This document shows, piece after piece, positions 1-64,000 of a stretch of 64,000 bases of DNA. Each line of letters opens with the position of its first letter. Position 1 is the stretch's first letter. Origin of the DNA: a virus. Location: positions 28,316 through 92,315 of the IMG/VR virus record IMGVR_UViG_3300028410_000010; one strand, written 5' to 3'. The notes below the pieces were generated by a model. That model was given only the letters and a program-made list of their open reading frames with translations. It did not search any database and was not told where the DNA came from. Made by a program: the position numbers and the translations under genes.

Positions 1-2
1 CA

Positions 3-776
3 GCGCCTACAGGTGTTGGTAAGTCGCATTTCTTGGTAAATATGGGTGCACAAGCACTAAGAGCTGGAAAAAACGTTCTACACTATACGTTTGAGCTTAC
101 CGAAACAGCAGTAGGAATCAGATACGATTCTAACCTTTGCGAAATCGATAGCAACGACGTTCAGGACAACAAAGAAGAAATTAGAGGAAAGTACGACAAT
201 CTTGAAATCGGACGCCTGATCATCAAAGAGTATCCAACAGGATACGCCTCAGTTGTTACTCTTAGATCACACATTGAAAAGCTAATGATGAAGGGTTTTA
301 AACCTAGTCTGATCTTGATTGACTACGCTGACATTATGAGATCAACACGACGTTACGATTCAATGCGACATGAGCTCAAGCTCATTTATGAAGAGCTACG
401 AAACCTTGCACAAGATCTCAATGTACCAATTTGGACTGCATCGCAAGCTAACAGAGAAGCTGCTAATGCTGATGTTGTAGGCCTTGAAAACATGGCTGAA
501 GCTTATGGTAAGGCAATGGTAGCAGATGTTGTTATCACGCTGTCGAGAAAGGCGTCTGAAAAATCTACGGGACATGGTAGAATGTTTGTTGCTAAAAATA
601 GAGCTGGACGAGACGGGTTGCTATTTGATGTTATAATGGACACAGCTCAATCGAGAATAACTGTGGTAAATCCAAATGACATGAAAACCCTCGGCGGTGC
701 TAGTGAACAAAATGAAGCAGATATGAAATCCACGCTGAAGAAGAAGTGGAATGAAGTTAGAAATCAAAAGAATTGA
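3..776 (+). CDS. DnaB-type replicative helicase, C-terminal part (5' truncated by window edge)
   Basis: The open frame runs in from the left edge, so the start lies outside the window. The first visible residues contain a Walker A loop (TGVGKS, about bases 12-29). A Walker B strand follows (LILIDYAD, about bases 313-336), then a sensor-like strand ending in ASQANR and a basic KNRAGRDG segment that matches the arginine-finger region of hexameric DnaB/gp41 helicases. Known for the family: this RecA-fold ATPase unwinds the lagging-strand template at the fork. It is followed 8 bases later by the ribonucleotide reductase gene, so replication and dNTP supply share an operon. I am confident of the family; whether a primase or N-terminal domain is attached cannot be seen. 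Confidence 0.85.
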   Translation, partial: APTGVGKSHFLVNMGAQALRAGKNVLHYTFELTETAVGIRYDSNLCEIDSNDVQDNKEEIRGKYDNLEIGRLIIKEYPTGYASVVTLRSHIEKLMMKGFKPSLILIDYADIMRSTRRYDSMRHELKLIYEELRNLAQDLNVPIWTASQANREAANADVVGLENMAEAYGKAMVADVVITLSRKASEKSTGHGRMFVAKNRAGRDGLLFDVIMDTAQSRITVVNPNDMKTLGGASEQNEADMKSTLKKKWNEVRNQKN

Positions 777-784
777 GGATTTGA

Positions 785-3268
785 ATGTACACATTAGAAG
801 AAGTTACTAAGGCTTCACTGGAATATTTTGACGGCGACAAGTTGGCAGCATCTGTTTTTCCATCGAAGTATTCATTACCTAAACTTGATCAGCCAGGAAT
901 GCTGCTTGAACTAACTCCAAAAGACATGCATAAACGTCTTACTGGAGAATTTTCTAGAGCAGAGTCAAGCTTCGACAACCCTATGCCAGAGTCCGTTATT
1001 GAAGAGCTTCTCTCTTCATGGACAGTTATACCACAAGGATCACCCCTCTCAGGAATCGGGAACAAAGACCAGATTCAGAGTTTGTCAAACTGCTTTGTCA
1101 TTGACACACCGAAAGATTCTTATGGAGGCATCCTCTACACTGATCAGGAACAAGTCCAGATTATGAAGAGGCGTGGTGGCGTAGGCTTTGACATCTCACC
1201 AATCAGACCGAAGAACCTTCCTACGTCTAATGCTGCAAGGACAACAGACGGCATTGCAATTTTCATGGACCGATTCTCTAACTCGTGCCGCGAAGTTGCA
1301 CAAGGCGGCCGAAGAGGTGCGTTGATGATTACCATCAACTGCATGCACCCAGAGATCATGACGTTCATTGGGATTAAACGCGACAGAACTAGAGTGACAG
1401 GCGCCAATATCTCTGTAAAGTTTACAGACGAATTCATGGAAGCTGTAATAGCAGACGAAGAGTTTACTCTAAGGTGGCCTGTAACAGCATCTATTGAAGA
1501 CGCAGAATGTGTCAAGGTTGTTAAGGCAAAAGAAGTATGGGATGCCTTTGTAGAGGCTGCTTGGGACTGTGCTGAACCTGGTGCTTTGTTCTGGGATAGA
1601 ATTACGGAAATGAGTCCAGCTGATTGCTACAAAGATCTTGGATATGAGACAATCTCAACCAACCCATGTGCTGAAATTCCACTAAGCAAGTATGATAGCT
1701 GTCGCTTAATGGTTGTAAACTTGATTAAGTTCGTTGAAAATCCATACACACCGAAAGCTACGTTTGATTTCCTAAAGTTCCGAAAGGTTGCAGGACAGGC
1801 ACAACGTCTTATGGACGATCTAATCTTTCTTGAAACAGAGGCAGTTGATAAGATCATTGCTAAGATCAGATCAGATAACGAACCAGACGATGTCAAAGAG
1901 ATCGAGCTCAACCTCTGGAAGAAGATCAAAGCAGCAACTCTCGGAGGTCGAAGAACAGGCCTAGGAATTACTGCTCTTGGTGATACACTCGCTGCATTAG
2001 GAATAAGATATGGGACTGATACATCGATTGAAGTTACTGAAGAGATCTACAAGACGCTTGCTATTGGTGCATACTCTTCTTCAATAGTTCTTGCAAAAGA
2101 GCGCGGTTCATTCCCAGTCTATGATAGCAAGCTTGAAGAGGGACATAAGTTTCTGAATAGAATCTGGAGTTCACTCCCTGACGATATAAACGAAATGAGA
2201 AAGAAGTATGGTCGACGCAACATCGCCCTACTAACTACAGCACCCGTTGGTTCTGTTTCGTGTCTATCTCAGACAACTTCTGGAATTGAGCCAGCTTATC
2301 TCATCTCGCATGTCAGAAGAAAGAAGATTGTCGATTCCAACTCTGACGTCGTTCCTGATTTTATAGATGACATGGGTGACAAGTGGGAAGAGTTTAAGGT
2401 TTACCATCACGGAGCAAAGAAATGGATGGAGATCAATAACAAAACAGAGATTGATGATACTTGCCCATATGTAGGAGCAACTTCAAATGATGTCGATTGG
2501 TCAAAGTCTGTTGAGGTCCAAGCTGCAGCACAGCGTTGGGTCTGTCATGGAATCTCTAAGACATGCAATCTTCCAAAGGAGGCAAAGCCCGAATTGATCA
2601 GTGAGGTTTACTTGAAGGCATGGGAACTTGGATGTAAGGGGTTTACCGTCTATAGAGATGGCTCAAGAACTGGCGTACTTATCAGTGATGATGCAAAGCC
2701 CGAAGCAGAAACAAAGTTCTCAGAGAACAATGCACCTAAGAGGCCGCTAACCTTAAGCTGTGATATTCATCAAAAGACAATCAAGGGAGAAAAGTGGACA
2801 ATTCTAGTTGGGCTTCTCGATGGAAGACCATACGAGCTTCTAGGTGGCCTCTCTAAATTTGTAGAGATTCCTAAGAAGTATAAGCATGGAATTATCGAAA
2901 AGCATCCACGTAAATCACGTGCATCAATCTATGACCTAATTATGGATAGTGATGAAGACGAATTGAGAATTAAGGATGTTGTATCTGCATTTGAGAATCC
3001 GAATCACTCTTCATTCACAAGGATCTTGTCTCTGTCACTTAGACACGGCGCGCCAATCAACTATATGGTTGAACAGCTTGAAAAGGGAGATAGAGATATG
3101 GATCTCTTCTCTTTCTCTAAGGTTATCGGAAGAGTCTTGAAGACATACATCCAAGATGGAACAAGACCCGGCGGAACTAAGGATTGCCCTGAATGCGGTG
3201 CACCTGACGCACTCCACTATACAGAAGGCTGTGTGATGTGTTCTGCTTGTGGACACGGAAAATGCTAA
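785..3268 (+). CDS. nrdJ: Class II (adenosylcobalamin-type) ribonucleotide reductase
   Basis: 827 residues. The protein has the reductase active-site pattern: an N-terminal redox cysteine in SNCFVIDTP (about residue 103), the radical-site segment NPCAEIPLS (Cys near 295), and a PVGSVSCLSQTTSGIEP segment near 490. The C-terminus is a cysteine-rich tail (CPECG...CVMCSACGHGKC, about residues 800-827) typical of NrdJ, in which it passes electrons from thioredoxin to the active site. No separate R2 subunit gene is seen, which fits the B12-dependent class. The enzyme converts ribonucleotides to deoxyribonucleotides. A thioredoxin gene lies two genes downstream and is the likely reductant. The ATG at 785 follows a GAGG-like ribosome site. 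Confidence 0.93.
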   Translation: MYTLEEVTKASLEYFDGDKLAASVFPSKYSLPKLDQPGMLLELTPKDMHKRLTGEFSRAESSFDNPMPESVIEELLSSWTVIPQGSPLSGIGNKDQIQSLSNCFVIDTPKDSYGGILYTDQEQVQIMKRRGGVGFDISPIRPKNLPTSNAARTTDGIAIFMDRFSNSCREVAQGGRRGALMITINCMHPEIMTFIGIKRDRTRVTGANISVKFTDEFMEAVIADEEFTLRWPVTASIEDAECVKVVKAKEVWDAFVEAAWDCAEPGALFWDRITEMSPADCYKDLGYETISTNPCAEIPLSKYDSCRLMVVNLIKFVENPYTPKATFDFLKFRKVAGQAQRLMDDLIFLETEAVDKIIAKIRSDNEPDDVKEIELNLWKKIKAATLGGRRTGLGITALGDTLAALGIRYGTDTSIEVTEEIYKTLAIGAYSSSIVLAKERGSFPVYDSKLEEGHKFLNRIWSSLPDDINEMRKKYGRRNIALLTTAPVGSVSCLSQTTSGIEPAYLISHVRRKKIVDSNSDVVPDFIDDMGDKWEEFKVYHHGAKKWMEINNKTEIDDTCPYVGATSNDVDWSKSVEVQAAAQRWVCHGISKTCNLPKEAKPELISEVYLKAWELGCKGFTVYRDGSRTGVLISDDAKPEAETKFSENNAPKRPLTLSCDIHQKTIKGEKWTILVGLLDGRPYELLGGLSKFVEIPKKYKHGIIEKHPRKSRASIYDLIMDSDEDELRIKDVVSAFENPNHSSFTRILSLSLRHGAPINYMVEQLEKGDRDMDLFSFSKVIGRVLKTYIQDGTRPGGTKDCPECGAPDALHYTEGCVMCSACGHGKC

Positions 3269-3281
3269 AATGGAGTGAAAC

Positions 3282-3563
3282 ATGCAGCTTAGAAAACTCA
3301 AAAGAATCCTCAAAGAGACCAATTGTGAGATAATCAAACTCGATAAAGTAGTTTTCAGATATTGTAATGGAACATTTGCATTGAATGAAAACTACGACAT
3401 ACCTTGGTCAATTGGTTCTTTGAGAACATTTCAATTCAAAACTGAGGCTGAAGTCAAAAAGAGATTTAAAAAGAGCAAACTGTTTGTAAAGTCCTGTCCG
3501 GATGATGATAATGGTCTAACAGTTACAGCATTTGAATGGAGACAGAAAAGTGATAGAAGTTAA
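3282..3563 (+). CDS. Hypothetical protein, 93 aa
   Basis: I do not recognise this protein. It is basic at both ends (RKLKRILKE near the N-terminus, KKRFKKSK near residues 60-67), with a mixed middle region and no membrane segment. It lies between the reductase and thioredoxin genes, and its last codons overlap the thioredoxin start. The tight spacing and the position inside an operon support a real gene. Confidence 0.6.
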   Translation: MQLRKLKRILKETNCEIIKLDKVVFRYCNGTFALNENYDIPWSIGSLRTFQFKTEAEVKKRFKKSKLFVKSCPDDDNGLTVTAFEWRQKSDRS

Positions 3564-3864
3564 TGATGATAACTTTAAGAAAGAGGTTTTAGAGGCGGAA
3601 GAGACAGTCATTGTCGACTTCTGGGCTAGCTGGTGTGGACCTTGCAAGACGCTTGCAAAAACTATTGAAAAGCTTGAGAGTGCACTACCACCTGGAAAGT
3701 ACAAATTCGTTAAGATAAACGCTGAGGATGAGCCCGCTCTTGCACAGGCATCAAGGGTATCAGGCCTCCCTACAATCATTGTTTTTGAAAAAGGCGAAGA
3801 AAAAAGAAGAAAAGTAGGTGCCTTGCCGTATAATGTTTTATCAGATTTCTTGGAGGGAAAATGA
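3550..3864 (+). CDS. trxA: Thioredoxin
   Basis: About 104 residues if translation begins at GTG 3550, which I prefer because GGAG lies 8 bases upstream; the frame is open further upstream but has no good ribosome site. The fold is recognisable: VIVDFWASWCGPCK with redox cysteines at about 29 and 32, and a cis-proline strand GLPTIIVFEKG. Thioredoxins reduce disulfides. Next to a class II ribonucleotide reductase this is probably its electron donor, a pairing also known in T4 and T7-like phages. The stop overlaps the start of the ClpP-type protease (ATGA). Confidence 0.9.
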   Translation: MIEVNDDNFKKEVLEAEETVIVDFWASWCGPCKTLAKTIEKLESALPPGKYKFVKINAEDEPALAQASRVSGLPTIIVFEKGEEKRRKVGALPYNVLSDFLEGK

Positions 3865-4466
3865 GAGTTACAACACAGATTATCGGCAACGAAATAACAG
3901 AGTGTAAATTTAGAAGCGTGCCCCTACTCATGAGAGTTTCAAAGTTCGACGAAGAGTCGGCAAAGAAATTTAGTGAATTCATGTCGAAGGCTCATGAATC
4001 AGGTCAGCCTGTTATTCCCATCGTCATCGATTCTTATGGTGGATATGTTGATAGCTTGATCTCTATGATATCTGATATTCAAAACGCTGAGAAGCCTGTT
4101 GCCACTATTGCTGTGGGTAAAGCTATGTCATGTGGATCATTTCTGCTATCAATGGGAACAGATGGCTATCGATTCATTGACAAGAATGCTCGTGTCATGA
4201 TACACGAAATATCAGGTGGTTCTAGAGGAAAGCACACAGACATTGTAGCTTCTACAGAAGAAATGAAAAGATTGAATGAACGACTCTTCAAGATCATGGC
4301 AAGAAACTGTGGGAAGCCTGAAGACTTCTTTATCAAGGAAATGTTCAAGCGTGGAAACGCAGACTGGTATTTGTCACCTACAGAAACAAAAAATCTAGGT
4401 ATCGCGAACTTCATTAGAGTACCTAAGATGACGCGAACAGTAACAGTAGAAACAAGGTTTGAATAA
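3861..4466 (+). CDS. ClpP-type serine protease
   Basis: 201 residues with a crotonase-like ClpP fold. The expected catalytic triad is visible: Ser90 in GKAMSCGSFLL, His115 in VMIHEISGG, and a candidate Asp168 in NADWYLSP. ClpP proteases form barrel complexes that degrade proteins handed over by AAA+ unfoldases; related phage proteins also mature proheads. No ClpX/ClpA partner and no scaffold or capsid genes are adjacent, so the role here is open: host protein turnover, prohead maturation, or use with the host unfoldase. Start and stop both overlap neighbouring genes, so translation is coupled. Confidence 0.82.
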   Translation: MRVTTQIIGNEITECKFRSVPLLMRVSKFDEESAKKFSEFMSKAHESGQPVIPIVIDSYGGYVDSLISMISDIQNAEKPVATIAVGKAMSCGSFLLSMGTDGYRFIDKNARVMIHEISGGSRGKHTDIVASTEEMKRLNERLFKIMARNCGKPEDFFIKEMFKRGNADWYLSPTETKNLGIANFIRVPKMTRTVTVETRFE

Positions 4467-5251
4467 TGAAAATCACACCGAGAATAGAATTAGTTAGAAT
4501 TCATAAATCTGTGGTATCGTCTTACCCAATAAACAGTCTTAGACATTCGTTAACATCGCTTTCTAAGCTTAAAACAGGATGGTTTGTAGCTGAAGCTGAA
4601 AGTGCACTTGTCAATTTAAATTCTGCAGTACTTAAAGAGTGCGGAGATCTTAGGATTACGGATGGGCTTAGAGAATTCAAGACACAGGCAGAGCTTCGTG
4701 ATCGCTATATAAGATGGGTCAAAGCAGGGAAGCCTGACAGGTCATCCAGCAAATACGACTCAAAGACCATGAAAAACGTATTTGTTGCCGAGCCCGGATT
4801 CTCTTTCCACAATTCAGGGCGAGCGATTGATATACACGTTGACATGCTAAAGTTTCCAGGTGTTCCAGCCGACAAGCAACTTGATAAATTGTGGGAGTTA
4901 GCTGTTCCATTAGGTTGGAGACCAGTTATCAAAGGGCCCTGGGAAGGAAAATCAGAATCTTGGCACTTTGACTATATGGGAATCTGGTCAAAAACCTATG
5001 ACGTCCTTGGGTATAAAGAAGCTGCGATGTGTGCGTCTCTAGATATTGGTGTCGGAGATTTCTTAAGAGTAAGAAATCGTGCACTACAAGCGCAGTTACA
5101 TCGATGCGGAATGAACGTAGGATCGATTGACGGCTATCTTGGAAAGAAAACCAAGAAGGGATTAGAAGTTTTGGGACTAAGTGACAAGACTGCTGACTAC
5201 ACAACGCTTTACAAGATTGAAACAGCAACAGAATACAAGGAACATTTCTAA
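4466..5251 (+). CDS. Endolysin: M15-type peptidase with C-terminal peptidoglycan-binding domain
   Basis: 261 residues. Zinc ligands of the M15 (VanY / L-Ala-D-Glu peptidase) family are seen: FHNSGRAIDI (His115, Asp122) and SESWHFDY (His167). The C-terminal part, about residues 200-240, looks like a PG_binding_1 domain (LQAQLHRCGMNVGSIDG). Known for the family: it cleaves the peptide stem of murein during lysis. The stop of the protease and this start overlap as TAATG. Its position among nucleotide genes, away from the holin-like genes near 31 kb, is unusual but not unknown in large phages. There is no signal peptide, so it would need a holin. Confidence 0.8.
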   Translation: MKITPRIELVRIHKSVVSSYPINSLRHSLTSLSKLKTGWFVAEAESALVNLNSAVLKECGDLRITDGLREFKTQAELRDRYIRWVKAGKPDRSSSKYDSKTMKNVFVAEPGFSFHNSGRAIDIHVDMLKFPGVPADKQLDKLWELAVPLGWRPVIKGPWEGKSESWHFDYMGIWSKTYDVLGYKEAAMCASLDIGVGDFLRVRNRALQAQLHRCGMNVGSIDGYLGKKTKKGLEVLGLSDKTADYTTLYKIETATEYKEHF

Positions 5252-5940
5252 TGAAGATTGAACTATACGAAGACGGAATTGGTGAAGTAGAACTTATTAG
5301 TCACATGGGCACTGACTTAAGCGTTGTTAACGCTGCTCGAGTTTCTTTTGGTGGACAAAAAGGAGAAGTTGACAGTAAAGATGAAAAGCTTATCAACTAT
5401 CTTGCCAAGCACAATCATACGTCACCATTCGAGCACTGCACAGCAACATTTAGATTTACAGTGCCACTTTACGTTAGATCACAGCATCATCGTCATAGGA
5501 CATGGGCATACAACGAGATTAGTAGAAGATACACTGACATTAACATGAGGTTCTATGAACCACAAGAGTTTAGAACACAGCATAAATCTAACAGACAGGC
5601 ATCGAACGAAAATGAATTGATCGACCCTGACATTGTTTCACTCGATAACATAAAAACAAAAGCGTCAGAAGCAGTCCTCGTGCATCATATACACAGTCTT
5701 GCACTTTTTGAAAAATTGCTTGACGCAGGAGTCTGTCGCGAACAAGCGAGAGGAGTATTACCTCAAAATCTTTATACAGAATATTATGGTACAGTAAATT
5801 TGCATAACTTGATGCATTTTATTAGATTGAGAACCCATGAAGGTGCCCAGTGGGAAATTCAGAAAGTTGCTGAGGCACTAAACACAATTGCATTGACATT
5901 GTGGCCAGTATCCGTCGCGGCATTTGCAAATAGGACATAA
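5251..5940 (+). CDS. thyX: Flavin-dependent thymidylate synthase
   Basis: 229 residues. The ThyX signature RHR-x7-S is intact: RHRTWAYNEISRRY, RHR at about 81-83 and Ser91. The second conserved block ARGVLPQNLYTEYYGTVN followed by FIRLR is also present. ThyX uses FAD, NADPH and methylenetetrahydrofolate to convert dUMP to dTMP without consuming the reduced folate. With the dCMP deaminase, dUTPase-like proteins and thymidine kinase elsewhere in the window it supports dTTP synthesis. A second, divergent ThyX is at 10411-11394. Confidence 0.93.
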   Translation: MKIELYEDGIGEVELISHMGTDLSVVNAARVSFGGQKGEVDSKDEKLINYLAKHNHTSPFEHCTATFRFTVPLYVRSQHHRHRTWAYNEISRRYTDINMRFYEPQEFRTQHKSNRQASNENELIDPDIVSLDNIKTKASEAVLVHHIHSLALFEKLLDAGVCREQARGVLPQNLYTEYYGTVNLHNLMHFIRLRTHEGAQWEIQKVAEALNTIALTLWPVSVAAFANRT

Positions 5941-5945
5941 CAATA

Positions 5946-6137
5946 ATGATTAAGCCTGGAACGTTAGTATATGCAAACTCATGTGATGAAGTTCTGGGCT
6001 TTTGTTTAGTTTTACAACTTGTCAAGACAGAATCTATAGGAGCGCTTTATAAATGTTATGCACACAATAGAACCATAATCTATAGATACGAAGAAGAAAT
6101 CAGTGTGATAAGAACTTATACATCGAGCGAAATATGA
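5946..6137 (+). CDS. Small protein, 63 aa, possible beta-barrel type
   Basis: No close family is recognised. The pattern KPGTLVYANS...VLGFCLVLQL, followed by alternating beta-like segments, resembles the small SH3-like barrel proteins that recur through this window (18569, 22371, 51689, 55284). Four bases separate it from thyX and it overlaps the next start by four bases. Confidence 0.6.
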   Translation: MIKPGTLVYANSCDEVLGFCLVLQLVKTESIGALYKCYAHNRTIIYRYEEEISVIRTYTSSEI

Positions 6138-6418
6138 AAAAGCTGGTAACTAATAACCCGCTTGCTAACTGTGAAGAGTTTTTCATACCGACAGTTAAGA
6201 CTAAGTGGCAAGGCATTGTGACTATTTCTTCTCGTGCGACAAGAAAGCCAAATGATGCAGACATTAACTTTAAGAAACTCGCACCCATCGACATTGAGTC
6301 TCCAAAAGGCTGGAAGGTGTATCCAGGAAAGTGGGGTAAGTGGCACGTTTCGCAGTACAAAAAGAATAGCGGTTCGTTAGTAGTCAATTGGCGACGCCGC
6401 ATACAAAAAGAGGAATGA
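6134..6418 (+). CDS. Hypothetical protein, 94 aa
   Basis: I do not recognise it. The protein is basic and rich in lysine and tryptophan (GWKVYPGKWGKWH near residues 58-70), with no membrane segment. The start overlaps the preceding stop, and the next gene begins one base after its stop, so it belongs to the same operon. The many aromatic and basic residues could suit nucleic-acid binding, but that is only a guess. Confidence 0.6.
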   Translation: MKKLVTNNPLANCEEFFIPTVKTKWQGIVTISSRATRKPNDADINFKKLAPIDIESPKGWKVYPGKWGKWHVSQYKKNSGSLVVNWRRRIQKEE

Positions 6419-6419
6419 C

Positions 6420-6686
6420 ATGAACGATAGAGAGAAGCAGCTAAGAGCTGTCCAAGACGAGGCATTTGCACTCTTTTCAAGAAAGAACAAGGACTACGGA
6501 GATGCATTTTCCGACTTTGGTCCTGTCGGTGTCTTGGTTAGGATGGGTGATAAGATTCGTAGAATGTCTGCTATCACAAAAAATGGTGTCTCGCTTGTTG
6601 AAGACGAAAGCCTTCGTGATACGCTGATAGACTTACACAACTACGCTGCAATGGCAGTAATGCTAATGGATGAAGACAGTGAGTAA
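6420..6686 (+). CDS. DUF1599-type protein (nucleotide-modification-associated domain 1)
   Basis: 88 residues with the pattern KNKDYGDAFSDFGPVG, then VRMGDKIRR, then DESLRDTLIDLHNYAAMAV. From memory this is the DUF1599 family, an all-alpha domain found in phages and linked by gene-neighbourhood studies to nucleotide modification. The glutamate/aspartate layout resembles all-alpha NTP pyrophosphatases such as MazG, so a nucleotide-binding or hydrolysing role is plausible. It sits between thyX and other nucleotide genes. Confidence 0.7.
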   Translation: MNDREKQLRAVQDEAFALFSRKNKDYGDAFSDFGPVGVLVRMGDKIRRMSAITKNGVSLVEDESLRDTLIDLHNYAAMAVMLMDEDSE

Positions 6687-7050
6687 AAAAGTAGATAACG
6701 AAGTAATTAATGCACTAATGGAACTCGTCGACCAGTACGTTGCAAGAGATATTAGTAGAGACACACTAAGAGAAAGGTTGAGCAGCATCAAGATATACCC
6801 ATCTAATAAGTTTCACAATGAGCTGTTCCGAATCGTTCACGATATCAAGGAGCCTATCAACTCAAAGGAATTTAATCGTGCGTACTTTGCGGAGACACTA
6901 AAGAATGATGTACGTGAAAGAGTTAAGCCTTTAGCTGATAGAGTTAAGCCTTTAGCTGATAGGGTCGATGAAATATTTGAAGTTGATGTAGTTGTCGATA
7001 TTGTTTCACACCTTATCAAAAAAGACGCTGTAGATGCTGCTGTCCTTTAA
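6670..7050 (+). CDS. Hypothetical protein, about 126 aa, with an internal 7-residue tandem repeat
   Basis: Unrecognised, mostly helical and charged. Residues near 85-98 contain the same seven residues twice (VKPLADR VKPLADR), encoded by two perfect 21-bp copies at 6920-6961, which points to a recent in-frame duplication. The start may be ATG 6670 or GTG 6679; both overlap the end of the preceding gene. Confidence 0.6.
   Translation: MKTVSKKVDNEVINALMELVDQYVARDISRDTLRERLSSIKIYPSNKFHNELFRIVHDIKEPINSKEFNRAYFAETLKNDVRERVKPLADRVKPLADRVDEIFEVDVVVDIVSHLIKKDAVDAAVL
6920..6961 (+). repeat. Perfect 21-bp tandem duplication inside a coding gene
   Basis: Two adjacent identical 21-base copies keep the reading frame and add seven residues. 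They probably arose by replication slippage. Confidence 0.9.
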
Positions 7051-7300
7051 AGTGCTAAAAGCAGAAATAGGGATTCACATAATTGATCAAACAGCAGGAT
7101 TTATAGCCTTTAGTTTTCTCAATGTTAAAGTTCCCTTTTTTAAGTACAAGCAAAACATGACACTGCATCTGCTTGTAAAACGTAAGTACTGGACATTCGG
7201 CTATCACGAAGATTGGTACGATGGACCTATTCATTCAATTTCTCTAGGTCCGATTTTTACAATGAATACAATGGACTGCTTTGACGACGAGATGGAGTAG
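7034..7300 (+). CDS. Hypothetical protein, 88 aa
   Basis: Unrecognised. Beta-rich pattern with an acidic C-terminus (DCFDDEME). The start overlaps the previous gene by 17 bases, and the next gene begins two bases after its stop. Operon position is the main support. Confidence 0.55.
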   Translation: MLLSFKVLKAEIGIHIIDQTAGFIAFSFLNVKVPFFKYKQNMTLHLLVKRKYWTFGYHEDWYDGPIHSISLGPIFTMNTMDCFDDEME

Positions 7301-7302
7301 TA

Positions 7303-8133
7303 ATGCCAGAAGGCCCTGAAGTTGCGATCGTAGTAGATCAAATCTCACGATTTGTAGAAGGAAGATCAATCACGAAAGTGCAATACGCATCAGGAAGATA
7401 CTCAAGAGAAAAGAAGCCTTTTGGTGATGAAGATCTTAAGTCTTCTCTTCCAGCTATGATTGAAGCTGTTCGTGCCAAGGGTAAGTTTATTTACTTTCTC
7501 CTCGAAGATGCACCTTACATCTTTAATACGCTTGGGATGACAGGAAACTGGTCCATTGTAAAAGACGGAGAGGAGTTTCCAAAACATGGTCATGCTAGAT
7601 TCACACTTGACAATAATACAACGCTTGTGTTTTGTGATATGCGAAATTTCGGAACACTAAAGTATGTTTCAGAATCCAAAGCTCTTCAAAAGAAACTTGA
7701 CAGTCTTGGTTGGGATCCTTTGCGACAAAGCGTATTGCAAAGCAAAAAGTTCATTACAAAAGCTAAGTTGCGTCAAACAAAGAAGACAATTGCAGAAGTA
7801 CTAATGAATCAGAGTTATTTTGCAGGAGTAGGAAATTATATAAAGGCAGAAGTGCTGTATATGTCAAAGATATCACCTAATCGTCCTGTCTATGATGTAT
7901 CAGATAAGGAGTGGGAGCTTTTATGCAAAATCATATGTGATGTAATGTCATCAAGCTACAAATACCGTGGAACCACTATAAAGAACTACAGGAGCCCTAA
8001 CGGAAACGAAGGGTCTTTCCAATTTAAGCTAAAAGTTTACGGTAAGAAAGAAGACCCCGAAGGTAACAAGGTAATCAAAGAAACAACAAAAGATAAGCGA
8101 ACTACCCATTGGGTACCGTCAGTTCAAACTTAA
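7303..8133 (+). CDS. Fpg/Nei-family DNA glycosylase with a zincless finger
   Basis: 276 residues beginning MPEGPEV, so Pro2 (the catalytic nucleophile) and Glu3 are present. The helix-two-turn-helix segment is clear (AEVLMNQSYFAGVGNYIKAE, about residues 164-183). The C-terminal finger that normally holds four cysteines has the right sequence context (FKLKVYGKK... to KRTTHWVPSVQ) but no cysteines, as in the zincless members such as human NEIL1. The family excises oxidised bases and nicks the DNA. Substrate choice (FapyG/8-oxoG or oxidised pyrimidine) cannot be told. It may protect phage DNA or act on modified bases. Confidence 0.85.
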   Translation: MPEGPEVAIVVDQISRFVEGRSITKVQYASGRYSREKKPFGDEDLKSSLPAMIEAVRAKGKFIYFLLEDAPYIFNTLGMTGNWSIVKDGEEFPKHGHARFTLDNNTTLVFCDMRNFGTLKYVSESKALQKKLDSLGWDPLRQSVLQSKKFITKAKLRQTKKTIAEVLMNQSYFAGVGNYIKAEVLYMSKISPNRPVYDVSDKEWELLCKIICDVMSSSYKYRGTTIKNYRSPNGNEGSFQFKLKVYGKKEDPEGNKVIKETTKDKRTTHWVPSVQT

Positions 8134-8176
8134 ACAAATAAGACAGAAGAATTAAGATAGTCAAATAGGAGATAGT

Positions 8177-8419
8177 ATGAAGTATCATTTCGCAGACGAA
8201 CTAATTGGGCAACTTAGAGACACATTGCAACTCGCGATCTTGTCGGGAACAGACATCATTGATCATATTCGAATGATCGAAGTTGAACCGACAGAAGATG
8301 GTAAGCTTGCTCTTACTGCAGATTATAGGGAGCTTTTTGAAAAGCAAATTAACTCTATGATGCAAGAAGTCGAAGACCACCAGACAAAGATGCTATCAGA
8401 AGACAACGAGAGTGAATAA
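8177..8419 (+). CDS. Small acidic phage protein, 80 aa
   Basis: I recognise the general type from other large phages (FADELIGQLRDTLQLAILSGTD) but no function is known to me. It is helical and acidic. It is followed immediately by the MazG-like gene, whose ATG overlaps this stop (TAATG), so the two are probably translated together. The start has GGAG upstream at 8168-8171. Confidence 0.65.
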   Translation: MKYHFADELIGQLRDTLQLAILSGTDIIDHIRMIEVEPTEDGKLALTADYRELFEKQINSMMQEVEDHQTKMLSEDNESE

Positions 8420-8835
8420 TGGATCGCTTTGATGAAGATGCGCCAATGCCGGTGCCTCCTGTCCCTGACAGGTTTGAAGAGATGTTTAGACTTCGTGAAG
8501 AGTTTATGCATGCTTTAAGTAGGAATCGACCCGGAGCACAGTCTGAATGGCCTTTGGACTTAAGGTCAAAAGAGTCACAGAGGAACTTAAGAGACGTCTC
8601 TCTACGTGGCGTAGAAGAGGTCTTTGAAGCACTTAATCATCTAAAGAACTGGAAACCTCATCGCAAGACAGAAATGCCTGACTTTGATCGTGACAAGTTT
8701 CTAGAAGAATGGGTAGATGCTATGAATTACTTCTTCTCTGTGCTTATTCTTGCAGGATTCACACCTCATGAAATATATGAGTCCTATGTAGAAAAGGATC
8801 GAGTTATCCATGAGCGACTTAGAAGTGACTATTAA
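8419..8835 (+). CDS. MazG/dUTPase-type all-alpha NTP pyrophosphatase-like protein
   Basis: 138 residues. The metal-binding helix pairs of the all-alpha NTP-PPase superfamily can be seen: RGVEEVFEALNHLKNW and EEWVDAMNYFFSVLILAGF. Family members of dimeric dUTPase type hydrolyse dUTP or dCTP to the monophosphate, feeding ThyX and keeping uracil out of DNA. The exact substrate is not determined by the sequence. The next gene carries a related domain fused to a HAD phosphatase. Confidence 0.72.
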   Translation: MDRFDEDAPMPVPPVPDRFEEMFRLREEFMHALSRNRPGAQSEWPLDLRSKESQRNLRDVSLRGVEEVFEALNHLKNWKPHRKTEMPDFDRDKFLEEWVDAMNYFFSVLILAGFTPHEIYESYVEKDRVIHERLRSDY

Positions 8836-8873
8836 TTGAACATCCTCTAGTAATGTGTAATAATTACTAGAGG
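8836..8873 (+). promoter_or_regulatory. Promoter inside an 11-bp inverted repeat that covers the ribosome site of the next gene
   Basis: TTGAAC at 8836-8841 and AATAAT at 8859-8864 are spaced by 17 bp. A perfect 11-bp inverted repeat (8844-8854 and 8863-8873) brackets the -10 region. The right arm contains the AGAGG ribosome site for ATG 8879. RNA starting near 8871 would lack the left arm and be translatable; read-through RNA would fold and hide the ribosome site. The fold is seen directly; the switch is inferred from T4 late-gene precedent. Confidence 0.65.
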
Positions 8874-8878
8874 ATTAC

Positions 8879-9799
8879 ATGAAAGATACTTTTAAAGAAA
8901 TGCTACTAAAGCAAAAGCGATTTTCCGAGAACTTTATTGATCACGAGAATCTAACTCAAGAAGATAGAGAGAAACTTACGTTGCAGTTCTCTGCTTCTTT
9001 ACAAAAGGAAGTTGGCGATATCTTAGATGGCGTCAATTATCGTCACCACCGTGCAAAAGATGAAAGTCCAGAGCTTAGCAAAATCTTACACGAATCTGTC
9101 GACGCCTTCAGGTATCTTCTAGCTATCTTAAACACGTGGGGGATTACTCACGATGACTTTGAAGACGCCTTCAGTGTACGTGATCTGCATCTAAACACGC
9201 GCTTTAATAAAGAGCAGGTCAAGTGGGAAGGGCAGCCCGTTATCATCGTTGATGTTGATGACGTTTTGACGCCCTTTAAAGACGAATGCACACGATGGGT
9301 TAAGGCAAATACTGACTTCGTTCCTGATGAAGATTCAACTGCTTACTACTCAATCACAGAAGAAATGTACATGAAGTTCATTGAGGCTAGACGACTCAAA
9401 TCAATGAGAACAAACATTAGCATCGTAGAAACGATAAACAAACTCTACGACGAAGGATACTGGATCCATCTATTGACAGCGCGACCAGCCGATCTCCTTG
9501 TATGCAAATACGACACTTACGCCTGGCTTGAAAAGAGTGGTATCAAATGTCATCGAATTAGTTTCTCACCTGAAAAATATTTGTGGCTAGCAAGAACTGA
9601 TTACTACAAGAGCGAAAAGGTTGTTTGTGCTATTGATGATTCACCAAAGCATGCAACAGAATACGCAAAGCACGGAGTACATACACTATCACCCAGAACA
9701 TCAGTTAATGCTGATCTAGAAAATGTTGAAAATGTGACAATGTACGATACAGCGGATGGGTTGTACAATTTTGTTAAAAGACTCACAAAGAAGGACTAA
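8879..9799 (+). CDS. Fusion of an all-alpha NTP pyrophosphatase-like domain and a HAD-type nucleotidase
   Basis: 306 residues. Residues about 1-100 resemble the preceding gene (EVGDILDGVNYRHH... ESVDAFRYLLAILNTWGI), i.e. the dUTPase/MazG-like fold. Residues about 120-306 are a HAD hydrolase: motif I VDVDDVLTPF, motif II LLTARP, motif IV AIDDSPKHA. HAD 5'-nucleotidases of this type dephosphorylate (deoxy)nucleoside monophosphates. The fusion would turn a dNTP into dNMP and then into a nucleoside, for example to remove an unwanted dNTP or feed the deoxyribosyltransferase at 11420. Each fold is clear; the combined reaction is inference. Confidence 0.75.
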   Translation: MKDTFKEMLLKQKRFSENFIDHENLTQEDREKLTLQFSASLQKEVGDILDGVNYRHHRAKDESPELSKILHESVDAFRYLLAILNTWGITHDDFEDAFSVRDLHLNTRFNKEQVKWEGQPVIIVDVDDVLTPFKDECTRWVKANTDFVPDEDSTAYYSITEEMYMKFIEARRLKSMRTNISIVETINKLYDEGYWIHLLTARPADLLVCKYDTYAWLEKSGIKCHRISFSPEKYLWLARTDYYKSEKVVCAIDDSPKHATEYAKHGVHTLSPRTSVNADLENVENVTMYDTADGLYNFVKRLTKKD

Positions 9800-9802
9800 A
9801 CT

Positions 9803-10187
9803 ATGTGTAAGCGACAAAGAAAAAGATATAAAAAACAATTGACTTCGTCTTAGAATTTACATCACCTCTTGTCAGGGCCTTGTATAAAAACGGCTACTTG
9901 ACTGACAAAATTCTAAGCGGACGTCATAAAGAAATGATCAAGCTCGTTGAGTCTAATTCACAGAGATTTCTTGCTATTTCAACATGGACAGACGATAATG
10001 GCGTTGATGCAGTGAACTCCTAGGTTCATTTGTAGACACTAGCAGTGATTATAGCAGTCTCGTCCAAGACCAACTAGACTCAGCTGACTTTTATGATATT
10101 GTCATTGTAAAGAGCACAGGGTTCCGATTTAAACTAAAGGGCAAGCCAGAGATCATCTCATATCAACTTAAAGCTTTGAGCGATTAA
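9803..10187 (+). pseudogene. Frameshifted gene (about 128 aa if repaired), unknown function
   Basis: Three open segments in successive frames read as one protein. ATG 9803 gives MCKRQRKRYKK, then a shift in the A-run near 9829-9834. The second segment (IDFVLEFTSPLVRALYKNG, up to about 10010) is followed by another shift, and the third (LLGSFVDTSSDYSS... ending LKALSD) stops at TAA 10185-10187. Both shifts are in the same direction (-1). It could be a decayed gene, two assembly errors, or, least likely, programmed frameshifting. Codon use looks normal throughout. The stop overlaps the next small ORF. Confidence 0.5.
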
Positions 10188-10357
10188 TGACCAAAAATAT
10201 TATTGACTCTCTAGAATCCATAAATGTGTGGCAATCCGAGAAGCATCTTCATGGTGCTGACAATTGTGAACACTACTTATTCTTCGAATGGTCGAAGGTG
10301 CTAAGGGTAATTAAGCAAGCGTCATCTGAGCCAGATAGCTACTGGAATGATGTCTAG
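10187..10357 (+). CDS. Hypothetical small protein, 56 aa
   Basis: Begins MTKNIIDSLESINVWQSEKH and ends SYWNDV. ATG 10187 overlaps the TAA of the frameshifted gene (TAATG), as many real neighbours here do. No family is recognised. The aromatic, acidic composition is not that of random sequence. Confidence 0.45.
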   Translation: MTKNIIDSLESINVWQSEKHLHGADNCEHYLFFEWSKVLRVIKQASSEPDSYWNDV

Positions 10358-10364
10358 AAATAGT

Positions 10365-10394
10365 TTGAACATTTACGTCAAAAGTTGTAATATT
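10365..10394 (+). promoter_or_regulatory. Promoter of the divergent thyX gene
   Basis: TTGAAC at 10365-10370, 18 bp, TAATAT at 10389-10394, then GAGG and ATG 10411. The -35 box matches the one at 8836 (TTGAACAT in both), so these two may form a separate promoter class from the NTG(C/T)AAAT sites to the right. Confidence 0.5.
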
Positions 10395-10410
10395 TAGTGA
10401 GGAATAAAGG

Positions 10411-11394
10411 ATGCCACAAGACAAAAAATTAAAGCCCGTAGAATTTCCCATGGCGATTCGCTTTGACGAAAAGCCAACAACTGAGTTCAAGAACGATCTT
10501 GACTCTTTAAATGTAGTTTTGCTCGACTATCCTGATCCTGAGCGTGTCAGGCGAATGGTCTATCAGTTTATCAATGCTACATGGGAAGACGCACCAGGAA
10601 TGCACAACCCGGACGATGTCCCAGCATGGAAGGGACATGAAGCACTCGAACTCGCTCTCAATTACAAAGCACTTCCGACTGTTATGGAGACTTTGGACTT
10701 TACCTTCCGCATTGAAGGCATCGATCTACAGACAGTCACCCATCTCATCAGACACAGAACGTTCTCATTCAGCGCTCAGTGTACTGGAGATCGTTGGCAG
10801 TCACATAGCAATGCGCTAGTTCCAGGTCCTGTCCAGAACAGTCCAGAACTCTACGAGCGTTGGAAGAAGCACGTTGAAGATGCAAAGGAGTTGTACTGTG
10901 ATATGATTGATTCTCGTAAGATTTCAATCATGGATGCAAGGACAATCCTTCCTAGAGCTATTGAGACACACTACTACGCCCGATGCAACCTAAAGGATAT
11001 GCTCAACTTCCTTCGTCAGCGTTTTGATAAGCAGATTCAGCCTACAACAGACAATGTGATGGCATACCAGATGTTTATTGCTGTCGCTAAGTTGTTCCCA
11101 GAGATTACATCATGCATCAATCCGCATGCAGCTTCTCGCCACTACATTGCAACAGCTCGTACTGGAAAGGCTACGAATCTGTACTGGCCCGATGCCGACT
11201 CCGATAAGTTTGACTGGCACCCAGAAGACTTCATCTACAACTGCTACAGAAATGAAGTTAACGGAACAGACCCAGAACTTGGTAAGCCCGAGAACTTTAG
11301 ATTCGACCAACTAATGGAAGGTTATGACAAGGAAGTGAAAGACATTCGAGAAGAATATTCTGCATGGAAAACTGACGTTGGGTGGGTAGAATGA
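10411..11394 (+). CDS. Divergent ThyX-family protein (second copy)
   Basis: 327 residues, about 100 longer than the thyX at 5251. The ThyX motif is recognisable but altered: RHRTFSFSAQC has Cys where the family has Ser (RHR-x7-S). The second block DARTILPRAIETHYYARCN and FLRQR matches the folate/substrate region. In ThyX that Ser lies close to the dUMP site, so the change may tune the substrate or reaction. Candidates are ordinary dTMP synthesis, or methyl/hydroxymethyl transfer to another pyrimidine nucleotide. The nucleoside deoxyribosyltransferase gene follows 25 bases later. The fold is confident; the reaction is not. Confidence 0.78.
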   Translation: MPQDKKLKPVEFPMAIRFDEKPTTEFKNDLDSLNVVLLDYPDPERVRRMVYQFINATWEDAPGMHNPDDVPAWKGHEALELALNYKALPTVMETLDFTFRIEGIDLQTVTHLIRHRTFSFSAQCTGDRWQSHSNALVPGPVQNSPELYERWKKHVEDAKELYCDMIDSRKISIMDARTILPRAIETHYYARCNLKDMLNFLRQRFDKQIQPTTDNVMAYQMFIAVAKLFPEITSCINPHAASRHYIATARTGKATNLYWPDADSDKFDWHPEDFIYNCYRNEVNGTDPELGKPENFRFDQLMEGYDKEVKDIREEYSAWKTDVGWVE

Positions 11395-11419
11395 CAAATA
11401 CAATAAAGGGAGAATACGA

Positions 11420-11863
11420 ATGAAGAAGTGTTACATAGCAAGCGGTTGGTTTAGTCCAGAGTGGCTCGAAGAGCTTGAGGCAATCAAGAAAGTTCTTGAC
11501 GACAATGGGTTGAATTACTTCTCGCCACGTGATGAAGCTGTTGCACCTGCTGATGCATCCCTTTCGCTGCAAGACAAGATCTTCAGTGGCAACATCAAGG
11601 GCATGCAAGATTCAGACTGGATGATCTGCAACACTCGAAACAAGGACATGGGTTCAATCTTCGAGGCAGGGTATTTCCATTGCCTAGATCGACCAATCGT
11701 TTACTTCTGTGCAGGTTTACCTGAAGGCGCTAAGTTTAACCTTATGTTGTCGGCATCTGGTGTCACAGTCTGTACATCACTTGAAGATCTTGATGCCTAT
11801 ATCAAGCGCTCTTTAGCAGATGGATCACTTGCTGTTGAGATGTATGAAGGCAACATTGAGTAA
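11420..11863 (+). CDS. Nucleoside 2-deoxyribosyltransferase-like protein
   Basis: 147 residues. Starts MKKCYIASGWFSPEW, typical of the fold that binds the nucleoside. The likely catalytic Glu is in GSIFEAGYFH, and KFNLMLSASG matches the C-terminal substrate loop. Family members exchange bases on deoxyribose or hydrolyse deoxynucleoside monophosphates. Next to a divergent ThyX and downstream of a nucleotidase fusion, it could salvage bases or destroy a competing nucleotide pool. The direction and base preference cannot be told. Confidence 0.8.
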   Translation: MKKCYIASGWFSPEWLEELEAIKKVLDDNGLNYFSPRDEAVAPADASLSLQDKIFSGNIKGMQDSDWMICNTRNKDMGSIFEAGYFHCLDRPIVYFCAGLPEGAKFNLMLSASGVTVCTSLEDLDAYIKRSLADGSLAVEMYEGNIE

Positions 11864-11884
11864 TCTTTGATCATACATGAAAAG

Positions 11885-11925
11885 GGCTATCTTTGACAAA
11901 TAGTTAGAGATAGCCTGCTTTGTTT
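11885..11925 (+). terminator. Possible terminator hairpin after the deoxyribosyltransferase gene
   Basis: A perfect 8-bp stem (11885-11892 with 11908-11915), 15-base loop, then TGCTTTGTTT. The U-tract is imperfect, so termination may be partial. The loop contains TTGACA, but no -10 lies at the right distance. Confidence 0.45.
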
Positions 11926-11938
11926 AGAGGAAAGATAA

Positions 11939-12100
11939 ATGGACACCAAAAATGACGCGCTTTTGAATAACGCCCCCATGGTTACTAAGGGCCCTTTGAA
12001 GGAAAAACGCAAGAAGAAGCGAAGAAGAAAAGACTGGGACCCTTCGGAATGTATGGTCAACCCAGCAGGTTGTTGGTGTCAAGCTTGTAACATTAAGTAG
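11939..12100 (+). CDS. Small basic protein with a cysteine cluster, 53 aa
   Basis: Has a clear ribosome site (TAGAGGAAAG) before ATG 11939. The middle is strongly basic (KRKKKRRRK, residues 23-31) and the end has four cysteines (ECMVNPAGCWCQACN) that could bind zinc. Basic plus cysteine composition would suit nucleic-acid binding. No family is recognised. Confidence 0.6.
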   Translation: MDTKNDALLNNAPMVTKGPLKEKRKKKRRRKDWDPSECMVNPAGCWCQACNIK

Positions 12101-12108
12101 AGGGAAAA

Positions 12109-13191
12109 ATGAAAATTGCAATCACTGGTGAAAAAGGTTTCATCGCTCAAGGACTAATTAAAGAAATCAAAAAACGAGGCCATGAGTTCGTTTCTTTGTG
12201 TACTGAAGAAGCTGCTAAACATCTTATCTGGCGGGTCAAAGGCGAACCACATCAGCCCTCTATGTTTATGGAGCCTTGCGTACACAAGAATACAATCGTG
12301 GAATGGAGAAAAGCACTTACACATTTCGAGGTTGATCTTGTTATACACAATGCTGCAGTTGTAGGTACAGACGTCGTTGCACTGTCTGCTGCTGAGGCAA
12401 CTCTTACAAACGTGAACGGAACTTACAACATTGTTAGAGCATGCGAAGCAGAAGGGATCTTAGTAAGCTACATGGGAACGACAGTAATCTATGACACTCC
12501 AAATTACCAACACACACTCATCACAGAGAAAAGCACGGTAAAGCCTACAACTTACTACGGTCAGCTAAAACAAACAGGTGACATGATCGTAAGAGAATCG
12601 AAAGGCAAAACAAACATCATCAGGCCTCTCTTTGCATATGGCGGCGAAGGCGACATGAACTCTCTAATTGCCAAGTCTATTTACGGAGCAATGATAGGAA
12701 GAGAAGAAATCGATATGTTTCTCGATCCAACCAAGTACAAAGACTATCTTCATGTCAAGGATTATTGTACTGCTGTGTTAATGGCAGCTGAACAAAATCT
12801 GTGGGGTCAAGATTTCATTGTCGCCGCTGAAGATCCTAGAGTTACTGGTGAGATTATTGACACAGTTGATCAAGTATTAGCAGCCAGTATGAGATCACAC
12901 ACAGTATCATTTAAAGACTGGCCGCCATTTATCAAAATAATTGATCAGCTTAAAGTACCGTCAGAAATAGTCAGATGGAATCCAAAAACTGACTACCTTG
13001 GAAACCATAGGTTGTCATCAAAAAGCTTCAGAAAGACCTCTGGATGGTCGCCAACGGTTAATCTTGAATCAGGTATTGAAGATGTTGTAGAGACAATACT
13101 CTCTAAAATTTGTGGCGGATCACACTACAATCCGCTTAAGTATCTAGAAGCTGCTGATGAACTCAATATCGACTTGACCAAGTTTTATTGA
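12109..13191 (+). CDS. NAD-dependent epimerase/dehydratase (extended SDR)
   Basis: 360 residues. The Rossmann nucleotide-binding loop is ITGEKGFIAQGL (residues 5-16), an NAA segment follows at about 82-84, and the catalytic Tyr/Lys pair is in TTYYGQLK. Members act on nucleotide sugars. A second SDR of this type is at 24145. In a phage such enzymes may make sugars for DNA glycosylation or alter host surface polysaccharide. No glycosyltransferase is seen in the window. Confidence 0.85.
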   Translation: MKIAITGEKGFIAQGLIKEIKKRGHEFVSLCTEEAAKHLIWRVKGEPHQPSMFMEPCVHKNTIVEWRKALTHFEVDLVIHNAAVVGTDVVALSAAEATLTNVNGTYNIVRACEAEGILVSYMGTTVIYDTPNYQHTLITEKSTVKPTTYYGQLKQTGDMIVRESKGKTNIIRPLFAYGGEGDMNSLIAKSIYGAMIGREEIDMFLDPTKYKDYLHVKDYCTAVLMAAEQNLWGQDFIVAAEDPRVTGEIIDTVDQVLAASMRSHTVSFKDWPPFIKIIDQLKVPSEIVRWNPKTDYLGNHRLSSKSFRKTSGWSPTVNLESGIEDVVETILSKICGGSHYNPLKYLEAADELNIDLTKFY

Positions 13192-13206
13192 GTTAGGTTA
13201 CTTAGC

Positions 13207-13238
13207 TGCTCCGTGTGATAATTACATTGTATGGAGCA
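13207..13238 (+). promoter_or_regulatory. Inverted repeat covering the ribosome site of the next gene
   Basis: TGCTCC (13207-13212) pairs with GGAGCA (13233-13238). The right arm contains the GGAG ribosome site for ATG 13246 and is followed by TTTTTA. It could act as a weak terminator for the epimerase gene or as a translation block on read-through RNA. A GATAAT box lies in the loop at 13217-13222, but the -35 is weak. Confidence 0.4.
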
Positions 13239-13245
13239 TTTTTAA

Positions 13246-13650
13246 ATGAAACTCTCGACGTCAGTAATTAGAAAGCTTATCAAAGAAGAACTTGACAATT
13301 TGGTAGCAAGACAGTCAGACTCACCACAGTCTATCACACGAAAATTATCTGCTGGAATCAAGCAAGGTGAAACGGCAGTTAGTACATCAAATAAGGGCGA
13401 AGTCTTAATTTATCCTTTAGGCGCTTTTGGAAACGAAGTCTTAATATTGAAGCCCGACGGATCTTGGATTGCAAAAGGGTTCATGGGCGAAGGCGCTGTA
13501 AAAGACCTACCTGCAGAGCTTAGAGCAGCTCAAGAGATGGCAGAAGAAGAAGCGGGTCCGAAAAAAGTTAAAAAAATGAAAGACTACGAAGACGGAATTC
13601 ACACTGGTGTTTCAAGCCTTGTTGACATATTTGATGAAGAGGAAGACTAA
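13246..13650 (+). CDS. Protein with N-terminal LRxLIREEL-type peptide, 134 aa
   Basis: The N-terminus MKLSTSVIRKLIKEELDNL carries the short amphipathic peptide that recurs in at least a dozen proteins of this window. The rest is unrecognised: a beta-like middle (GEVLIYPLGAFGNEVLILKP) and an acidic tail. By analogy with T4 internal proteins the peptide could target the protein to the prohead, where it is cleaved after Glu. This is inference. Confidence 0.65.
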   Translation: MKLSTSVIRKLIKEELDNLVARQSDSPQSITRKLSAGIKQGETAVSTSNKGEVLIYPLGAFGNEVLILKPDGSWIAKGFMGEGAVKDLPAELRAAQEMAEEEAGPKKVKKMKDYEDGIHTGVSSLVDIFDEEED

Positions 13651-13651
13651 G

Positions 13652-13903
13652 ATGAAAACCAAGTTTCAAAAGCTCATTCGAGAAGAAATAGCTAACATTC
13701 TTAAAGAGAGCACCTACCCGCTACACGATGAGATTGCACAAGAAGTTGGGCTATATGACGCAATGGAAAGATTTGTCGATGAGACAATTACATTGGAAAA
13801 ATTCCCGACTGACGAAGACGCATATGATGCACTAGAAGATCTCATGATGGAACACATAAAGAAGCTAAGATCGTCCCTTTCTGAACCTTCGTTTGCACGA
13901 TAA
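13652..13903 (+). CDS. Small protein with LRxLIREEL-type peptide, 83 aa (paralogue of the next gene)
   Basis: ATG 13652 is preferred because GAGG lies upstream and the peptide MKTKFQKLIREEIANILKE then sits at the N-terminus. The body contains YPLHDEIAQEVGLYDAMERF, closely similar to YPLYDEIAEEVGLYTALEAF in the next gene, so the two are tandem paralogues. Acidic and helical; function unknown. Confidence 0.65.
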   Translation: MKTKFQKLIREEIANILKESTYPLHDEIAQEVGLYDAMERFVDETITLEKFPTDEDAYDALEDLMMEHIKKLRSSLSEPSFAR

Positions 13904-13916
13904 TAAGCAGGAAAAC

Positions 13917-14144
13917 ATGAAGACACTAAATAGAAAAAGAATTCGCGGCCTAATCGCAGAAGTCATATCAGAAGTAGACGGCGTTTACCCATTGTACGAT
14001 GAGATCGCAGAAGAAGTTGGCCTTTACACAGCACTTGAAGCATTTCTAGTCGATGTAGAAAAAACTGAAGGTGTCTCTGGTAGAGATGCTACTGACATAC
14101 TATCTGATGTTGTTACTGAATTTACTGATGGATACAACGCCTAA
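13917..14144 (+). CDS. Small protein with related N-terminal peptide, 75 aa
   Basis: ATG 13917 follows AGGAAAAC. N-terminus MKTLNRKRIRGLIAEVISE resembles the shared peptide, and the rest is paralogous to the gene before it. Acidic, helical, unknown function. Confidence 0.65.
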   Translation: MKTLNRKRIRGLIAEVISEVDGVYPLYDEIAEEVGLYTALEAFLVDVEKTEGVSGRDATDILSDVVTEFTDGYNA

Positions 14145-14163
14145 TCCTGTGTAGAACTTTGAC

Positions 14164-14198
14164 TTGTAAAAAGTTTTGTTGTACGTTATAGTATAACG
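14164..14198 (+). promoter_or_regulatory. Promoter with a 15-bp palindrome on its -10 box
   Basis: TTGTAA (14164-14169), 17 bp, TATAGT (14187-14192). The -10 lies in a perfect palindrome CGTTATA-G-TATAACG (14184-14198), which could be an operator. It belongs to the NTG(C/T)AAAT promoter class of this genome. Confidence 0.55.
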
Positions 14199-14233
14199 AA
14201 CTCATTCAAAGGAACATAAATTGAAGTGCAATT

Positions 14234-14380
14234 GTGTATAGTGTCGCCGTCACCATTGCAGTGCTCGGATACATACTAACAGCATTAGCTTTGTCTTGCC
14301 GCTATTTTGCGAATTCAAAAGTAAGCAAGATATTTGAGTCTGTTCCTGTACCAGAGCTTATTTTACTGACGAGAATTTAA
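14234..14380 (+). CDS. Possible small membrane protein, 48 aa
   Basis: An open frame from GTG 14234 has a clear hydrophobic stretch (SVAVTIAVLGYILTALALS). The ribosome site is poor for this start. A better-placed TTG at 14221 (AAGGA upstream) leads after six codons to a stop in another frame, so a one-base error may have split the gene. Membrane location is the only functional hint. Confidence 0.35.
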   Translation: MYSVAVTIAVLGYILTALALSCRYFANSKVSKIFESVPVPELILLTRI

Positions 14381-14393
14381 GAAGATATTTGGA

Positions 14394-14615
14394 TTGCCGA
14401 ATACACTTACTATGGTCGCCATTACAAAGTTAATTCGACCACCTAACCGATTCGTCGGCTGGGTAACAAATGAAGGTAAGGGCCTTAAAACGCATGTCGA
14501 ACAGAAGATGTTAGACGATGCAATTTATTCATACAAAAGTCGCGAAGGAAGGCTGGCAGTTCTCAATGATGCAGTGAGAGCTGAGAAAGCTAAAGCAAAT
14601 CTGTCACATGAGTAG
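14394..14615 (+). CDS. Small protein sharing its N-terminus with DnaE, 73 aa
   Basis: Residues about 11-22 (TKLIRPPNRFVG) are identical at the DNA level to the start of the polymerase gene: the 34 bases 14425-14458 equal 15007-15040. After that the sequences diverge; the rest (KTHVEQKMLDDAIYSYKSRE...) is helical and unrecognised. The start may be TTG 14394 or ATG 14412. It appears to be a chimeric ORF created by a short duplication. Confidence 0.5.
   Translation: MPNTLTMVAITKLIRPPNRFVGWVTNEGKGLKTHVEQKMLDDAIYSYKSREGRLAVLNDAVRAEKAKANLSHE
14425..14458 (+). repeat. 34-bp direct repeat, copy 1
   Basis: Identical to 15007-15040 at the beginning of dnaE. Flanking sequences differ on both sides. 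Confidence 0.95.
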
Positions 14616-14662
14616 AGTAAATTATCATTTTTGTTATTGAGGAGAAACACCCAATCAGGATA

Positions 14663-14848
14663 GCAGGCAGCTTCACTAAGCAAGTAATCTAATAACGTAA
14701 GATGATGAAAGCTGAAGAAGGGGGCGACAACTTTAAACGTGCAGACCATTAAATGCTGGCCCGATATACAAAGACGGAGGATAGCCGTCCACGGGAGTTG
14801 ATCTAAAGTGGTAGAGGGGTCGTAACCCTCTCCGTAGGTTCTGCCTGC
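14663..14848 (+). ncRNA. Candidate structured RNA
   Basis: This part of a 286-base gap has no credible ORF but several helices. An 8-bp closing stem joins 14663-14670 (GCAGGCAG) to 14841-14848. Inside are a 5-bp hairpin at 14773-14789 and a 6-bp hairpin at 14813-14831 (AGAGGG/CCCTCT). ACGGGAG (14791-14797) could instead pair with CTCCGT (14830-14835), giving a competing fold. I could not assign it to tRNA, tmRNA, RNase P, a known riboswitch or a group I intron. It may be a free RNA or part of the leader of the dnaE transcript. Confidence 0.35.
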
Positions 14849-14863
14849 CTTCAATAACATTCT

Positions 14864-14892
14864 TCTTTGTATATACTTTTCGATTACAAAGA
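14864..14892 (+). promoter_or_regulatory. Inverted repeat enclosing a TATACT box, overlapping a ribosome site
   Basis: TCTTTGT (14864-14870) pairs with ACAAAGA (14886-14892). The loop holds TATACT (14872-14877), and the right arm overlaps the AAAGAGG ribosome site of ATG 14902. No good -35 is seen. The layout is the same as at 8836 and 41251. Confidence 0.4.
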
Positions 14893-14901
14893 GGAAACAA
14901 A

Positions 14902-14970
14902 ATGTGTAATTGTGTACTAGTTGATGGTACAATATACAAGAACAAAAATAAGCTAGTCGGCCGTCCTTAA
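14902..14970 (+). CDS. Possible leader peptide, 22 aa
   Basis: ATG 14902 has a strong GAGGAAAC ribosome site, and the peptide begins MCNCVLVDGTIYKNK. It ends 32 bases before the dnaE start. It is too short to assign and could be a small protein or a translated leader. Confidence 0.35.
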   Translation: MCNCVLVDGTIYKNKNKLVGRP

Positions 14971-15002
14971 AAGCTGCTAGAGTAATGACAGCTAGGAGTA
15001 TA

Positions 15003-18000
15003 ATGTCAAAGTTAATTCGACCACCTAACCGATTCGTCGGTCTACACGCTCACGATGGATTCTCTACATACGATGGTTTAGGATATCCATCAGATCACGT
15101 CGAATTCGTTCTTAACAACGAAATGGACGCTTGGTCGATTACAAATCACGGAAATGCAAACTCTCATGCTCACGCAAGGAAAGAGTATGAAAAGAGAAGA
15201 AAGAAAGGTCAGAAGTTCCGTCAGTTGTATGGCGTAGAGTTTTACTTTGTCCCCTCTCTGACACAGTGGCGATTAGATTATGAAGCTCACAAAGCACAAA
15301 AGGCTGCAGCAAAGGCGAAAACTTCTAATGAGGAAGAGGAAGGACACGTCATTGAGTCTGAGGAAGAGACAAGATCGTCCGGAAAGCCAGATTGGCAGCG
15401 ATACTATCACCTAGTTGTCTTGGCCAAGAATCAAGAAGGTCTTCACAATATTTACAGGCTCGTCAAGAAGTCTTTCAAGCATGGATTCTATCGCTTCCCT
15501 CGTATTGACTATGACATGCTCAAAGAACATAGCGAAGGTCTTATCGTAAGTACAGCATGCGTCGGTGGCGCAGCTTCTGGTTTGATCTACAAGGAGTTTC
15601 CTGATAAGAAGTTCGATGAGCTTCACCCTGATCTTCTAACTGGCCAAGCTGCTGTCAATGTCATGAATCGCCTCGAAAACATGACAGACCGATTTGTCGA
15701 CGCTGTTGGTCAAGAAAACTTCTTTCTCGAGATGCAGTTCAACAGCCTCCCAGCCCAGCATCTAACAAATGCTGCACTAATCAAGCTTGCTGAGAAGACT
15801 AGTATTCCACTTGTGGCCACTGCTGACTCTCACTATCCAGCACCTGAATTGTGGCAAGCACGAGAACTCTATAGACGCCTTGGTTGGAAGCGAAAAGATG
15901 ACGAGGGTCTTCCGAAGAAAGAAGATCTAAAGTGTGAACTCTATCCTAAAAATGCACAACAGATGTGGGATGAGTACCTTGCACATAAAGACAAGTACCC
16001 ATTCTATGAAGGCACCGAAGCAATTGTTCGTGACTCAATTGAGCGAACACACGACATTTGCTGGGATATGTGCTCTGACACATGGATTGACACTGAAGCA
16101 AAGCTACCTAACTTTTCTACCAAAGAAGAGTCAGCCTTCAATCAGCTTGCAAAACTCGTTAAGGAAGGGTTGATCAAGGAAGGTTTTGCTAAAAACGCAG
16201 AGTATATCAAGCGCGCTCACTATGAGTTGTCTGACATCAAGCACCTTGGGTTTGAAAACTATTTCTTGGTCATGTATCAGGTCTTTAACCTTGCTGCTAA
16301 ATCAACGCTCTTTGGATGTGGTCGAGGATCAGGTGCTGGTTCACTTGTCAACTATCTTCTCGGTGTTACACAGGTGGATCCACTGAAATACGGTTTACTT
16401 TGGGAGCGATTCCTTGGTCGACACCGTACTTCTTGGCCTGACATCGACTCTGATGTTGGCGACCGCGACGTCTTGATTAACGCTGCACGTGAACTTTACG
16501 GCAACGACGCAGTCATTCCTGTGTCTAACTTCAATACTTTGAAACTCAAGTCATTACTAAAGGACATTTCTTCATTCTACGATATTCCTGCTTCTGAGGT
16601 CTTTGATCTTACTCGTGGCCTACAGGAAGAGGTCATGCCTCAAGCTAAGGACTCCAACACTGAGAAGTCGGTGTTCGTTCTCAAGCACGCAGATTGTATG
16701 AAGTATTCTAAGAAGTACCGTGCATTCATGGATGAGTACCCAGAGGTTAAGCAACACATTGCTGCTCTTTTCATGCAGAACAAGAGTCTGGGTCGTCACG
16801 CTGGTGGTGTCATTATCGCTCCACCTGAGCAGCTTGAAAGAACGATGCCGATCATCTCTGTTCGCGGTGAACTACAAACACCTTGGACAGAAGGTATGAA
16901 CTTCCGTAACCTTGAAGACAACGGATTCATTAAGTTTGACTTCCTTGGGTTGACGCTCATGGAAGACGTTAGAAACTGTATTCGTCGAATCTTAATCAAG
17001 GAAGGTAATCCCAAGCCGACGTTTGATGAAGTAAAAGCCTACTTTGACAAGCACTTAAATTGCAGAACAAACGATCCCGATGATCTGCATGTCTTCAAGA
17101 CAGCATATCATCAGCAAGACTTTGCGCCAGGCCTCTTCCAATTTACTGCTGAAGGTGCTCGTGAATTCTGTCGACAGGTCAAGCCAACAGATGCAACCGA
17201 GCTAGGCGCAATTACTGCAATCTACCGACCCGGTCCACTCCAGGCTAACGTGCACACCGACTATGTTGCAACAAAAAAACAGCTGCTAGAAGGTGTTGCA
17301 ATTACTTATGATCACCCAATTATTGAGAAAATCCTAAGTCCGACCCTCGGATATATCTCCTTCCAAGAGCAGTTCATGCTACTTGCACAAGAGCTAGCTG
17401 GATTCTCACCTGCGGAATCTGACAAACTTCGTAAGACTCTTGTTAAGAAGTCACTTGATACAATGGGTAAGAAGGGCGATGAGCGTGCTGCTGCTAGAGA
17501 CCAGTTTGTCAAGGGCGCCAAGAAACTCCATGACATTCCAGAGCATATCTCAGAAGAACTCTGGAAAAAGATCGAATTCTTCAGCGTCTATGGATTTAAC
17601 AAGTCTCACGCCATTGCATATGCAATTGACTCTTACTTCGGCGCGTGGCTCTTCACTTATCATCCAGAGCAGTGGATTGCAACAATCTTGCAGTCTGAGA
17701 ACAACAGTCCGACAGGTCTATCAAAGGCAATTGTTGAACTTAAGCGTCTCGGCTATGAAATTGCTCCGATCGACATTAATCACTCTGGATTTGAATGGGA
17801 GTACTCATACGAAATCAATGCCTTCGTACCTCCGCTTTCTTCTATCAAGAGAGTTGGTAAGACTGCAGCTGCTGAGATCCTAGAATCTCGTCCATTCAAG
17901 AGTCTTGAAGATCTATTGTTTGATGACCAAGGCAAGTGGTATCACTCTAAGATGAACAAGGGATCATTTGATTCACTCTGCAAAATCGAAGCGTTCAACT

Positions 18001-18569
18001 CACTTGCTGAATTCAAAGACGGTACTTTTGAAAATCACCGACAACTACATGCGCTCTTGATGGACAATTGGAACGTATTGCGAAAAGGAAAGAAGGGTAA
18101 GTCTGCTGCGGGTATTAAGCGTGATATCAAGAACGGTAAGGCAGTCCCAGACATTCTCCCAGATCTAATCAAGTCAGTCGAGTTCGATGAAGATTGGACT
18201 CGAACCGAGAAGATCACATTCAACGCTGACCTTAGAAGTGCCATTAGTAATGAACAGTTGTTCCCAGAAGGGTTTTTGGAAAGGCTTGAAGAGAAGGATA
18301 TTCCTCCGTTGACAGAAATCCCAGGTGGCGTCGAAGCAGTTGCATGGTTCCTATGTCGAGAAGTTCAAGTTAAAAAGACCAAGAACGGCAAGACGTATCA
18401 CAGAATCAGAGCACAAGATGGCGACAACAATCTTGTTTGGCTCAAGGTTTGGGGTAATCTCAAAGAAGAGATCCCAAGGTTCAGTGTTTGGATGTGTCAA
18501 GCTAAGGGCGACGACAAGTGGGGTCCATCGACCACAGCATGGAAGATTCGTCCACTGGATCTAGACTGA
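15003..18569 (+). CDS. dnaE: DNA polymerase III alpha subunit (family C)
   Basis: 1188 residues from ATG 15003, chosen for its TAGGAG ribosome site (ATG 14985 would add six residues). The N-terminal PHP domain starts at FVGLHAHDGFSTYDG. The palm carries LFGCGRGSGAGSLVNYLLG and RTSWPDIDSDVGDRDV, with two of the catalytic aspartates in PDIDSD. Further blocks are LGRHAGGVIIAP, AITAIYRPGP and GFNKSHAIAYA. It is the replicative polymerase, an unusual choice among phages, which mostly use family A or B. Clamp and loader genes are not in the window. The N-terminus duplicates sequence at 14425. Confidence 0.95.
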   Translation: MSKLIRPPNRFVGLHAHDGFSTYDGLGYPSDHVEFVLNNEMDAWSITNHGNANSHAHARKEYEKRRKKGQKFRQLYGVEFYFVPSLTQWRLDYEAHKAQKAAAKAKTSNEEEEGHVIESEEETRSSGKPDWQRYYHLVVLAKNQEGLHNIYRLVKKSFKHGFYRFPRIDYDMLKEHSEGLIVSTACVGGAASGLIYKEFPDKKFDELHPDLLTGQAAVNVMNRLENMTDRFVDAVGQENFFLEMQFNSLPAQHLTNAALIKLAEKTSIPLVATADSHYPAPELWQARELYRRLGWKRKDDEGLPKKEDLKCELYPKNAQQMWDEYLAHKDKYPFYEGTEAIVRDSIERTHDICWDMCSDTWIDTEAKLPNFSTKEESAFNQLAKLVKEGLIKEGFAKNAEYIKRAHYELSDIKHLGFENYFLVMYQVFNLAAKSTLFGCGRGSGAGSLVNYLLGVTQVDPLKYGLLWERFLGRHRTSWPDIDSDVGDRDVLINAARELYGNDAVIPVSNFNTLKLKSLLKDISSFYDIPASEVFDLTRGLQEEVMPQAKDSNTEKSVFVLKHADCMKYSKKYRAFMDEYPEVKQHIAALFMQNKSLGRHAGGVIIAPPEQLERTMPIISVRGELQTPWTEGMNFRNLEDNGFIKFDFLGLTLMEDVRNCIRRILIKEGNPKPTFDEVKAYFDKHLNCRTNDPDDLHVFKTAYHQQDFAPGLFQFTAEGAREFCRQVKPTDATELGAITAIYRPGPLQANVHTDYVATKKQLLEGVAITYDHPIIEKILSPTLGYISFQEQFMLLAQELAGFSPAESDKLRKTLVKKSLDTMGKKGDERAAARDQFVKGAKKLHDIPEHISEELWKKIEFFSVYGFNKSHAIAYAIDSYFGAWLFTYHPEQWIATILQSENNSPTGLSKAIVELKRLGYEIAPIDINHSGFEWEYSYEINAFVPPLSSIKRVGKTAAAEILESRPFKSLEDLLFDDQGKWYHSKMNKGSFDSLCKIEAFNSLAEFKDGTFENHRQLHALLMDNWNVLRKGKKGKSAAGIKRDIKNGKAVPDILPDLIKSVEFDEDWTRTEKITFNADLRSAISNEQLFPEGFLERLEEKDIPPLTEIPGGVEAVAWFLCREVQVKKTKNGKTYHRIRAQDGDNNLVWLKVWGNLKEEIPRFSVWMCQAKGDDKWGPSTTAWKIRPLDLD
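15007..15040 (+). repeat. 34-bp direct repeat, copy 2 (start of dnaE)
   Basis: Identical to 14425-14458. It encodes residues 2-13 of DnaE. Confidence 0.95.
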
Positions 18570-18766
18570 TGTATAGATACATGCGAGGTGATCTAGTCCG
18601 ACATAGGGCCACACGAAGCCTCGGAATCGTGATGAATGTGAGATGCTCAGAAATTACATACATCACAACAACAAAAGTCATTGATTCAGAAACACTCACG
18701 ATACACACCAGATTTTTTCAGGACTATGAATTAGTTGAGGGATTGCATGAAACGAAACTGCCTTAA
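18569..18766 (+). CDS. Small barrel-type protein, 65 aa
   Basis: ATG 18569 overlaps the dnaE stop (TGATG). The pattern MRGDLVRHRATRSLGIVMNV, followed by alternating strands, suggests a small SH3-like beta barrel. It is the first of three such genes in a row. Confidence 0.6.
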   Translation: MYRYMRGDLVRHRATRSLGIVMNVRCSEITYITTTKVIDSETLTIHTRFFQDYELVEGLHETKLP

Positions 18767-18968
18767 CTCCGGTGACTTAGTTAAGATAACTGTCTATGCT
18801 AAAGGTTACAGTGAACACTTTAAAGTTGACACAGTCGGTCTAGTCATCTCATTTAACACTAGATCATCTTGTGTTGTCTATACAATGTTAGCACCTGATG
18901 GTTGTATTATAAAGCGAACAGACATAAATGCTAAGCTAATACAATCAATGAAGCAGGTAGTAGTATGA
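18747..18968 (+). CDS. Small barrel-type protein, 73 aa
   Basis: ATG 18747 follows GAGGG. It contains NSGDLVKITVYAKG and DTVGLVISF, like its neighbours, and overlaps both. Function unknown. Confidence 0.6.
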   Translation: MKRNCLNSGDLVKITVYAKGYSEHFKVDTVGLVISFNTRSSCVVYTMLAPDGCIIKRTDINAKLIQSMKQVVV

Positions 18969-19189
18969 GTAATGTAGGTCGTGGTGACCTGGTAGAAATT
19001 CGTGTCTGGAAAGCAACGGGACATTTTGGTTCGCTCAAGAACAAAACAGTAGGCATCATAACTGATGCCCAAATTCCAGCACCTTATTCCGAAGGATTGT
19101 GCTACAAGATATACACACCACTTGGTTTACTATATCGTGATTCAGATTGTTTAGAAATAATTCAAAGGGACAAAACGACATGGGTTTGA
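18965..19189 (+). CDS. Small barrel-type protein, 74 aa
   Basis: Begins MSNVGRGDLVEIRVWKATG and has KTVGIITDAQ, matching the GDLV...GIV pattern of the two genes before it. The end overlaps the purA start by ten bases. Probably a tandem paralogue. Confidence 0.6.
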   Translation: MSNVGRGDLVEIRVWKATGHFGSLKNKTVGIITDAQIPAPYSEGLCYKIYTPLGLLYRDSDCLEIIQRDKTTWV

Positions 19190-20253
19190 TCGTTGACATC
19201 GTTACAGGTTTAGCTTGGGGCGATGAAGGAAAAGGAAAGATAGCAGCAGGACTAGCATCAACAGGTGACTATGACATGGTCGCGAGATGGAGCGGAGGTT
19301 CAAATGCAGGGCACACAATTCATGTGCCCGGAAAAGATGGAGAAGAAAAGGTATACAAAACACATATTGTCCCTTGCGGTGTACTCTTCGGCATCAAGAG
19401 TGTGATTGGTCCTGGTTGTGTTGTTAATGTTGAGAAACTGATGCGAGAGATCTCCCTATTAGAGAAGGCAGGACATAACGGTTCACTTGTCAAAGTATCT
19501 CCTCGTGCTCATATCGTTACGAATGATCACATTAGAGAAGATTCTGGAGAGTTCAAGGAAAGATTGGGTACTACAGGTAACGGTATTGCACCAGCGTATA
19601 GGGACAAATATGGACGAACAGGAAAACTTGCAAAAGACTACCTCCCTGCACACATGATTTGGGATGAAGTACTCGGAAAGAAGGTGTTATGTGAAGGAGC
19701 ACAAGGATGTTGGCTTGATGTAGACTACGGAAACTATCCATATGTTACATCTTCAAATACAACACCCGCTGGTGCACTATCTTTAGGCTTCTCACACTAT
19801 TCAATACGTGATGTCTACGGTGTTGCTAAGATGTATGACACAAGAGTCGGAATCGATCCTAGTTTCGATCCAGAGCCGGAGAATCACGCTCGTTTTAAAA
19901 AAGATCTCGCCGTAGCAGGTAAAGAGATTGGCGTAACAACTGGAAGGGCACGAGATACAAACTTTCTCAATGTTGACAAACTTATCAAAGCAATCAATAT
20001 TACTGGATCAAACAAAATCTACATCAATAAGCTTGACGTATTTTCGACAGCAGTAAAATTGAGCTATTTAAACGCCACTATGGGGCACAAAGAAGAGTGG
20101 CCATTCTTTTATAACGGTGTGTTGCGCCGATATGATTCAGAAGAAGCCATGTTACAGTCAATCACAAGTGCTATTCGAAAAAATGCAGCGTTCCCTATTG
20201 ATCACATAGAGTTTCTAGACAGTCCGTCATGGACACAACGAGGTACTTTTTAA
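19180..20253 (+). CDS. purA: Adenylosuccinate synthetase family protein (PurA-like, short form)
   Basis: 357 residues from ATG 19180 (AAAGGGA upstream), shorter than the bacterial enzyme at about 430. Signature blocks: GLAWGDEGKGKIAAGL (P-loop with the catalytic Asp of PurA), GGSNAGHTIH, GTTGNGIAPAYRDKYGRTG, EGAQGCWLDVDYGNYPYVTS, VTTGRARDTNF and the guanine-binding INKLD. PurA joins IMP and aspartate using GTP. The related phage enzyme PurZ, which makes the 2-aminoadenine precursor from dGMP, has as I recall lost that Asp, so this protein looks like PurA. TTGRARD differs from the usual TTGRxRR. It is paired with an IMPDH/GMPR gene starting one base after its stop. Confidence 0.85.
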   Translation: MGLIVDIVTGLAWGDEGKGKIAAGLASTGDYDMVARWSGGSNAGHTIHVPGKDGEEKVYKTHIVPCGVLFGIKSVIGPGCVVNVEKLMREISLLEKAGHNGSLVKVSPRAHIVTNDHIREDSGEFKERLGTTGNGIAPAYRDKYGRTGKLAKDYLPAHMIWDEVLGKKVLCEGAQGCWLDVDYGNYPYVTSSNTTPAGALSLGFSHYSIRDVYGVAKMYDTRVGIDPSFDPEPENHARFKKDLAVAGKEIGVTTGRARDTNFLNVDKLIKAINITGSNKIYINKLDVFSTAVKLSYLNATMGHKEEWPFFYNGVLRRYDSEEAMLQSITSAIRKNAAFPIDHIEFLDSPSWTQRGTF

Positions 20254-21267
20254 ATGAGACTTGACCTACAAAAACCGGAGTTGCTCTGTTTCGACGACAT
20301 TCTCATTCGACCGCAATACTCTAAGATCCCATCTAGGAGCTTGATTAGCTTATATTCATTCTGTGGCGGTCTTGATCTTTCACTGCCTATTATTTCAAGT
20401 CCGATGGACACTGTAACTGAAGATGTTATGTGTAATGATATGACAAGGTCCGGCGGAATCGGCGTCATTCACAGATATAACTCTATCGAAGATCAGGTCG
20501 AAATAGCAAAGAAAGCACACAACAAAGTCATAGCGATCGGCGTATCAGGTGACTATATCGAGCGCGTCGATGCACATATCCAGGAGGGTGCTAACAAGTT
20601 TTGTATTGATGTAGCCCATGGACACACAGAAATGATGAAAAAAGCGCTCTATGAACTACGCAAGCAGTACGGATTGGGCATCCACATAATGGCAGGCAAT
20701 GTAGCCACGAAGAAAGGTTTCGACGACTTGTCAGACTGGGGCGCAAACAGTATTCGAGTCGGAATCGGCGGTGGAAGTATTTGTAGTACTCGACTCCAGA
20801 CAGGACACGGAATGCCAACATTGTCTTCAATTCTTGAGTGTGCAACCTCGACAAGACCGGCAGCTTTGATTGCCGACGGCGGCCTAAGAAACGCAGGAGA
20901 CATCTCTAAGGCCCTTGCAGCAGGTGCTGATGCTGTTATGCTGGGTAGTATGTTAGCTGGGACAGCATCTACTCCTGGTGAGGCTTACATGTATAAAGGC
21001 CAGCTCATGAAGGTTTATCGAGGTATGGCCAGTAAAGATGCGCAAATTGATTGGAGAGGTAAAGCTGCGTCTCTTGAAGGTATTACAACAAGAATCCCAT
21101 TTAAAACTGACAGCGTAGAAACTATCCTGGGAGAAGTAGAATCCAGAGTTAAAAGTGCACTAAGCTACTCAGGATGTATTAGTATCGAAGAGTTTCAAGC
21201 TAAATGTGTGTTATTAAGAGTCTCTGGAAATTCACTTAGAGAATCACACACACACATTTTAAAGTAG
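20254..21267 (+). CDS. IMP dehydrogenase / GMP reductase family protein without CBS domains
   Basis: 337 residues, a single TIM barrel. The signature RVGIGGGSICSTR holds the catalytic Cys. The phosphate-site segment LIADGGLRNAGD, then AGADAVMLGSMLAG, PGEAYMYKG and YRGMAS are closer to IMPDH than to GMP reductase. The CBS pair that regulates bacterial IMPDH is missing and the flap is short. It either oxidises IMP to XMP or deaminates GMP to IMP. With PurA next door, GMP reduction would route guanine nucleotides to adenine, while IMPDH would do the opposite. The sequence alone does not decide. Confidence 0.82.
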   Translation: MRLDLQKPELLCFDDILIRPQYSKIPSRSLISLYSFCGGLDLSLPIISSPMDTVTEDVMCNDMTRSGGIGVIHRYNSIEDQVEIAKKAHNKVIAIGVSGDYIERVDAHIQEGANKFCIDVAHGHTEMMKKALYELRKQYGLGIHIMAGNVATKKGFDDLSDWGANSIRVGIGGGSICSTRLQTGHGMPTLSSILECATSTRPAALIADGGLRNAGDISKALAAGADAVMLGSMLAGTASTPGEAYMYKGQLMKVYRGMASKDAQIDWRGKAASLEGITTRIPFKTDSVETILGEVESRVKSALSYSGCISIEEFQAKCVLLRVSGNSLRESHTHILK

Positions 21268-21274
21268 TCTTCGA

Positions 21275-21305
21275 TTGTAAATAACCATCAAATTGTGGTA
21301 CAATT
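21275..21305 (+). promoter_or_regulatory. Promoter with inverted repeat on -10
   Basis: TTGTAAAT begins at 21275; the hexamer TTGTAA is followed by 18 bp and TACAAT (21299-21304). AATTGT-ggt-ACAATT (21291-21305) overlaps the -10. Confidence 0.6.
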
Positions 21306-21329
21306 GTCTTGTCTAGTAAGGAGACAATT

Positions 21330-21365
21330 ATGGGCGCCGGCGCCTTTCATTGTGACAAAGGGTGA
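21330..21365 (+). CDS. Possible 11-residue leader peptide
   Basis: GGAG precedes ATG 21330. The peptide is MGAGAFHCDKG and stops three bases before the next ATG. Its codons form a GC-only 12-bp palindrome (21333-21344), striking in this AT-rich DNA. It may act by translational coupling. Confidence 0.3.
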   Translation: MGAGAFHCDKG

Positions 21366-21368
21366 CTG

Positions 21369-21593
21369 ATGGCTAATTTCTTGATAGGTCTGATCGTTGT
21401 AGCTGGCATTGTCAGCTCAGCAATTTTAGTGTTTTCAATTCCAGGATTTGCTACAATGTTGTACCAAAAGTATCGAAGAATACAGATGGACAATGAGAAG
21501 TTCTATCGAGAACGCCTCAAAACTGAGATAATTCAACAGCAGTTACTGAATGAACAGTTGTACAATCCAAGTGAGAAAAAGAATGACAATTAA
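21369..21593 (+). CDS. Small single-pass membrane protein, 74 aa
   Basis: One clear N-terminal membrane helix (LIGLIVVAGIVSSAILVFS, residues about 5-23), then a charged helical tail (YRRIQMDNEKFYRERLK...). The topology suggests a cytoplasmic coiled tail. The methylase start lies inside its end. Function unknown. Confidence 0.65.
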   Translation: MANFLIGLIVVAGIVSSAILVFSIPGFATMLYQKYRRIQMDNEKFYRERLKTEIIQQQLLNEQLYNPSEKKNDN

Positions 21594-22374
21594 ATGGACA
21601 GGATCTAAAAAGTGGCTTCTACCAGTTTTCAGAAGTATGGACGTGTGCTACGAGCCTTTTGCAGGAAGTGCATCTGTCTCGCTAACGCATGCAAAGGAGG
21701 CATACTTAAACGATACCTGTTTGCCTTTGATTAACATGTACAAAGAGCTTGCACTTCGTAAGAACGATTACTTGACTGAAGTTCGTGATCTATTCGATAG
21801 CATTCAAGGTGATCCTGATCCACGGGCTAAATTCTACGAGGTTCGCAATAACTTTAAGAGCACTGGCGAGCAAGATCCAGTTGCCTTCTTAGCTATTCTT
21901 TACGCAGGATTTAATGGGTTATGGCGGGCCAGCAAGAATGGCTGTAACGTGCCTTATGGAGGCCCTAGGAGGTTTCCATTTGATAAGCTGTTAATTACCC
22001 CATCTGATAAAATAAAAGCAGCCACATGCCTTTCCTGGGAACATTCGCTACCTGATCTTGAAGACGAAGATGCTGTTATTTATGCAGATGCACCGTACTC
22101 ATCTACGTTTACAAGCTATACTCCAGCTGGGTGGACCATCACAGATGATATTAAGCTAGTGAAAGCACTTGGAAAGAGAAAAAACCCTGTCATTATCTCT
22201 TGTCTCAAGACAGACGCTAACGAAAGAAATCTGAAGGCGCATGGATTTGATTTTGTTACACTTGGTAAACTCTATTCAAATGGACAGAAGAAAGCTAAGC
22301 GTGTTGAAGAAATCTTGGCATTTAACGACAGAGGCATCAACTTTATCAAATTTAGTGAACTCCAAACGTCATGA
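21583..22374 (+). CDS. DNA adenine N6-methyltransferase (Dam/D12 class) with DAPY active site
   Basis: 263 residues from ATG 21583. The AdoMet-binding start IKWTGSKKWLLP and YEPFAGSASVSL are typical of the D12 class. The catalytic motif, normally DPPY, reads DAPY here (YADAPYSSTFTSYTPAGW). A GFNGLWRASKNGCNVPYG block matches the family. It methylates adenine in DNA, probably protecting phage DNA against restriction or marking it. The Pro-to-Ala change beside the catalytic Tyr is unusual and could lower activity. The target site cannot be read. Confidence 0.85.
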   Translation: MTIKWTGSKKWLLPVFRSMDVCYEPFAGSASVSLTHAKEAYLNDTCLPLINMYKELALRKNDYLTEVRDLFDSIQGDPDPRAKFYEVRNNFKSTGEQDPVAFLAILYAGFNGLWRASKNGCNVPYGGPRRFPFDKLLITPSDKIKAATCLSWEHSLPDLEDEDAVIYADAPYSSTFTSYTPAGWTITDDIKLVKALGKRKNPVIISCLKTDANERNLKAHGFDFVTLGKLYSNGQKKAKRVEEILAFNDRGINFIKFSELQTS

Positions 22375-22577
22375 AATTGTCTGTTGACCTTCAAGCAAAC
22401 GATATCGTAAGGTTCTACTTTGTGACATCGAACCAAGTCGTCATCGGTCTTATTACCGCCCGATACAAGGACGAAGCTGGAATGATCTACTACGATATCT
22501 TGATTGACGGAAGTGTATACAAGAGATATTTGTACAAAGTGACTCTCTTAAGTCGCGTAAAGGAAGAAGCACAATGA
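22371..22577 (+). CDS. Small barrel-type protein, 68 aa
   Basis: Overlaps the methylase stop. Pattern QANDIVRFYFVTSNQVVIGLI with later strands resembles the small SH3-like proteins of this genome. First of a second tandem set of three. Confidence 0.55.
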   Translation: MKLSVDLQANDIVRFYFVTSNQVVIGLITARYKDEAGMIYYDILIDGSVYKRYLYKVTLLSRVKEEAQ

Positions 22578-22789
22578 TGTACAAGAAAGGCGACCTCGTA
22601 TCTCTGGGACATCCAGATCATCAGAAACACATCGTCAGCAATGACCTTATGCTGGTGGTATCTGTGAATAAAGGTAACAAACATCAAAAGTACAGATGTT
22701 TGCTTACAGATGGACGTGTCCTGGACTTTTTTCTACAAAATGCAGAGCTTATTTTAAGAATAGTTCGCAGAATTGATTCAAAGGAGTAA
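22574..22789 (+). CDS. Small barrel-type protein, 71 aa
   Basis: MMYKKGDLVSLGHPDHQKH followed by NDLMLVVSVNKG fits the same family. Overlaps the preceding stop by four bases. Unknown function. Confidence 0.6.
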   Translation: MMYKKGDLVSLGHPDHQKHIVSNDLMLVVSVNKGNKHQKYRCLLTDGRVLDFFLQNAELILRIVRRIDSKE

Positions 22790-22790
22790 A

Positions 22791-23150
22791 ATGTTTAAGA
22801 TAGGTGACTACGTTAAGTTTATAGACAGAGATACAAAGCATGTCTTCTCAGTAGACGAAATCAGAATAACTCGCAAGGGAGTATTCTACGATTTGATCGG
22901 TCTAGCAGGAGAAACTCACAATGTATCTCACAAGAATATTCATGAAATGTACGTAAAATCTTTGTTTAAATACCAGATTGGAGACACAGTTACAACACAA
23001 GTTTCTCTCAAGATAGAGGAAATTCAAGATCAGCGGGTCGACGGCAACGTTCATTTTCAGTATCGTTGCAAAATTGAAAATAAAGGTTTTCCACTCGCTA
23101 ACGCATTTCTTGATGAATCTGTTATAACAGAAATGAAAAGTGACGATTGA
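22791..23150 (+). CDS. Two-repeat barrel-type protein, 119 aa
   Basis: ATG 22791 follows AAGGAG. It seems to hold two copies of the small barrel: MFKIGDYVKFIDRDTKHVFSV and YQIGDTVTTQVSLKIEEI. Probably a fused duplication of its neighbours' fold. Function unknown. Confidence 0.6.
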   Translation: MFKIGDYVKFIDRDTKHVFSVDEIRITRKGVFYDLIGLAGETHNVSHKNIHEMYVKSLFKYQIGDTVTTQVSLKIEEIQDQRVDGNVHFQYRCKIENKGFPLANAFLDESVITEMKSDD

Positions 23151-23179
23151 TTAAAGATTCCATCAAAAGTGTGTATGAT
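23150..23179 (+). promoter_or_regulatory. Weak promoter candidate
   Basis: ATTAAA (23150-23155), 18 bp, TATGAT (23174-23179), in the 47-base gap before the kinase gene. The -35 does not match the main class. Confidence 0.3.
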
Positions 23180-23197
23180 GTAGCATAAGGATGTAAA

Positions 23198-24121
23198 ATG
23201 ATCAGATTTCATACAAGTCAATTAATCTTAGAAGGACCAGATTGTTCTGGTAAATCTTCTTTGTACAGTCAGATACACAGAGAGTCATCGTTCCGATGGA
23301 ACATTCAAGATCGTTCAACGCTATCGATGTTAGTTTACGGTCAAATGTATAGTAGGAACTTAACTCAACATGCACGTAATTTTTGGACAGAGCTATCATG
23401 TTTGAATAATCGTGTCGTTTTTGTCCTTCCGCCCTGGGAGACAGTCAAGGCTAGATTCCAAAAACGCGGCGATGATTTCCAAACAGAAGAATCGCTTTCT
23501 CGACTCTACACTTTGTTCGAAGATCAAGAGTGGATATCAAATCTACCTAATGTCATTCACGTCGAAAATGATACGAAAAGTGTCGAAGAAACAACACATG
23601 ACATTGTAGCTTGGAACAAGACAAAAGAAGAGTGTGACTTAGATGACATTGCAAGTGAAGTACTAAGATACGTGTCAAACATCCCAAGCACATCAGCAAA
23701 AGACTGCGAAGTTCCATTGAGTTTCACCTTCTTTGAAGATCTTGATTTTCCAGAAGCTGATCCTGAAATTCTTGATGACGATGTAGAAGGGGACTACTTC
23801 AAGGGTATACTTGAAAAGATGACTACAAAGATGACAAATGAGCTTAATGGTAAGAATGAGTATAACGAGAAACAAACTTCTACATCTCGACGTTTTATAT
23901 ACACTGACGACACATGCATTTCACTCATTCATATTCTGTTTAGAGACAACATTATGGATGTAAACGTGAACTTGCGATCTTCAAACGTTGCAAAGACATT
24001 TCGCAAGGATCTTGAGTTCATTTATTACCTCGCAAGTGTAGTTCATGAGAAATACAATCTAGGTTCTCCTGTAGAAGCTAAGTTTAGTTTTAGCTTAAAC
24101 TCTGCACATCTGGTGCGGTAA
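23198..24121 (+). CDS. P-loop (deoxy)nucleotide kinase fused to a ThyA-like C-terminal domain
   Basis: 307 residues. The N-terminus is a thymidylate-kinase-like P-loop domain: LILEGPDCSGKSSL, a DRS segment, and VFVLPPWETVKARFQKRGDD, which looks like the base-binding/lid part. An acidic linker (residues about 180-215) leads to a C-terminal segment with LRSSNVAKTFRKDLEFIYY and SLNSAHL. This resembles the RSxD-type nucleotide-binding region of thymidylate synthase ThyA, without a visible catalytic Cys. The pairing of a kinase and a ThyA-type binding fold suggests handling of a thymidine-like or modified nucleotide. The kinase part is firm; the tail assignment is by eye. Confidence 0.62.
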   Translation: MIRFHTSQLILEGPDCSGKSSLYSQIHRESSFRWNIQDRSTLSMLVYGQMYSRNLTQHARNFWTELSCLNNRVVFVLPPWETVKARFQKRGDDFQTEESLSRLYTLFEDQEWISNLPNVIHVENDTKSVEETTHDIVAWNKTKEECDLDDIASEVLRYVSNIPSTSAKDCEVPLSFTFFEDLDFPEADPEILDDDVEGDYFKGILEKMTTKMTNELNGKNEYNEKQTSTSRRFIYTDDTCISLIHILFRDNIMDVNVNLRSSNVAKTFRKDLEFIYYLASVVHEKYNLGSPVEAKFSFSLNSAHLVR

Positions 24122-24144
24122 AATACTTCTAGTAGGAGATAAAA

Positions 24145-25185
24145 ATGCGTTGTTTAGTAACAGGAGGTGCTGGATTTATCGGATCTAGCCTTGTAAAAGA
24201 ACTTGTCAAAGAGGGATGGGATGTAGAGGTTGTCGATGATCTTTCATCAGGCTCTTACGAGTTGTTAAGCCCTTTAAAGACTATTTATGTAGGATCAGAT
24301 GACTGGCTTGATAGTCTTACTAATCGAACAGGTGCTGCAGAAGGTATCCCAAAGAACGAAGCTGTTGTGCCATTTTTTCAAAATGATTTTGCAGATAAAA
24401 GTGTACTTAGAAGAATTCAAAAGTCTAGATACGACGTCATTTTTCATCAAGCAGCCATTCCAAGCGTATCATATTCTGTAGAAAGCCCTGTAAAGAGCAA
24501 TATGATCAATCTACACCGATCACTCTTACTCTTTAAAGCAGCGGCAGATAGCAAGACGCCTGTTGTTTGGGCATCTTCTAGCGCTGTGTATGGTGGTGCT
24601 TCAATTCTACCTACAGTCGAAAGCCAAAAGGGCCACTCTCTACCTAAATCTCCATATGCGATGCAAAAGTATCATCTTGAAGATTATAGTAAGTTGTATG
24701 CAGACTTATACGAGCTCAAAAGCATAGGCCTAAGGTATTTTAACGTTTTCGGGCCTGGTCAATTGGCCGGAAGTGCATATGCGACTGCAGTATCAGCCTG
24801 GTGTCACGCAATTAAACACGGGCTTGAACTAAGGAGTGATGGAGATGGAGAACAGACACGAGATATGTGTTATATCGACAATGTCGTGCATGCTAATATT
24901 CAGGCTGCACAACTATTATTAAGCTCTAGTAATAAAGATCTTAAGACTGGCAGGTGTTACAATATTGCTTGCGGAAAGAGTGTAAGCAACAATCAAATAC
25001 TTGAAGCACTTAAGAATCAGCACGGTGATAAAGTAAAAATCAACCATGCACCTAGAAGAATCGGAGATGTTAGGCATACCCTCGCAGACATCTCAAGAGC
25101 ACAAGAGGAATTGGATTATAAAGTTAAAGTCCACTTCTGGGAAGGGCTAGAACTTACTATTAAGTGGTGGGAAGACTATGCGTAA
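24145..25185 (+). CDS. UDP-glucose 4-epimerase-like NAD-dependent epimerase
   Basis: 346 residues. Rossmann loop TGGAGFIGSSLVKEL (residues 6-20), ASSSAVYGG, and catalytic SPYAMQKYHLE with the Tyr-x3-Lys pair. RYFNVFGPGQ and GDGEQTRDMCYIDN are typical of nucleotide-sugar epimerases. It likely interconverts UDP- or dTDP-sugars. Its last codons overlap the thymidine kinase start. Confidence 0.88.
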   Translation: MRCLVTGGAGFIGSSLVKELVKEGWDVEVVDDLSSGSYELLSPLKTIYVGSDDWLDSLTNRTGAAEGIPKNEAVVPFFQNDFADKSVLRRIQKSRYDVIFHQAAIPSVSYSVESPVKSNMINLHRSLLLFKAAADSKTPVVWASSSAVYGGASILPTVESQKGHSLPKSPYAMQKYHLEDYSKLYADLYELKSIGLRYFNVFGPGQLAGSAYATAVSAWCHAIKHGLELRSDGDGEQTRDMCYIDNVVHANIQAAQLLLSSSNKDLKTGRCYNIACGKSVSNNQILEALKNQHGDKVKINHAPRRIGDVRHTLADISRAQEELDYKVKVHFWEGLELTIKWWEDYA

Positions 25186-25753
25186 TCCAGAATTTATCCT
25201 CTTCACAGGTCCGATGTTTAGTGGTAAAACTACTCGACTTTTAGCTCAGATCGATAGATACAAGTATCAAAAAAAGCGAACAGTAGCTTTTAAGCCTATC
25301 ATGGATGATCGCTATTCAAAAACAAACATAAAGACGCACATAGGTCTAACGCTTGACGACGTCGAAGTAGTCACAGTCGAAACTGCTAAGGATATTTATA
25401 GATTCTTGATAGATTCTGACGTTGATTATGATGTAATTGCTGTTGACGAAGCATTTATGATAGATGATGTAGCAGAAACACTAATACGTCTTTTTAGACT
25501 TGGTAAGACAATAATTGTGTCTTCCTTGGAGATGTCAGCGTCTTGTAAAGCATTTGATGAAGTTGCAAAGATAATGCCCTGGGCAACACGAATTGAAAAG
25601 TGTCCAGCTGTTTGTGTAGAGTGTCAGGCAGACGCATTTTATACTCAGAGGAAGGTAGAAGAAGGAGAAGAGATACAAGTGGGCGGCGCCGACCTATATG
25701 AACCACGTTGCTGGAACTGCCACAGCTACACAAATGAAAGAGACATGTGGTAA
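25178..25753 (+). CDS. tdk: Thymidine kinase (type II)
   Basis: 191 residues. Walker A GPMFSGKTTRLL (residues 10-21), Walker B AVDEAFMID, and two cysteine pairs of the zinc lasso (CPAVCVEC and RCWNC). The enzyme phosphorylates thymidine to dTMP. It complements ThyX by salvaging host thymidine. Confidence 0.92.
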   Translation: MRNPEFILFTGPMFSGKTTRLLAQIDRYKYQKKRTVAFKPIMDDRYSKTNIKTHIGLTLDDVEVVTVETAKDIYRFLIDSDVDYDVIAVDEAFMIDDVAETLIRLFRLGKTIIVSSLEMSASCKAFDEVAKIMPWATRIEKCPAVCVECQADAFYTQRKVEEGEEIQVGGADLYEPRCWNCHSYTNERDMW

Positions 25754-25760
25754 CTGTGAT

Positions 25761-25789
25761 TTGTAAAAGTCACAAAAATAGTATAAAAT
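25761..25789 (+). promoter_or_regulatory. Promoter upstream of the DHH phosphoesterase gene
   Basis: TTGTAA (25761-25766), 17 bp, TAAAAT (25784-25789). A 5-bp inverted repeat TGTGA/TCACA encloses the -35. Confidence 0.55.
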
Positions 25790-25809
25790 GATTCGAAGGA
25801 GATTTTTCG

Positions 25810-26709
25810 ATGGATCCAAATAATGTAGATATTGTCATTTATCACGGTGGTTGCTCTGATGGCTTCGGTGCTGCTTTTGCTGCGTGGAAGCTTCTTGGAA
25901 GTAGAGCAAAGTATGTTCCTGGAAAGTTTGGAACACCGCCACCTGATGTGACTGGGAAAAATGTTGTGATCGTTGACTTCTCTTACGATAATGCAACGAC
26001 TAAGGCTATGATTGAGGATGCTAAAGAGCTTCTTGTTTTAGATCATCATAAGTCTGCAATGATTGAGTTGCATGACATTAGCCAGACACACTTTGATATG
26101 AACAAATCAGGAGCAATCTTAGGTTGGGAGTTTTTCCACCCTGGTAAAGAGCCGCCTAAGTTCTTGTCATACATTCAAGACAGAGACTTATGGAATTGGG
26201 AACTCCCATACAGTAAAGAATTTAGTGCTGCTTTCGACATGGTAGAAATGAAGTTTGAAGACTATGACGCATATACAGACAACTCTGTATTTGATGATGC
26301 AGTAAAAAGAGGAAGTTATATCCTTGCACACAAGAGAACATTTATCAATAAGATTATGGGTCGAGCAGCAAAAAGAAAGATCCAGGGAAGATCTGCTCTA
26401 GTAGTAAACTCTTCACACTGGATGTCAGAATTCGGAATGCATTTAGCAAAGTTTACTGATGTGGCTGTGGTTTGGTTTCTTGATCACAAGGATAGTTCAT
26501 ACCACGTAAGCTTCCGTTCTGTTACACCTGACACTGACGTCTCCGAGATCGCAAAGGTCTTCGGCGGCGGTGGTCATAGATCGGCAGCAGGCTGTCGTTG
26601 GCCAGGAAACAAAAGCATTGAGGAGATATTTGATGAGCCCGGAAAAGAACCAGAAGATGAGACAGATGATCTTGGAAGCGTCGACAACCTTGAAGGGACG
26701 CCTACCTGA
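25810..26709 (+). CDS. DHH-family phosphoesterase
   Basis: 299 residues. Metal-binding blocks: YHGGCSDGFGAAFA (near residue 15), VIVDFSYD, LVLDHHKSA (the DHH motif), DRDLWNWELP, and the C-terminal DHHA1 GGGGHRSAAGC. Family members hydrolyse short oligonucleotides (nanoRNase), cyclic dinucleotides such as c-di-AMP/pGpG, or bis-phosphonucleotides. In a phage, degradation of signalling nucleotides used by CBASS-like defence is possible, but oligoribonuclease activity is equally likely. Confidence 0.85.
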   Translation: MDPNNVDIVIYHGGCSDGFGAAFAAWKLLGSRAKYVPGKFGTPPPDVTGKNVVIVDFSYDNATTKAMIEDAKELLVLDHHKSAMIELHDISQTHFDMNKSGAILGWEFFHPGKEPPKFLSYIQDRDLWNWELPYSKEFSAAFDMVEMKFEDYDAYTDNSVFDDAVKRGSYILAHKRTFINKIMGRAAKRKIQGRSALVVNSSHWMSEFGMHLAKFTDVAVVWFLDHKDSSYHVSFRSVTPDTDVSEIAKVFGGGGHRSAAGCRWPGNKSIEEIFDEPGKEPEDETDDLGSVDNLEGTPT

Positions 26710-26860
26710 GCATCCTAGCCACCCTGATGGCAGAAATGCATATGCACATGTACCTAGTGTGATAATCTCTCTACTAGGTGCATCGTACAAAGATCTTCCG
26801 GATGAGAAATTTGAATGCATTGAGAATATTGTAAAGTTCTGCAAGGAGAACCCTTTCTAA
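26633..26860 (+). CDS. Conserved small phage protein, 75 aa
   Basis: ATG 26633 is chosen because GAGGAG precedes it by seven bases; it lies inside the end of the DHH gene. The core HPSHPDGRNAYAHVPSVI and FECIENIVKFCKENPF recall small proteins of other large phages. Function unknown. Confidence 0.65.
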   Translation: MSPEKNQKMRQMILEASTTLKGRLPEHPSHPDGRNAYAHVPSVIISLLGASYKDLPDEKFECIENIVKFCKENPF

Positions 26861-27042
26861 TGAATTTCAATCACTTAGAAGAAACAGGGTTCTCCTACAT
26901 CGAACACTTCATCAGAGCATCAAGATTTGCAGGTATTCTGCTTTTCGCTTCGATGAAGTGTTTTGTGCATGCAGTTCTTCCATTCTTGTTAACAGAGATA
27001 GTCCAGGATACTGTCAAGTCTCTTAAGCAAGCACTATACTAA
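26860..27042 (+). CDS. Small membrane protein, DUF6356-like, 60 aa
   Basis: HLEETGFSYIEHFIRASRFAGILLFASMK then FVHAVLPFLLTE matches the DUF6356 pattern as I remember it. One or two membrane segments lie at about residues 22-48. It overlaps the preceding stop as TAATG. The role is unknown; the family has been linked to surface polysaccharide genes in bacteria. Confidence 0.65.
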   Translation: MNFNHLEETGFSYIEHFIRASRFAGILLFASMKCFVHAVLPFLLTEIVQDTVKSLKQALY

Positions 27043-27056
27043 ACTAGAAGTTAAAC

Positions 27057-27461
27057 ATGAGACCAGAATGGAATGAAGTTTGGATGAAAGTTGCTGAGCA
27101 AATTAGCAGAAGATCATCTGATCAGAAAACAAAAGTGGGCGCTATAATTGTAACACTTGATAATACTCAAGTTTTATCTGTGGGATACAACGGCGACGAA
27201 AAGGGAGGAAGTAACAAACGTGCCTCTTTTGAGACGGGAAAGTCTGGGTTTATTCATGCAGAAGAGAATGCACTTATCAAGTGCGACTTCAACAACCCGA
27301 AGAAGAAGAAGATGTATGTTACTCTTAGTCCCTGCATAATGTGTGCAAAGAGAATTATCAATGCTAATATAGACATAGTATACTTCAAGAAAGAATACGT
27401 CGATACGTCCGGCATTGAGTTACTAAAAGATGCGGGAATCGAAATTATACAAATCAAGTGA
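27057..27461 (+). CDS. Deoxycytidylate deaminase
   Basis: 134 residues. Zinc and proton-relay motifs: HAEENALIKC (HAE) and SPCIMCAKRIIN (PCxxC). The substrate side DQKTKVGAIIV and GYNGDEKGG fits dCMP deaminase. It converts dCMP to dUMP for ThyX. There is no obvious N-terminal allosteric extension. Confidence 0.9.
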   Translation: MRPEWNEVWMKVAEQISRRSSDQKTKVGAIIVTLDNTQVLSVGYNGDEKGGSNKRASFETGKSGFIHAEENALIKCDFNNPKKKKMYVTLSPCIMCAKRIINANIDIVYFKKEYVDTSGIELLKDAGIEIIQIK

Positions 27462-27502
27462 GTGTGAGATAAGTATAGGCGTACCTTGCAAGGACACGTC
27501 AC

Positions 27503-28465
27503 ATGACTAATCGTCAAAAAACAAATCACGCCCTCGACGAAGGTTGCGCGTATATAAATGAGATTCTAGAGAAGAGAGTGTTATCAGAAAACTCCGTTGC
27601 TTCTTTTCTTTTGAAAGAAGAATTCTCAAAAGATGAATTCTCAAAGTTAGTACAAAGTTTAAGTCAATTCGCAGATAGAGTGCCTCCTGAAATGGAAAAT
27701 ACGAGGCTCGCTGTCCAGAAAGCAGTTAAAAATGCGCGATTTGTCTTTAGAGCTCTTATCAGGGGTAAAACTAGTAAACGCTCGTTTGCTATCATGACTT
27801 CTAAAGTAGCAGGTCTTTTAAGCGCTATTGGTAACACTGTTGAAGTAATTAAACAGAACCAAGAGCTCCAGCAGCTTCAAAGTAGAGTGACATCAGAGTC
27901 TGCCTTTATTAAAGAAGAAAAATCAATCGGTGATATTCTTGACAAAGAAGGCCTAAGAGATCTCAACATCCAAATCAAGAAGTCTTTTACACCTGATGAC
28001 TTCCTATCACGTTTATTTGGAAAGCGTAATAATTGGTTTGGACTTACACCTAAAAAGCTTAGAGGTGATATTCTGAACCTAACAGGAACAGGATTAGAGC
28101 AGTTTATGGATGTTGTACCTGACTCTCTTGCTTCAGCACTATCTGATGAAGATGCTGAGTATGTTGTTGATACAGCAATGGGCGATGAAGATGGAGACGA
28201 AGACGAGGAAGTTTCGACATCATCTGATACACGCACAAGTGATACACAGCCCGAATCAATCAAAACATTGTCACGATCTGAAATAGAAGCGGCGCTCGAA
28301 TCAAAGTATGGTGAAAACAAAGTCCCAATGGGAATTGTCAACGCCGTACTTGACGTGCTTAAGACCAAAGGCATTCAGGTCGAACAGAAGGTCAACGATG
28401 AAGAAAAAATTGTCTTAGAACAATGGCGCAGAATGGCGGGCATCACAGGAGGCCTAAATGACTAA
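27503..28465 (+). CDS. Unknown protein, 320 aa, possible head-associated protein
   Basis: Not recognised. A helical first half; a central part (about residues 140-210) contains DDFLSRLFGKRNNWFGLTP; an acidic stretch DEDGDEDEE follows near 235. The C-terminus has LEQWRRMAGI, an ending I associate with virion-related proteins of large phages (weak memory). It opens the block of proteins carrying the shared peptide. Confidence 0.65.
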   Translation: MTNRQKTNHALDEGCAYINEILEKRVLSENSVASFLLKEEFSKDEFSKLVQSLSQFADRVPPEMENTRLAVQKAVKNARFVFRALIRGKTSKRSFAIMTSKVAGLLSAIGNTVEVIKQNQELQQLQSRVTSESAFIKEEKSIGDILDKEGLRDLNIQIKKSFTPDDFLSRLFGKRNNWFGLTPKKLRGDILNLTGTGLEQFMDVVPDSLASALSDEDAEYVVDTAMGDEDGDEDEEVSTSSDTRTSDTQPESIKTLSRSEIEAALESKYGENKVPMGIVNAVLDVLKTKGIQVEQKVNDEEKIVLEQWRRMAGITGGLND

Positions 28466-28730
28466 TGTACTTGATGAAAAGATGCTAATAACTCTCATGC
28501 GTGAAGCATATCAAAAGCATCTTCAGAATCTACAAGAATTCGATACATCAGGATTTGGTGATGACAAGCATACTGTGCTTGATGTCGGACTTAAGATCAG
28601 ACACAACAAGACGAACCTGCTTTACACAATATCCCAACTAGGTATAGATGACATTGTGCTCATGACACCAGATGGTGAAGAATTTACGGTCTCGAGAAAA
28701 GAACTCGAAAAGGAATATAAACTTGACTGA
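28458..28730 (+). CDS. Small protein with N-terminal helix and barrel-like body, 90 aa
   Basis: MLITLMREAYQKHL (residues 9-22) is a loose match to the shared peptide. The body GLKIRHNKTNLLYTISQLGI...VLMTPDGEEFTV looks like a small SH3/KOW-like barrel. Overlaps both neighbours. Confidence 0.6.
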   Translation: MTNVLDEKMLITLMREAYQKHLQNLQEFDTSGFGDDKHTVLDVGLKIRHNKTNLLYTISQLGIDDIVLMTPDGEEFTVSRKELEKEYKLD

Positions 28731-29421
28731 TCTAAAAGAAACACAGCGAAAAGTATTAGAAGGAATACAGAAAGATCTTGGCATAAAGCGAGAGTCTTCA
28801 TCTAGTACTCTAAACGAATCGTATGTGGCACTTGCAAAAACTTATAACTTGCCTACAGAGCTTCTTTCAAAAAAAGCTAAGCATGCACACAAGAAGCTGT
28901 ATGAGAATTACACAGAGCAACTTACAAGAATAAGTGCAGAGCTCGACACTGTAGATAGAAAGAGCGACTTCAGAACCTATAGATCTTTAAAGCAAAATGA
29001 GATCTTCTACATGAACGCAGTCTACTTGCACGAACTGTACTTTGCAAACATTAGTGATGTGCACAGTGAAGTTACAATGGACTCACTATCTTACATGAGG
29101 CTAGAACGAGACTTTGGTAATTTTGACAACTGGCAATACGATCTTGTAGCTAATGCAATGTCTGGTGCTTCTGGTTGGGCTGTGTGTGCTTATAGTACAT
29201 TTTTGCAGAGATACATTAACTTCTTTGTAGAATCTCACGATACATCAATTCCAGTTGGTTGTTACCCGGTCGTAGTTATCGATGTTTGGGAACATGCATA
29301 CTTTAGAGATTACCTAGATGACAGAAGATCTTACATCTACTCAATGATGAAAGAGCTTGACTGGGTAGTAATCGAAGAAAGATTTAAGAAAGCAGATCGA
29401 ATCGGGCAGGCAATCAAATGA
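28723..29421 (+). CDS. Fe/Mn superoxide dismutase-like protein
   Basis: 232 residues from TTG 28723, chosen because AAAAGGA lies eight bases upstream and the frame has no ATG. Four metal ligands can be proposed: His54 or His56 in KHAHKKLYENY, His103 in NAVYLHELYF, and Asp187 and His191 in VIDVWEHAYF. The last is the best-conserved SOD signature. The body SGWAVCAYSTF also fits. SOD converts superoxide to peroxide and oxygen. The N-terminal 30 residues are an added, serine-rich extension. The protein is followed by a run of genes with the shared peptide. Activity would need confirmation because the first ligand helix is unusual. Confidence 0.75.
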   Translation: MTDLKETQRKVLEGIQKDLGIKRESSSSTLNESYVALAKTYNLPTELLSKKAKHAHKKLYENYTEQLTRISAELDTVDRKSDFRTYRSLKQNEIFYMNAVYLHELYFANISDVHSEVTMDSLSYMRLERDFGNFDNWQYDLVANAMSGASGWAVCAYSTFLQRYINFFVESHDTSIPVGCYPVVVIDVWEHAYFRDYLDDRRSYIYSMMKELDWVVIEERFKKADRIGQAIK

Positions 29422-29741
29422 ACAAGACAAGAAAGCTTCTCAGAGAATCAATTAAAGAAGTACTACAGGAGATGATCGACGATGATCCAATGTACTTTAG
29501 TAGTAATTTCAGCAGAAGCGACACAAGTGCATTTGGTGAAACACCACTAAGCCTAAAGACTGATCTTGAAAAGTACATTCAGAGTACGCGTAGAGATCGG
29601 AGCCAAGACGCTATCCCAAGAGATGCTGATCCTGCAGATGTTTTGGAGGATTTAGTATTTAGAGACTATCAGTTGTACAAAAGCCTAATTAGAAATATGC
29701 CAGAAGAAAACGCAATTGAATTAATTCGACAGACGTTGTAG
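29418..29741 (+). CDS. Protein with N-terminal LRxLIREEL-type peptide, 107 aa
   Basis: MNKTRKLLRESIKEVLQEM is a match to the shared peptide. The body is unrecognised, with NFSRSDTSAFGETPLS and a helical C-terminus. Overlaps the SOD-like gene by four bases. Confidence 0.65.
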   Translation: MNKTRKLLRESIKEVLQEMIDDDPMYFSSNFSRSDTSAFGETPLSLKTDLEKYIQSTRRDRSQDAIPRDADPADVLEDLVFRDYQLYKSLIRNMPEENAIELIRQTL

Positions 29742-29764
29742 AACTTAAAAGAGGAGTATCAACT

Positions 29765-30013
29765 ATGAAAATTACCAAAGGTAGGCTTCGCGCTCTAATT
29801 AGAGAGTCGTTGAACTCTTATATTGAAGAAGCTGACGAAGATGCAGAATCTCGTGCACCCGAAAATTGGTGGAAAGAAACTCTAGATACAGTTCAAAAAA
29901 CTCCAGGCATAGATGACGAAGATCACGCAAGAGAAATTGCAGGTAAAATCTGGGATGAAGAACTTGACGATGATGAAAGATCGGACGTTCGAAAAGAATT
30001 CGGAGAAAAGTAA
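29765..30013 (+). CDS. Protein with N-terminal LRxLIREEL-type peptide, 82 aa
   Basis: MKITKGRLRALIRESLNSY is a near-ideal example. The remainder is acidic and helical (ENWWKETLDTVQKTPG...). GAGG lies upstream of ATG 29765, and the stop overlaps the next ATG. Confidence 0.7.
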   Translation: MKITKGRLRALIRESLNSYIEEADEDAESRAPENWWKETLDTVQKTPGIDDEDHAREIAGKIWDEELDDDERSDVRKEFGEK

Positions 30014-30294
30014 TGAAAATTAAGAAAAGCACGCTCAAAAGAATTATTAGAGAAGAGCTGTCACGCTCAATTGGAAGAGACAGCTTTGCATTAGTTCCAC
30101 AAGAGTATTCTCCTGATTTGTATGACGAATATGAAGAGTATGACGATGAAACAGGAAGCGACTGCGGTTGTGGTTGCCCAAGTTGTGGTGGAGAAGAGAT
30201 CTTAGCAGACGAAGATGATTACGATTGTGGAAAAAGTGCATTTTCGTACGAAATGCTAGCGTCAGGGCAAGAGATTGAGGAAGACACCTACTAA
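30013..30294 (+). CDS. Protein with LRxLIREEL-type peptide and a Cys-rich segment, 93 aa
   Basis: MKIKKSTLKRIIREELSRS is followed by a very acidic, tyrosine-rich region and CGCGCPSCGG (about residues 53-62), a possible metal site. Unknown function. Overlaps both neighbours by one base. Confidence 0.7.
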   Translation: MKIKKSTLKRIIREELSRSIGRDSFALVPQEYSPDLYDEYEEYDDETGSDCGCGCPSCGGEEILADEDDYDCGKSAFSYEMLASGQEIEEDTY

Positions 30295-30827
30295 TGAAAC
30301 TATCAAAGAACACATTACGAACTCTCATCTTTGAAGAGCTTGCAAACATTAGTGGAAAAGCACGCTTGTCAGATGACTCTGTTGATGATCAAATCGACTC
30401 ACTACTAATTAGATTTGAAAATGAATCAATTGATGAAGAACTCAAAGAAGAGGGTTACTTATACAGTCTGGCCACCCTCATAGAGGCACCCGAAGACGAT
30501 GTCGAAGAAGAGAGCGAAGAAGGAGGTGATGTACCTAATAGCTCTGATGTCGAAGCGGATGCAGAGGGTGTGCCAGACAAACCACCTATCGACATTGATG
30601 AGTTTGCTCGTAGAGTTGCTCGACTTGTTCAAAATTATCGAAACCTCCTGGACATTGAGACAGTAATCTTAAACAGATCAATTAACTTTGTTGAAGAAAA
30701 CTATGGTCCTGGATTTGTAGATGCACTAGAAGAGACACTCGATACACAGTTCGATCTATCACTTGAGCCTTCTGATAATGAGCCTCGTAGACCCGCAGCT
30801 GCAGGAGCTGGTCCGGGAGGTATCTAA
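30294..30827 (+). CDS. Protein with N-terminal LRxLIREEL-type peptide, 177 aa
   Basis: MKLSKNTLRTLIFEELANI begins the protein. An acidic middle (DVEEESEEGGD) is followed by a helical domain (FARRVARLVQNYRNLLDIE) and a Pro/Ala/Gly tail. Unrecognised. Confidence 0.68.
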   Translation: MKLSKNTLRTLIFEELANISGKARLSDDSVDDQIDSLLIRFENESIDEELKEEGYLYSLATLIEAPEDDVEEESEEGGDVPNSSDVEADAEGVPDKPPIDIDEFARRVARLVQNYRNLLDIETVILNRSINFVEENYGPGFVDALEETLDTQFDLSLEPSDNEPRRPAAAGAGPGGI

Positions 30828-31135
30828 TGAGAAAGAAGAGAACAAGAGCATCGATTCTTGCTGGGGAAATTACAAAGAAAAAGACAGTTCACGTCGAGAT
30901 GACAAAAACGACTCATACACGCCTAAGAGTTAAACTGCTTCAAAATGGTGAACTCTCAATTCAGTCTGTGTTTGAAGAAGTTGCTCAGAGGATTGGCCTT
31001 GAAGATCCATACATGATGCGTCTTTTAGCTAAGGTTAAGACAGAAAAAAGAAACAAAGTTGTCAAACAATTGGAAGAAAGCGAAGTTGAAGATCTATTTA
31101 GTCTATTGGAGGCACAATCGCCGCTTAAAGATTAA
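30827..31135 (+). CDS. Small phage protein, possibly ribbon-helix-helix, 102 aa
   Basis: KKTVHVEMTKTTHTRLRVKL then LSIQSVFEEVAQRIG looks like a strand followed by two helices of RHH DNA-binding type. Similar proteins occur in other phages (memory only). Basic N-terminus. It could be a regulator. Confidence 0.6.
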   Translation: MRKKRTRASILAGEITKKKTVHVEMTKTTHTRLRVKLLQNGELSIQSVFEEVAQRIGLEDPYMMRLLAKVKTEKRNKVVKQLEESEVEDLFSLLEAQSPLKD

Positions 31136-31149
31136 GGAGTACTAATGCA

Positions 31150-31386
31150 ATGTCAGAACTTTCACCAAAAGCAAAAAACCTGGTAGACAACAAGAATGGA
31201 TCTTGGCTGGACAGAACGGTAGGAAAGGTCATCTCTCGGAAGCTAACTGTGTTTCTAGTAGGGACTTTCTTTTTTGGCATGGGACTTGGATTAACTCCAG
31301 ATCACTGGATGACACTTGCTGTTGCGTATGTTGGTACACAAGGTTTTATTGATTCAATAGTAGCATATAGAGAGACGGAAAAATGA
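31150..31386 (+). CDS. Two-helix membrane protein, holin candidate, 78 aa
   Basis: Hydrophobic segments at about residues 30-48 (LTVFLVGTFFFGMGLGLTP) and 51-70 (HWMTLAVAYVGTQGFIDSI). It is the first of three overlapping genes that together look like a lysis cassette. Holins make the inner-membrane hole; here the assignment rests on topology and context. Confidence 0.55.
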   Translation: MSELSPKAKNLVDNKNGSWLDRTVGKVISRKLTVFLVGTFFFGMGLGLTPDHWMTLAVAYVGTQGFIDSIVAYRETEK

Positions 31387-31796
31387 TTACATTGTTAGCG
31401 ATTAAAAGTACTATCTATAAAACATTTGTCTGGATGAAGCAGTACAGCGAATTTGTTTTAGGCGCAGTTATTCTAGCCTTAGTAATACTCTTAATGGGAA
31501 AGAAAAGAGCACCTGATTTTTCAAAGTGGATTAGCGAACTAAGAGATAAACATGAAAAAGAGCTTCTTGCAATTAAAGTATCAGAAGAAACAGAGCAAAG
31601 AGAAATTAGAGAAGTTGAACTTAGAACCACTAAAGCACTCAAAGAAGTCGAAGAAAAGTACAAAAAAGAAAAGCGTACACTAGACAGGGCAGCAAAAAAA
31701 GAAATTACAAAAGCAATAAAAGAAAACAACAATAATCCAAATTACATTACAAGAAGAATAGCTGAGCTTACGGGAGTAACTGTTGTCATTGACTAA
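31383..31796 (+). CDS. Membrane-anchored coiled-coil protein, inner spanin candidate, 137 aa
   Basis: One N-terminal membrane helix (EFVLGAVILALVILLMG) is followed by a long charged coiled coil (about residues 50-115) rich in Lys/Glu. This is the layout of Rz-type inner spanins, which connect the inner and outer membranes and fuse them at lysis. The start overlaps the holin-like gene, and the next gene starts inside its end. Confidence 0.5.
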   Translation: MITLLAIKSTIYKTFVWMKQYSEFVLGAVILALVILLMGKKRAPDFSKWISELRDKHEKELLAIKVSEETEQREIREVELRTTKALKEVEEKYKKEKRTLDRAAKKEITKAIKENNNNPNYITRRIAELTGVTVVID

Positions 31797-32226
31797 ACTC
31801 TTACTCTTAGCTGTAGCATTACTTTTGCCATTTAATGCTTTTGGTGCTGAAGTTATAACTACCGTTGAGGAGGGTGAAATAGTACCCTTCACGGGCACTC
31901 TACTTAGCACCGAAGCCGCAGCAAAAATTATGACCCAACTAGATTTTTCTGAAGAAGCCTGTAAACTTGAGATGACAAGAGCAGTAGAATCTATCAAGAT
32001 AGTAAAAGACGGAGAGATAGATTCGCTAAAAATTAAGCTCGATACTGCTGAAACACTGTGTCAGCAGAGAATTGAAATCAGAGATGAACAGATCGATTTC
32101 TTGTCAAAGGAACTGATGTCTCAAAAGAAGCCAAATACAGCACTTTGGTTTGCTGGCGGAACAATAGCAGGCATCGGTCTAACAGTACTTTCAGGATGGG
32201 CAATCGGCCAGGCAGCTAGTCAGTGA
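31783..32226 (+). CDS. Exported protein with C-terminal membrane helix, lysis-associated candidate, 147 aa
   Basis: TTG 31783 with GGGAG upstream. Signal-peptide-like start (LLLLAVALLLPFNAFGAE), then GEIVPFTGTLLSTEAAAKI, a short motif I recall near phage lysis genes, a coiled middle, and a C-terminal membrane helix (ALWFAGGTIAGIGLTVLSG). Its start lies inside the end of the preceding spanin-like gene, as Rz1 genes overlap Rz. It has no lipobox, so it is not a classical outer spanin. Confidence 0.55.
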   Translation: MSLTKLLLLAVALLLPFNAFGAEVITTVEEGEIVPFTGTLLSTEAAAKIMTQLDFSEEACKLEMTRAVESIKIVKDGEIDSLKIKLDTAETLCQQRIEIRDEQIDFLSKELMSQKKPNTALWFAGGTIAGIGLTVLSGWAIGQAASQ

Positions 32227-32235
32227 ATAGTTAAA

Positions 32236-32274
32236 TTGCTATTTGAAGTTCTTCTCGATATGTATGGATAGCAA
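32236..32274 (+). promoter_or_regulatory. Inverted repeat in the gap after the lysis genes
   Basis: TTGCTAT (32236-32242) pairs with ATAGCAA (32268-32274). No T-run follows and no promoter with correct spacing is seen. Role unknown. Confidence 0.3.
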
Positions 32275-32296
32275 CAAGACAAGTTGAGGTTTTAAT

Positions 32297-33514
32297 ATGG
32301 CTGTAACAGTTAGCAAAGATGCAATAGTAGATTTGCTCATAGAGACAATTACAAGTGCCGATTCGAAAGAAAAGCCGGCGCCTGCTGTTGTTTCTGAGCC
32401 GAAAGCATCAAAGCCACCTGTCGAAGCGTCAGAAACAATGCAACCCGAAGGTATATTTGAGTTGCCTCCTGTGGAAGACACAGAATATGAGCCTCACAAT
32501 GTTGCTGCATTGTCAAGGGCAGCATTTGCACTTGCCAAGTTAGTTCCACCAAAGCAAGTTGAAAAGTTTTTTAGAAAACTTAAAGATCTATCACAGGACG
32601 CAGTCGCCTGGCAAAAAGAAGAGGATATGAACATGAATGTTTACGAGCAGCGTTTGCGCGCGAAAATTAGGCACCTAATCAAAGAAGCGAACGGTGATTC
32701 TTTCGCTGGCATGCTAGATGACTTTGAAGAGGATGAACCAAGACTCAAGCCCGGAGAAGAAGGTCCATATTCAGAAGAAGAGGCTGGACAGAAGAGTGCA
32801 TCAGATGCGCTTCGTGCTAAGTCTAATGCGGCAGTTCCAAAGTCCTGGTCAGATATTAAGCTTAAAAAGAAGCGCAAGCAGTTTGATTGGCTTGACGATG
32901 ACACATACGAAGAGTGGGAGAAGCCAGGATACAAGGCAGAGCCGATCGGTGATCCAGGTGATTATGGAAACCCACTTACACTTGATGCAATCGCAGGCGA
33001 AGTTGAAGGTCTAAATACACCATCAGCTGTTAGACAATTCCTAGAAGATCCACGTAAGCTTAACTTAATGGACAAGGTTATGTTCCTTGTAAACATGCCA
33101 GAAAAGCAACGTGAAAAAATCATGATTAGTACAGCCGCAGATTTTATTACTAAGCTAGAAGACGGTAAGCTTAAAACGCCGCTTAATCACAACGACCCAG
33201 TCATCAGGACAGTCATTGATCACTATGTCGGAGAACTTGAAGCAGAGGGCATTATCGAACCAGAAGATGCTACTACACTCAAGAACAGAACAGAGTACGT
33301 TGCCGAACTGGATTCCTTTAAGTCATATGCAGGAAGCTATTTTGACAACAATTTCGATGAGCTCATGAAGTACGAGCCCTTCAGGCTTGCATTGAAGAAG
33401 GTCTGGTCGAAGATGATGAGAAGCAATCCAGAACTTCAGGACTACGTTGCAAAGAGAAAAGAGAAAGACCTCGAGCGCGTAAGAAAGAAGAAGGCAGCAC
33501 GAAAGAGTAAGTAA
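32297..33514 (+). CDS. Unknown 405-aa protein with an internal start at a LRxLIREEL-type peptide
   Basis: Residues 1-110 include a Pro/Ala-rich acidic linker and a helical part. At residue 113 (ATG 32633) a GAGG lies eight bases upstream, and the next residues are MNVYEQRLRAKIRHLIKEA, a good shared-peptide match. A 293-residue product could therefore be made from within the gene, as in nested phage scaffold genes. The rest has acidic and helical regions (YEEWEKPGYKAEPIGDPGD, then PSAVRQFLEDPRKLN) and a very basic C-terminus. No family recognised. Possibly a head core or packaged protein. Confidence 0.65.
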   Translation: MAVTVSKDAIVDLLIETITSADSKEKPAPAVVSEPKASKPPVEASETMQPEGIFELPPVEDTEYEPHNVAALSRAAFALAKLVPPKQVEKFFRKLKDLSQDAVAWQKEEDMNMNVYEQRLRAKIRHLIKEANGDSFAGMLDDFEEDEPRLKPGEEGPYSEEEAGQKSASDALRAKSNAAVPKSWSDIKLKKKRKQFDWLDDDTYEEWEKPGYKAEPIGDPGDYGNPLTLDAIAGEVEGLNTPSAVRQFLEDPRKLNLMDKVMFLVNMPEKQREKIMISTAADFITKLEDGKLKTPLNHNDPVIRTVIDHYVGELEAEGIIEPEDATTLKNRTEYVAELDSFKSYAGSYFDNNFDELMKYEPFRLALKKVWSKMMRSNPELQDYVAKRKEKDLERVRKKKAARKSK

Positions 33515-33531
33515 AAACGAAGGCAGGAAAA

Positions 33532-33951
33532 GTGAAATTGTCAGAAGCGGTCAACATAAAACCTGACGAGCGCGAGCACCTAAATCTGCCTTCGTTTTCG
33601 TACATCGACTCTATTTTACCTAAAGCACAAAGTTCGGCTCATACAGACGATCTTCCTATTAGTGTAAATGAAGAGAAATGGTCTGTCAAAGACACGGGTG
33701 ACTCTAAAAGGTTATCCCGTGTCTTTGACTTTCAAGATTCAAGAATGAAAGCCGCATTCTTCCTTGAAATAATTGACTACGAAGACAACATTCACCATAA
33801 TGCAAAAATTACTATGTTTGAAAGTAGAGTCAAAGTAGAAGTTTGGACGAGAGACATCGATGACATTACAGAGATCGATCTCGACTATGCAGAAGAAGTT
33901 GATTCTATATTTGAAGATGTAGTCTATCACTTTGAGAGGACAAATGACTGA
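33532..33951 (+). CDS. Pterin-4a-carbinolamine dehydratase-like protein, 139 aa
   Basis: GTG 33532 with AGGA upstream. The segment RLSRVFDFQDSRMKAAFF, then NIHHNAKITMFESRVKVEV, then ITEIDLDYAEEVDSI follows the layout of DCoH/PhhB (F.F, HH.P.I, V.V...T, D..A..ID), although the usual THD is replaced by TRD. The enzyme recycles tetrahydrobiopterin; related proteins occur in T4-like phages with no clear role. The fold is likely and the activity doubtful. Confidence 0.6.
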   Translation: MKLSEAVNIKPDEREHLNLPSFSYIDSILPKAQSSAHTDDLPISVNEEKWSVKDTGDSKRLSRVFDFQDSRMKAAFFLEIIDYEDNIHHNAKITMFESRVKVEVWTRDIDDITEIDLDYAEEVDSIFEDVVYHFERTND

Positions 33952-34321
33952 TATTTTGATGTCCGATTCGATTAAGAATATCGTTGATCCTTCGCAGTTT
34001 GAGCCAAAGAAAAAGAAGAAGGCTTTAGAAACTACCGCAGATTCACCCGACATGCTTGTGAATATGAAGACTGGACAGTTCATAGGTCAGCCGGAGGCTA
34101 TGATGTGGGATCGTTCAGGTAGAATCGTACAAGTAGCTTTAAGTGTATTACAGGAAGATGTCCAGAAGGTACTAGAAGGGAATGTAGTTGTTTCTATGGG
34201 ATTTCGCCCAAATAAAGACGCAAAAACCTTCTGGCTTACTTCAGAGATATTTAAGGGAATCTCACATAGCATTGAGTTTAAGAAGGGCAGTTGTTTAATG
34301 ACTGTCAACGTTCACTACTAG
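33944..34321 (+). CDS. Unknown protein, 125 aa
   Basis: ATG 33944 has AGAGGAC just upstream. A lysine-rich run near residue 24 is followed by a beta-rich body (GQFIGQPEAMMWDRSGRIVQ). Unrecognised. Overlaps the preceding gene by eight bases. Confidence 0.6.
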   Translation: MTDILMSDSIKNIVDPSQFEPKKKKKALETTADSPDMLVNMKTGQFIGQPEAMMWDRSGRIVQVALSVLQEDVQKVLEGNVVVSMGFRPNKDAKTFWLTSEIFKGISHSIEFKKGSCLMTVNVHY

Positions 34322-34358
34322 CAAGATACGTACTACTATACACTTAGGAGTTTCAACC

Positions 34359-34526
34359 ATGTCTAACGGATTTGATAAGTTCATGGATGACATTTGTAAA
34401 CGTGAAGACGTTTCAAAGAAGAGAGTCAAAACATTGTCCGAGGAGCAGGAAGAGAGCCCTCAGAGAAAATACAATCGTCTTTACAGAGAGCGCCCGCAGA
34501 ACAAAACTGTGTGGAGAAAAAAATAA
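34359..34526 (+). CDS. Small basic protein, 55 aa
   Basis: TAGGAG precedes ATG 34359. Core SPQRKYNRLYRERPQNKTVW resembles small proteins of other large phages (memory). The stop overlaps the next ATG (TAATG). Function unknown. Confidence 0.65.
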   Translation: MSNGFDKFMDDICKREDVSKKRVKTLSEEQEESPQRKYNRLYRERPQNKTVWRKK

Positions 34527-35254
34527 TGGCAAAGATTACAACGTCGTCAAATCTAAAAGAGTTCTTGAAGATTATTGTCGAAGAAAGCGTTCATAGCGCA
34601 CGAAAAAAATCTACTTCTTCTGCAGAAAGCGAAAGAATGTTCCAGACAGACTTAGCTGGAAGCTTAGGTAAGCTAAAGAAGTCTGGCAAGAAAGATACGG
34701 ATGTCCACGATGAAGCGGATGATGATCTACTTGGAGACGAAGAAGACGGGGATAAAAAGAAAGCACGCAAGAAAGAGAAACTTGAAGTCGAACCCGAAGA
34801 AAAAGAAAATCCCAAGAAGTCATCTAGGCCTGCAGAAGAAATTACGTTTACGATGATTAAAGATAGAGTCAACACAATCCGATCAGGTAGATCACTTAGA
34901 GATCAAGAGATCAGAGGGGAACTGAAGACGTACTTTGGTGAGCTTAGTGATGATGAGCAGTCAGCACTTTATGCATTTCTTGATGGAATTGCGCAAGTAT
35001 TAACTGCTGGAATCGACGGTTCCGAGGCCGATGAGCCTTCTGATGAACCTTACAATGTTAAGATGTCGTCTGACGCTAAATCAAGAAATAGTAAGAAGTC
35101 CGATGATTCCTCGCAAAAGAAGAAAAAGAAAGTCTCCCAGTCTCCACAGAGTTCCGGAAGCTCTTCAGGTGTAGAAAACACTGCACCTCCTATTGATGTA
35201 GGAAGAAAGCAAAGGACTGAAGCACTGCGTAGACGTCTAAAAGAACTAATGTAG
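34526..35254 (+). CDS. Acidic/basic low-complexity protein with LRxLIREEL-type N-terminus, 242 aa
   Basis: N-terminus SSNLKEFLKIIVEESVHSA fits the shared peptide. Residues about 50-110 are strongly charged (alternating acidic and KKK runs). A short helical domain follows (IRGELKTYFGELSDDEQSAL), then another basic tail. This composition resembles phage prohead core proteins. No family recognised. Confidence 0.65.
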   Translation: MAKITTSSNLKEFLKIIVEESVHSARKKSTSSAESERMFQTDLAGSLGKLKKSGKKDTDVHDEADDDLLGDEEDGDKKKARKKEKLEVEPEEKENPKKSSRPAEEITFTMIKDRVNTIRSGRSLRDQEIRGELKTYFGELSDDEQSALYAFLDGIAQVLTAGIDGSEADEPSDEPYNVKMSSDAKSRNSKKSDDSSQKKKKKVSQSPQSSGSSSGVENTAPPIDVGRKQRTEALRRRLKELM

Positions 35255-35325
35255 TATTAAGCTATTTCTTGACAGCTTGATTTTTGAGTATACTTTTGAA
35301 TACTTAACGCTGTAGGAATGCGCAT

Positions 35326-36630
35326 ATGAAAGACAATCTACGAGAATTTATACGTGAAGCTGTCATGAAACCTTTTATCACCTCACGTGGTAAAAGTGTT
35401 GACTATGGCTCACAGAAGCACATTGACGACTTGCAAGGCTCTCTTGATGAACTAATTAGAATTAGAAATCGACAAGGTCGCACATCAAAGTCAAGGTATA
35501 TCTACGCACGTGCAGTAGAAGAGTTGAGAAAGAAACTTCGTGTTGCAAAGCGTTATGGACTGAAAAACAACCTTATCGAAGAAAATCGACTTAGAAAGGC
35601 AATTAGAATGATTGCCGAGGGTGGTCTCAAGGCACCTGATCTAACAAGAGACACAGTCTTGACCCCAGAAGTAGTAGCACAGGCAGTTGCTATCTATGTA
35701 GAAGCAATTGAACTCTGGAACAAGTACCTTGCAAAGAAAGGTGCTCGACCCGTTAAAGCATTAGGCCCAGTCGGATCGACGGCTTATTACAAAAAAGATC
35801 TTAAATCAAACCCTGGCAAAGAGTATGGTGATGTTGACTATCTCGTAGCATTTCCGGTAGAAGTTGACAAAGATGCTTCACCTGAAGATGAGAGAAAAGC
35901 CGAGAACCTTGCAAACAGGGTTTATACGAAGTTACTCGTAGACTTTTTAAGTAGTGATCCACAGGTACAGAGATTAGTAAACGTTCCCGCTACAGTTAAG
36001 AGTAGCCCAACACTTCTTATTGTAAAACTTCCTGATGGCCAACATGTACAAGTAGATACTATTGTAACACATCCACAGTATGTGTCTGATGATGGCAAGA
36101 GTGGATGGATGCCTGCTAGGTGGACTCCAGAAAGAGGGCTTAAAGGTTATACGCTTGGAAATGTCTACGCGATCTTGTCTGACAGATATAACTTGTCGAT
36201 ATCGGACAGAGGAATTCTTGCAAAAACACAAGCTGGCTCTGCTGTTCCATTCAAGACGCGCAAAAATGTAAAGTTGGTCAGAGTAGGAAAGAGCCTGTCT
36301 ACAATCTTTGCTGACATAGCAAACTACTTAACACAAGGCGAAGTAGAGCTAGATGACATCTTGATCAAAAATCCCGGAATGAATACGGAAAATATCACTA
36401 TTTCTTCAGCAGCTAATGGTATAGTAGGCCTTGTAAACACTCTTGAGTCTGCAGGTATTATTGACAGTGCGTCATCAGAACTCAGTGTACTATTGTCTTC
36501 GTATAAAGACAGGCTTCAAAGTGCAATTGACAGTAAGAAAAGTCGCGGTTTAGAAGATGACAAATATGAGAAACTTTTAAAGCTTAATGACAAAGCATAC
36601 GAAATAGTCAAAAAGGAATTTGAAAAATGA
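35326..36630 (+). CDS. Nucleotidyltransferase-like protein with N-terminal LRxLIREEL-type peptide, 434 aa
   Basis: Starts MKDNLREFIREAVMKPF (shared peptide); a second similar helix, ENRLRKAIRMIAEGG, is near residue 88. The segment GPVGSTAYYKKDLKS... GDVDYLVAF (about residues 148-175) gives the GS and DxD pattern of Pol-beta-type nucleotidyltransferases, with a third acidic strand QVDTIVTH later. It could add nucleotides to RNA, modify a protein, or act on antibiotic-like substrates. It overlaps the giant fusion gene, which ends with a related domain. Confidence 0.68.
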   Translation: MKDNLREFIREAVMKPFITSRGKSVDYGSQKHIDDLQGSLDELIRIRNRQGRTSKSRYIYARAVEELRKKLRVAKRYGLKNNLIEENRLRKAIRMIAEGGLKAPDLTRDTVLTPEVVAQAVAIYVEAIELWNKYLAKKGARPVKALGPVGSTAYYKKDLKSNPGKEYGDVDYLVAFPVEVDKDASPEDERKAENLANRVYTKLLVDFLSSDPQVQRLVNVPATVKSSPTLLIVKLPDGQHVQVDTIVTHPQYVSDDGKSGWMPARWTPERGLKGYTLGNVYAILSDRYNLSISDRGILAKTQAGSAVPFKTRKNVKLVRVGKSLSTIFADIANYLTQGEVELDDILIKNPGMNTENITISSAANGIVGLVNTLESAGIIDSASSELSVLLSSYKDRLQSAIDSKKSRGLEDDKYEKLLKLNDKAYEIVKKEFEK

Positions 36631-39428
36631 GAGTAGGAATTTTCGGCGGCGGATTTAAGCCATTTACAACAGGTCACTTTTCAAAGCTTGCTTTGGCAAT
36701 GAGAGAGAATGACTTTGTAGTACTTTACTATGCTATTTCTGGACGCAAGAAAGGATCAGACTATCTTTTTACAAAAGAAATGGGCAAAGAGATCTTTGAG
36801 ATCGTGAAGCCTTCTCTTGAGAAAAAGTTCGGTGAAAAGCTGTCAGTTCAGCTTGGAACACCTTCACCAATCGTGAAAACTTTTAAGGCAATCGAGGACG
36901 TCGCAAAAAGCACGAATACTGAGCTTGCAAACTTAGGTATAGATCCTGATAGTGTGACAAAGCTTACTATCTACTCTGATCCAAATGATCTAAGAAGATT
37001 CACTAGTTACATTGGTACAGAGAAAGAAGAAAGATACTTTGGCAATCTTGTGTCTTCAAAGAGATTAGCTTTTGATAGTGGACTAAATGACGAAGATGAC
37101 GGAATCGATCGTATGATCTCCGCGATGAAAACAATGTATCCAGATGCATCTGACGAAGAACTATCAGATCTCATAAACGTAAGAGGCTCAGATGTTCGCG
37201 CTGTTATCGGCACGAGAGATAGAACTAGAATCTCAAAGTATCTTCCTAATTTCTTGTCAGAAGACGATAAAGATAAAATAATTGCAGTTCTCCTCCAAGG
37301 ATTACCAATGGCAGAGTCTTCAAGACTACTTAGAAACCTAATTAGAGAGTCGCTTGTTACTGAGGGTTTAGAGGCACATATCCTTAACTTCTATGAAGAT
37401 CTTGATATGCCGCTGTCTGAGCTTTACGAAGTGATCGAGGCGGTCGTCGACGGGAAGCTCGAAGACATCCAAGAAAAGATGGATGGTCAAAATGTTACAT
37501 TCAGTGTCGTAGACGGTGAGCTTCAATTCTTCTCCAAGGGTGCAAACTGGAATCGAGTCCAGCGTGGAGGCATGAATAGAGCCACTATTCAATCTAAGTA
37601 CAATGACAGAATGACCGTCAGAGACGCTTTTCTTATGGCATATGATGCCATTAACTACGTTGTTAAGAAGAATCCCCAGAATGCCAACCAGCTGTTCCAA
37701 AACGGCCAGGTATTAGTTGAGTCTGCCTTACTTGCACCAAACAATCCAAATACTATTGTCTATGAAGAACCTCACATTAGGTTTATACAGGCCGAAGCTG
37801 TTGGACCAGATGCTGAAGTTGATAATGCTGCTTATCGCACATTTGTTAGCGACGCTGAAGATGCGATTGACAAGCTTGAAAGCAAGATTAAAATGGGCGC
37901 TGTGCCATTGCTCAAACTTAAAAGATCACTAGACGCTGATCATGTAATGAGCGATCTTAAGGGTAGGCTTGACAAAGTTATATCTAAAGCTGGACTTGAC
38001 GAAAGCAATACTGTTGGTGATCTAGCAATACACCTTGCAGAGAAAATCTTAGCAGAGCGAGGAATTCCTGACAGTATTCTAAAGCAGGCTGCTTATAGAC
38101 TTGTGACCGGAAACAAAAAAGACGTTGGCAAAAAAGACTTTTTAGAGAAGGCTGATGCTGAAGTTTGGTCACAATACCAAGCACTTGAAAAAGACAGAGG
38201 CACTGTCTTGGGCAAAGCACTTATTCCAATTGAGAACATTATTCAAAGGATTGGTGCACATGCATTTAAGAACATGGAGTTTGCACTAGCGTCTAACAGG
38301 ACTGAAAGCGGCGATGATTTGCGACAGTTTGTTAGAAAGGTTCGAAGTGCATTTGAAAGCGGAAATCTACTTGCAGATCCTAAGCAGCTTGAAAGAATTA
38401 AGGTTGCACTGAATCGTGTGGGTGAAGAAGAACTCTTTGAAAAGTCTGTGGAAGGCATCGTATTTCAGTGGAAGGGTAAAACACGTAAGCTTACTGGCCT
38501 CTTCACTCCTATCAACAAACTTAGAGGATTTTTTGCATACGGTGCAAACCCTGCAAAGATAAAAGAAAATAGAGCTCGTCTACTAAGGTTGCGTACTAGA
38601 AAGTCATTAAGTGAAGGAGGTAATGCATTCAAGGATGCAAATGGAGGACTTACCACTGAGATCGACAAAGAGAATGTTAAGTCTACTCTTGACCACTTCT
38701 TGAAGGCTGTACTGAATCCTGTTGGAGTCAAAGAATACAAAATGTTAGGAAGTACGGGCAAGAAGTCAAGATCAGGCGACCTTGACATTGCTGTTGGAAT
38801 AGGAGAGAGTAACAAGACGGCCTTCAAGAAAGAATTTGTTAAAAATGCTGGGCAGATATATGATGCTAAGAAAGTAAAAGCTGTGGGGCAGCTTGCTGCT
38901 GTTATGTACCCTATCATTACGCCGTCCGGTAAGGTTACGCAAGAGTATGTTCAAATTGACATTATGTTCACACAGACACCTGATAATACTGAATGGATGA
39001 TGTCTGGAACTGGTGATGATCGCGTGAAGGGTGTATATCGTAACCTTATGCTCGCACACATTGCAAAGCAAAGATCTATTGAACAACAAGCGCTTGGAAA
39101 TAACATTAAGATGACAATCTCTTTTCCTGGAGGACTCCAAGTAGCACGTGGCAAAGAGATTGTAGTTCCAAGAGTCAACGATCCATCAAAGGTACTTGAG
39201 TTCTTGGGCATAGGAGCAAGTCCTGAGAGTGTGGGTACGTTCGAGGATCTAGTAGATTACATGGCTAAAGATCCTAAATTAAAGAAATACATTACTTCGT
39301 ACAAAGACTACGTGGCACCTTATCTTGATAGAGATCCTGAAAACGCGCAGCGTGCTGTGTCGTATATTAAAGATCATTCTCTTTCTGAATCACTTAGAAA
39401 TTTGATCAGGAATATTATTAAAGGATAA
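36627..39428 (+). CDS. Triple fusion: NMNAT-like adenylyltransferase, RNA ligase-like and Pol-beta-like nucleotidyltransferase domains
   Basis: 933 residues. Domain 1 (1 to about 220) is a HIGH-superfamily nucleotidylyltransferase: MRVGIFGGGFKPFTTGHF with His17. Residues 228-250 (MAESSRLLRNLIRESLVTEG) are the shared peptide, and ATG 37308 (Met228) has AAGGA six bases upstream, so an internal product is likely. Domain 2 (about 250-640) has ligase motif I EKMDGQN (Lys284) and motif IV/V EGIVFQWKGKTRKLTG (about 609-624). Domain 3 (about 690-900) has GSTGKKSRSGDLDIAVG. The C-terminus repeats SESLRNLIRNIIKG. These could together repair cleaved tRNA or rebuild NAD during host defence. The folds are visible; the pathway is inferred. 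Confidence 0.75.
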   Translation: MRVGIFGGGFKPFTTGHFSKLALAMRENDFVVLYYAISGRKKGSDYLFTKEMGKEIFEIVKPSLEKKFGEKLSVQLGTPSPIVKTFKAIEDVAKSTNTELANLGIDPDSVTKLTIYSDPNDLRRFTSYIGTEKEERYFGNLVSSKRLAFDSGLNDEDDGIDRMISAMKTMYPDASDEELSDLINVRGSDVRAVIGTRDRTRISKYLPNFLSEDDKDKIIAVLLQGLPMAESSRLLRNLIRESLVTEGLEAHILNFYEDLDMPLSELYEVIEAVVDGKLEDIQEKMDGQNVTFSVVDGELQFFSKGANWNRVQRGGMNRATIQSKYNDRMTVRDAFLMAYDAINYVVKKNPQNANQLFQNGQVLVESALLAPNNPNTIVYEEPHIRFIQAEAVGPDAEVDNAAYRTFVSDAEDAIDKLESKIKMGAVPLLKLKRSLDADHVMSDLKGRLDKVISKAGLDESNTVGDLAIHLAEKILAERGIPDSILKQAAYRLVTGNKKDVGKKDFLEKADAEVWSQYQALEKDRGTVLGKALIPIENIIQRIGAHAFKNMEFALASNRTESGDDLRQFVRKVRSAFESGNLLADPKQLERIKVALNRVGEEELFEKSVEGIVFQWKGKTRKLTGLFTPINKLRGFFAYGANPAKIKENRARLLRLRTRKSLSEGGNAFKDANGGLTTEIDKENVKSTLDHFLKAVLNPVGVKEYKMLGSTGKKSRSGDLDIAVGIGESNKTAFKKEFVKNAGQIYDAKKVKAVGQLAAVMYPIITPSGKVTQEYVQIDIMFTQTPDNTEWMMSGTGDDRVKGVYRNLMLAHIAKQRSIEQQALGNNIKMTISFPGGLQVARGKEIVVPRVNDPSKVLEFLGIGASPESVGTFEDLVDYMAKDPKLKKYITSYKDYVAPYLDRDPENAQRAVSYIKDHSLSESLRNLIRNIIKG

Positions 39429-39555
39429 GCAGTCTTGATGTGGTGTTTAATTTAATTTCAAAATCATTTTGTTAGCTAAAAATGTCACTCTTCATAAAAC
39501 AAGATTGAAGAGTATTGTAAGATTTGAATTGAACCCTATAACAGAAAGAGACAAA

Positions 39556-39801
39556 ATGGCATTACCTAAACGAATTCTAGATGAAGTCAAAGAAGCTGCT
39601 ATTATCTTGGAAGATACTGATGATTGGATGGTTGTTAAGAAGCTTCTTTTGCTTCAATTACCACCAAAACTTAGAACACTATTTTCTACAAGGGATCCGA
39701 AAACTAAAGAGCAGAGCCTAAATGAATTTGAAAAAGAACTGTGTTCAAAGTATAAAAAACTGACTGGCATCCAGTTAATACTGAAACAGAAAGAGAGATA
39801 G
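39556..39801 (+). CDS. Small helical protein, about 81 aa
   Basis: ATG 39556 has only a weak AGAG site. The frame is open to 39469, and the upstream codons read TRLKSIVRFELN, similar to the shared peptide, so a non-ATG start there is possible. The body (DDWMVVKKLLLLQLPPKLR) is helical and basic. Unrecognised. Confidence 0.5.
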   Translation: MALPKRILDEVKEAAIILEDTDDWMVVKKLLLLQLPPKLRTLFSTRDPKTKEQSLNEFEKELCSKYKKLTGIQLILKQKER

Positions 39802-39827
39802 AATAGTTAATAGTGAGGAACGACGTA

Positions 39828-40841
39828 ATGAAAAATAGCAAAAACCTTCTTAGAGAATATGTTAGAGAAACATTGTCAGAGAGAACAACAGGTGGAGGTG
39901 CTGCATTTGGTGATTATGGTTCCGATCTTGGAGACATGTTTCTGAAGCCATTTCAAGATGCAGGAAAGGTAATAAGTGGAGAGCTTCAAAAACTATCTGC
40001 AAGAACACAGTCTGCTGCTCTCAAGCTAATTAGTGGAACACTATCGATTCTTATGCCTTGGTCTGATATGGAATTAGATCGCATTGTCAAGCATGAAGAA
40101 GAGACAATTAGAGCTATTGAAAACGACCCAGCAACAAAGAAAGCTTGGGAAACAGTGTCGAGTGATGCAGATACTGGTGTAAGAAAGATGGCATTTCTTT
40201 TCAACCCTGTCTTATATGTTGCAACAGATCTAGCAACAAAAAGCCCATCAACGGCCCTTGTCGCTGCAGGCGCATTGATTGGAGCACCAGGTGCGGGTGC
40301 TCTTGCAGCTGCAGCTAAGAAGCTTTATCAGACAAACAAAGACAGCAAGCTCAATACAAAGAAGAAGAGAAATGACTGGAAAGGAATGGTTCAGCAGCTG
40401 AATGCACTTCGTGAAAGTAGAGTCTTAGTTGAAAGTGTCTCCTCAGAATCTGTTGAGTTCTTCTTAAACAGTCCGGAAGTTCAGAACATTCTTAAAAACA
40501 GTCAGGGTGCCAAAAGAATTATTAGTAAGTCTGATGACATGTCATCAAAGACAGCAAATAAATTTGACAAAGCCATGTCAGATATAGAGTCAGTTGAAAC
40601 ATTAGAGCAACTAACAAATCTCACGGGTAAGACAATTAATCTATCAGTACCCTCAGATATAGATCAGGCTGAGCAGGCTTCAATGGAATCGTCAGCACTT
40701 GAAAACATAAAGAATGAATTAAAAAAGTCATTAGTTACAGGTGTTCTAAATCACATTAAAGAAACTGGTCTTGCTGACTCTCCTGAACATCCTTATGTCA
40801 AGCTAATCATGTCAAAAGTAGAAAGTGTTGACCTTGATTAA
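39828..40841 (+). CDS. Unknown 337-aa protein with N-terminal LRxLIREEL-type peptide and an Ala/Gly-rich hydrophobic segment
   Basis: Starts MKNSKNLLREYVRETLSER after GAGG. A hydrophobic Ala/Gly stretch (ALVAAGALIGAPGAGALAAA, about residues 145-164) could insert into a membrane. The second half is helical. If packaged in the head, such a protein might help DNA entry; that is speculation. Confidence 0.65.
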   Translation: MKNSKNLLREYVRETLSERTTGGGAAFGDYGSDLGDMFLKPFQDAGKVISGELQKLSARTQSAALKLISGTLSILMPWSDMELDRIVKHEEETIRAIENDPATKKAWETVSSDADTGVRKMAFLFNPVLYVATDLATKSPSTALVAAGALIGAPGAGALAAAAKKLYQTNKDSKLNTKKKRNDWKGMVQQLNALRESRVLVESVSSESVEFFLNSPEVQNILKNSQGAKRIISKSDDMSSKTANKFDKAMSDIESVETLEQLTNLTGKTINLSVPSDIDQAEQASMESSALENIKNELKKSLVTGVLNHIKETGLADSPEHPYVKLIMSKVESVDLD

Positions 40842-40888
40842 CATTGATAGTCAATCAGATTATGTTGGCACTACGGAGTTTAAAAGCA

Positions 40889-41242
40889 ATGAGTGAAGAA
40901 AACAATTGGGTTCCTGAGATAATGTATGAAGAAGATATTCACGGAGTATCTCAGACACTACCTTTCATTTTAGTTCCACCTGATGAGGCTATGCCTCGAT
41001 TTATTCTTTTGTGGGAACATAGAGATACAGGTGAAATTGAGCCTGGACCTGACGGCGAAGACCTTCCTATTGTCGAGGCAGATCTTAGGCAGTATGCCAG
41101 AATGGATGTGCTAAAAGATAAGCTAAGCGAAAAGGCTTACGACGATGTTAGGTTAGCACTTGGTCTAGCACCTCTAAAAGAAGCATCTGCTGCAGGTAGA
41201 AAAATATCTGCGTCTGTAAGAGACAACGTAGAAAAATCTTAA
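40889..41242 (+). CDS. Conserved phage protein of unknown function, 117 aa
   Basis: ATG 40889 follows CGGAG. It contains WVPEIMYEEDIHG, PFILVPPDEAMPRFI and LWEHRDTGEIEPGPDG, a sequence type I have seen in many large-phage genomes without a function. Helical C-terminus. Confidence 0.68.
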   Translation: MSEENNWVPEIMYEEDIHGVSQTLPFILVPPDEAMPRFILLWEHRDTGEIEPGPDGEDLPIVEADLRQYARMDVLKDKLSEKAYDDVRLALGLAPLKEASAAGRKISASVRDNVEKS

Positions 41243-41250
41243 TATATTGA

Positions 41251-41298
41251 GTGCAAATTACCTCTTAACTGTTTTATAATAACAGTAACAGGAGGTAA
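41251..41298 (+). promoter_or_regulatory. Promoter inside nested inverted repeats covering the ribosome site
   Basis: GTGCAAAT starts at 41251; 18 bp separate GTGCAA from TATAAT (41275-41280). Inner repeat ACTGTT/AACAGT (41268-41273, 41281-41286) flanks the -10. Outer repeat TTACCTC/GAGGTAA (41258-41264, 41292-41298) includes the AGGAGG ribosome site of ATG 41302. It is among the clearest promoter-in-hairpin sites. Confidence 0.7.
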
Positions 41299-41301
41299 GG
41301 C

Positions 41302-42129
41302 ATGACATACATTACGAGGGCACATATTGAAGCTACCCTTGCAAAGATGGTAAAGTATCATCGAAGGCAAGCTACACTTCACAATGAGTTCGACCTTGAC
41401 TTTTTAAAGAATCGGGGGCGAAGAAACATCATTATGTCACTTCCACAAGAAGTGTTTTTGGCACAAGAACTCTCTAAGTCATTTGTTGAAGTAGAAGCAG
41501 ATGGTCGACCCGGATATGCTGACATTTACATCGGTGACATTGATGCAGAAATTGAGTGCAAAGCTACATCACCGACCCAGAGTAGCAACTCGATCTCTCT
41601 ATCTACTGACTATGCAACGCTTGAAAACAAAGAAAGCCTAGATTACGTTTACATTATTAGTGATGAGACATTTGAAAAGTTTTGTGTGTTACACTTTGAA
41701 GGACTAACACCAGATGACTTTCACAATCCAAGTACAGGTTCACGCGGCAAGTCTCAAATGATCAAGCATCTAGGAATGCCTAAGTCAAATGTACTATGGG
41801 GCGAAGTGATTGACAGCGAAGTGCAGCGACAATTGATCCTTAAGCAAGAGTTCGATGACACCTTCACAGATGAGTCTGACGAACTCTTTAAAAATAAAAC
41901 CCGCATCGAAAGCCTTAAGAAAAAGCTAGAAACACAAGCGAATCAAATGACTTCAAAAGAGAAGTACGCAATTAAGCAAAAGATTAAGCGTGCAGAAGAC
42001 AGGCCAACAATTATCGAGAATAAGTTTAACAATCGCAGAAAGCGCGTAAGATCTTTAATTGCGACTACTAAAAAAAGTCGTTTCACCTACGTGCTTAAAT
42101 CATTACCGGATGAATTGTTGGTGAGCTGA
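41302..42129 (+). CDS. PD-(D/E)XK nuclease-like protein, 275 aa
   Basis: The segment GYADIYIGDIDAEIECKAT (about residues 72-90) gives the D...ExK arrangement of restriction-type nucleases, with Asp in ADIY and Glu-Cys-Lys after it. The N-terminal part is basic and helical; the C-terminal third is a long charged helix region. A DNA end-processing, homing or host-DNA-degrading enzyme is possible. It has its own promoter. Confidence 0.55.
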   Translation: MTYITRAHIEATLAKMVKYHRRQATLHNEFDLDFLKNRGRRNIIMSLPQEVFLAQELSKSFVEVEADGRPGYADIYIGDIDAEIECKATSPTQSSNSISLSTDYATLENKESLDYVYIISDETFEKFCVLHFEGLTPDDFHNPSTGSRGKSQMIKHLGMPKSNVLWGEVIDSEVQRQLILKQEFDDTFTDESDELFKNKTRIESLKKKLETQANQMTSKEKYAIKQKIKRAEDRPTIIENKFNNRRKRVRSLIATTKKSRFTYVLKSLPDELLVS

Positions 42130-42161
42130 TATATATTTGTGTATCTTAGGAGAAACACATC

Positions 42162-42461
42162 ATGGAATTCAACTCAAATCGTATGCTCAAACTTTCAGGG
42201 ATCAAGGGTTCAGACTCACAGTCTGATTCAACGACTCTTAATGAAAGTGCTTCACCTAGAAAGAGACAAAGCAAGCAGAAGCTTGTTGAAAATCAGATCA
42301 GGAAGGCAATTAGAGCAGAGATCGAATCAATTGTTCAGGAAGCTAAAGAAGGATCTGACTCAAGCTGGATGTTCTCTGGGCAGAAAAAGCCTAACAACTC
42401 CAGAACAGGAAACGTCACTCTTGGACTTCTAGGTTTAGGATTTAAAAGCACTGGGGAATAA
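42162..42461 (+). CDS. Small protein with internal LRxLIREEL-like peptide, 99 aa
   Basis: AGGAGAA precedes ATG 42162. Begins MEFNSNRMLKLSGI, has TTLNESA, then QKLVENQIRKAIRAEIES (about residues 40-57), a basic amphipathic helix like the shared peptide. Another open frame (42139-42432) overlaps but lacks a start site. Likely head-associated. Confidence 0.62.
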   Translation: MEFNSNRMLKLSGIKGSDSQSDSTTLNESASPRKRQSKQKLVENQIRKAIRAEIESIVQEAKEGSDSSWMFSGQKKPNNSRTGNVTLGLLGLGFKSTGE

Positions 42462-42479
42462 ACCTACCCGGAGTTTAAA

Positions 42480-42662
42480 ATGAAGTTACATGATTCGCTA
42501 ATCGATAGACTTGTCAGAATATACACCACATACGGTGGGTACAGAGAAGAGACAAGACTTGTCAATGAGCTTAAGTCACTCGATTTGTCAGAGTACACAC
42601 GCCAGTCAGGTGAAGCCATTTTGGTTGAAACTGCTGAGCTTGATAAGAGATCTCAAAGATAA
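42480..42662 (+). CDS. Small protein, 60 aa
   Basis: CGGAG precedes ATG 42480. Helical, mixed charge; ends just before a strong terminator. Unrecognised. Confidence 0.6.
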   Translation: MKLHDSLIDRLVRIYTTYGGYREETRLVNELKSLDLSEYTRQSGEAILVETAELDKRSQR

Positions 42663-42667
42663 TTGAA

Positions 42668-42699
42668 GATGCCGCAATTATTGCGGCATCTTTTTTTTT
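42668..42699 (+). terminator. Rho-independent terminator
   Basis: Perfect 10-bp stem GATGCCGCAA/TTGCGGCATC with a 3-base loop, followed by nine T. This is a textbook intrinsic terminator closing the preceding operon. Confidence 0.95.
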
Positions 42700-42716
42700 A
42701 TACACAAGATCTTTAA

Positions 42717-42740
42717 TTTCATATGATAGACCATATGAAA
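42717..42740 (+). promoter_or_regulatory. 9-bp inverted repeat with a TATGAT box
   Basis: TTTCATATG (42717-42725) pairs with CATATGAAA (42732-42740). The left arm holds TATGAT (42722-42727), a likely -10. The right arm touches the AAAAGG ribosome site of ATG 42752. No clear -35 is seen. Confidence 0.5.
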
Positions 42741-42751
42741 AGGTACACACA

Positions 42752-43222
42752 ATGAAATATTTCGTGGGACAAATAATCTACGTCCTCGCAGCTGAATCAA
42801 ATAAGATCTTTCCTTTGCAGATCTCTGAAGAAGTAACTCGCAAGAAAGTGTCAGGTCTTAAAGTGTCTTATATGGTAACGCTACCACAGAAAGATATTCG
42901 TAGCGTTCCTATTGATAAGGTCAAAGGTCAGCTGTTTAACAGCGTAGAAGAAATTAAACTACATTTAAAGAAAAACGCTGAACGTGCTATCGATAAGATG
43001 GTAGACAATGCAGAAAAAATTGCTAATACATACTTTGTTAAAGAAGAAACAAAGCCTGAAGAAAGCGACAACATCGACTCTCTTATTGACGATTCAAAAA
43101 CTAAAAACGAAGAAGACGAAAGTGTCGAAGAGGAAGAGACACGACCAACGAGTCAAACAATAACTCTTCCAAATGGCCAGATTGCTAAAGTTAACATTAA
43201 GATGCCTCCAGAACAGCTCTGA
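42752..43222 (+). CDS. Conserved phage protein of unknown function, 156 aa
   Basis: Begins MKYFVGQIIYVLAAESNKIFP with IRSVPIDKVKGQLFNSVEEI, a type I associate with T4-like marine phages (memory). An acidic linker (about residues 100-130) leads to a short C-terminal beta segment. Downstream of the terminator, it heads a new transcription unit. Confidence 0.62.
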   Translation: MKYFVGQIIYVLAAESNKIFPLQISEEVTRKKVSGLKVSYMVTLPQKDIRSVPIDKVKGQLFNSVEEIKLHLKKNAERAIDKMVDNAEKIANTYFVKEETKPEESDNIDSLIDDSKTKNEEDESVEEEETRPTSQTITLPNGQIAKVNIKMPPEQL

Positions 43223-43257
43223 ATGTAAATTGTCCTGATCATGTGATATTATGATCA
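43223..43257 (+). promoter_or_regulatory. Promoter with 7-bp inverted repeat around -10
   Basis: ATGTAAAT starts at 43223; 18 bp to TATTAT (43247-43252). TGATCAT (43236-43242) pairs with ATGATCA (43251-43257), ending just before the AGGAG ribosome site of GTG 43271. Confidence 0.65.
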
Positions 43258-43270
43258 AAAGGAGACAATT

Positions 43271-44068
43271 GTGAGAGTTTTAATTTTAGACGCATACAAC
43301 TTGATGCATCGCGCACGATTCGGGTTTGGAAAAGGTGAACACAATATTGTGTTCAACTTCTTTAGAGGTTTAAGGCCGATTGTAGAAAAGATCAATCCTG
43401 ATGTGGCATACTTCGTACTTGAAGGCATTCCCAAAGGCAATCAGACTCTACTTCCAGACTACAAGGGCAATAGAGAGCGCTCTCCAGAAACGTTTAGAAC
43501 GCAACGTGACATCATTGAGAAACTGATGAGAGAACTGATGCCTATTACGTCTATTCGCCATGAAGACTATGAAGCTGATGATGTCATCTATTCTCTTGCT
43601 AAGAAATACGACAGTGAAAACGACGTCTTTATTGTCTCGACGGACACAGACTTTATTCAGGTCTACGACGACCTAGAGAATACTTCAATTTGGCATCCAA
43701 TTAAGAAAAAAGTCGTTCCTGCTCCTGACTACAACTACTTGCTGTGGAAGTCTCTTCGAGGAGACAAGACTGATAACATTCCGGGCATCAAAGGTATTGG
43801 TGACAAGACGGCAGAAAAACTTGTTAACAACCCAGACTTGTTAGCAGAAAGAATGAAGGATGAAAACTTTAAGATGCAACAAGAGCGCAACTTCTCTCTC
43901 ATTCAACTTCAAGACATGCTCCACGAAGTAGATGGTTTGACTACCTTTAAGGGAAATGGAGACTGGGATTCGCTTAGATCTAAATTCCAAGAGTTTGAAT
44001 TCGATAGTATGACTAAAGAGAAAACTTGGAATAAATGGACCGCCACATTTTCAAGCCTTGTAAGATAA
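43271..44068 (+). CDS. 5'-3' exonuclease / RNase H (FEN-like)
   Basis: 265 residues from GTG 43271. Metal-binding Asp/Glu motifs of the PIN-like flap nuclease fold: MRVLILDAYNLMHR, EDYEADDVIYSLA, STDTDFIQV, and helix-hairpin-helix GDKTDNIPGIKGIGDKT. It removes RNA primers and 5' flaps at the lagging strand, as T4 RNase H does. No fused polymerase domain. Confidence 0.9.
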   Translation: MRVLILDAYNLMHRARFGFGKGEHNIVFNFFRGLRPIVEKINPDVAYFVLEGIPKGNQTLLPDYKGNRERSPETFRTQRDIIEKLMRELMPITSIRHEDYEADDVIYSLAKKYDSENDVFIVSTDTDFIQVYDDLENTSIWHPIKKKVVPAPDYNYLLWKSLRGDKTDNIPGIKGIGDKTAEKLVNNPDLLAERMKDENFKMQQERNFSLIQLQDMLHEVDGLTTFKGNGDWDSLRSKFQEFEFDSMTKEKTWNKWTATFSSLVR

Positions 44069-44079
44069 CAAGGAAAGCA

Positions 44080-44157
44080 ATGACACTTAACACAAACGTT
44101 AACACTACACGTAAGATACCTGACAGCATGAACATTCGATTTAGCAGTGTTTTGTAA
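44080..44157 (+). CDS. Very small ORF, 25 aa
   Basis: AAGGAAAGCA precedes ATG 44080. The peptide is MTLNTNVNTTRKIPDSMNIR and a few more residues; its stop overlaps the next ATG (TAATG). It may be a translated leader. Confidence 0.4.
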   Translation: MTLNTNVNTTRKIPDSMNIRFSSVL

Positions 44158-44411
44158 TGAGTAATCATGTTCAGAAGTTAAAACGTGGACAAAGAGTCTA
44201 TTGTAAAGACGACAAGGATAAAAACGACTGTATCATTATAGCAATACCTGCTGTAATTGGAAAAAGTCTCCACATTGTCTTACATGATTACGTATTCATA
44301 AGGACAAAGATCAAAAGGAAAGATTTTGTCTGCATTGAAAAAATAGAAAACTTAGAGCTAACACTACCTCCTGAAAAGTCTCGACGAAGAAGAATTGTCA
44401 GAAAGAAGTAG
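44157..44411 (+). CDS. Small basic barrel-type protein, 84 aa
   Basis: KLKRGQRVYCKDDKDKNDC followed by beta segments fits the small-barrel family, with a basic tail SRRRRIVRKK. Function unknown. Confidence 0.58.
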   Translation: MSNHVQKLKRGQRVYCKDDKDKNDCIIIAIPAVIGKSLHIVLHDYVFIRTKIKRKDFVCIEKIENLELTLPPEKSRRRRIVRKK

Positions 44412-44465
44412 CGCTATTAACAGAACACATCAAATGAGTATTTTTACATAACGGAGCTTAATACT

Positions 44466-46266
<1,801 letters not shown>

Positions 46267-46274
46267 TTAACACT

Positions 46275-47171
46275 ATGGACACACTAAGAACTTACATTGC
46301 CTCTATCTTAAGCGAGGGAAGAAAGAAGCCTCGGTACAATCTGAAAGGCAAAACCGGGTGGCAACCTTGGCCCGAAGACTCTTTAGTCATTGACTATCAC
46401 CATCGCATCGGCGTGGGACCTGGAGAAGACAGGATTGCTTTTGTACTTGGTGGAGAAGTACAAGGTGGCAATGTCTCTTATGACATTTTAGATCCAGAAG
46501 GGCAAAAGTGGGAAATCAAAGAGCCTTCCCCTGATGGAACTATTCGGCCTGGAACTGAGGGTAAAGCTGCTATCTCAAAGACACGAAACGATCTTGAAGA
46601 TGCTGTAAGAAAGCTTCGAAAAGGGCTTAACATTGTTCAAAGAAGCGCAGATGTCACAGCGATTCTAAGCAAAGAAAACATCGAAATGATTCGGGATTTT
46701 TTGATAAAAGACGAGCCCATGATCAAAAAAGGAGAAGTCTCAAAAGGCCGCATAGAAAGACTTAGAAATATTTTGAACCTAATTAAAAAGCTGATCGATG
46801 AAAATACTCTAAGTGATGACCAAAAGAAAGTTGAAATGGGTGATGAAGATCACACAGTTTCTCAAGAGATTGGAGTAAAGACTTACATTAAACTAGGTCA
46901 TGAACTCAACCTTTCAAAGAAAGATCTAAAAGTTGATGACAAAGAGATTTTTGCATCTGTATTTAACCATGAGCCATTTAATAATCCTGATGACTTCATC
47001 GATGAAGTCTGGAAAAATGCCGCAAAGGCATCTGATGTATTTGGCCACACAGCAGGTGTGATCTTAGTTCACCCAGATGGATTCAGAATAATCAAAAACC
47101 AGGATCTCGACAAAAACTTATTGTTCAGTATAATCACTCAAGGCACAGCTAAGTTTAAAGTCACAAAGTAA
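46275..47171 (+). CDS. Protein with LRxLIREEL-like N-terminus and a possible nuclease core, 298 aa
   Basis: ATG 46275 follows AAGGA. N-terminus MDTLRTYIASILSEGRKK is a looser form of the shared peptide. YDILDPEGQKWEIKEP (about residues 76-91) could be the D...ExK core of a PD-(D/E)XK nuclease. The rest is helical. If correct, a nuclease would be packaged in the head and injected. Confidence 0.58.
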   Translation: MDTLRTYIASILSEGRKKPRYNLKGKTGWQPWPEDSLVIDYHHRIGVGPGEDRIAFVLGGEVQGGNVSYDILDPEGQKWEIKEPSPDGTIRPGTEGKAAISKTRNDLEDAVRKLRKGLNIVQRSADVTAILSKENIEMIRDFLIKDEPMIKKGEVSKGRIERLRNILNLIKKLIDENTLSDDQKKVEMGDEDHTVSQEIGVKTYIKLGHELNLSKKDLKVDDKEIFASVFNHEPFNNPDDFIDEVWKNAAKASDVFGHTAGVILVHPDGFRIIKNQDLDKNLLFSIITQGTAKFKVTK

Positions 47172-47210
47172 GCTGTATAGACGTATAGTTATTATAGGAA
47201 CAAACAACCG

Positions 47211-47603
47211 ATGCAAGATAAAATCTTAAGAACATACGTTAGAAGAATGATTGAGTCTTTTGGTGTGACGTCTGACATCATGACTGTAGAAGTTAGGTTA
47301 AGAGTTGCAACTTCAACAAAAGAAAACCCAGACTCTCCCACTGTACCTGACATTATGACGAACATCAGAATAATCAAGGGCGTTTCTATTGTTAGACAAA
47401 CTGTACCAATTAAGAGAATACAGGCAGGAAGGGATATCCTAGAGCTGGAAATCAAATACATGCCCACAACGTCAGATATGAAACAATCGATTGTTGCTCT
47501 AGGAAAAGAAGTAAGATCTGTCCCTGGTGTCGAAATAGTCAAAATTACCAAGATAGGCGGTAGAACTATTAATCAAGCTCACGGAGCAGAGTTTATATTC
47601 TAA
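47211..47603 (+). CDS. Protein with LRxLIREEL-like N-terminus and ferredoxin-like body, 130 aa
   Basis: MQDKILRTYVRRMIESFG begins the protein. Then MTNIRIIKGVSIVRQT and LELEIKYMPTTSDM with a final VPGVEIVKITKI give a beta-alpha-beta pattern. Unknown function. Confidence 0.62.
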   Translation: MQDKILRTYVRRMIESFGVTSDIMTVEVRLRVATSTKENPDSPTVPDIMTNIRIIKGVSIVRQTVPIKRIQAGRDILELEIKYMPTTSDMKQSIVALGKEVRSVPGVEIVKITKIGGRTINQAHGAEFIF

Positions 47604-47809
47604 TGAAAACTCAAGCACTATACTCACCACTTAAATCTGATCTTGAGTTAGCTCTGCATTGGCTTAGGCTTAATAAGAAGATAAAGCTTAGCAGTGATAT
47701 TGAAAAGTCTGGGAACATCTACTTTGTCTACGTCAAGACGAAAATGGCAAAGAGGGAACTTTCAAAATTTGTAAGCGATAAGTTTGGAAGATTCGTCCAA
47801 GTAAAATAA
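47603..47809 (+). CDS. Small basic protein, 68 aa
   Basis: LELALHWLRLNKKIKLSSDI and IYFVYVKTKMAKRELSKF. The stop/start overlap with the preceding gene suggests coupling. Unrecognised. Confidence 0.6.
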   Translation: MKTQALYSPLKSDLELALHWLRLNKKIKLSSDIEKSGNIYFVYVKTKMAKRELSKFVSDKFGRFVQVK

Positions 47810-47820
47810 GGAAGATTCCC

Positions 47821-48186
47821 GTGAACGAAAGACTAAAAGAACTAAGAAATCTTGCTTCAATACTTTCTGAAAAAGCAATTACAAAGCAAGAGTATGAACT
47901 ATTCTTGAATGCAGTGCCAATAGCATTTTGTATAGTTCGCAAAGATCTTACAATTCGCTTTCAAAATAAGTCTGCAAAAAAATTACTCGGCAAGTCAATT
48001 ATCGATTTTTTGTCTCTGATTGATGATCAACTTCATCATTCTTTCATAGGAGTGACATCAAACCCAGATAATGTATCTATTAAGACTGCGAACGGAGAAA
48101 AAGTTGTTTTACAAATTGAGATAAATCCAGTATGGAACACTGATAAAGAGGTTGAGTACGCGATAATTACTTTTAGTACTGACTAA
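47821..48186 (+). CDS. PAS-domain protein, 121 aa
   Basis: GTG 47821 with AGGAAG upstream. A short helical N-terminus (LKELRNLASILSEKAITK) precedes a PAS-like fold: LFLNAVPIAFCIVRKDLTIR, NKSAKKLLGKS, and closing strands VVLQIEINPVWN. PAS domains sense ligands, redox or light, or mediate dimerisation. No kinase or output domain is attached. The following gene is a membrane coiled-coil protein. Confidence 0.65.
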   Translation: MNERLKELRNLASILSEKAITKQEYELFLNAVPIAFCIVRKDLTIRFQNKSAKKLLGKSIIDFLSLIDDQLHHSFIGVTSNPDNVSIKTANGEKVVLQIEINPVWNTDKEVEYAIITFSTD

Positions 48187-48200
48187 TAGGGAGATAAGTA

Positions 48201-48617
48201 ATGACAACAGGAAAAGATAGTACTTGGAATGACTGGTCAAAACTTGTAATCTCTGAACTAGATAGACTTAATAAATCAAACGAAGTTTTAGCTAAAGAAA
48301 TTCTTGACTTTAAGATAGACATCACTACACATTTAGCTAAGAAGACAGAAGTTGACGAATTGCGACAGCAACTAGCCTCGCAACGCATCGAAAACATAAA
48401 CTCAGTAAATCAAGTCAAAGAAGACCTCGTCAAAAAACTAAACCTATTAGATCGCGAGCACTCTACTACAGTTTCAAAACTTGATCAAGAACATAGTATC
48501 GAAATTACAGCGCTCAAGACTGATCTAAGAAACAAGGCAGGTGTATGGGGCGCCGCCGCAGGTATGATTCCGGCACTTGTAACTGTAATCTTTTTAGCAA
48601 TCAAAGCTCTATCATAA
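48201..48617 (+). CDS. Coiled-coil protein with C-terminal membrane helix, 138 aa
   Basis: A long coiled coil (about residues 10-110) is followed by one membrane segment (GAAAGMIPALVTVIFLAIKAL). Tail-anchored topology. It could be a second spanin-like or membrane regulator protein. Unrecognised. Confidence 0.6.
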   Translation: MTTGKDSTWNDWSKLVISELDRLNKSNEVLAKEILDFKIDITTHLAKKTEVDELRQQLASQRIENINSVNQVKEDLVKKLNLLDREHSTTVSKLDQEHSIEITALKTDLRNKAGVWGAAAGMIPALVTVIFLAIKALS

Positions 48618-48619
48618 AA

Positions 48620-48648
48620 GTGCAAATGTAAGTTCAATGTAGTATAAT
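48620..48648 (+). promoter_or_regulatory. Promoter
   Basis: GTGCAAAT starts at 48620; 17 bp from GTGCAA to TATAAT (48643-48648). Overlaps the end of the gap after the coiled-coil gene. Confidence 0.65.
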
Positions 48649-48670
48649 AGACATACAAATGAGGGTAAGT

Positions 48671-48832
48671 ATGTGGTGGATCATTCAAGAGAAAGAAAAG
48701 AAGCAGAGGCAAAACGAGCGTCGACCTTTCTTAAGGGTTCCTGTCCCAAACTACGATCATAAAGAGCGAACAGGTAGAGAAAAGAAGGAAGAGAGCACAC
48801 GTGGCTCTGAAGAGATTACATTTAAACTTTGA
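48671..48832 (+). CDS. Small charged protein, 53 aa
   Basis: GAGGG precedes ATG 48671. Contains MWWIIQEKEKKQRQNE and RPFLRVPVPNYDHKERTG. The PVPxYD motif is seen in small proteins of other phages (memory). Real by ribosome site, promoter and spacing. Confidence 0.6.
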   Translation: MWWIIQEKEKKQRQNERRPFLRVPVPNYDHKERTGREKKEESTRGSEEITFKL

Positions 48833-48841
48833 GCTAAGAAC

Positions 48842-49555
48842 ATGAGTATTTTTTACGCTGGTGACACACACGGCTACCTAAAGCACTTTCATCGAATTGA
48901 AACAGAGGCATTAAAAGAAGCCCACTCAGCAATTGTACAAGTAGGTGACTTTGGCATTCTGTGGCCTGGCGGCGGCAAGAAGATGGTGTCATACTTTGAA
49001 AAGAGGACCAAGCGCGGGATCTATACTGCACCCTGGTACTTCTGCGACGGAAATCACGACAACCACGATGCACTTGACGCTCTACATGCAGAGTCAGACG
49101 GCTCCGGTGTAGTAGAAGTTGCTCCTAATTGTTTTCATGTTAAGCGAGGAACAGTTTTAGAGATTGACGGTAAATCTCATATCTTCTGCGGAGGTGCAAA
49201 GTCGACAGATCGTCAAGACGGTCGAGGGGATTTTACAAAAAGCGGTCACAGAGTCTGGTGGCCTCAAGAAGATCCGAGTCGCGAAGATTTAGAGTTGTTT
49301 AATGACAACTTCAACTTACACAAGCCAGAAGTGGTGGTAACTCATGACGCACCGTACACAGTGGATATTTATCGTACTGGCCGTTTTGATGATCCAACTC
49401 CTCGCGCTTTTGACATGATCCTCAGGCTCTCAGAACATAAGCCTAAATTGTGGTTGTTCGGTCATCATCACATCTTCAAGGCATATCAAGTTGAAGAGCA
49501 TGAAGGGATTGACTTCCGCTGTTGTGGGTTTCATGGACAAGGTTGGGTATTTTAA
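48842..49555 (+). CDS. Metallophosphoesterase
   Basis: 237 residues. Calcineurin-like motifs: FYAGDTHGYLKHF, IVQVGDFGIL, CDGNHDNHDAL, VVTHDAPYT, LWLFGHHHIF. It may hydrolyse phosphoproteins, nucleotides or dinucleoside polyphosphates; the specificity is unknown. It forms a unit with the small gene before it. Confidence 0.85.
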   Translation: MSIFYAGDTHGYLKHFHRIETEALKEAHSAIVQVGDFGILWPGGGKKMVSYFEKRTKRGIYTAPWYFCDGNHDNHDALDALHAESDGSGVVEVAPNCFHVKRGTVLEIDGKSHIFCGGAKSTDRQDGRGDFTKSGHRVWWPQEDPSREDLELFNDNFNLHKPEVVVTHDAPYTVDIYRTGRFDDPTPRAFDMILRLSEHKPKLWLFGHHHIFKAYQVEEHEGIDFRCCGFHGQGWVF

Positions 49556-49563
49556 AACAAAGA

Positions 49564-49593
49564 TTGTAAATGCTTCAAAATAAGAGGTACAAT
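49564..49593 (+). promoter_or_regulatory. Promoter
   Basis: TTGTAAAT starts at 49564; 18 bp from TTGTAA to TACAAT (49588-49593). Confidence 0.6.
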
Positions 49594-49616
49594 ATAGAAG
49601 TAAGGAATAATCTTAC

Positions 49617-49667
49617 ATGAAAGCTTTTGCAGCTCATATGGTAGAGAAATTCATGTGAGTTGCAAAA
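49617..49667 (+). promoter_or_regulatory. Leader peptide overlapped by a 15-bp RNA hairpin
   Basis: AAGGA precedes ATG 49617, which opens a 13-codon ORF (MKAFAAHMVEKFM, stop 49658). The RNA can form a 15-bp stem between 49625-49639 and 49653-49667 (two G-U pairs), with most of the leader inside it. No U-run follows. It resembles a translated attenuator or a ribosome-controlled RNA switch ahead of the gene at 49744. No ORF is visible in the rest of the gap (49668-49743). Confidence 0.4.
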
Positions 49668-49743
49668 AACGTTACGTGATACCGTCAAGAAACCTAAATA
49701 AACAAAAACATAGAGCTTCAATACTAAAGAAGCGAGGTCAAAT

Positions 49744-49968
49744 ATGAGCAACAAGCACAATGTTCTGAACACCGAAGACATCCAGGTGATGTCTGATGAT
49801 GAGCTATTTAACCGCATGCGAGGAGCTCGCAACTACATTAATCGAGCTCGCCCCACTGGTGTTACTGAAGACGCTGAGGTTGAGCTTTGTTACTTGATGC
49901 GTGAGGCAGAAGTTCGCGAACATCGCAAGGAGTTCCACAAGCAGTGGCTCCGACGCAGCCGTCGATAA
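49744..49968 (+). CDS. Small arginine-rich protein, 74 aa
   Basis: GAGG upstream. Helical; LMREAEVREHRKEFHKQW and a basic tail. Immediately precedes the sigma factor, so a transcription-related role is possible. Unrecognised. Confidence 0.6.
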   Translation: MSNKHNVLNTEDIQVMSDDELFNRMRGARNYINRARPTGVTEDAEVELCYLMREAEVREHRKEFHKQWLRRSRR

Positions 49969-50009
49969 GATTACAAAACTACTAGTTCGCAATTGAATGT
50001 GAGGTGAAA

Positions 50010-50792
50010 ATGAATGCTCTAAACAGCTACTTTAAGAGCGTTGGCAGATACAAACTACTTTCTCGGGAGGAAGAGCAAGAGATCGCTAAGAAGATCGAAA
50101 AGGGTGACAAACATGCACATAGCCTGATGGTGCAATCAAATCTTCGATTGGCGATCAGTATTGCAAAGAAGTATCAGAATAGAGGGTGTTCACTCGAAGA
50201 CTTGATCCAAGAGGCAAACATTGGACTTATCAAGGCAGTCGACAGATTTGAGTGGCGCAAAGGCTTTAAGTTTTCTACTTATGCCTCTTGGTGGATTCGA
50301 CAGGCTGTAAGTCGTCACATCGCATCTCATTCACGCACAATCAGAATGCCAGCTCATGCGTCTGGTCTCATGTTCAAGATTATGCAGCTACAAAAGGAGT
50401 ACATGGAAGAGTTTGAAACAGCTCCGACTCCAGAAGAGATTGCAGAAATCCTAGGAGTATCTGTTGATGTAGTCAAGACAACGATGACATCAGGCCGACC
50501 TACTGTTTCGCTAGACACACCGATCGGTGACGACTCATCGGGAGGTAGAAAGCTCGAGGACGTAATTCCAGATACAAAAAGCTTTAGCCCTATTGAAGCA
50601 ATTGACAGGGAGAAGATGATCTCTGCAGTTCGTGATGCTTTGTCGTCACTTAGCCCAAGGGAGGAAAAGATTGTTCGTCTTCGCTTCGGTATTACCGAGG
50701 ATGAAAAGGATTACATCCAATATGGAATTACTCAGTCTGAAGTAGATGTACTTGAGATTCGTACAAAAACTGAACAGCAAGGGGTCAAGTAA
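50010..50792 (+). CDS. Sigma-70 family factor lacking region 4.2
   Basis: 260 residues from ATG 50010 (GAGGTG upstream). Region 1.2 [20 protein letters not shown]; region 2 [40 protein letters not shown] (2.3/2.4); region 3 [20 protein letters not shown]. Region 4 begins ([16 protein letters not shown]) but ends before the -35-binding helix-turn-helix, and the tail [17 protein letters not shown] is unlike region 4.2. The next gene seems to supply that helix. It probably directs host RNA polymerase to the unusual TG(C/T)AAAT promoters of this phage. Family certain, target inferred. Confidence 0.9.
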
Positions 50793-50793
50793 T

Positions 50794-51084
50794 ATGAGTA
50801 TGCCTAAAGGGTACAAGGTTGATAGCGGATATGCAACTGTGGGTGATCTTGGAGGTTTAGACTACAGGCGAATCGCTGAAGACATGACTGAGTCTGGTTT
50901 CAAAATGAATCATGCAACTGCGCGTAATGTCTTTTTGCGCGCAATGGAAAAGATTGCAGAGCGAACACATAAGCTAATCAACAATAGTGACAAAGACGTA
51001 GATATTGTCAAGCTGTCAAAGCACCCACACTTTCAAAGTGCAATTCAAGATATTATGCACGATGAATTAAGCAACAGGAAGTAA
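50794..51084 (+). CDS. Helix-turn-helix protein, probable detached sigma region 4.2
   Basis: 96 residues from ATG 50794, two bases after the sigma stop and with AAGGGG upstream. LDYRRIAEDMTESGFKMN and HATARNVFLRAMEKIAER align by eye with the sigma-4 helix-turn-helix (TLEEIG...VTRERIRQIEAKAL). The C-terminal part is helical. I infer that it pairs with the truncated sigma to contact the -35 box. A fusion by +1 frameshift cannot be excluded. Confidence 0.55.
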   Translation: MSMPKGYKVDSGYATVGDLGGLDYRRIAEDMTESGFKMNHATARNVFLRAMEKIAERTHKLINNSDKDVDIVKLSKHPHFQSAIQDIMHDELSNRK

Positions 51085-51085
51085 A

Positions 51086-51397
51086 ATGACACCAAGTAAC
51101 TTCATCAAGAAGATCGGTGATAACGCAAGAGCATCAACAGCAATGCTAGAGATGTGCGGGTGGGATGAAGAAGAGCTTGATGCTTTATTTGTCAAAATTA
51201 CTGCGATCCTTGATGAAGTTACAAAAGGCTTTGCAACCACAGATCTCGAAAATATTAGTAACACGCAGCGAATCGCTCTGTATAATGTGCTTAGGTATAA
51301 GATCGGGAGCATTGTGGAGGACCACCAGATAGATACTACTATGGAGTATCTTAGCAAGATGCTCAGTATTAACTCTGGAGAGGAAACACATGATTAG
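51086..51397 (+). CDS. Unknown helical protein, 103 aa
   Basis: MTPSNFIKKIGDNARASTAM, acidic and helical. It overlaps the next gene by eight bases and lies in the sigma operon. Unrecognised. Confidence 0.6.
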   Translation: MTPSNFIKKIGDNARASTAMLEMCGWDEEELDALFVKITAILDEVTKGFATTDLENISNTQRIALYNVLRYKIGSIVEDHQIDTTMEYLSKMLSINSGEETHD

Positions 51398-51689
51398 CTG
51401 GAAATATTTCGTATCAGTCAGAAAACTAAACGTTCCTAAGTGGCTTGAATCTGCTGGCGTAAAGTCTTACAAGGAGCTTCTCCCAGTTTTGAAGTCACTA
51501 GGTGTTGAACCACCTGATGCGAAAGAAGTTTCATCATACTTTGTTGCTTCAAAAAAAGAGACTGCCAAGAAAGTAGTCAAGCCAACTTTGAAGAAAGAAG
51601 ACGTAGCAGACAAGAAGACACCTTCTAAGAAGGCTGCGCCAAGAAAGAAGAAAAACCTAGGCACAAAGAGTGACGCAGAACTTAAGTAA
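51390..51689 (+). CDS. Basic-tailed protein, possible DNA-binding, 99 aa
   Basis: A short N-terminal helical domain (KWLESAGVKSYKELLPVLKS) is followed by a Lys/Ala/Pro-rich tail (about residues 55-92) like those of histone-like proteins. Function unknown. Confidence 0.58.
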   Translation: MISWKYFVSVRKLNVPKWLESAGVKSYKELLPVLKSLGVEPPDAKEVSSYFVASKKETAKKVVKPTLKKEDVADKKTPSKKAAPRKKKNLGTKSDAELK

Positions 51690-51880
51690 TGTTCGACAAA
51701 GGCGACATAGTTGTCCGGACAGAACCGACATCAGTCAAGGTCGGAACAGTTGGTCTTGTTGTTTCACCGCTTCTTCACAGTTTTTATCATCGAATATTAG
51801 TGAACGATGAAAATACAAACGAGATCATCGTTCAAGTTTGGCGCGCAGAAAACTTTGTGAAGATAAAAGACTACGTGTAA
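51689..51880 (+). CDS. Small barrel-type protein, 63 aa
   Basis: MFDKGDIVVRTEPTSVKVGT then VGLVVSPLLHS matches the GD(I/L)V...G(L/I)V small-barrel family of this genome. Overlaps the preceding stop. Confidence 0.6.
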   Translation: MFDKGDIVVRTEPTSVKVGTVGLVVSPLLHSFYHRILVNDENTNEIIVQVWRAENFVKIKDYV

Positions 51881-51924
51881 AGTGAGAGATTAAAAGACTT
51901 AGGGAAAATATTTCAAATTGATGT

Positions 51925-51954
51925 GTGTAAATTAGCTTGAAAGTAGAATATAAT
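51925..51954 (+). promoter_or_regulatory. Promoter
   Basis: GTGTAAAT starts at 51925; 18 bp from GTGTAA to TATAAT (51949-51954). It lies in the 168-base gap before 52049, in which I see no other gene. Confidence 0.65.
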
Positions 51955-52048
51955 TGCTTTACCAATAAGGATTAATAACAACTACAAGGAAATGATTCTT
52001 TTGCGCGCCGAAAGGCGTACCTACCAAAACAAGTCATGTGAGAATAAA

Positions 52049-52255
52049 ATGAAGTTCCGAGAAGTAAATCGTAAGTTTGAGAATGATGAAATTGCATTGT
52101 GGGACGATAGGAGCCAACCAGATGTTGACGTGAAGGTTCGCATCTTGTCATGTGTTGATGACGACCCACTTGGCCCATTCTACCGCATTCAGCTTGTACG
52201 AGATCACACGTACACTCACACTTTTGAAAAGGATCTCTCTCCCATTGAGAAGTAG
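52049..52255 (+). CDS. Small beta-rich protein, 68 aa
   Basis: ATG 52049 (GTGAGAA upstream) is preferred over ATG 51992, which has its A-G run too close. IALWDDRSQPDVDVKVRILS and YRIQLVRDHTYTHTF suggest strands. Unrecognised. Confidence 0.55.
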   Translation: MKFREVNRKFENDEIALWDDRSQPDVDVKVRILSCVDDDPLGPFYRIQLVRDHTYTHTFEKDLSPIEK

Positions 52256-52263
52256 GAGTAGTC

Positions 52264-52797
52264 ATGGACGAAATTGAACGTAGATGGCTTCTAAAGAATG
52301 ATCCTGTAGTATGGCCTGATATCGCTGTGCTACCTCGAAGAGTAGATCACTTGTCTCAAGTGTATCTTGACGTTCATAAACCTCTTGTATCAAGAGTTAG
52401 ATCGACATGTGAAAGAGTAACATTAAACGGAGAGGTCTTTGCAGGAAAACAGGCACACTTTCACACAGTAAAGATGCCTGGGCCAGAGTTAGGACACAAC
52501 CTTGAAATTGAAAGAGAGATCACCTCCGACGAATTATCAGCACTCTCTGGGCTCATTAAGCCTGGGACGAGAGCTGTAATCAAGCGTAGAACTACATTCA
52601 ATTGGGGTGGAGTTACATGGGAACTTGACAACTTCATGCTTTTTGACTTAGTCATCCTTGAGTGTGAACTCGATTCACTACACAATGAACTTCCAACACC
52701 TCCATGGCTTCCTATTGATAGAGAGATCACGAAAGAAGCTGGGTGGTCTAACTACGAAATCGCACACCAAGATTGGGAGATCCCAAATGTCACTTAA
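52264..52797 (+). CDS. CYTH-domain (triphosphate tunnel) protein, 177 aa
   Basis: The ExExK-like start EIERRWLL (residues 3-10) and basic/acidic strands SRVRS, LEIEREI, VIKRRTTF, WELDNF and LVILECELDS form the tunnel pattern. CYTH proteins are adenylate cyclases, thiamine triphosphatases or polyphosphatases. In a phage the role is unknown; removing or making a nucleotide signal is possible. GAGTAG precedes ATG 52264. Confidence 0.72.
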   Translation: MDEIERRWLLKNDPVVWPDIAVLPRRVDHLSQVYLDVHKPLVSRVRSTCERVTLNGEVFAGKQAHFHTVKMPGPELGHNLEIEREITSDELSALSGLIKPGTRAVIKRRTTFNWGGVTWELDNFMLFDLVILECELDSLHNELPTPPWLPIDREITKEAGWSNYEIAHQDWEIPNVT

Positions 52798-53146
52798 TGA
52801 CACACAAACCATCATCATTGAACTAAACGATGATCACTACGAAACAATCATGGGCGACAGGCCGTTTAATTCTTCGCCCCCATACGTGTACCTGACCTCG
52901 GGAGATAATACATCATTCTCACGCACTGAAACTGAGGGATCTGTCAAGGCTCTTGTCGTAGCATATAACGGTGAACCTTCTTGGCGAGGCTTTAGTGAGT
53001 GTAAGAATATTTACAAGGGGACAACGCTAAGGACACCTTGCAATAACATTGCTAATGCCTTCTACTGGGCACTCGCATTTAGCCGCGCTGGTATTGGAAC
53101 AATCTATACTTTCGACGGCGACAACAACTTCATCCAAAAGGCGTAA
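52787..53146 (+). CDS. Unknown protein, 119 aa
   Basis: ATG 52787 has GGGAG upstream and overlaps the CYTH end. Contains TIIIELNDDHYETIM and PSWRGFSECKNIYKG. Unrecognised. Confidence 0.6.
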   Translation: MSLNDTQTIIIELNDDHYETIMGDRPFNSSPPYVYLTSGDNTSFSRTETEGSVKALVVAYNGEPSWRGFSECKNIYKGTTLRTPCNNIANAFYWALAFSRAGIGTIYTFDGDNNFIQKA

Positions 53147-53147
53147 A

Positions 53148-53369
53148 ATGAAAAAGCGATTTAGAAACATGACCGTGAACGACACAGATTACAGGTACAA
53201 GATTGGAACCACAGCGGTAAAGATCAGGAACGATGAAGGTGTCTCTGAGGTTGCCCCTCTGTCAGAAATTACTGGTAACGCCCACGCAGTTGAACTAATG
53301 AAAGCACGGCAGCTTGAAGTTACACCTGTGATGATCAAAGAGTATATCTTAAATAACATTGAGGAATAG
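53148..53369 (+). CDS. Small protein, 73 aa
   Basis: ATG 53148 follows AAGGCG. MKKRFRNMTVNDTDYRYKIG, then beta and helical segments. Unrecognised; same operon. Confidence 0.58.
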   Translation: MKKRFRNMTVNDTDYRYKIGTTAVKIRNDEGVSEVAPLSEITGNAHAVELMKARQLEVTPVMIKEYILNNIEE

Positions 53370-53374
53370 GACTT

Positions 53375-53731
53375 TTGATAGGTTTTCTTGAATGCAATGC
53401 AATGATTTATATATGGATTGTCTTTATCAGCATCGCTGTAGAAGTAGTAGTGCTGTATAAATCACTGCGTAGCTTTCAAGAAGAGCAAGAAACAGACACA
53501 TCAAAAAGTGAGATCGAAGAAGATCCTTACACTGGAAAGATAGCCTTAGCTGTAACGGATATTAATACGATCGGTGGCCAGATAGTTATTAATGGAAACT
53601 ATTTATTTTGTTACTCGTCACTAGAATGTGATGAAATCATCACAAAAGGAGAAAGTGTCTTCGTTATTAATCGGAAAGTCGATGAAGACGCATATATTGT
53701 CACACACACCCAAGAAAAGGAAAAACCTTGA
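53375..53731 (+). CDS. NfeD-like membrane protein, 118 aa
   Basis: TTG 53375 with AGGAC upstream. N-terminal membrane helix (MIYIWIVFISIAVEVVVLY), then a small beta domain (GKIALAVTDINTIGGQIV... KGESVFVINR) like the OB fold of NfeD. It overlaps the lipoprotein gene, so the two may act together at the membrane. Confidence 0.55.
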   Translation: MIGFLECNAMIYIWIVFISIAVEVVVLYKSLRSFQEEQETDTSKSEIEEDPYTGKIALAVTDINTIGGQIVINGNYLFCYSSLECDEIITKGESVFVINRKVDEDAYIVTHTQEKEKP

Positions 53732-54666
53732 AAAAGTCACTAATTAGTTTGCTTTCTATACTAGTCCTAACAGCCTGTACAACACCTGATATTCAGATGA
53801 TTAGTATCGCTAATGGGCAGACCAACGGTGTTACTGTTGCAGATGATGCATCATCATTCAATGCGGGGATGTTCGATGCAGCATGTAGGGTTGATCTTAG
53901 CGGATTTGACTATATGTACGAACAAGATGTTATGTTAGGTACAGAGAAGGTGCTAGATGCACGAAATCTTGGTGTCCTGATTGGCGTAAAAGACGAGTTA
54001 ATTGTAACAGACCTAAACTTTAACGAAGTTGCAAGATTTGGCACAGATACAGATGAAAACCTTGTTACTGTTACAGATGCTCAAATGACACAATCAGGAG
54101 TCGTCGCACTTGTTGAAGATAGTGAACAGAGTGAGCCCCAAGTTGATTTTTATGATGAGGAAGGAGTAACTAAGGTTACACTGTTTGATCTATCTTGTAC
54201 GTCAAACTGCAGCCTTTCTCTTGAACAAGAACAAGAAGTTGTATACGTTGCTGACGGTCAATCTGTCGTCGCCGTAACAAAAGAAGGATACACGGAGATC
54301 GACAACACAGAAGCTTCACTAACTGTTAACTACGATCCTCGCACAAATTCCCTCATTACAACAAGCAACGACCGAGCAAACATTCAGAGTGTTGAGTTAG
54401 ACGGTTCTGCAAACTGGTCCATAGAGGATATTGGTCGAGTAGTTAGTATTGATCTTGCTGAATCTGCGGGAGTCGCTTTCTTAATGCATGAGATGAATAC
54501 ATTCTACAGAATCACTGCAATACGAACACTAGATGGAGAAATTATATTTTCAAGCCTCATTCCCGATGAAGCAGAAGTCGCTACTGACATTAATGCACGA
54601 ATGATTGTCTTATCAACAAAAGACAATGCAATCGCATATCGAGTAAACATTCAAGACTCGTTATAA
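53728..54666 (+). CDS. Lipoprotein with probable beta-propeller body, 312 aa
   Basis: TTG 53728 start. Signal peptide and lipobox: KKSLISLLSILVLTACTT, Cys17 would be lipidated. The body has repeated strand pairs (VLIGVKDELIVTDL; VYVADGQSVVAVT; SLITTSNDRANIQ; GVAFLMHEMNTFYRI) that look like propeller blades. Phage lipoproteins often block superinfection or injection at the periplasm. That role is inference. It is followed by a strong terminator. Confidence 0.72.
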   Translation: MKKSLISLLSILVLTACTTPDIQMISIANGQTNGVTVADDASSFNAGMFDAACRVDLSGFDYMYEQDVMLGTEKVLDARNLGVLIGVKDELIVTDLNFNEVARFGTDTDENLVTVTDAQMTQSGVVALVEDSEQSEPQVDFYDEEGVTKVTLFDLSCTSNCSLSLEQEQEVVYVADGQSVVAVTKEGYTEIDNTEASLTVNYDPRTNSLITTSNDRANIQSVELDGSANWSIEDIGRVVSIDLAESAGVAFLMHEMNTFYRITAIRTLDGEIIFSSLIPDEAEVATDINARMIVLSTKDNAIAYRVNIQDSL

Positions 54667-54688
54667 AACAGTACAGCAGAGTAACCTG

Positions 54689-54715
54689 AGAGGCACAATC
54701 CGTGCCTCTTTTTTT
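54689..54715 (+). terminator. Rho-independent terminator
   Basis: Stem AGAGGCAC/GTGCCTCT (54689-54696, 54702-54709), 5-base loop, then a run of T to 54715. A new promoter starts at the next base. Confidence 0.93.
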
Positions 54716-54752
54716 GTGCAAATTACTGTCCAACATGATAAAATAGTCATGT
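54716..54752 (+). promoter_or_regulatory. Promoter with inverted repeat around -10
   Basis: GTGCAAAT starts at 54716; 17 bp from GTGCAA to TAAAAT (54739-54744). ACATGA (54733-54738) pairs with TCATGT (54747-54752), leaving the -10 in the loop. The 120-base leader that follows (to 54873) can fold (TGTTAG/CTAACA) and has a tiny ORF at 54757. Confidence 0.62.
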
Positions 54753-54873
54753 AAGAAATGCTTCTGGCCAGCTTTTCCTATGTGACATGTTAGTAACAGC
54801 AGTTACGTATTTAAAAGCTAACAGATGGATTCTGAAGCAGCTGAAACATTATTGTGACGCATAGGACAGTAGC

Positions 54874-54975
54874 ATGGGCAACTACACTGGATTTTATCGA
54901 CGTGGGAATCTTAGTCCTAGACTTGTTGGAAAGTACTCAAAGAAATTGAAAAGTCTGCAGCAGATCGATGAGTGA
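54874..54975 (+). CDS. Very small basic protein, 33 aa
   Basis: AGGA precedes ATG 54874. MGNYTGFYRRGNLSPRLVGK, basic. Its stop lies inside the next start, so coupled translation is likely. Unrecognised. Confidence 0.5.
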   Translation: MGNYTGFYRRGNLSPRLVGKYSKKLKSLQQIDE

Positions 54976-55234
54976 TAAAATTTGGTCCCTGTATGTTGTT
55001 GAATGCGCTGATGGATCTTTGTATACTGGCATTTCTAACGACGTTGCAAAGCGTATTAAAACTCACAACAAAGGAAAAGGCGCGAAGTATACAAGATCGC
55101 GCAAGCCAGTAAAACTCCTAATCTCATGGAAGATTGGAAATAGATCAGAGGTAAGCAAGGCAGAGTACCAGTTTAAACAGAACACGCGCAGCAAGAAGTT
55201 AAAGCTAATCGCTAAGGGTAAATGGAAAGATTAA
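54968..55234 (+). CDS. GIY-YIG nuclease (YhbQ/UvrC-N type)
   Basis: 88 residues. WSLYVVECADGSLYTGIS is the GIY-YIG core (LYV...LYTG), followed by the catalytic Arg in VAKRIKTHNKGKGAKYT and Glu in SKAEYQFKQ. Small stand-alone members may repair or cleave DNA. No DNA-binding domain is attached, so it is not a typical homing enzyme. Confidence 0.85.
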   Translation: MSDKIWSLYVVECADGSLYTGISNDVAKRIKTHNKGKGAKYTRSRKPVKLLISWKIGNRSEVSKAEYQFKQNTRSKKLKLIAKGKWKD

Positions 55235-55283
55235 GTGTTTAACTGTTTCATCTAAAGCCTAGTTAATTAAGTAGAGGTAGACA

Positions 55284-55475
55284 ATGTCAGCATTAAGCTC
55301 TTTTAGACCCCGTGATCTTGTATGTAGATTTCAAAGTAGAGAATACCTTGGAATGGTCCTTGAGACTGATGGGAACACTGACGGCTATTCTTTTATTACT
55401 GTTCTCGGACCAGACGGGTTAAAGCACACGTTTTTTGAAACAGAGATTGTTATTTTAAGAAACGGAGATAAGTAA
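55284..55475 (+). CDS. Small barrel-type protein, 63 aa
   Basis: FRPRDLVCRFQSREYLGMVL with later strands (SFITVLGPDG) fits the small-barrel family. Overlaps the next start by one base. Confidence 0.58.
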   Translation: MSALSSFRPRDLVCRFQSREYLGMVLETDGNTDGYSFITVLGPDGLKHTFFETEIVILRNGDK

Positions 55476-55642
55476 TGGGCGACGTTGTTAATTTTGACAA
55501 ATCAGAAAGAAAAGAGGTCGACGAAGAAGATAAAGACATGACGATCAAGCGAAGTATTACGATTAAAGATTACTTCGCTTTTACACCTATCGTGGTCTTA
55601 TGGTTCTTTATCGTAATCGCAACGATCGCCATGTTCCAATAG
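55475..55642 (+). CDS. Small single-pass membrane protein, 55 aa
   Basis: An acidic N-terminal part followed by one hydrophobic segment (FTPIVVLWFFIVIATIAMF). ATG 55475 overlaps the preceding stop (TAATG). Unknown function. Confidence 0.62.
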   Translation: MGDVVNFDKSERKEVDEEDKDMTIKRSITIKDYFAFTPIVVLWFFIVIATIAMFQ

Positions 55643-55698
55643 TTTGACATGATGTGTGCAAATACCTGATGTGGTATTGTATAATAATCATGTCAAAC
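55642..55698 (+). promoter_or_regulatory. Promoter bracketed by a perfect 12-bp inverted repeat
   Basis: GTGCAAAT starts at 55656; 18 bp from GTGCAA to TATAAT (55680-55685). GTTTGACATGAT (55642-55653) and ATCATGTCAAAC (55687-55698) flank the whole promoter. The right arm ends where the AGGAGG ribosome site of TTG 55710 begins. A second small repeat AATACC/GGTATT lies in the spacer. Confidence 0.7.
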
Positions 55699-55709
55699 AG
55701 GAGGACACA

Positions 55710-56543
55710 TTGGAAAAGCTACCGCGACTCAAGAAAGATCAACTCAAGGTGATTTCAGAGTACGTGCGCAAGCAATCTGAGATCGATCCTGATAAAATCT
55801 TCGCATCTACAGCCTTTATGATGTCAATGACCAGGCGCCTCAGTATCAACAAGGGCCTGACCAAGAAGCAGAAAGCTTGGGCAATTTCTCTGATTAATGC
55901 ACAAGATATTATTGACACCAGGCTTCTGAAGGGGCTCAATACGATCAGGGCTTCTGGCCTTGTTTCTGATCTGGAACACACTATTCACTATTTAGAGAGT
56001 ACGATTGTCAGCAACGGAAAGCTTACAGAAAAAAGCCTTCCAGCATACCAACGTCTGCTACGTGAATACAAGAAGGCTTTGACTGGTGAGAGATGGTGCC
56101 TGTCGAAAGAGCAGAAAGATCTATGCTACGCTTTAAAAACTCACTGGCTCGACAACATTTCCTACTACACACACAAGGGATCTTTTGCGTTTCTAGATTC
56201 TCTATTTACGAATCTAGAAAACAAAGATTATCTCACAGAGAATCAGTACAACGCACTTGCCAAGCGTTTTTGGAAGCAGATTTTAATGCTCGATGCGATC
56301 AAAGCTCTCAAAGGATCACTGGTCCGAATCAAACCGTTCGTTAGCGAAAAAGAGTGTGCCTTAGTACTCGGGCATGTTGTAGTAGATGCCAATTGCGAAA
56401 ACATGATCGATCTCTGCGGGCGTTTTAGTAAAGGGTTCGCTCTCAAAATTCTCTTAGATGGCAAAGTTTGTTACTTCTACCCAAAACTCCATGATCGCAA
56501 AAGCTTTAAGCTTGAGGACTTTAATATCGAAGTAGTCTCTTGA
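55710..56543 (+). CDS. Unknown protein, 277 aa
   Basis: TTG 55710 chosen because AGGAGG lies just upstream and downstream of the promoter; earlier codons would not be transcribed from it. Helical and basic first half (RLKKDQLKVISEYVRKQ, GLTKKQKAWAISLINAQD), mixed second half. No family recognised. It has its own promoter and seems a single-gene unit. Confidence 0.68.
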   Translation: MEKLPRLKKDQLKVISEYVRKQSEIDPDKIFASTAFMMSMTRRLSINKGLTKKQKAWAISLINAQDIIDTRLLKGLNTIRASGLVSDLEHTIHYLESTIVSNGKLTEKSLPAYQRLLREYKKALTGERWCLSKEQKDLCYALKTHWLDNISYYTHKGSFAFLDSLFTNLENKDYLTENQYNALAKRFWKQILMLDAIKALKGSLVRIKPFVSEKECALVLGHVVVDANCENMIDLCGRFSKGFALKILLDGKVCYFYPKLHDRKSFKLEDFNIEVVS

Positions 56544-56545
56544 GT

Positions 56546-56585
56546 TTGTACATTGAACTCACAAGTAGTAAGATTTAAAGTTCAA
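56546..56585 (+). promoter_or_regulatory. Promoter with inverted repeat reaching the ribosome site
   Basis: TTGTAC (56546-56551), 17 bp, TAAGAT (56569-56574). TTGAACT (56553-56559) pairs with AGTTCAA (56579-56585), overlapping the AAGGAG site of ATG 56595. Confidence 0.5.
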
Positions 56586-56594
56586 GGAGAAAAT

Positions 56595-57134
56595 ATGCCA
56601 GATTCAACTTTCTTAGAGATTCACAAGGGCTCAAAAGGTCGCACACTCATTCGAGAAATTCGATGGCATCCGACAGAAGATGACTTCGTTGCCTTCTTGA
56701 AGTCATTGGGTTTTCCCGATGTAAAAGATTATCTTCCATACAATGTGCACGTATACGAGGTGTTTCAAGGAAAACCAATTAAGAAACTCAGCGAGAAAGT
56801 ACTACGTGAACGTTTCTTCTCAGAATCGACAAAGAAAGAGGCAAAAGAAGATACGACATCGTCAGCAGGCCCTCACCTTACTTACGGAGAGCTTTTAGAT
56901 ATTCCTGACAATGCCAAGGTTTGGGTGAAGTATGTTGACAATGAGCACGGAACAATCATGAACAGTGTCTATAAGATTAGACGCTCATCTTCGCAAAAGG
57001 ATGTTTGGTACCTTGAAAAGAAAGGCAAGGAGAGGGAAACTTTTGTTCAAGACACTAAGTCAAGAGAGTCATTTCACTTTTGCACAGATTTGTCTTTAGG
57101 GCTTGGTGTCCTGCAGCTATTCAAGGTGGTATAA
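56595..57134 (+). CDS. Unknown protein, 179 aa
   Basis: ATG 56595 after AAGGAG. FLEIHKGSKGRTLIREIRWH, a helical middle, then LGVLQLFKVV at the end. A linker near residue 90 suggests two domains. Unrecognised. Confidence 0.62.
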   Translation: MPDSTFLEIHKGSKGRTLIREIRWHPTEDDFVAFLKSLGFPDVKDYLPYNVHVYEVFQGKPIKKLSEKVLRERFFSESTKKEAKEDTTSSAGPHLTYGELLDIPDNAKVWVKYVDNEHGTIMNSVYKIRRSSSQKDVWYLEKKGKERETFVQDTKSRESFHFCTDLSLGLGVLQLFKVV

Positions 57135-57138
57135 CAGT

Positions 57139-57423
57139 ATGCAAAGATGCCACGTAGAGGCACGCTCACTAGTGCCAGGCGATCTAATCTATCTCCCACC
57201 TGGTTCATTTAGAGTTACAATAGACACAGATACATCTCATCTTACGACAAGGATAGAAGAGTCTACAAAAATTCCTGTACTTGTTGTCAAGTCTTTCTTC
57301 GACAATAAAAATGAAGTTACCCTGATTAAAGTGGTCATTAACGATAACTCTGTGTTTATCAATATTGGAAAAAAGAAGGTTGAGCTGATTCGAAGTGTGC
57401 AAATTGATTCTGCCTTAGGATAG
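57139..57423 (+). CDS. Small barrel-type protein, 94 aa
   Basis: EARSLVPGDLIYLPPGSFRV then VPVLVVKSFF-like strands. It has the PGD(L)...V start of small barrels. The promoter of the next gene lies in its last codons. Confidence 0.58.
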   Translation: MQRCHVEARSLVPGDLIYLPPGSFRVTIDTDTSHLTTRIEESTKIPVLVVKSFFDNKNEVTLIKVVINDNSVFINIGKKKVELIRSVQIDSALG

Positions 57424-57426
57424 AAT
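57397..57426 (+). promoter_or_regulatory. Promoter within the end of the preceding gene
   Basis: GTGCAAAT starts at 57397; 18 bp from GTGCAA to TAGAAT (57421-57426), then AGAGG and ATG 57472. Confidence 0.6.
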
Positions 57427-57471
57427 ATAACAGTTGAAGGAAAGAACATAACATCATATCAGAGGTAACTG

Positions 57472-58212
57472 ATGGATTTGAACGTTGCAAGCGAAATTGA
57501 TTTCGGAACCGATATTTCTGAGCTCGAGGTTCCAGCCGCACTTAAGAGTCGTATCGCGACCAGCGTAGAATACATTGATGTCGCGCTCGGTGGCTTGGGA
57601 ATGACTCCGTCAGTCGTGACGCTCTTTACTGGAACCCCTGGCGCCGGTAAGTCAACCATGATGTTGACACTTGCAGCAAATCTTGAGGCATCTGGCTGCG
57701 CGGTCATCTACAATGGAGTTGAAGAGTCAGCATACCAGACCAAGATGACCGTCGAGCGTCTAAAGCTAGATGCTAAGTTTGGTATGGGCCAAGAGAAGGA
57801 TGTTAGGACGCTCATTGCAAAGTTCGATCGATACCGCAAGTGCTCTGCAAATAAGTACCGTCACCCAGTAATCATCATTGACAGCCTTCAGGGCTTGCAA
57901 GACAGTCGCTGGAACTCAGGCAGAATTACGTCAAAGACCTCTGAGCATGCTCTCAAGGCGCTTACCGAGTATGCCAAGGAAACTTATGCCAACGTGTTCG
58001 TCATCGGCCAGGTCAATAAAGATGGCAAGATGAACGGCAGTAACAAGCTTCGACACATGTGCGATGCTCACGTCGAGCTCTCGGTCATTGATAACCAAAA
58101 GTCTGAGTATCATGGCTGTCGTCGTCTGTTCACTTCAAAGAACCGCTTCGGTGGTGCAGGGTTTGACCAGCACCTTGAGTTGCAAGCCGACGGCTTCAAC
58201 ATCGTACCGTAA
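57472..58212 (+). CDS. RadA/DnaB-like RecA-fold ATPase
   Basis: 246 residues. Walker A FTGTPGAGKSTMM (about 51-63), Walker B VIIIDSLQGL, VFVIGQVNKDG, and SKNRFGGAGF with the RadA KNRFG motif. The zinc finger and Lon-like domain of bacterial RadA are absent. RadA promotes branch migration in recombination. It may serve phage recombination or loading. Bases here are visibly richer in G and C than in most of the window. Confidence 0.82.
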   Translation: MDLNVASEIDFGTDISELEVPAALKSRIATSVEYIDVALGGLGMTPSVVTLFTGTPGAGKSTMMLTLAANLEASGCAVIYNGVEESAYQTKMTVERLKLDAKFGMGQEKDVRTLIAKFDRYRKCSANKYRHPVIIIDSLQGLQDSRWNSGRITSKTSEHALKALTEYAKETYANVFVIGQVNKDGKMNGSNKLRHMCDAHVELSVIDNQKSEYHGCRRLFTSKNRFGGAGFDQHLELQADGFNIVP

Positions 58213-58223
58213 ACAGGATCAAT

Positions 58224-58454
58224 ATGTCAAATCAGATTCAGTATGGCTTCTTCTCTGCTAAACATGCAAGGAATGGAGCCGACGTAGAAGTTTATTCAAA
58301 CCCACATTCGACAAAAGGGAATGTTTATGTCACGCATGTGTCTTTAGATCCGCTAGGTCGAGATTACCCGTTTGAAGATAAGATCTTTGAAGGTCCTGTT
58401 GATCATCTGATCAGAAAAGTCACAGTAAGCACTAATTCTCTTCAGTCATTTTAA
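58224..58454 (+). CDS. Small protein, 76 aa
   Basis: AGGATC precedes ATG 58224. Beta-like (GNVYVTHVSLDPLGRDYPFE). Unrecognised. Confidence 0.58.
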   Translation: MSNQIQYGFFSAKHARNGADVEVYSNPHSTKGNVYVTHVSLDPLGRDYPFEDKIFEGPVDHLIRKVTVSTNSLQSF

Positions 58455-58467
58455 AAGCGTTCCATTT

Positions 58468-58496
58468 GTGCAAATTTTTGCTGCAGATGGTAAAAT
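58468..58496 (+). promoter_or_regulatory. Promoter of the moxR-like gene
   Basis: GTGCAAAT starts at 58468; 17 bp from GTGCAA to TAAAAT (58491-58496). Confidence 0.62.
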
Positions 58497-58538
58497 ATAC
58501 AAGTTAGGAACAAACTAACCCGCCTCTGGAGGCAACTT

Positions 58539-59630
58539 ATGTCCGGTTCGACCCATCCTACTATCAATGCGAAGGACCTTGTCAATCTTCTTCGTGTTAT
58601 GCCCACCAACCGAGCAATCTTGCTCATCGGTCCACACGGTATCGGTAAGTCGCAGATTGCCCGCCAAATCGATAGCTCGATTCCCTTCATTGACCGCCGT
58701 CTCGCTCAGATGACGGAAGGTGACATGATCGGAATCCCCCGCATCAGTGACGACGTTACTCAGTTCCTTCCTGTGGATTGGTTTAAGCAGGGTTGTGACA
58801 ATGCATGTAACATGCTCCTTGACGAGCTCAACCGAGCGACTCCTGAGATCATGAACGCTGCATTCCAGATCGTGCTCGACCGTGAGATGAACGGAAACAA
58901 GCTCCACCCCGGCACTCGTGTGATTGCCTGCGTCAACGCAGGTTCTAACTACTCTGTCAACGAAATGGATCTTGCGTTGCTCAACCGCTTCGCTATTTTC
59001 CACTTCGACCCCACTGCTGAGGACTGGCTTGATTGGGCAGCGAGTGCAGATATTGACCCTGTCATTATCGAGTTCATTCGAACCAACCGCAAGCACCTTC
59101 GAAACAAGGATATTGACAGCATCCAGGCCATGTCAGCACATCCGACTCCTCGTTCGTGGGGCTTTGTCAACAATGATCTAAAGTACGCCGGGATGGCGCC
59201 AATTGACTGTGCAGGCCAAGACGAACTTCCTGCTGGTTTCTACCAGCTTTGCACCTCTTTGGTTGGAGTTGAAGCTGCCTCCGCTTTCGTTCACTTCGTC
59301 CAGAAGTTCGAGCGCAACGTGTCTGCTGAGGATATTCTCGACAACTACGATGCTCGCATCAAGGACATTGAGGCACTCTCTCACGACGCAGTGGTTTCTG
59401 TCATCGACAAGCTTGGTGAGCACCTCCTTGCCAACACTTGGACCGAAGATCAGTTCGCCAACCTTGAGCGCTTCTCTAAGATGATGTCAGGTGAGGATTA
59501 CTTGACTGTCTTCAAGCACGTTGCGGCATCGAGCAACATGGATAACATCCAGAACTTCCACAAGACTTCTTTCACCAAGAAGATCATGGACGTTGTTGAC
59601 AAGGCAGACGCACTTAAGAACCAGTCGTAA
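58539..59630 (+). CDS. MoxR-type AAA+ ATPase
   Basis: 363 residues. Walker A LLIGPHGIGKSQIARQ (about 29-44), Walker B NMLLDELNRATPEI (about 90-103), sensor 1 RVIACVNAGSNY, arginine-finger region ALLNRFAIF. MoxR ATPases work with VWA proteins as chaperone-like activators; the next gene is such a protein. GC content and codon choice (many C- and G-ending codons) differ from most of the window, suggesting high expression or different origin. Confidence 0.85.
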   Translation: MSGSTHPTINAKDLVNLLRVMPTNRAILLIGPHGIGKSQIARQIDSSIPFIDRRLAQMTEGDMIGIPRISDDVTQFLPVDWFKQGCDNACNMLLDELNRATPEIMNAAFQIVLDREMNGNKLHPGTRVIACVNAGSNYSVNEMDLALLNRFAIFHFDPTAEDWLDWAASADIDPVIIEFIRTNRKHLRNKDIDSIQAMSAHPTPRSWGFVNNDLKYAGMAPIDCAGQDELPAGFYQLCTSLVGVEAASAFVHFVQKFERNVSAEDILDNYDARIKDIEALSHDAVVSVIDKLGEHLLANTWTEDQFANLERFSKMMSGEDYLTVFKHVAASSNMDNIQNFHKTSFTKKIMDVVDKADALKNQS

Positions 59631-59645
59631 CCTCTTAAGAAAACA

Positions 59646-59680
59646 ATGTGCCGATGGGGTGTGCAATTCCATCGGCACAT
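59646..59680 (+). promoter_or_regulatory. 12-bp inverted repeat with a -35 box in its loop
   Basis: ATGTGCCGATGG (59646-59657) pairs with CCATCGGCACAT (59669-59680); the loop contains GTGCAA. In RNA it would form a strong hairpin after the moxR-like gene, though without a U-run. It may be a processing or partial termination site. Confidence 0.6.
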
Positions 59681-59690
59681 ATGTTATAAT
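59661..59690 (+). promoter_or_regulatory. Promoter of the VWA gene
   Basis: GTGCAATT starts at 59661; 18 bp from GTGCAA to TATAAT (59685-59690), then GAGGAG and ATG 59716. Confidence 0.65.
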
Positions 59691-59715
59691 AGTTAAGTAA
59701 AGAGAGGAGATACAA

Positions 59716-61119
59716 ATGGCTCAACCCAAAAAGATTAACACTGGCGAAGATGGTACTGGGCGGTTCAAGGGGATCAGCAAGAAGCTCACCGATGAGCAGC
59801 GTGCTATCAATGACGAGATTGACCTCGGACCACACCTCATTCAGCTCTACTGGAACGAACCGTTTTTCTCGACGTTCTATCGTGCAATGAACAGGCACAA
59901 GACACGTGAGATCGGAACCGCCGGCGTCGGAATCCAGGCCACGCGCCCAGCACTCTTCTGGAACCCAGACTTCATTGCGTCACTTTCTCATAAGAAGGTA
60001 ATGGGATTGCTCAAGCACGAAGTCTATCACTTGAACTACGATCACGTAACGTTCCGTGCACTTGAGCCACACATGATTTGGAACTGGGCAGCTGATCTCT
60101 CAATCAACTGCAGTATCCCTCGCGATGAGCTTCCTGATGGTGGTTTTATTCCCGGTGAGAAGCTGAAGGTGCCTGAACCTGAAGATTGGGCTGAAATGTC
60201 TGACGAGGAGAAGGCACGCTTTACGAAGATCAGCACACTTGTCGAGTCGTTTGACCCGTTCTTGACTGCTGAAGAATACTTCTTTGCGTTCATGGAAAAC
60301 GATGAAGTTAAGGACATGATCAAGGAAGCCGAGGAAAGGCAGCAGAAGCTTGAAGAGATGCTGGGTGAAGCACTACAGCGTGCTCTTTCTGGCGGAGATG
60401 ATCACGGAAATTGGGGTCAAGACTGCGACGAGAACGGTAATTCTAAGGGTGAGATCTCCGACGGAGTTCGACAGATGCTTGAAGGAGAATTGTCCAACAT
60501 CTTGCGAGACGCAGTCAACAAGGCAGACGGATCAAACGCCTGGGGATCAGTTCCACAGCATATGAGAAGTCAGCTCCGTTCTATGGTCTCAACTGAAGTG
60601 GATTGGCGTGTAATTCTTCGCCAATTCTTCGGCCGCTCCCGTCGCTCTAGCGGAAAGAGTACGAGAAAGCGTGTTAACAGAAAGCTTCCTCATGTCTTCC
60701 CAGGTCGTACACGTAACTACACTGCAAACATTGCGATCTACGTCGACCAGTCTGGGTCAGTGTCGAATGAAGCTTTAGCACTGTTTTATGCAGAATTGCG
60801 TAACTTTGGCAAGAAGACTACGTTCCACTTCTTTCCATTCGACACCGAAGTGGATGTTGAGAACGGTTTTGTGTGGAAGAAGGGTCAGACGATGCCTAAT
60901 CTTGAGCGATTCCGAGCTGGCGGTACAGACTTCCAGGCATGTGTGAACCACGCCCACGATAACAAGGGCCTCTTTGATGGTTACTTGATTCTGTCTGATG
61001 GAGAATGCAGCAAGCCTACTCCATCACGAATTCGTCGAGGCTACATCATCGCACCGGGTAGGAAGCTGTATTTCACGCCCGATCCATCAGACATTGTAAT
61101 TCAAATGAAGGGAGAATAA
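59716..61119 (+). CDS. Metallopeptidase-like and VWA-domain protein (DUF2201 type)
   Basis: 467 residues. The N-terminal half has a zinc-type HEVYH at residues 101-105 (LLKHEVYHLNYDH). A long acidic helical middle follows, then a basic stretch (RRSSGKSTRKRVNRK). The C-terminal VWA-like domain has the metal site YVDQSGSVSNE (about 343-353) and RAGGTDFQACVNHA. Such proteins pair with MoxR ATPases. Here they could assemble or remodel a host or phage metal-dependent complex, or act as a regulated protease. The pairing is seen; the role is unknown. Confidence 0.82.
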   Translation: MAQPKKINTGEDGTGRFKGISKKLTDEQRAINDEIDLGPHLIQLYWNEPFFSTFYRAMNRHKTREIGTAGVGIQATRPALFWNPDFIASLSHKKVMGLLKHEVYHLNYDHVTFRALEPHMIWNWAADLSINCSIPRDELPDGGFIPGEKLKVPEPEDWAEMSDEEKARFTKISTLVESFDPFLTAEEYFFAFMENDEVKDMIKEAEERQQKLEEMLGEALQRALSGGDDHGNWGQDCDENGNSKGEISDGVRQMLEGELSNILRDAVNKADGSNAWGSVPQHMRSQLRSMVSTEVDWRVILRQFFGRSRRSSGKSTRKRVNRKLPHVFPGRTRNYTANIAIYVDQSGSVSNEALALFYAELRNFGKKTTFHFFPFDTEVDVENGFVWKKGQTMPNLERFRAGGTDFQACVNHAHDNKGLFDGYLILSDGECSKPTPSRIRRGYIIAPGRKLYFTPDPSDIVIQMKGE

Positions 61120-61120
61120 A

Positions 61121-61654
61121 ATGAGAATCAAAGCAGGAACTGTATACAAAGGTAAATCAAAGAGCTGGGGATCACACACATATCGTTATGTTGTCGAAAA
61201 CGATGGAAAGCATGTTACATATGTTCCTCTGACGGGTGTGAATGCACATAAGGTTCAGCCTTCGCCGAGCTTCTGTCTAATAAAGTCATTCATGCTTTGG
61301 GCATCACAAGAGATCAATGGTTCATGGAGAAACATTGTGCTTGAGAATTGGCATCGCCAAAATAAGACTAGCCACCGTTCAGGTGAAGAGGAGGATGAGC
61401 ACTTGGTTGAACACTTGGAAACAACCAGCGGAAAACTGTCTGTAGTTGTTAAGAATACTTGTCCGATCTTTGTCTTCGGAAAGGATCTAAAGCCTGGCGA
61501 TATCGTTCGAAACAACAGCGGCAATTACCTTGTGGTTTCCGTCGGTACACAAAACTGTGGGTTGCTAGGCATGATCAATCTTGAAACATTTTGTCAAGAA
61601 CAGCCATCAGAGCCGTTCATTAGGTTGACGGGCTCGCTTAAGGTGGGAGTCTAA
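61121..61654 (+). CDS. Unknown protein, 177 aa
   Basis: Begins one base after the VWA stop. MRIKAGTVYKGKSKSWGSH, and near the C-terminus KPGDIVRNNSGNYLVVSVG, which resembles the small-barrel family; it may be two barrels with a helical insert. Unknown function. Confidence 0.62.
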   Translation: MRIKAGTVYKGKSKSWGSHTYRYVVENDGKHVTYVPLTGVNAHKVQPSPSFCLIKSFMLWASQEINGSWRNIVLENWHRQNKTSHRSGEEEDEHLVEHLETTSGKLSVVVKNTCPIFVFGKDLKPGDIVRNNSGNYLVVSVGTQNCGLLGMINLETFCQEQPSEPFIRLTGSLKVGV

Positions 61655-62215
61655 ATGGCAGTACTGAACATTGTAATCTGGCCTGCAAAGGTGCTTGATG
61701 AACCTGCAAAAGCAATTACAGAGATTACACACATGCACCATCAGCTTGCATCTGATCTTGTCGACACATGTGAACAAGTTGGAGGACTTGGTCTCGCAGC
61801 ACCGCAGGTTGGCGTAGGTCTTTCAATGTTTGTTCTCAATACGAAAGCAATTGATCCGTCACTTGATGGGTATGAAACTTTCATTAACCCAAAAGCTGTC
61901 AAAACAGGAGGAGAACAGACAAAGCAAGAGGAAGGTTGCCTAAGTTTTCCTGGCGTGCGGGCTAAGATTAAGCGCCACAAAACTTTCGGGATTGAATACA
62001 CTACACTTAACGGAACGACAGAGACATTAAGTGGCGACGGTCTTCTTGCGCAGGCACTTCAGCACGAGCTCGATCACCTGCTTGGCAAGCCCTTCATTGA
62101 GCACATGTCGTCCATCAAGCGTAGAAGTGCCAAGCAGAAGATGAAGATCTTGAAGCGTCGTATGATTGCAGAAGGTGTGACATACCATGATGTCATCGGC
62201 TCTCGAGACGAATAG
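61655..62215 (+). CDS. def: Peptide deformylase
   Basis: 186 residues. All three motifs are present: GLGLAAPQVG, EEGCLSFPG (Cys95) and QHELDHLLG (His137, Glu138, His141). It removes the formyl group from new proteins. Phage deformylases are known from marine phages and supplement the host enzyme during heavy translation. The C-terminus adds about 25 basic residues. Confidence 0.93.
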   Translation: MAVLNIVIWPAKVLDEPAKAITEITHMHHQLASDLVDTCEQVGGLGLAAPQVGVGLSMFVLNTKAIDPSLDGYETFINPKAVKTGGEQTKQEEGCLSFPGVRAKIKRHKTFGIEYTTLNGTTETLSGDGLLAQALQHELDHLLGKPFIEHMSSIKRRSAKQKMKILKRRMIAEGVTYHDVIGSRDE

Positions 62216-62228
62216 TCAAAAGCTATGT

Positions 62229-62258
62229 GTGCAAATTGTATGTAGTTTTTGATACAAT
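62229..62258 (+). promoter_or_regulatory. Promoter with 7-bp inverted repeat ending on -10
   Basis: GTGCAAAT starts at 62229; 18 bp from GTGCAA to TACAAT (62253-62258). ATTGTAT (62235-62241) pairs with ATACAAT (62252-62258). Confidence 0.65.
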
Positions 62259-62284
62259 AGAGATGTAAGAACGAAAGGAGCAAT

Positions 62285-63199
62285 ATGAGAATCATTTCTA
62301 AGTTTAAAGACTACTACGACGGAGCACAATCATTTGGCACTGATGATGATCTTACATACGTGAGGCACACAGAAACACACGAATTTGCATATCGTCCAGA
62401 AGATGACAATAGATACAAGGAGTTTGCTCTTCTTGAAAAGTTCATGACAAATATGCCTAAGCCTGAGCCCTTTAGAAAACACACTTTTAGCGTCACTCGC
62501 CACCTCGTTGCATTTTGCGGTAAACTCTATCCATTCGTTGAAATTGACGGAAGTTTCTTTTCACATCCGCAGGAGTATTTTGACGCTGTAGCAGACAAAT
62601 CAATCCTCAAGAACATACCTTCGTATGTTTACAAAGACAAGGCTTTAAAGAGCCACATTGAGACAGTTAACTACTACATGAACAACAATAGCTCTAGTGT
62701 TTCTATCTCAAAGTTCATGGGAAAGTTTCGATACAATGCTAAAGCGTGGGACGCGTTTGTTTCTGGTCTTCCAGATAAATTACCCATCGAATTGTTTCTA
62801 AAAGCATCCTCACCTATCATCGTGTTAACGTGTCCTGACTACGTAGGTGGTAAGAGGCTTGGAGCCGTTAAGACTGAGGATGTAGTCGAATGTGAATTTA
62901 ACAAGATTCAGCCTCCGACGAGGTATTCGAGAAATCCGAGAGTTACAATCAATCCACGCCTTGACGACATTGAGTTTGCCAGAGTGGTGGATCCATTCAC
63001 CGCATATCAAGAAATTGACATGTTCTTGTCAAATCAAATGGTAGATAGAGATACTGCTACGAACACAGGCAGCGATAAGATTATTCGGGACTCAAAGGGT
63101 TTCGATGATAAGTCATTCAAGAACACAGCGCCTAGCACAAAGAAAGCACGACGTCGAGCAAACAAGAAACTCAAGGCAAAGTTGAGAACTAAGGACTGA
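62285..63199 (+). CDS. Conserved large-phage protein of unknown function, 304 aa
   Basis: Starts MRIISKFKDYYDGAQSFGTD, a sequence type I have met in many jumbo-phage genomes (memory). It contains VAFCGKLYPFVEIDG, FLSNQMVDRD, DSKGFDDKSFKN and a very basic tail. No catalytic motif is evident. Confidence 0.72.
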   Translation: MRIISKFKDYYDGAQSFGTDDDLTYVRHTETHEFAYRPEDDNRYKEFALLEKFMTNMPKPEPFRKHTFSVTRHLVAFCGKLYPFVEIDGSFFSHPQEYFDAVADKSILKNIPSYVYKDKALKSHIETVNYYMNNNSSSVSISKFMGKFRYNAKAWDAFVSGLPDKLPIELFLKASSPIIVLTCPDYVGGKRLGAVKTEDVVECEFNKIQPPTRYSRNPRVTINPRLDDIEFARVVDPFTAYQEIDMFLSNQMVDRDTATNTGSDKIIRDSKGFDDKSFKNTAPSTKKARRRANKKLKAKLRTKD

Positions 63200-63211
63200 G
63201 CATAACGATGA

Positions 63212-63241
63212 ATGCAAAAGTTGACTCAAAAGTGATAGAAT
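63212..63241 (+). promoter_or_regulatory. Promoter
   Basis: ATGCAAAA starts at 63212; 18 bp from ATGCAA to TAGAAT (63236-63241). Confidence 0.55.
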
Positions 63242-63267
63242 AAACATACAGCAACGGAGAAGTATTC

Positions 63268-63894
63268 ATGAATCTATTCTATCTTGACCACGATGTTAAG
63301 ACTTGTGCAAGTTATCACTGCGACAAACATGCAGTAAAAATGATTGTAGAGCTGGCGCAGATGCTGTCGACTGCACAGTGGATTAATGAGGCTGAAGTAT
63401 ATGGTCTTATGCCGTGGGACGGCAAGTGGGCTGACCTTTGGCGCGAAATCTCAGCAACCCACCTTCGAATTGCAGGGCACGACGAAAATCTAGCATACGA
63501 AATGAATCTAAGAGAAGTTCGCAAGCTATGTGCTACGTTGCTGCCCGACTCTATGTACACTAAAGTATACGCACCAACACACATCAATCATCCAACTGCT
63601 GTATGGGTTCGCTCAAGCAAAGCAAACTACGAGTATACATGCAAGCTTGGAATTGCGCTAGCTGAAGAGTACACTTATCGTTATCACCGACGTCACAAAA
63701 CACAAGATGTTCTCGAGCATCTATCTGCTAACGTGCCATGCACATTTTCACAAACTCCGTTTGTTCAACCACCACTAGCTATGCCAGACGATGTCAAGTG
63801 TGCTGATGCTATTGACGCGTACCGAACATACTACAAAAAGTACAAACGCGCCATCGCTGTTTGGCGCCACACTCCTGCACCGCACTGGTTCTAA
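63268..63894 (+). CDS. Conserved phage protein of unknown function, 208 aa
   Basis: MNLFYLDHDVKTCASYHCDK, HAVKMIVELAQMLSTAQW, INHPTAVWVRSSKANYEY and EEYTYRYHRRHKT. The run of conserved His/Asp/Cys residues near the N-terminus looks catalytic or metal-binding. I have seen the family in large phages but know no activity. CGGAG precedes ATG 63268. Confidence 0.7.
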   Translation: MNLFYLDHDVKTCASYHCDKHAVKMIVELAQMLSTAQWINEAEVYGLMPWDGKWADLWREISATHLRIAGHDENLAYEMNLREVRKLCATLLPDSMYTKVYAPTHINHPTAVWVRSSKANYEYTCKLGIALAEEYTYRYHRRHKTQDVLEHLSANVPCTFSQTPFVQPPLAMPDDVKCADAIDAYRTYYKKYKRAIAVWRHTPAPHWF

Positions 63895-63911
63895 ATTACT
63901 TGATGCAATGT

Positions 63912-63941
63912 ATGTAAAATCGCATACTTATTGTGTATAAT
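63912..63941 (+). promoter_or_regulatory. Promoter
   Basis: ATGTAAAA starts at 63912; 18 bp from ATGTAA to TATAAT (63936-63941). Confidence 0.65.
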
Positions 63942-63950
63942 ATAAATGTA

Positions 63951-63970
63951 GAGAGGAGATCAATCCTCTC
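63951..63970 (+). promoter_or_regulatory. Hairpin hiding a ribosome site
   Basis: GAGAGGA (63951-63957) pairs with TCCTCTC (63964-63970) over a 6-base loop. The left arm is the ribosome site for a possible ATG at 63971. Both arms lie after the promoter at 63912, so the fold would form in every transcript. Confidence 0.45.
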
Positions 63971-64000
63971 ATGAAGGAGGTTCGATATACATTAGTTACT
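63971..64000 (+). CDS. Possible start of a further gene (cut by window edge)
   Basis: ATG 63971 opens MKEVRYTLVT and runs off the window. A second ribosome-like AAGGAGG lies just inside it, so the true start is uncertain. Confidence 0.3.
   Translation, partial: MKEVRYTLVT

Follow-up and report, generated by a model that had tools for sequence, protein, structure and literature searches.

What does a tailed phage do with a gene for a MoxR ATPase set beside a gene for a VWA protein that carries a zinc-protease motif, and why do these two genes use codons so unlike those of their neighbours? The locus lies in the virus record IMGVR_UViG_3300028410_000010, of which a stretch of 64,000 nucleotides (positions 28,316 to 92,315), hereafter the window, was analysed. 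The record is 92,315 bases long and comes with no completeness estimate; such records are often fragments, and it may be one, which limits assignment to a phage group. Tail sheath, tail tube and DNA polymerase genes are present in the same record. The initial annotation, made from the letters of the window, placed a MoxR ATPase and a metallopeptidase-VWA protein at 58539-61119, and both open reading frames are indeed found there on the plus strand with Pfam and PHROGs matches (Table 1). The pair is of an already published kind, represented by the jumbo-phage pairs of Iyer et al. 2021 and by gp24/gp25 of phage N4.

Table 1. Features of the locus in window coordinates. Fractions for the VWA protein refer to phage homologues from 10 named loci and the best 80 of at least 444 matching loci; those for MoxR to 47 sequences among the matches listed.
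Feature	Coordinates	Strand	Support
RadA-like ATPase, RecA core only, 246 aa	57472..58212	+	TIGR00416 RadA 8.3e-26, profile 73-264 of 454, below cut-off; phrog_26214 6e-21
Extended -10-like promoter site, 43 nt upstream of moxR	58488..58496	+	TGNTANAAT match; motif only
MoxR AAA+ ATPase, 363 aa	58539..59630	+	Pfam AAA_5 1.7e-11; phrog_1297 1.6e-59
MoxR Walker A, residues 31-38	58629..58652	+	G34, G36, K37 invariant
MoxR Walker B, Asp95-Glu96	58821..58826	+	Invariant
MoxR sensor-1 Asn133	58935..58937	+	Invariant
MoxR candidate arginine finger Arg150	58986..58988	+	Invariant; putative role
Strong hairpin between moxR and vwa	59642..59685	+	Fold of 59631-59715: -31.6 kcal/mol, z -6.2, 0/200 shuffles as low
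Extended -10-like promoter site, 26 nt upstream of vwa	59682..59690	+	Perfect TGNTATAAT; motif only
Metallopeptidase-VWA fusion protein, 467 aa	59716..61119	+	DUF2201_N 1.8e-19, DUF2201 (VWA-like) 2e-6; phrog_1314 2.8e-48
HExxH zinc motif (HEVYH), residues 101-105	60016..60030	+	H101, E102, H105 in 86/86
Asp127, candidate third zinc ligand	60094..60096	+	Invariant in the 11 proteins of set A1
VWA metal site (MIDAS) DxSxS, residues 344-348	60745..60759	+	D344, S346, S348 in 86/86
MIDAS Thr404	60925..60927	+	84/84 readable, 2 gaps
MIDAS Asp428	60997..60999	+	83/83 readable, 3 gaps

The first protein is a MoxR family member with its Walker A, Walker B, sensor 1 and arginine finger residues all intact (47/47 among the matches listed). 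Asn133 is presumably sensor 1 and Arg150 the arginine finger, roles that we assign from family knowledge; in the predicted model (pLDDT 91.9), Arg150 directly precedes the core strand 152-156. When this model is compared with known folds, the first nine rows are all NorQ, from complexes with the VWA protein NorD, or CbbQ (Z 13.4-14.3), headed by 9qh8 (Z 14.3, rmsd 4.3, 225 aligned), and the next is ClpB at Z 13.3, a gap of at most 1. By sequence, the MoxR profile finds midasin first among solved structures (1.4e-47, in four stretches), followed by CbbQ/NirQ/NorQ 5c3c (2.1e-11) and ClpB1 (3.4e-10). The available text of PMC7159879 describes an insert in helix 2 of the AAA+ core as distinctive of the MoxR family.

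In the second protein, both Pfam domains exceed their cut-offs (70.8 vs 23.2 bits and 28.4 vs 26.4 bits). Its HEVYH motif occupies residues 101-105, so that Glu102 had been numbered correctly, and the proposal of a MoxR-VWA pair with a zinc-protease motif in the VWA partner is strengthened by the conservation of catalytic and metal-binding residues among relatives. Among cellular homologues (from the best 80 of at least 215 matches in genome_contigs), 71-73 of 72-73 retain the residues of HExxH and MIDAS. Conservation of Asp127 in the scanned loci is fixed by the search pattern itself, which also fixes N123, A125 and N131. The predicted model has a pLDDT of 83.2, and its VWA domain matches VWF A2 (Z 11.7, rmsd 2.7, 131 aligned); the fold tables cover mainly this domain. 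For the N-terminal domain, a profile search of solved structures gave no confident relative (MJ1213 at 0.0046, M48 proteases at 0.17 and above), and MJ1213 fell to 0.89 with the N-terminal part alone as query. Judged from its motifs, the partner is probably a zinc protease. This protein is often labelled “HNH endonuclease,” a name that hides the metallopeptidase-VWA protein in many annotations.

When either window protein was used alone to scan viral_contigs, no relatives were returned; an alignment-based scan found them. The resulting 90 phage loci comprise 10 named ones and 80 scanned ones, the best 80 of at least 444 matches. By the ORF caller, four of them are without a VWA ORF and four without a MoxR ORF, both ORFs lie on one stretch in 83, and 82 offer enough comparators; of the scanned proteins listed, set A3 includes 58 of 67 and set A4 46 of 66, with the remainder omitted to limit size. 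Across this sample, moxR accompanies vwa in the same stretch and orientation in 83 of the 86 VWA loci and is directly upstream of it in 67, with the two genes overlapping in 23 of those 67. Among the matches listed, the closest relatives are viral contigs with at most 39% identity, and the best contig of the cellular collection reaches 33%.

No third partner comes near to being universal when the neighbours in the same 90 loci (10 named and best 80 of at least 444) are clustered: each family of the pair is found in 86 loci, and the next most widespread, which has no PHROGs function, in 30. A Pfam scan of ten ORFs at 55.6-63.9 kb named none of the third core proteins of MoxR-vWA ternary conflict systems (VMAP, iSTAND, FtsH-like, beta-propeller) and left bpMoxR at 18.2 bits, below its cut-off of 27; PADLOC, run on three proteins, gave weak matches only. 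The RadA-like gene, which the initial annotation had grouped with the pair, shares its composition (see below) and not its linkage: it has no match in the 90 loci and is ruled out as part of the system. Co-evolution judged from distance matrices was also discarded, as the MoxR-VWA correlation (r 0.94) is accompanied by values of 0.78-0.97 between the pair and five neighbour families, reflecting shared descent only.

The two genes had also been credited with separate promoters. An extended -10-like motif does precede each (Table 1). The window has 22 copies against 11.7 expected, a number reached in none of 100 shuffles; of the 16 on the plus strand, 6 are placed 15-120 nt ahead of an ORF (p 0.017). 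Between 54500 and 64000, a scan for standard sigma-70 promoters yielded 14 sites vs 15.1 expected, hence no excess, and a terminator scan of the same interval showed none either; T4-type late promoters TATAAATA number 1 in the window vs 2.1 expected. With respect to energy per base, the gap with the hairpin between the genes comes second among 30 intergenic gaps; a function as terminator or mRNA-stability element is unproved. Separate promoters are thus plausible here on the motif, although moxR and vwa are contiguous in 67 of the 86 relative loci. The Shine-Dalgarno energies of the pair rank 4th and 6th of 82 in this phage.

The codon and GC profile bears out the initial view that the pair and the preceding RadA-like gene are richer in G and C. 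Three 1-kb bins at 58-61 kb have a GC of 0.48-0.50, and the other bins 0.37-0.45. The GC3 values of moxR (0.62), the RadA-like gene (0.57) and vwa (0.54) rank first to third of the 60 plus-strand ORFs of at least 150 aa in the 92-kb record (mean 0.384, sd 0.064), a set that counts the helicase gene twice, whole and as a piece cut by the window start. Corrected for amino-acid make-up over 44 window ORFs, overlapping frames kept in, the composition z is 9.5 for moxR, 7.2 for vwa and 6.6 for the RadA-like gene, that of other ORFs having an sd of 1.7. Because a 76-aa ORF between the RadA-like gene and moxR (58224-58454) has a GC3 of only 0.33, the shift is gene-specific and not regional, which speaks against acquisition. 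In four-fold boxes, C rises from a background of 0.15 to 0.30 in moxR, 0.21 in vwa and 0.35 in the RadA-like gene, as a GC-richer donor would have it, and the RadA-like gene has a codon pattern of its own, with GGC rather than GGT, a further point for acquisition; against it, G barely moves in moxR (0.10 to 0.12). In this phage alone, the choice between expression and acquisition is therefore less clear-cut.

The same signature recurs in relatives. Among the 82 loci with enough comparators (from 10 named and the best 80 of at least 444), GC3 is above that of the neighbours in 75 for moxR, measured against their median, and in 64 for vwa; moxR also exceeds ORFs of at least 250 aa in 42 of 48 loci, and it is raised in 21 of 23 after collapse into sequence groups. 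As a control, neighbours of 250-500 aa picked at random are raised in 33.5 of 72 on average. Genome-wide, moxR ranks 4/258, 5/365, 2/392 and 4/333 in four phages and 14/160 in a fifth, and stands in the top 2% for four of seven. These ranks come from 20-kb pieces, with ORFs cut at piece ends missing, and cover 400 of 440 kb for SCTP-2, 360 of 367 for Kaldavass, 340 of 349 for Vibrio 2.275 and 380 of 385 for G001. The bias of moxR is missing in Kaldavass (188/379) and weak in AR9 (45/226, in a genome of mean GC3 0.164), and it is missing from the N4 pair and from the vwa of S-TIM54; the evidence on timing comes from AR9 and N4, both among these exceptions. In cellular pairs (best 80 of at least 215) moxR is shifted too, though less (26/38, median +0.036), so the shift is not phage-specific. 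The major capsid gene has a GC3 below that of moxR in four of five phages checked, AR9 being the exception; Gp23 was matched in five of six records searched, weakly in AR9 (6.4e-8), and of two PA5oct ORFs labelled capsid, the Gp23 match overlaps the first and not the second, whose label came from loosely set coordinates.

The initial annotation had left strong expression and acquisition side by side. Because the bias recurs in unrelated phages, selection for translation is favoured, and recent acquisition disfavoured for moxR and vwa. With codon bias as a proxy for expression, the codon use of the pair suggests proteins made in large amounts. No earlier report tying codon use to MoxR in phages was found in the available literature text, and the recurrent moxR/vwa elevation is new relative to the published accounts found there.

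Timing in relatives adds to this. In Bacillus phage AR9/PBS1, the same pair is gp028/gp029, and an early promoter is annotated upstream of gp028; according to the available text of PMC5312081, dRNA-seq confirmed 33 of the 34 early promoters predicted for AR9, all but the one preceding g057, and that of gp028 is presumably among the 33. N4 gp24/gp25, of the same two families in the same order and strand but only 24% (MoxR) and 20% (VWA) identical to the window proteins, are described as middle transcripts in the accessible part of PMC4193335. We would thus picture the two products, binding each other, as one protein-remodelling machine: the ATPase may form a ring of the NorQ/CbbQ type, the VWA domain would use its metal site to hold a client and transmit to that client the ATP-driven motion of the ring, and the HExxH domain would cut or clip it. 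The machine would be made in large amounts, as the codon signature suggests, and, judging from relatives, early or in mid-infection; with such amounts and timing, its client would be a complex of the host or an early one of the phage, and its work would not be confined to late particle building. We give an even chance to such a remodelling machine, driven by ATP, probably proteolytic, and abundant in early or middle infection. It is rather unlikely that the claim extends to a widespread, high-abundance early/middle takeover AAA+ protease, common to podoviruses and giant phages, whose target for remodelling and cleavage is a complex of the host, or an early one of phage replication or transcription, and which has no part in particle assembly.

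Possible, if doubtful, is a chaperone-protease with a part in building the virion and in clipping its structural proteins. Iyer et al. 2021 (PMC7824862) proposed this role for jumbo phages of group 2.2, and in the text available their proposal rests on an archaeal-virus MoxR-vWA tail-assembly pair. Their feature, a MoxR AAA+ gene beside one for a vWA protein with an N-terminal metallopeptidase domain in a tailed phage, is found here too, although in a 92-kb record, possibly a fragment, whose phage may or may not belong to group 2.2. Acidianus two-tailed virus likewise has a VWA protein, ORF892, with a MoxR partner, and ORF892 is a weak structural match of our VWA protein (1.4e-4), but it is without a peptidase domain in that account (PMC7824862). 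The pair adjoins tail genes in Kaldavass and sits between virion structural genes in S-TIM54; the PA5oct moxR record bears an ESI-MS/MS note, one peptide of the DC4 MoxR-like protein came from purified virions (PMC10638138, available text), and in RPP1 a mid-phase structural module lies close to the gp24/25 homologues (PMC4193335, accessible part). Against this stand the early (by annotation) and middle timing in AR9 and N4, the capsid genes with lower GC3 than moxR in four of five phages, the absence of the MoxR partner from the 15 virion proteins that the available text of PMC10638138 names for DC4, and a distance of about 80 kb between the pair and the tail sheath genes in this record. An assembly chaperone can still be made early; codon bias and the timing in relatives together point away from an exclusively late role.

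Bacterial NorQ-NorD and CbbQ-CbbO pairs, of the CGN subfamily of MoxR, activate enzymes, and the phage pair might likewise insert a metal or free an inhibited enzyme, e.g., a phage or host metalloenzyme, with HExxH being structural or only metal-binding. Besides the top rows of the fold table and the presence of a VWA partner, this is favoured by a dCTP deaminase gene immediately after N4 gp25, by a ribonucleotide reductase large subunit gene in our record, and by assignment of the S-CREM1 MoxR to the CGN subfamily (PMC9964418, available text). The phage VWA partner, unlike theirs, is fused to an HExxH domain. We hold the enzyme-maturation reading improbable, as the HExxH glutamate is kept in 86/86 phage and 72/73 cellular homologues (best 80 of at least 444 and of at least 215), although a purely structural site could do without it, and as the most widespread neighbour family after the pair itself reaches 30 of 90 loci (10 named and best 80 of at least 444).

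Recent acquisition from a GC-richer donor, which concerns composition and not function and would leave codon use uninformative on expression, has an equally low standing, for although the composition of all three genes is conspicuous here and four-fold C of moxR is slightly up in 15 of 23 sequence groups (p 0.021), C is up in only 38 of 82 loci (A in 9, T in 60; from 10 named and best 80 of at least 444) and not in coarser groupings (8/16 and 6/10), the GC3 bias recurs in unrelated phages, and the closest relatives listed are viral.

The abundant, early or middle remodelling machine would give a role to genes of wide distribution. According to the accessible part of PMC4193335, 25 N4-like phages share a core of 14 genes, to which the gp24/gp25 families belong, both among the five core members of unknown role; they are also present in giant phages. 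None of six terms for N4-like phages or the MoxR-VWA pair occurs in a functional-genomics paper on phages (PMC11879866). In four of the five phages compared, the codon signature is stronger than the major capsid gene's, which suggests that the pair is worth much of the cell's translation, and such a high-output signature narrows the search for the client and makes the role easier to test directly in a laboratory phage.

Both genes proposed in the initial annotation, for a MoxR AAA+ ATPase and a VWA partner, are indeed present, with an 85-base gap and a strong hairpin between them. In the predicted MoxR model (mean pLDDT 91.9), the first nine rows of a comparison with solved structures are all NorQ (some with the NorD VWA domain) or CbbQ, at Z 14.3 to 13.4, and their lead over ClpB, which follows at Z 13.3, is about the tie margin of the tool or smaller. 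The partner consists of a DUF2201_N metallopeptidase-like N-terminal domain and a DUF2201 VWA C-terminal domain. In its model (mean pLDDT 83.2), residues 335–467 match VWA domains (Z 11.7), and the N-terminal half has no clear solved relative in the fold tables; profile searches gave weak matches only, to MJ1213, a small protein from archaea, and to peptidases of the M48 type. Pfam Peptidase_M48 is also matched by 13/59 members of the partner family (E 0.01 or better). HExxH and DxSxS are kept in 86/86 phage homologues, the MIDAS Thr and Asp in 84/84 and 83/83 readable ones, and HExxH and the MIDAS residues in at least 71 of the 72–73 readable cellular homologues. Because the pattern used to scan viral contigs included N123, A125, D127 and N131, conservation of D127 and N131 was judged solely from an eleven-protein alignment of tblastn hits, N4 and S-TIM54. 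Partner homologues are named “HNH endonuclease” in many public records. This label of phrog_1314, which covers vwa, N4 gp25, AR9 gp029 and other homologues, was rejected as a systematic wrong name: 11/11 and 59/59 scanned members match DUF2201_N and DUF2201, and HNH families were listed for none.

Coordinates of the genes discussed (window positions unless a locus is named)
Feature	Position	Strand	Length
RadA-like gene	57472..58212	+	246 aa
moxR	58539-59630	+	363 aa
vwa	59716-61119	+	467 aa
Peptide deformylase	61655-62215		
Adenylosuccinate synthetase relative	19147-20253		
GroEL	44656-46266		
Tail sheath genes, same record as the window	L002:2337-5399 and 5436-8426		about 1000 aa each
Annotated HNH gene, Vibrio phage VCO139	L007:4167-5911		
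Putative homing endonuclease gene, PA5oct	L009:10407-11903		
AAA ATPase (phrog_2376), giant phage G001	L188:4204-5301 (344.2-345.3 kb)		

The source is a tailed phage, because the record has genes for tail sheath, tail tube, single-strand binding protein, a UvsX-like protein, a DnaB-like helicase and DNA polymerase; the record, of which the window spans bases 28316–92315, is 92,315 bases long and may be a partial genome. Its tail sheath genes (phrog_23) are two different ones in tandem. The adenylosuccinate synthetase relative matches PurA and phage PurZ models, both below cut-offs, and possibly belongs to a modified-purine pathway. GroEL is a full-length match above the cut-off, with an ordinary GC3 of 0.36, in contrast to moxR. 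Peptide deformylase (Pfam 3.6e-41), directly downstream of the pair here, is near it in just 2/90 relative loci.

Among 50,697 phage records, tblastn found relatives of the partner in 56 and of MoxR in 751, with identities of 60% at most. Scanning viral contigs with a profile yielded at least 444 relatives among 600 candidates, and the best 80 of the 444 together with ten named phage loci make up the set of 90. A vwa ORF was called by our ORF caller in 86 of these, and 83 of the 86 stretches also contain moxR in the same orientation: directly upstream within 300 bases in 67 (overlapping in 23), further upstream in 14 and in reverse order in 2, leaving 3 with no moxR. The commonest other neighbour family occurs in 30/90 loci, and a match to the RadA-like gene stands beside the pair in none of the 90. 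In the 73 cellular loci with a VWA gene, moxR is directly upstream in 33, upstream but apart in 15, downstream in 6 and absent from the stretch in 19. In VCO139, the annotated HNH gene is found between two ATPase pieces of moxR, and the PA5oct gene between moxR and vwa.

The initial annotation had also described the pair and the RadA-like gene as rich in G and C, and these are the top three in GC3 among 60 plus-strand ORFs of at least 150 aa in the record. In moxR every lysine codon is AAG, and AGA and ATA are not used. The GC-rich codon use of the pair turns out to be general across its relatives, beyond this record. GC3 exceeds the neighbours' median for moxR in 75/82 loci and for vwa in 64/82, or in 42/48 and 38/48 when the comparison takes only neighbours of 250 aa and longer. 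When related moxR proteins are collapsed into groups, GC3 is raised in 21/23, 14/16 or 10/10, depending on the threshold; a random neighbour of 250–500 aa, drawn 200 times as a control, was above in a mean of 33.5/72 loci (maximum 43). Cellular pairs show a weaker shift (moxR 26/38).

Genome-wide GC3 ranks, taken over all or nearly all of each phage genome, are 4/258 for moxR and 12 for vwa in PA5oct, 5/365 and 7 in SCTP-2, 2/392 and 14 in G001, 4/333 and 92 in Vibrio 2.275, 14/160 and 20 in the Moorella phage, 45/226 and 130 in AR9, and 188/379 and 254 in Kaldavass; the N4 pair has no codon bias against its neighbours. In the five phages where the major capsid gene was located with Pfam Gp23, it ranks under moxR in four, the exception being AR9. 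In PA5oct, 10/12 of the other top-14 genes fall within the 39-kb terminal repeat, for which we infer an early role in that phage. In G001, the phrog_2376 AAA ATPase, about 4 kb from moxR, is the sole ORF of at least 100 aa exceeding moxR in GC3 in the 380 kb examined.

In the window, the Shine-Dalgarno sequences of moxR and vwa are strong (4th and 6th of 82). Furthermore, the extended -10-like motif TGNTANAAT has 22 copies on both strands versus 11.7 expected, is modestly enriched before ORFs (6/16, p 0.017) and precedes, among others, DNA polymerase, moxR, vwa and the ORFs at 62285 and 63268. A perfect site lies 26 bases upstream of vwa and a close match 43 bases upstream of moxR; the motif may be the phage's own promoter class.

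MoxR proteins are described, in the available text of PMC7159879, as rings working via VWA co-chaperones with client peptides bound at the metal site. Such a mode is proposed for the phage pair because it is conserved, the MIDAS is intact and the fold is NorQ/CbbQ-like, and conservation of the HExxH glutamate suggests that the partner would add a cutting step. In AR9, the pair is downstream of an annotated early promoter; of its 34 predicted early promoters, 33 were detected by dRNA-seq, the exception being that before g057 (PMC5312081, available part), and the N4 pair belongs to the middle transcripts (PMC4193335, available part). Taking these timings together with the codon signature, we read the pair as a machine made in abundance during the early or middle phase, a reading weakened by the lack of strong codon bias in both phages that supply the timings, AR9 and N4. 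A role in virion assembly, published as an alternative (PMC7824862), remains plausible in view of MoxR signals in mass spectrometry of PA5oct and, according to the accessible text, DC4; the 15 DC4 virion proteins that this text names do not include the partner, however.

As for the origin of the bias, C is raised for moxR in two-fold pyrimidine boxes in 74/82 loci, and in four-fold boxes moxR is above its neighbours for A in 9/82, T in 60/82, G in 58/82 and C in 38/82. Because acquisition from a GC-rich donor is expected to raise four-fold C, yet C is up in 38/82 only, the whole locus set is better explained by selection on translation. Two results weaken the case for selection: a slight rise of four-fold C in the 23-group count (15/23, p 0.021), though not with coarser grouping (8/16, 6/10), and, in this phage, an increase of four-fold C from a background of 0.15 to 0.30 (moxR), 0.21 (vwa) and 0.35 (RadA-like gene). 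No tRNA gene was detected in the record by ARAGORN; on the evidence of this record, the codons that are preferred would thus be expected to match host tRNAs.

The pair is already known from phages: the accessible portions of the literature describe a MoxR-type two-subunit pair in 0305phi8-36 (PMC2147016) and the pair in N4-like (PMC2784036; PMC4193335) and jumbo phages (PMC7824862). No report of its codon signature was found in the accessible literature on phage MoxR and codon usage, and this signature is a general, testable addition.
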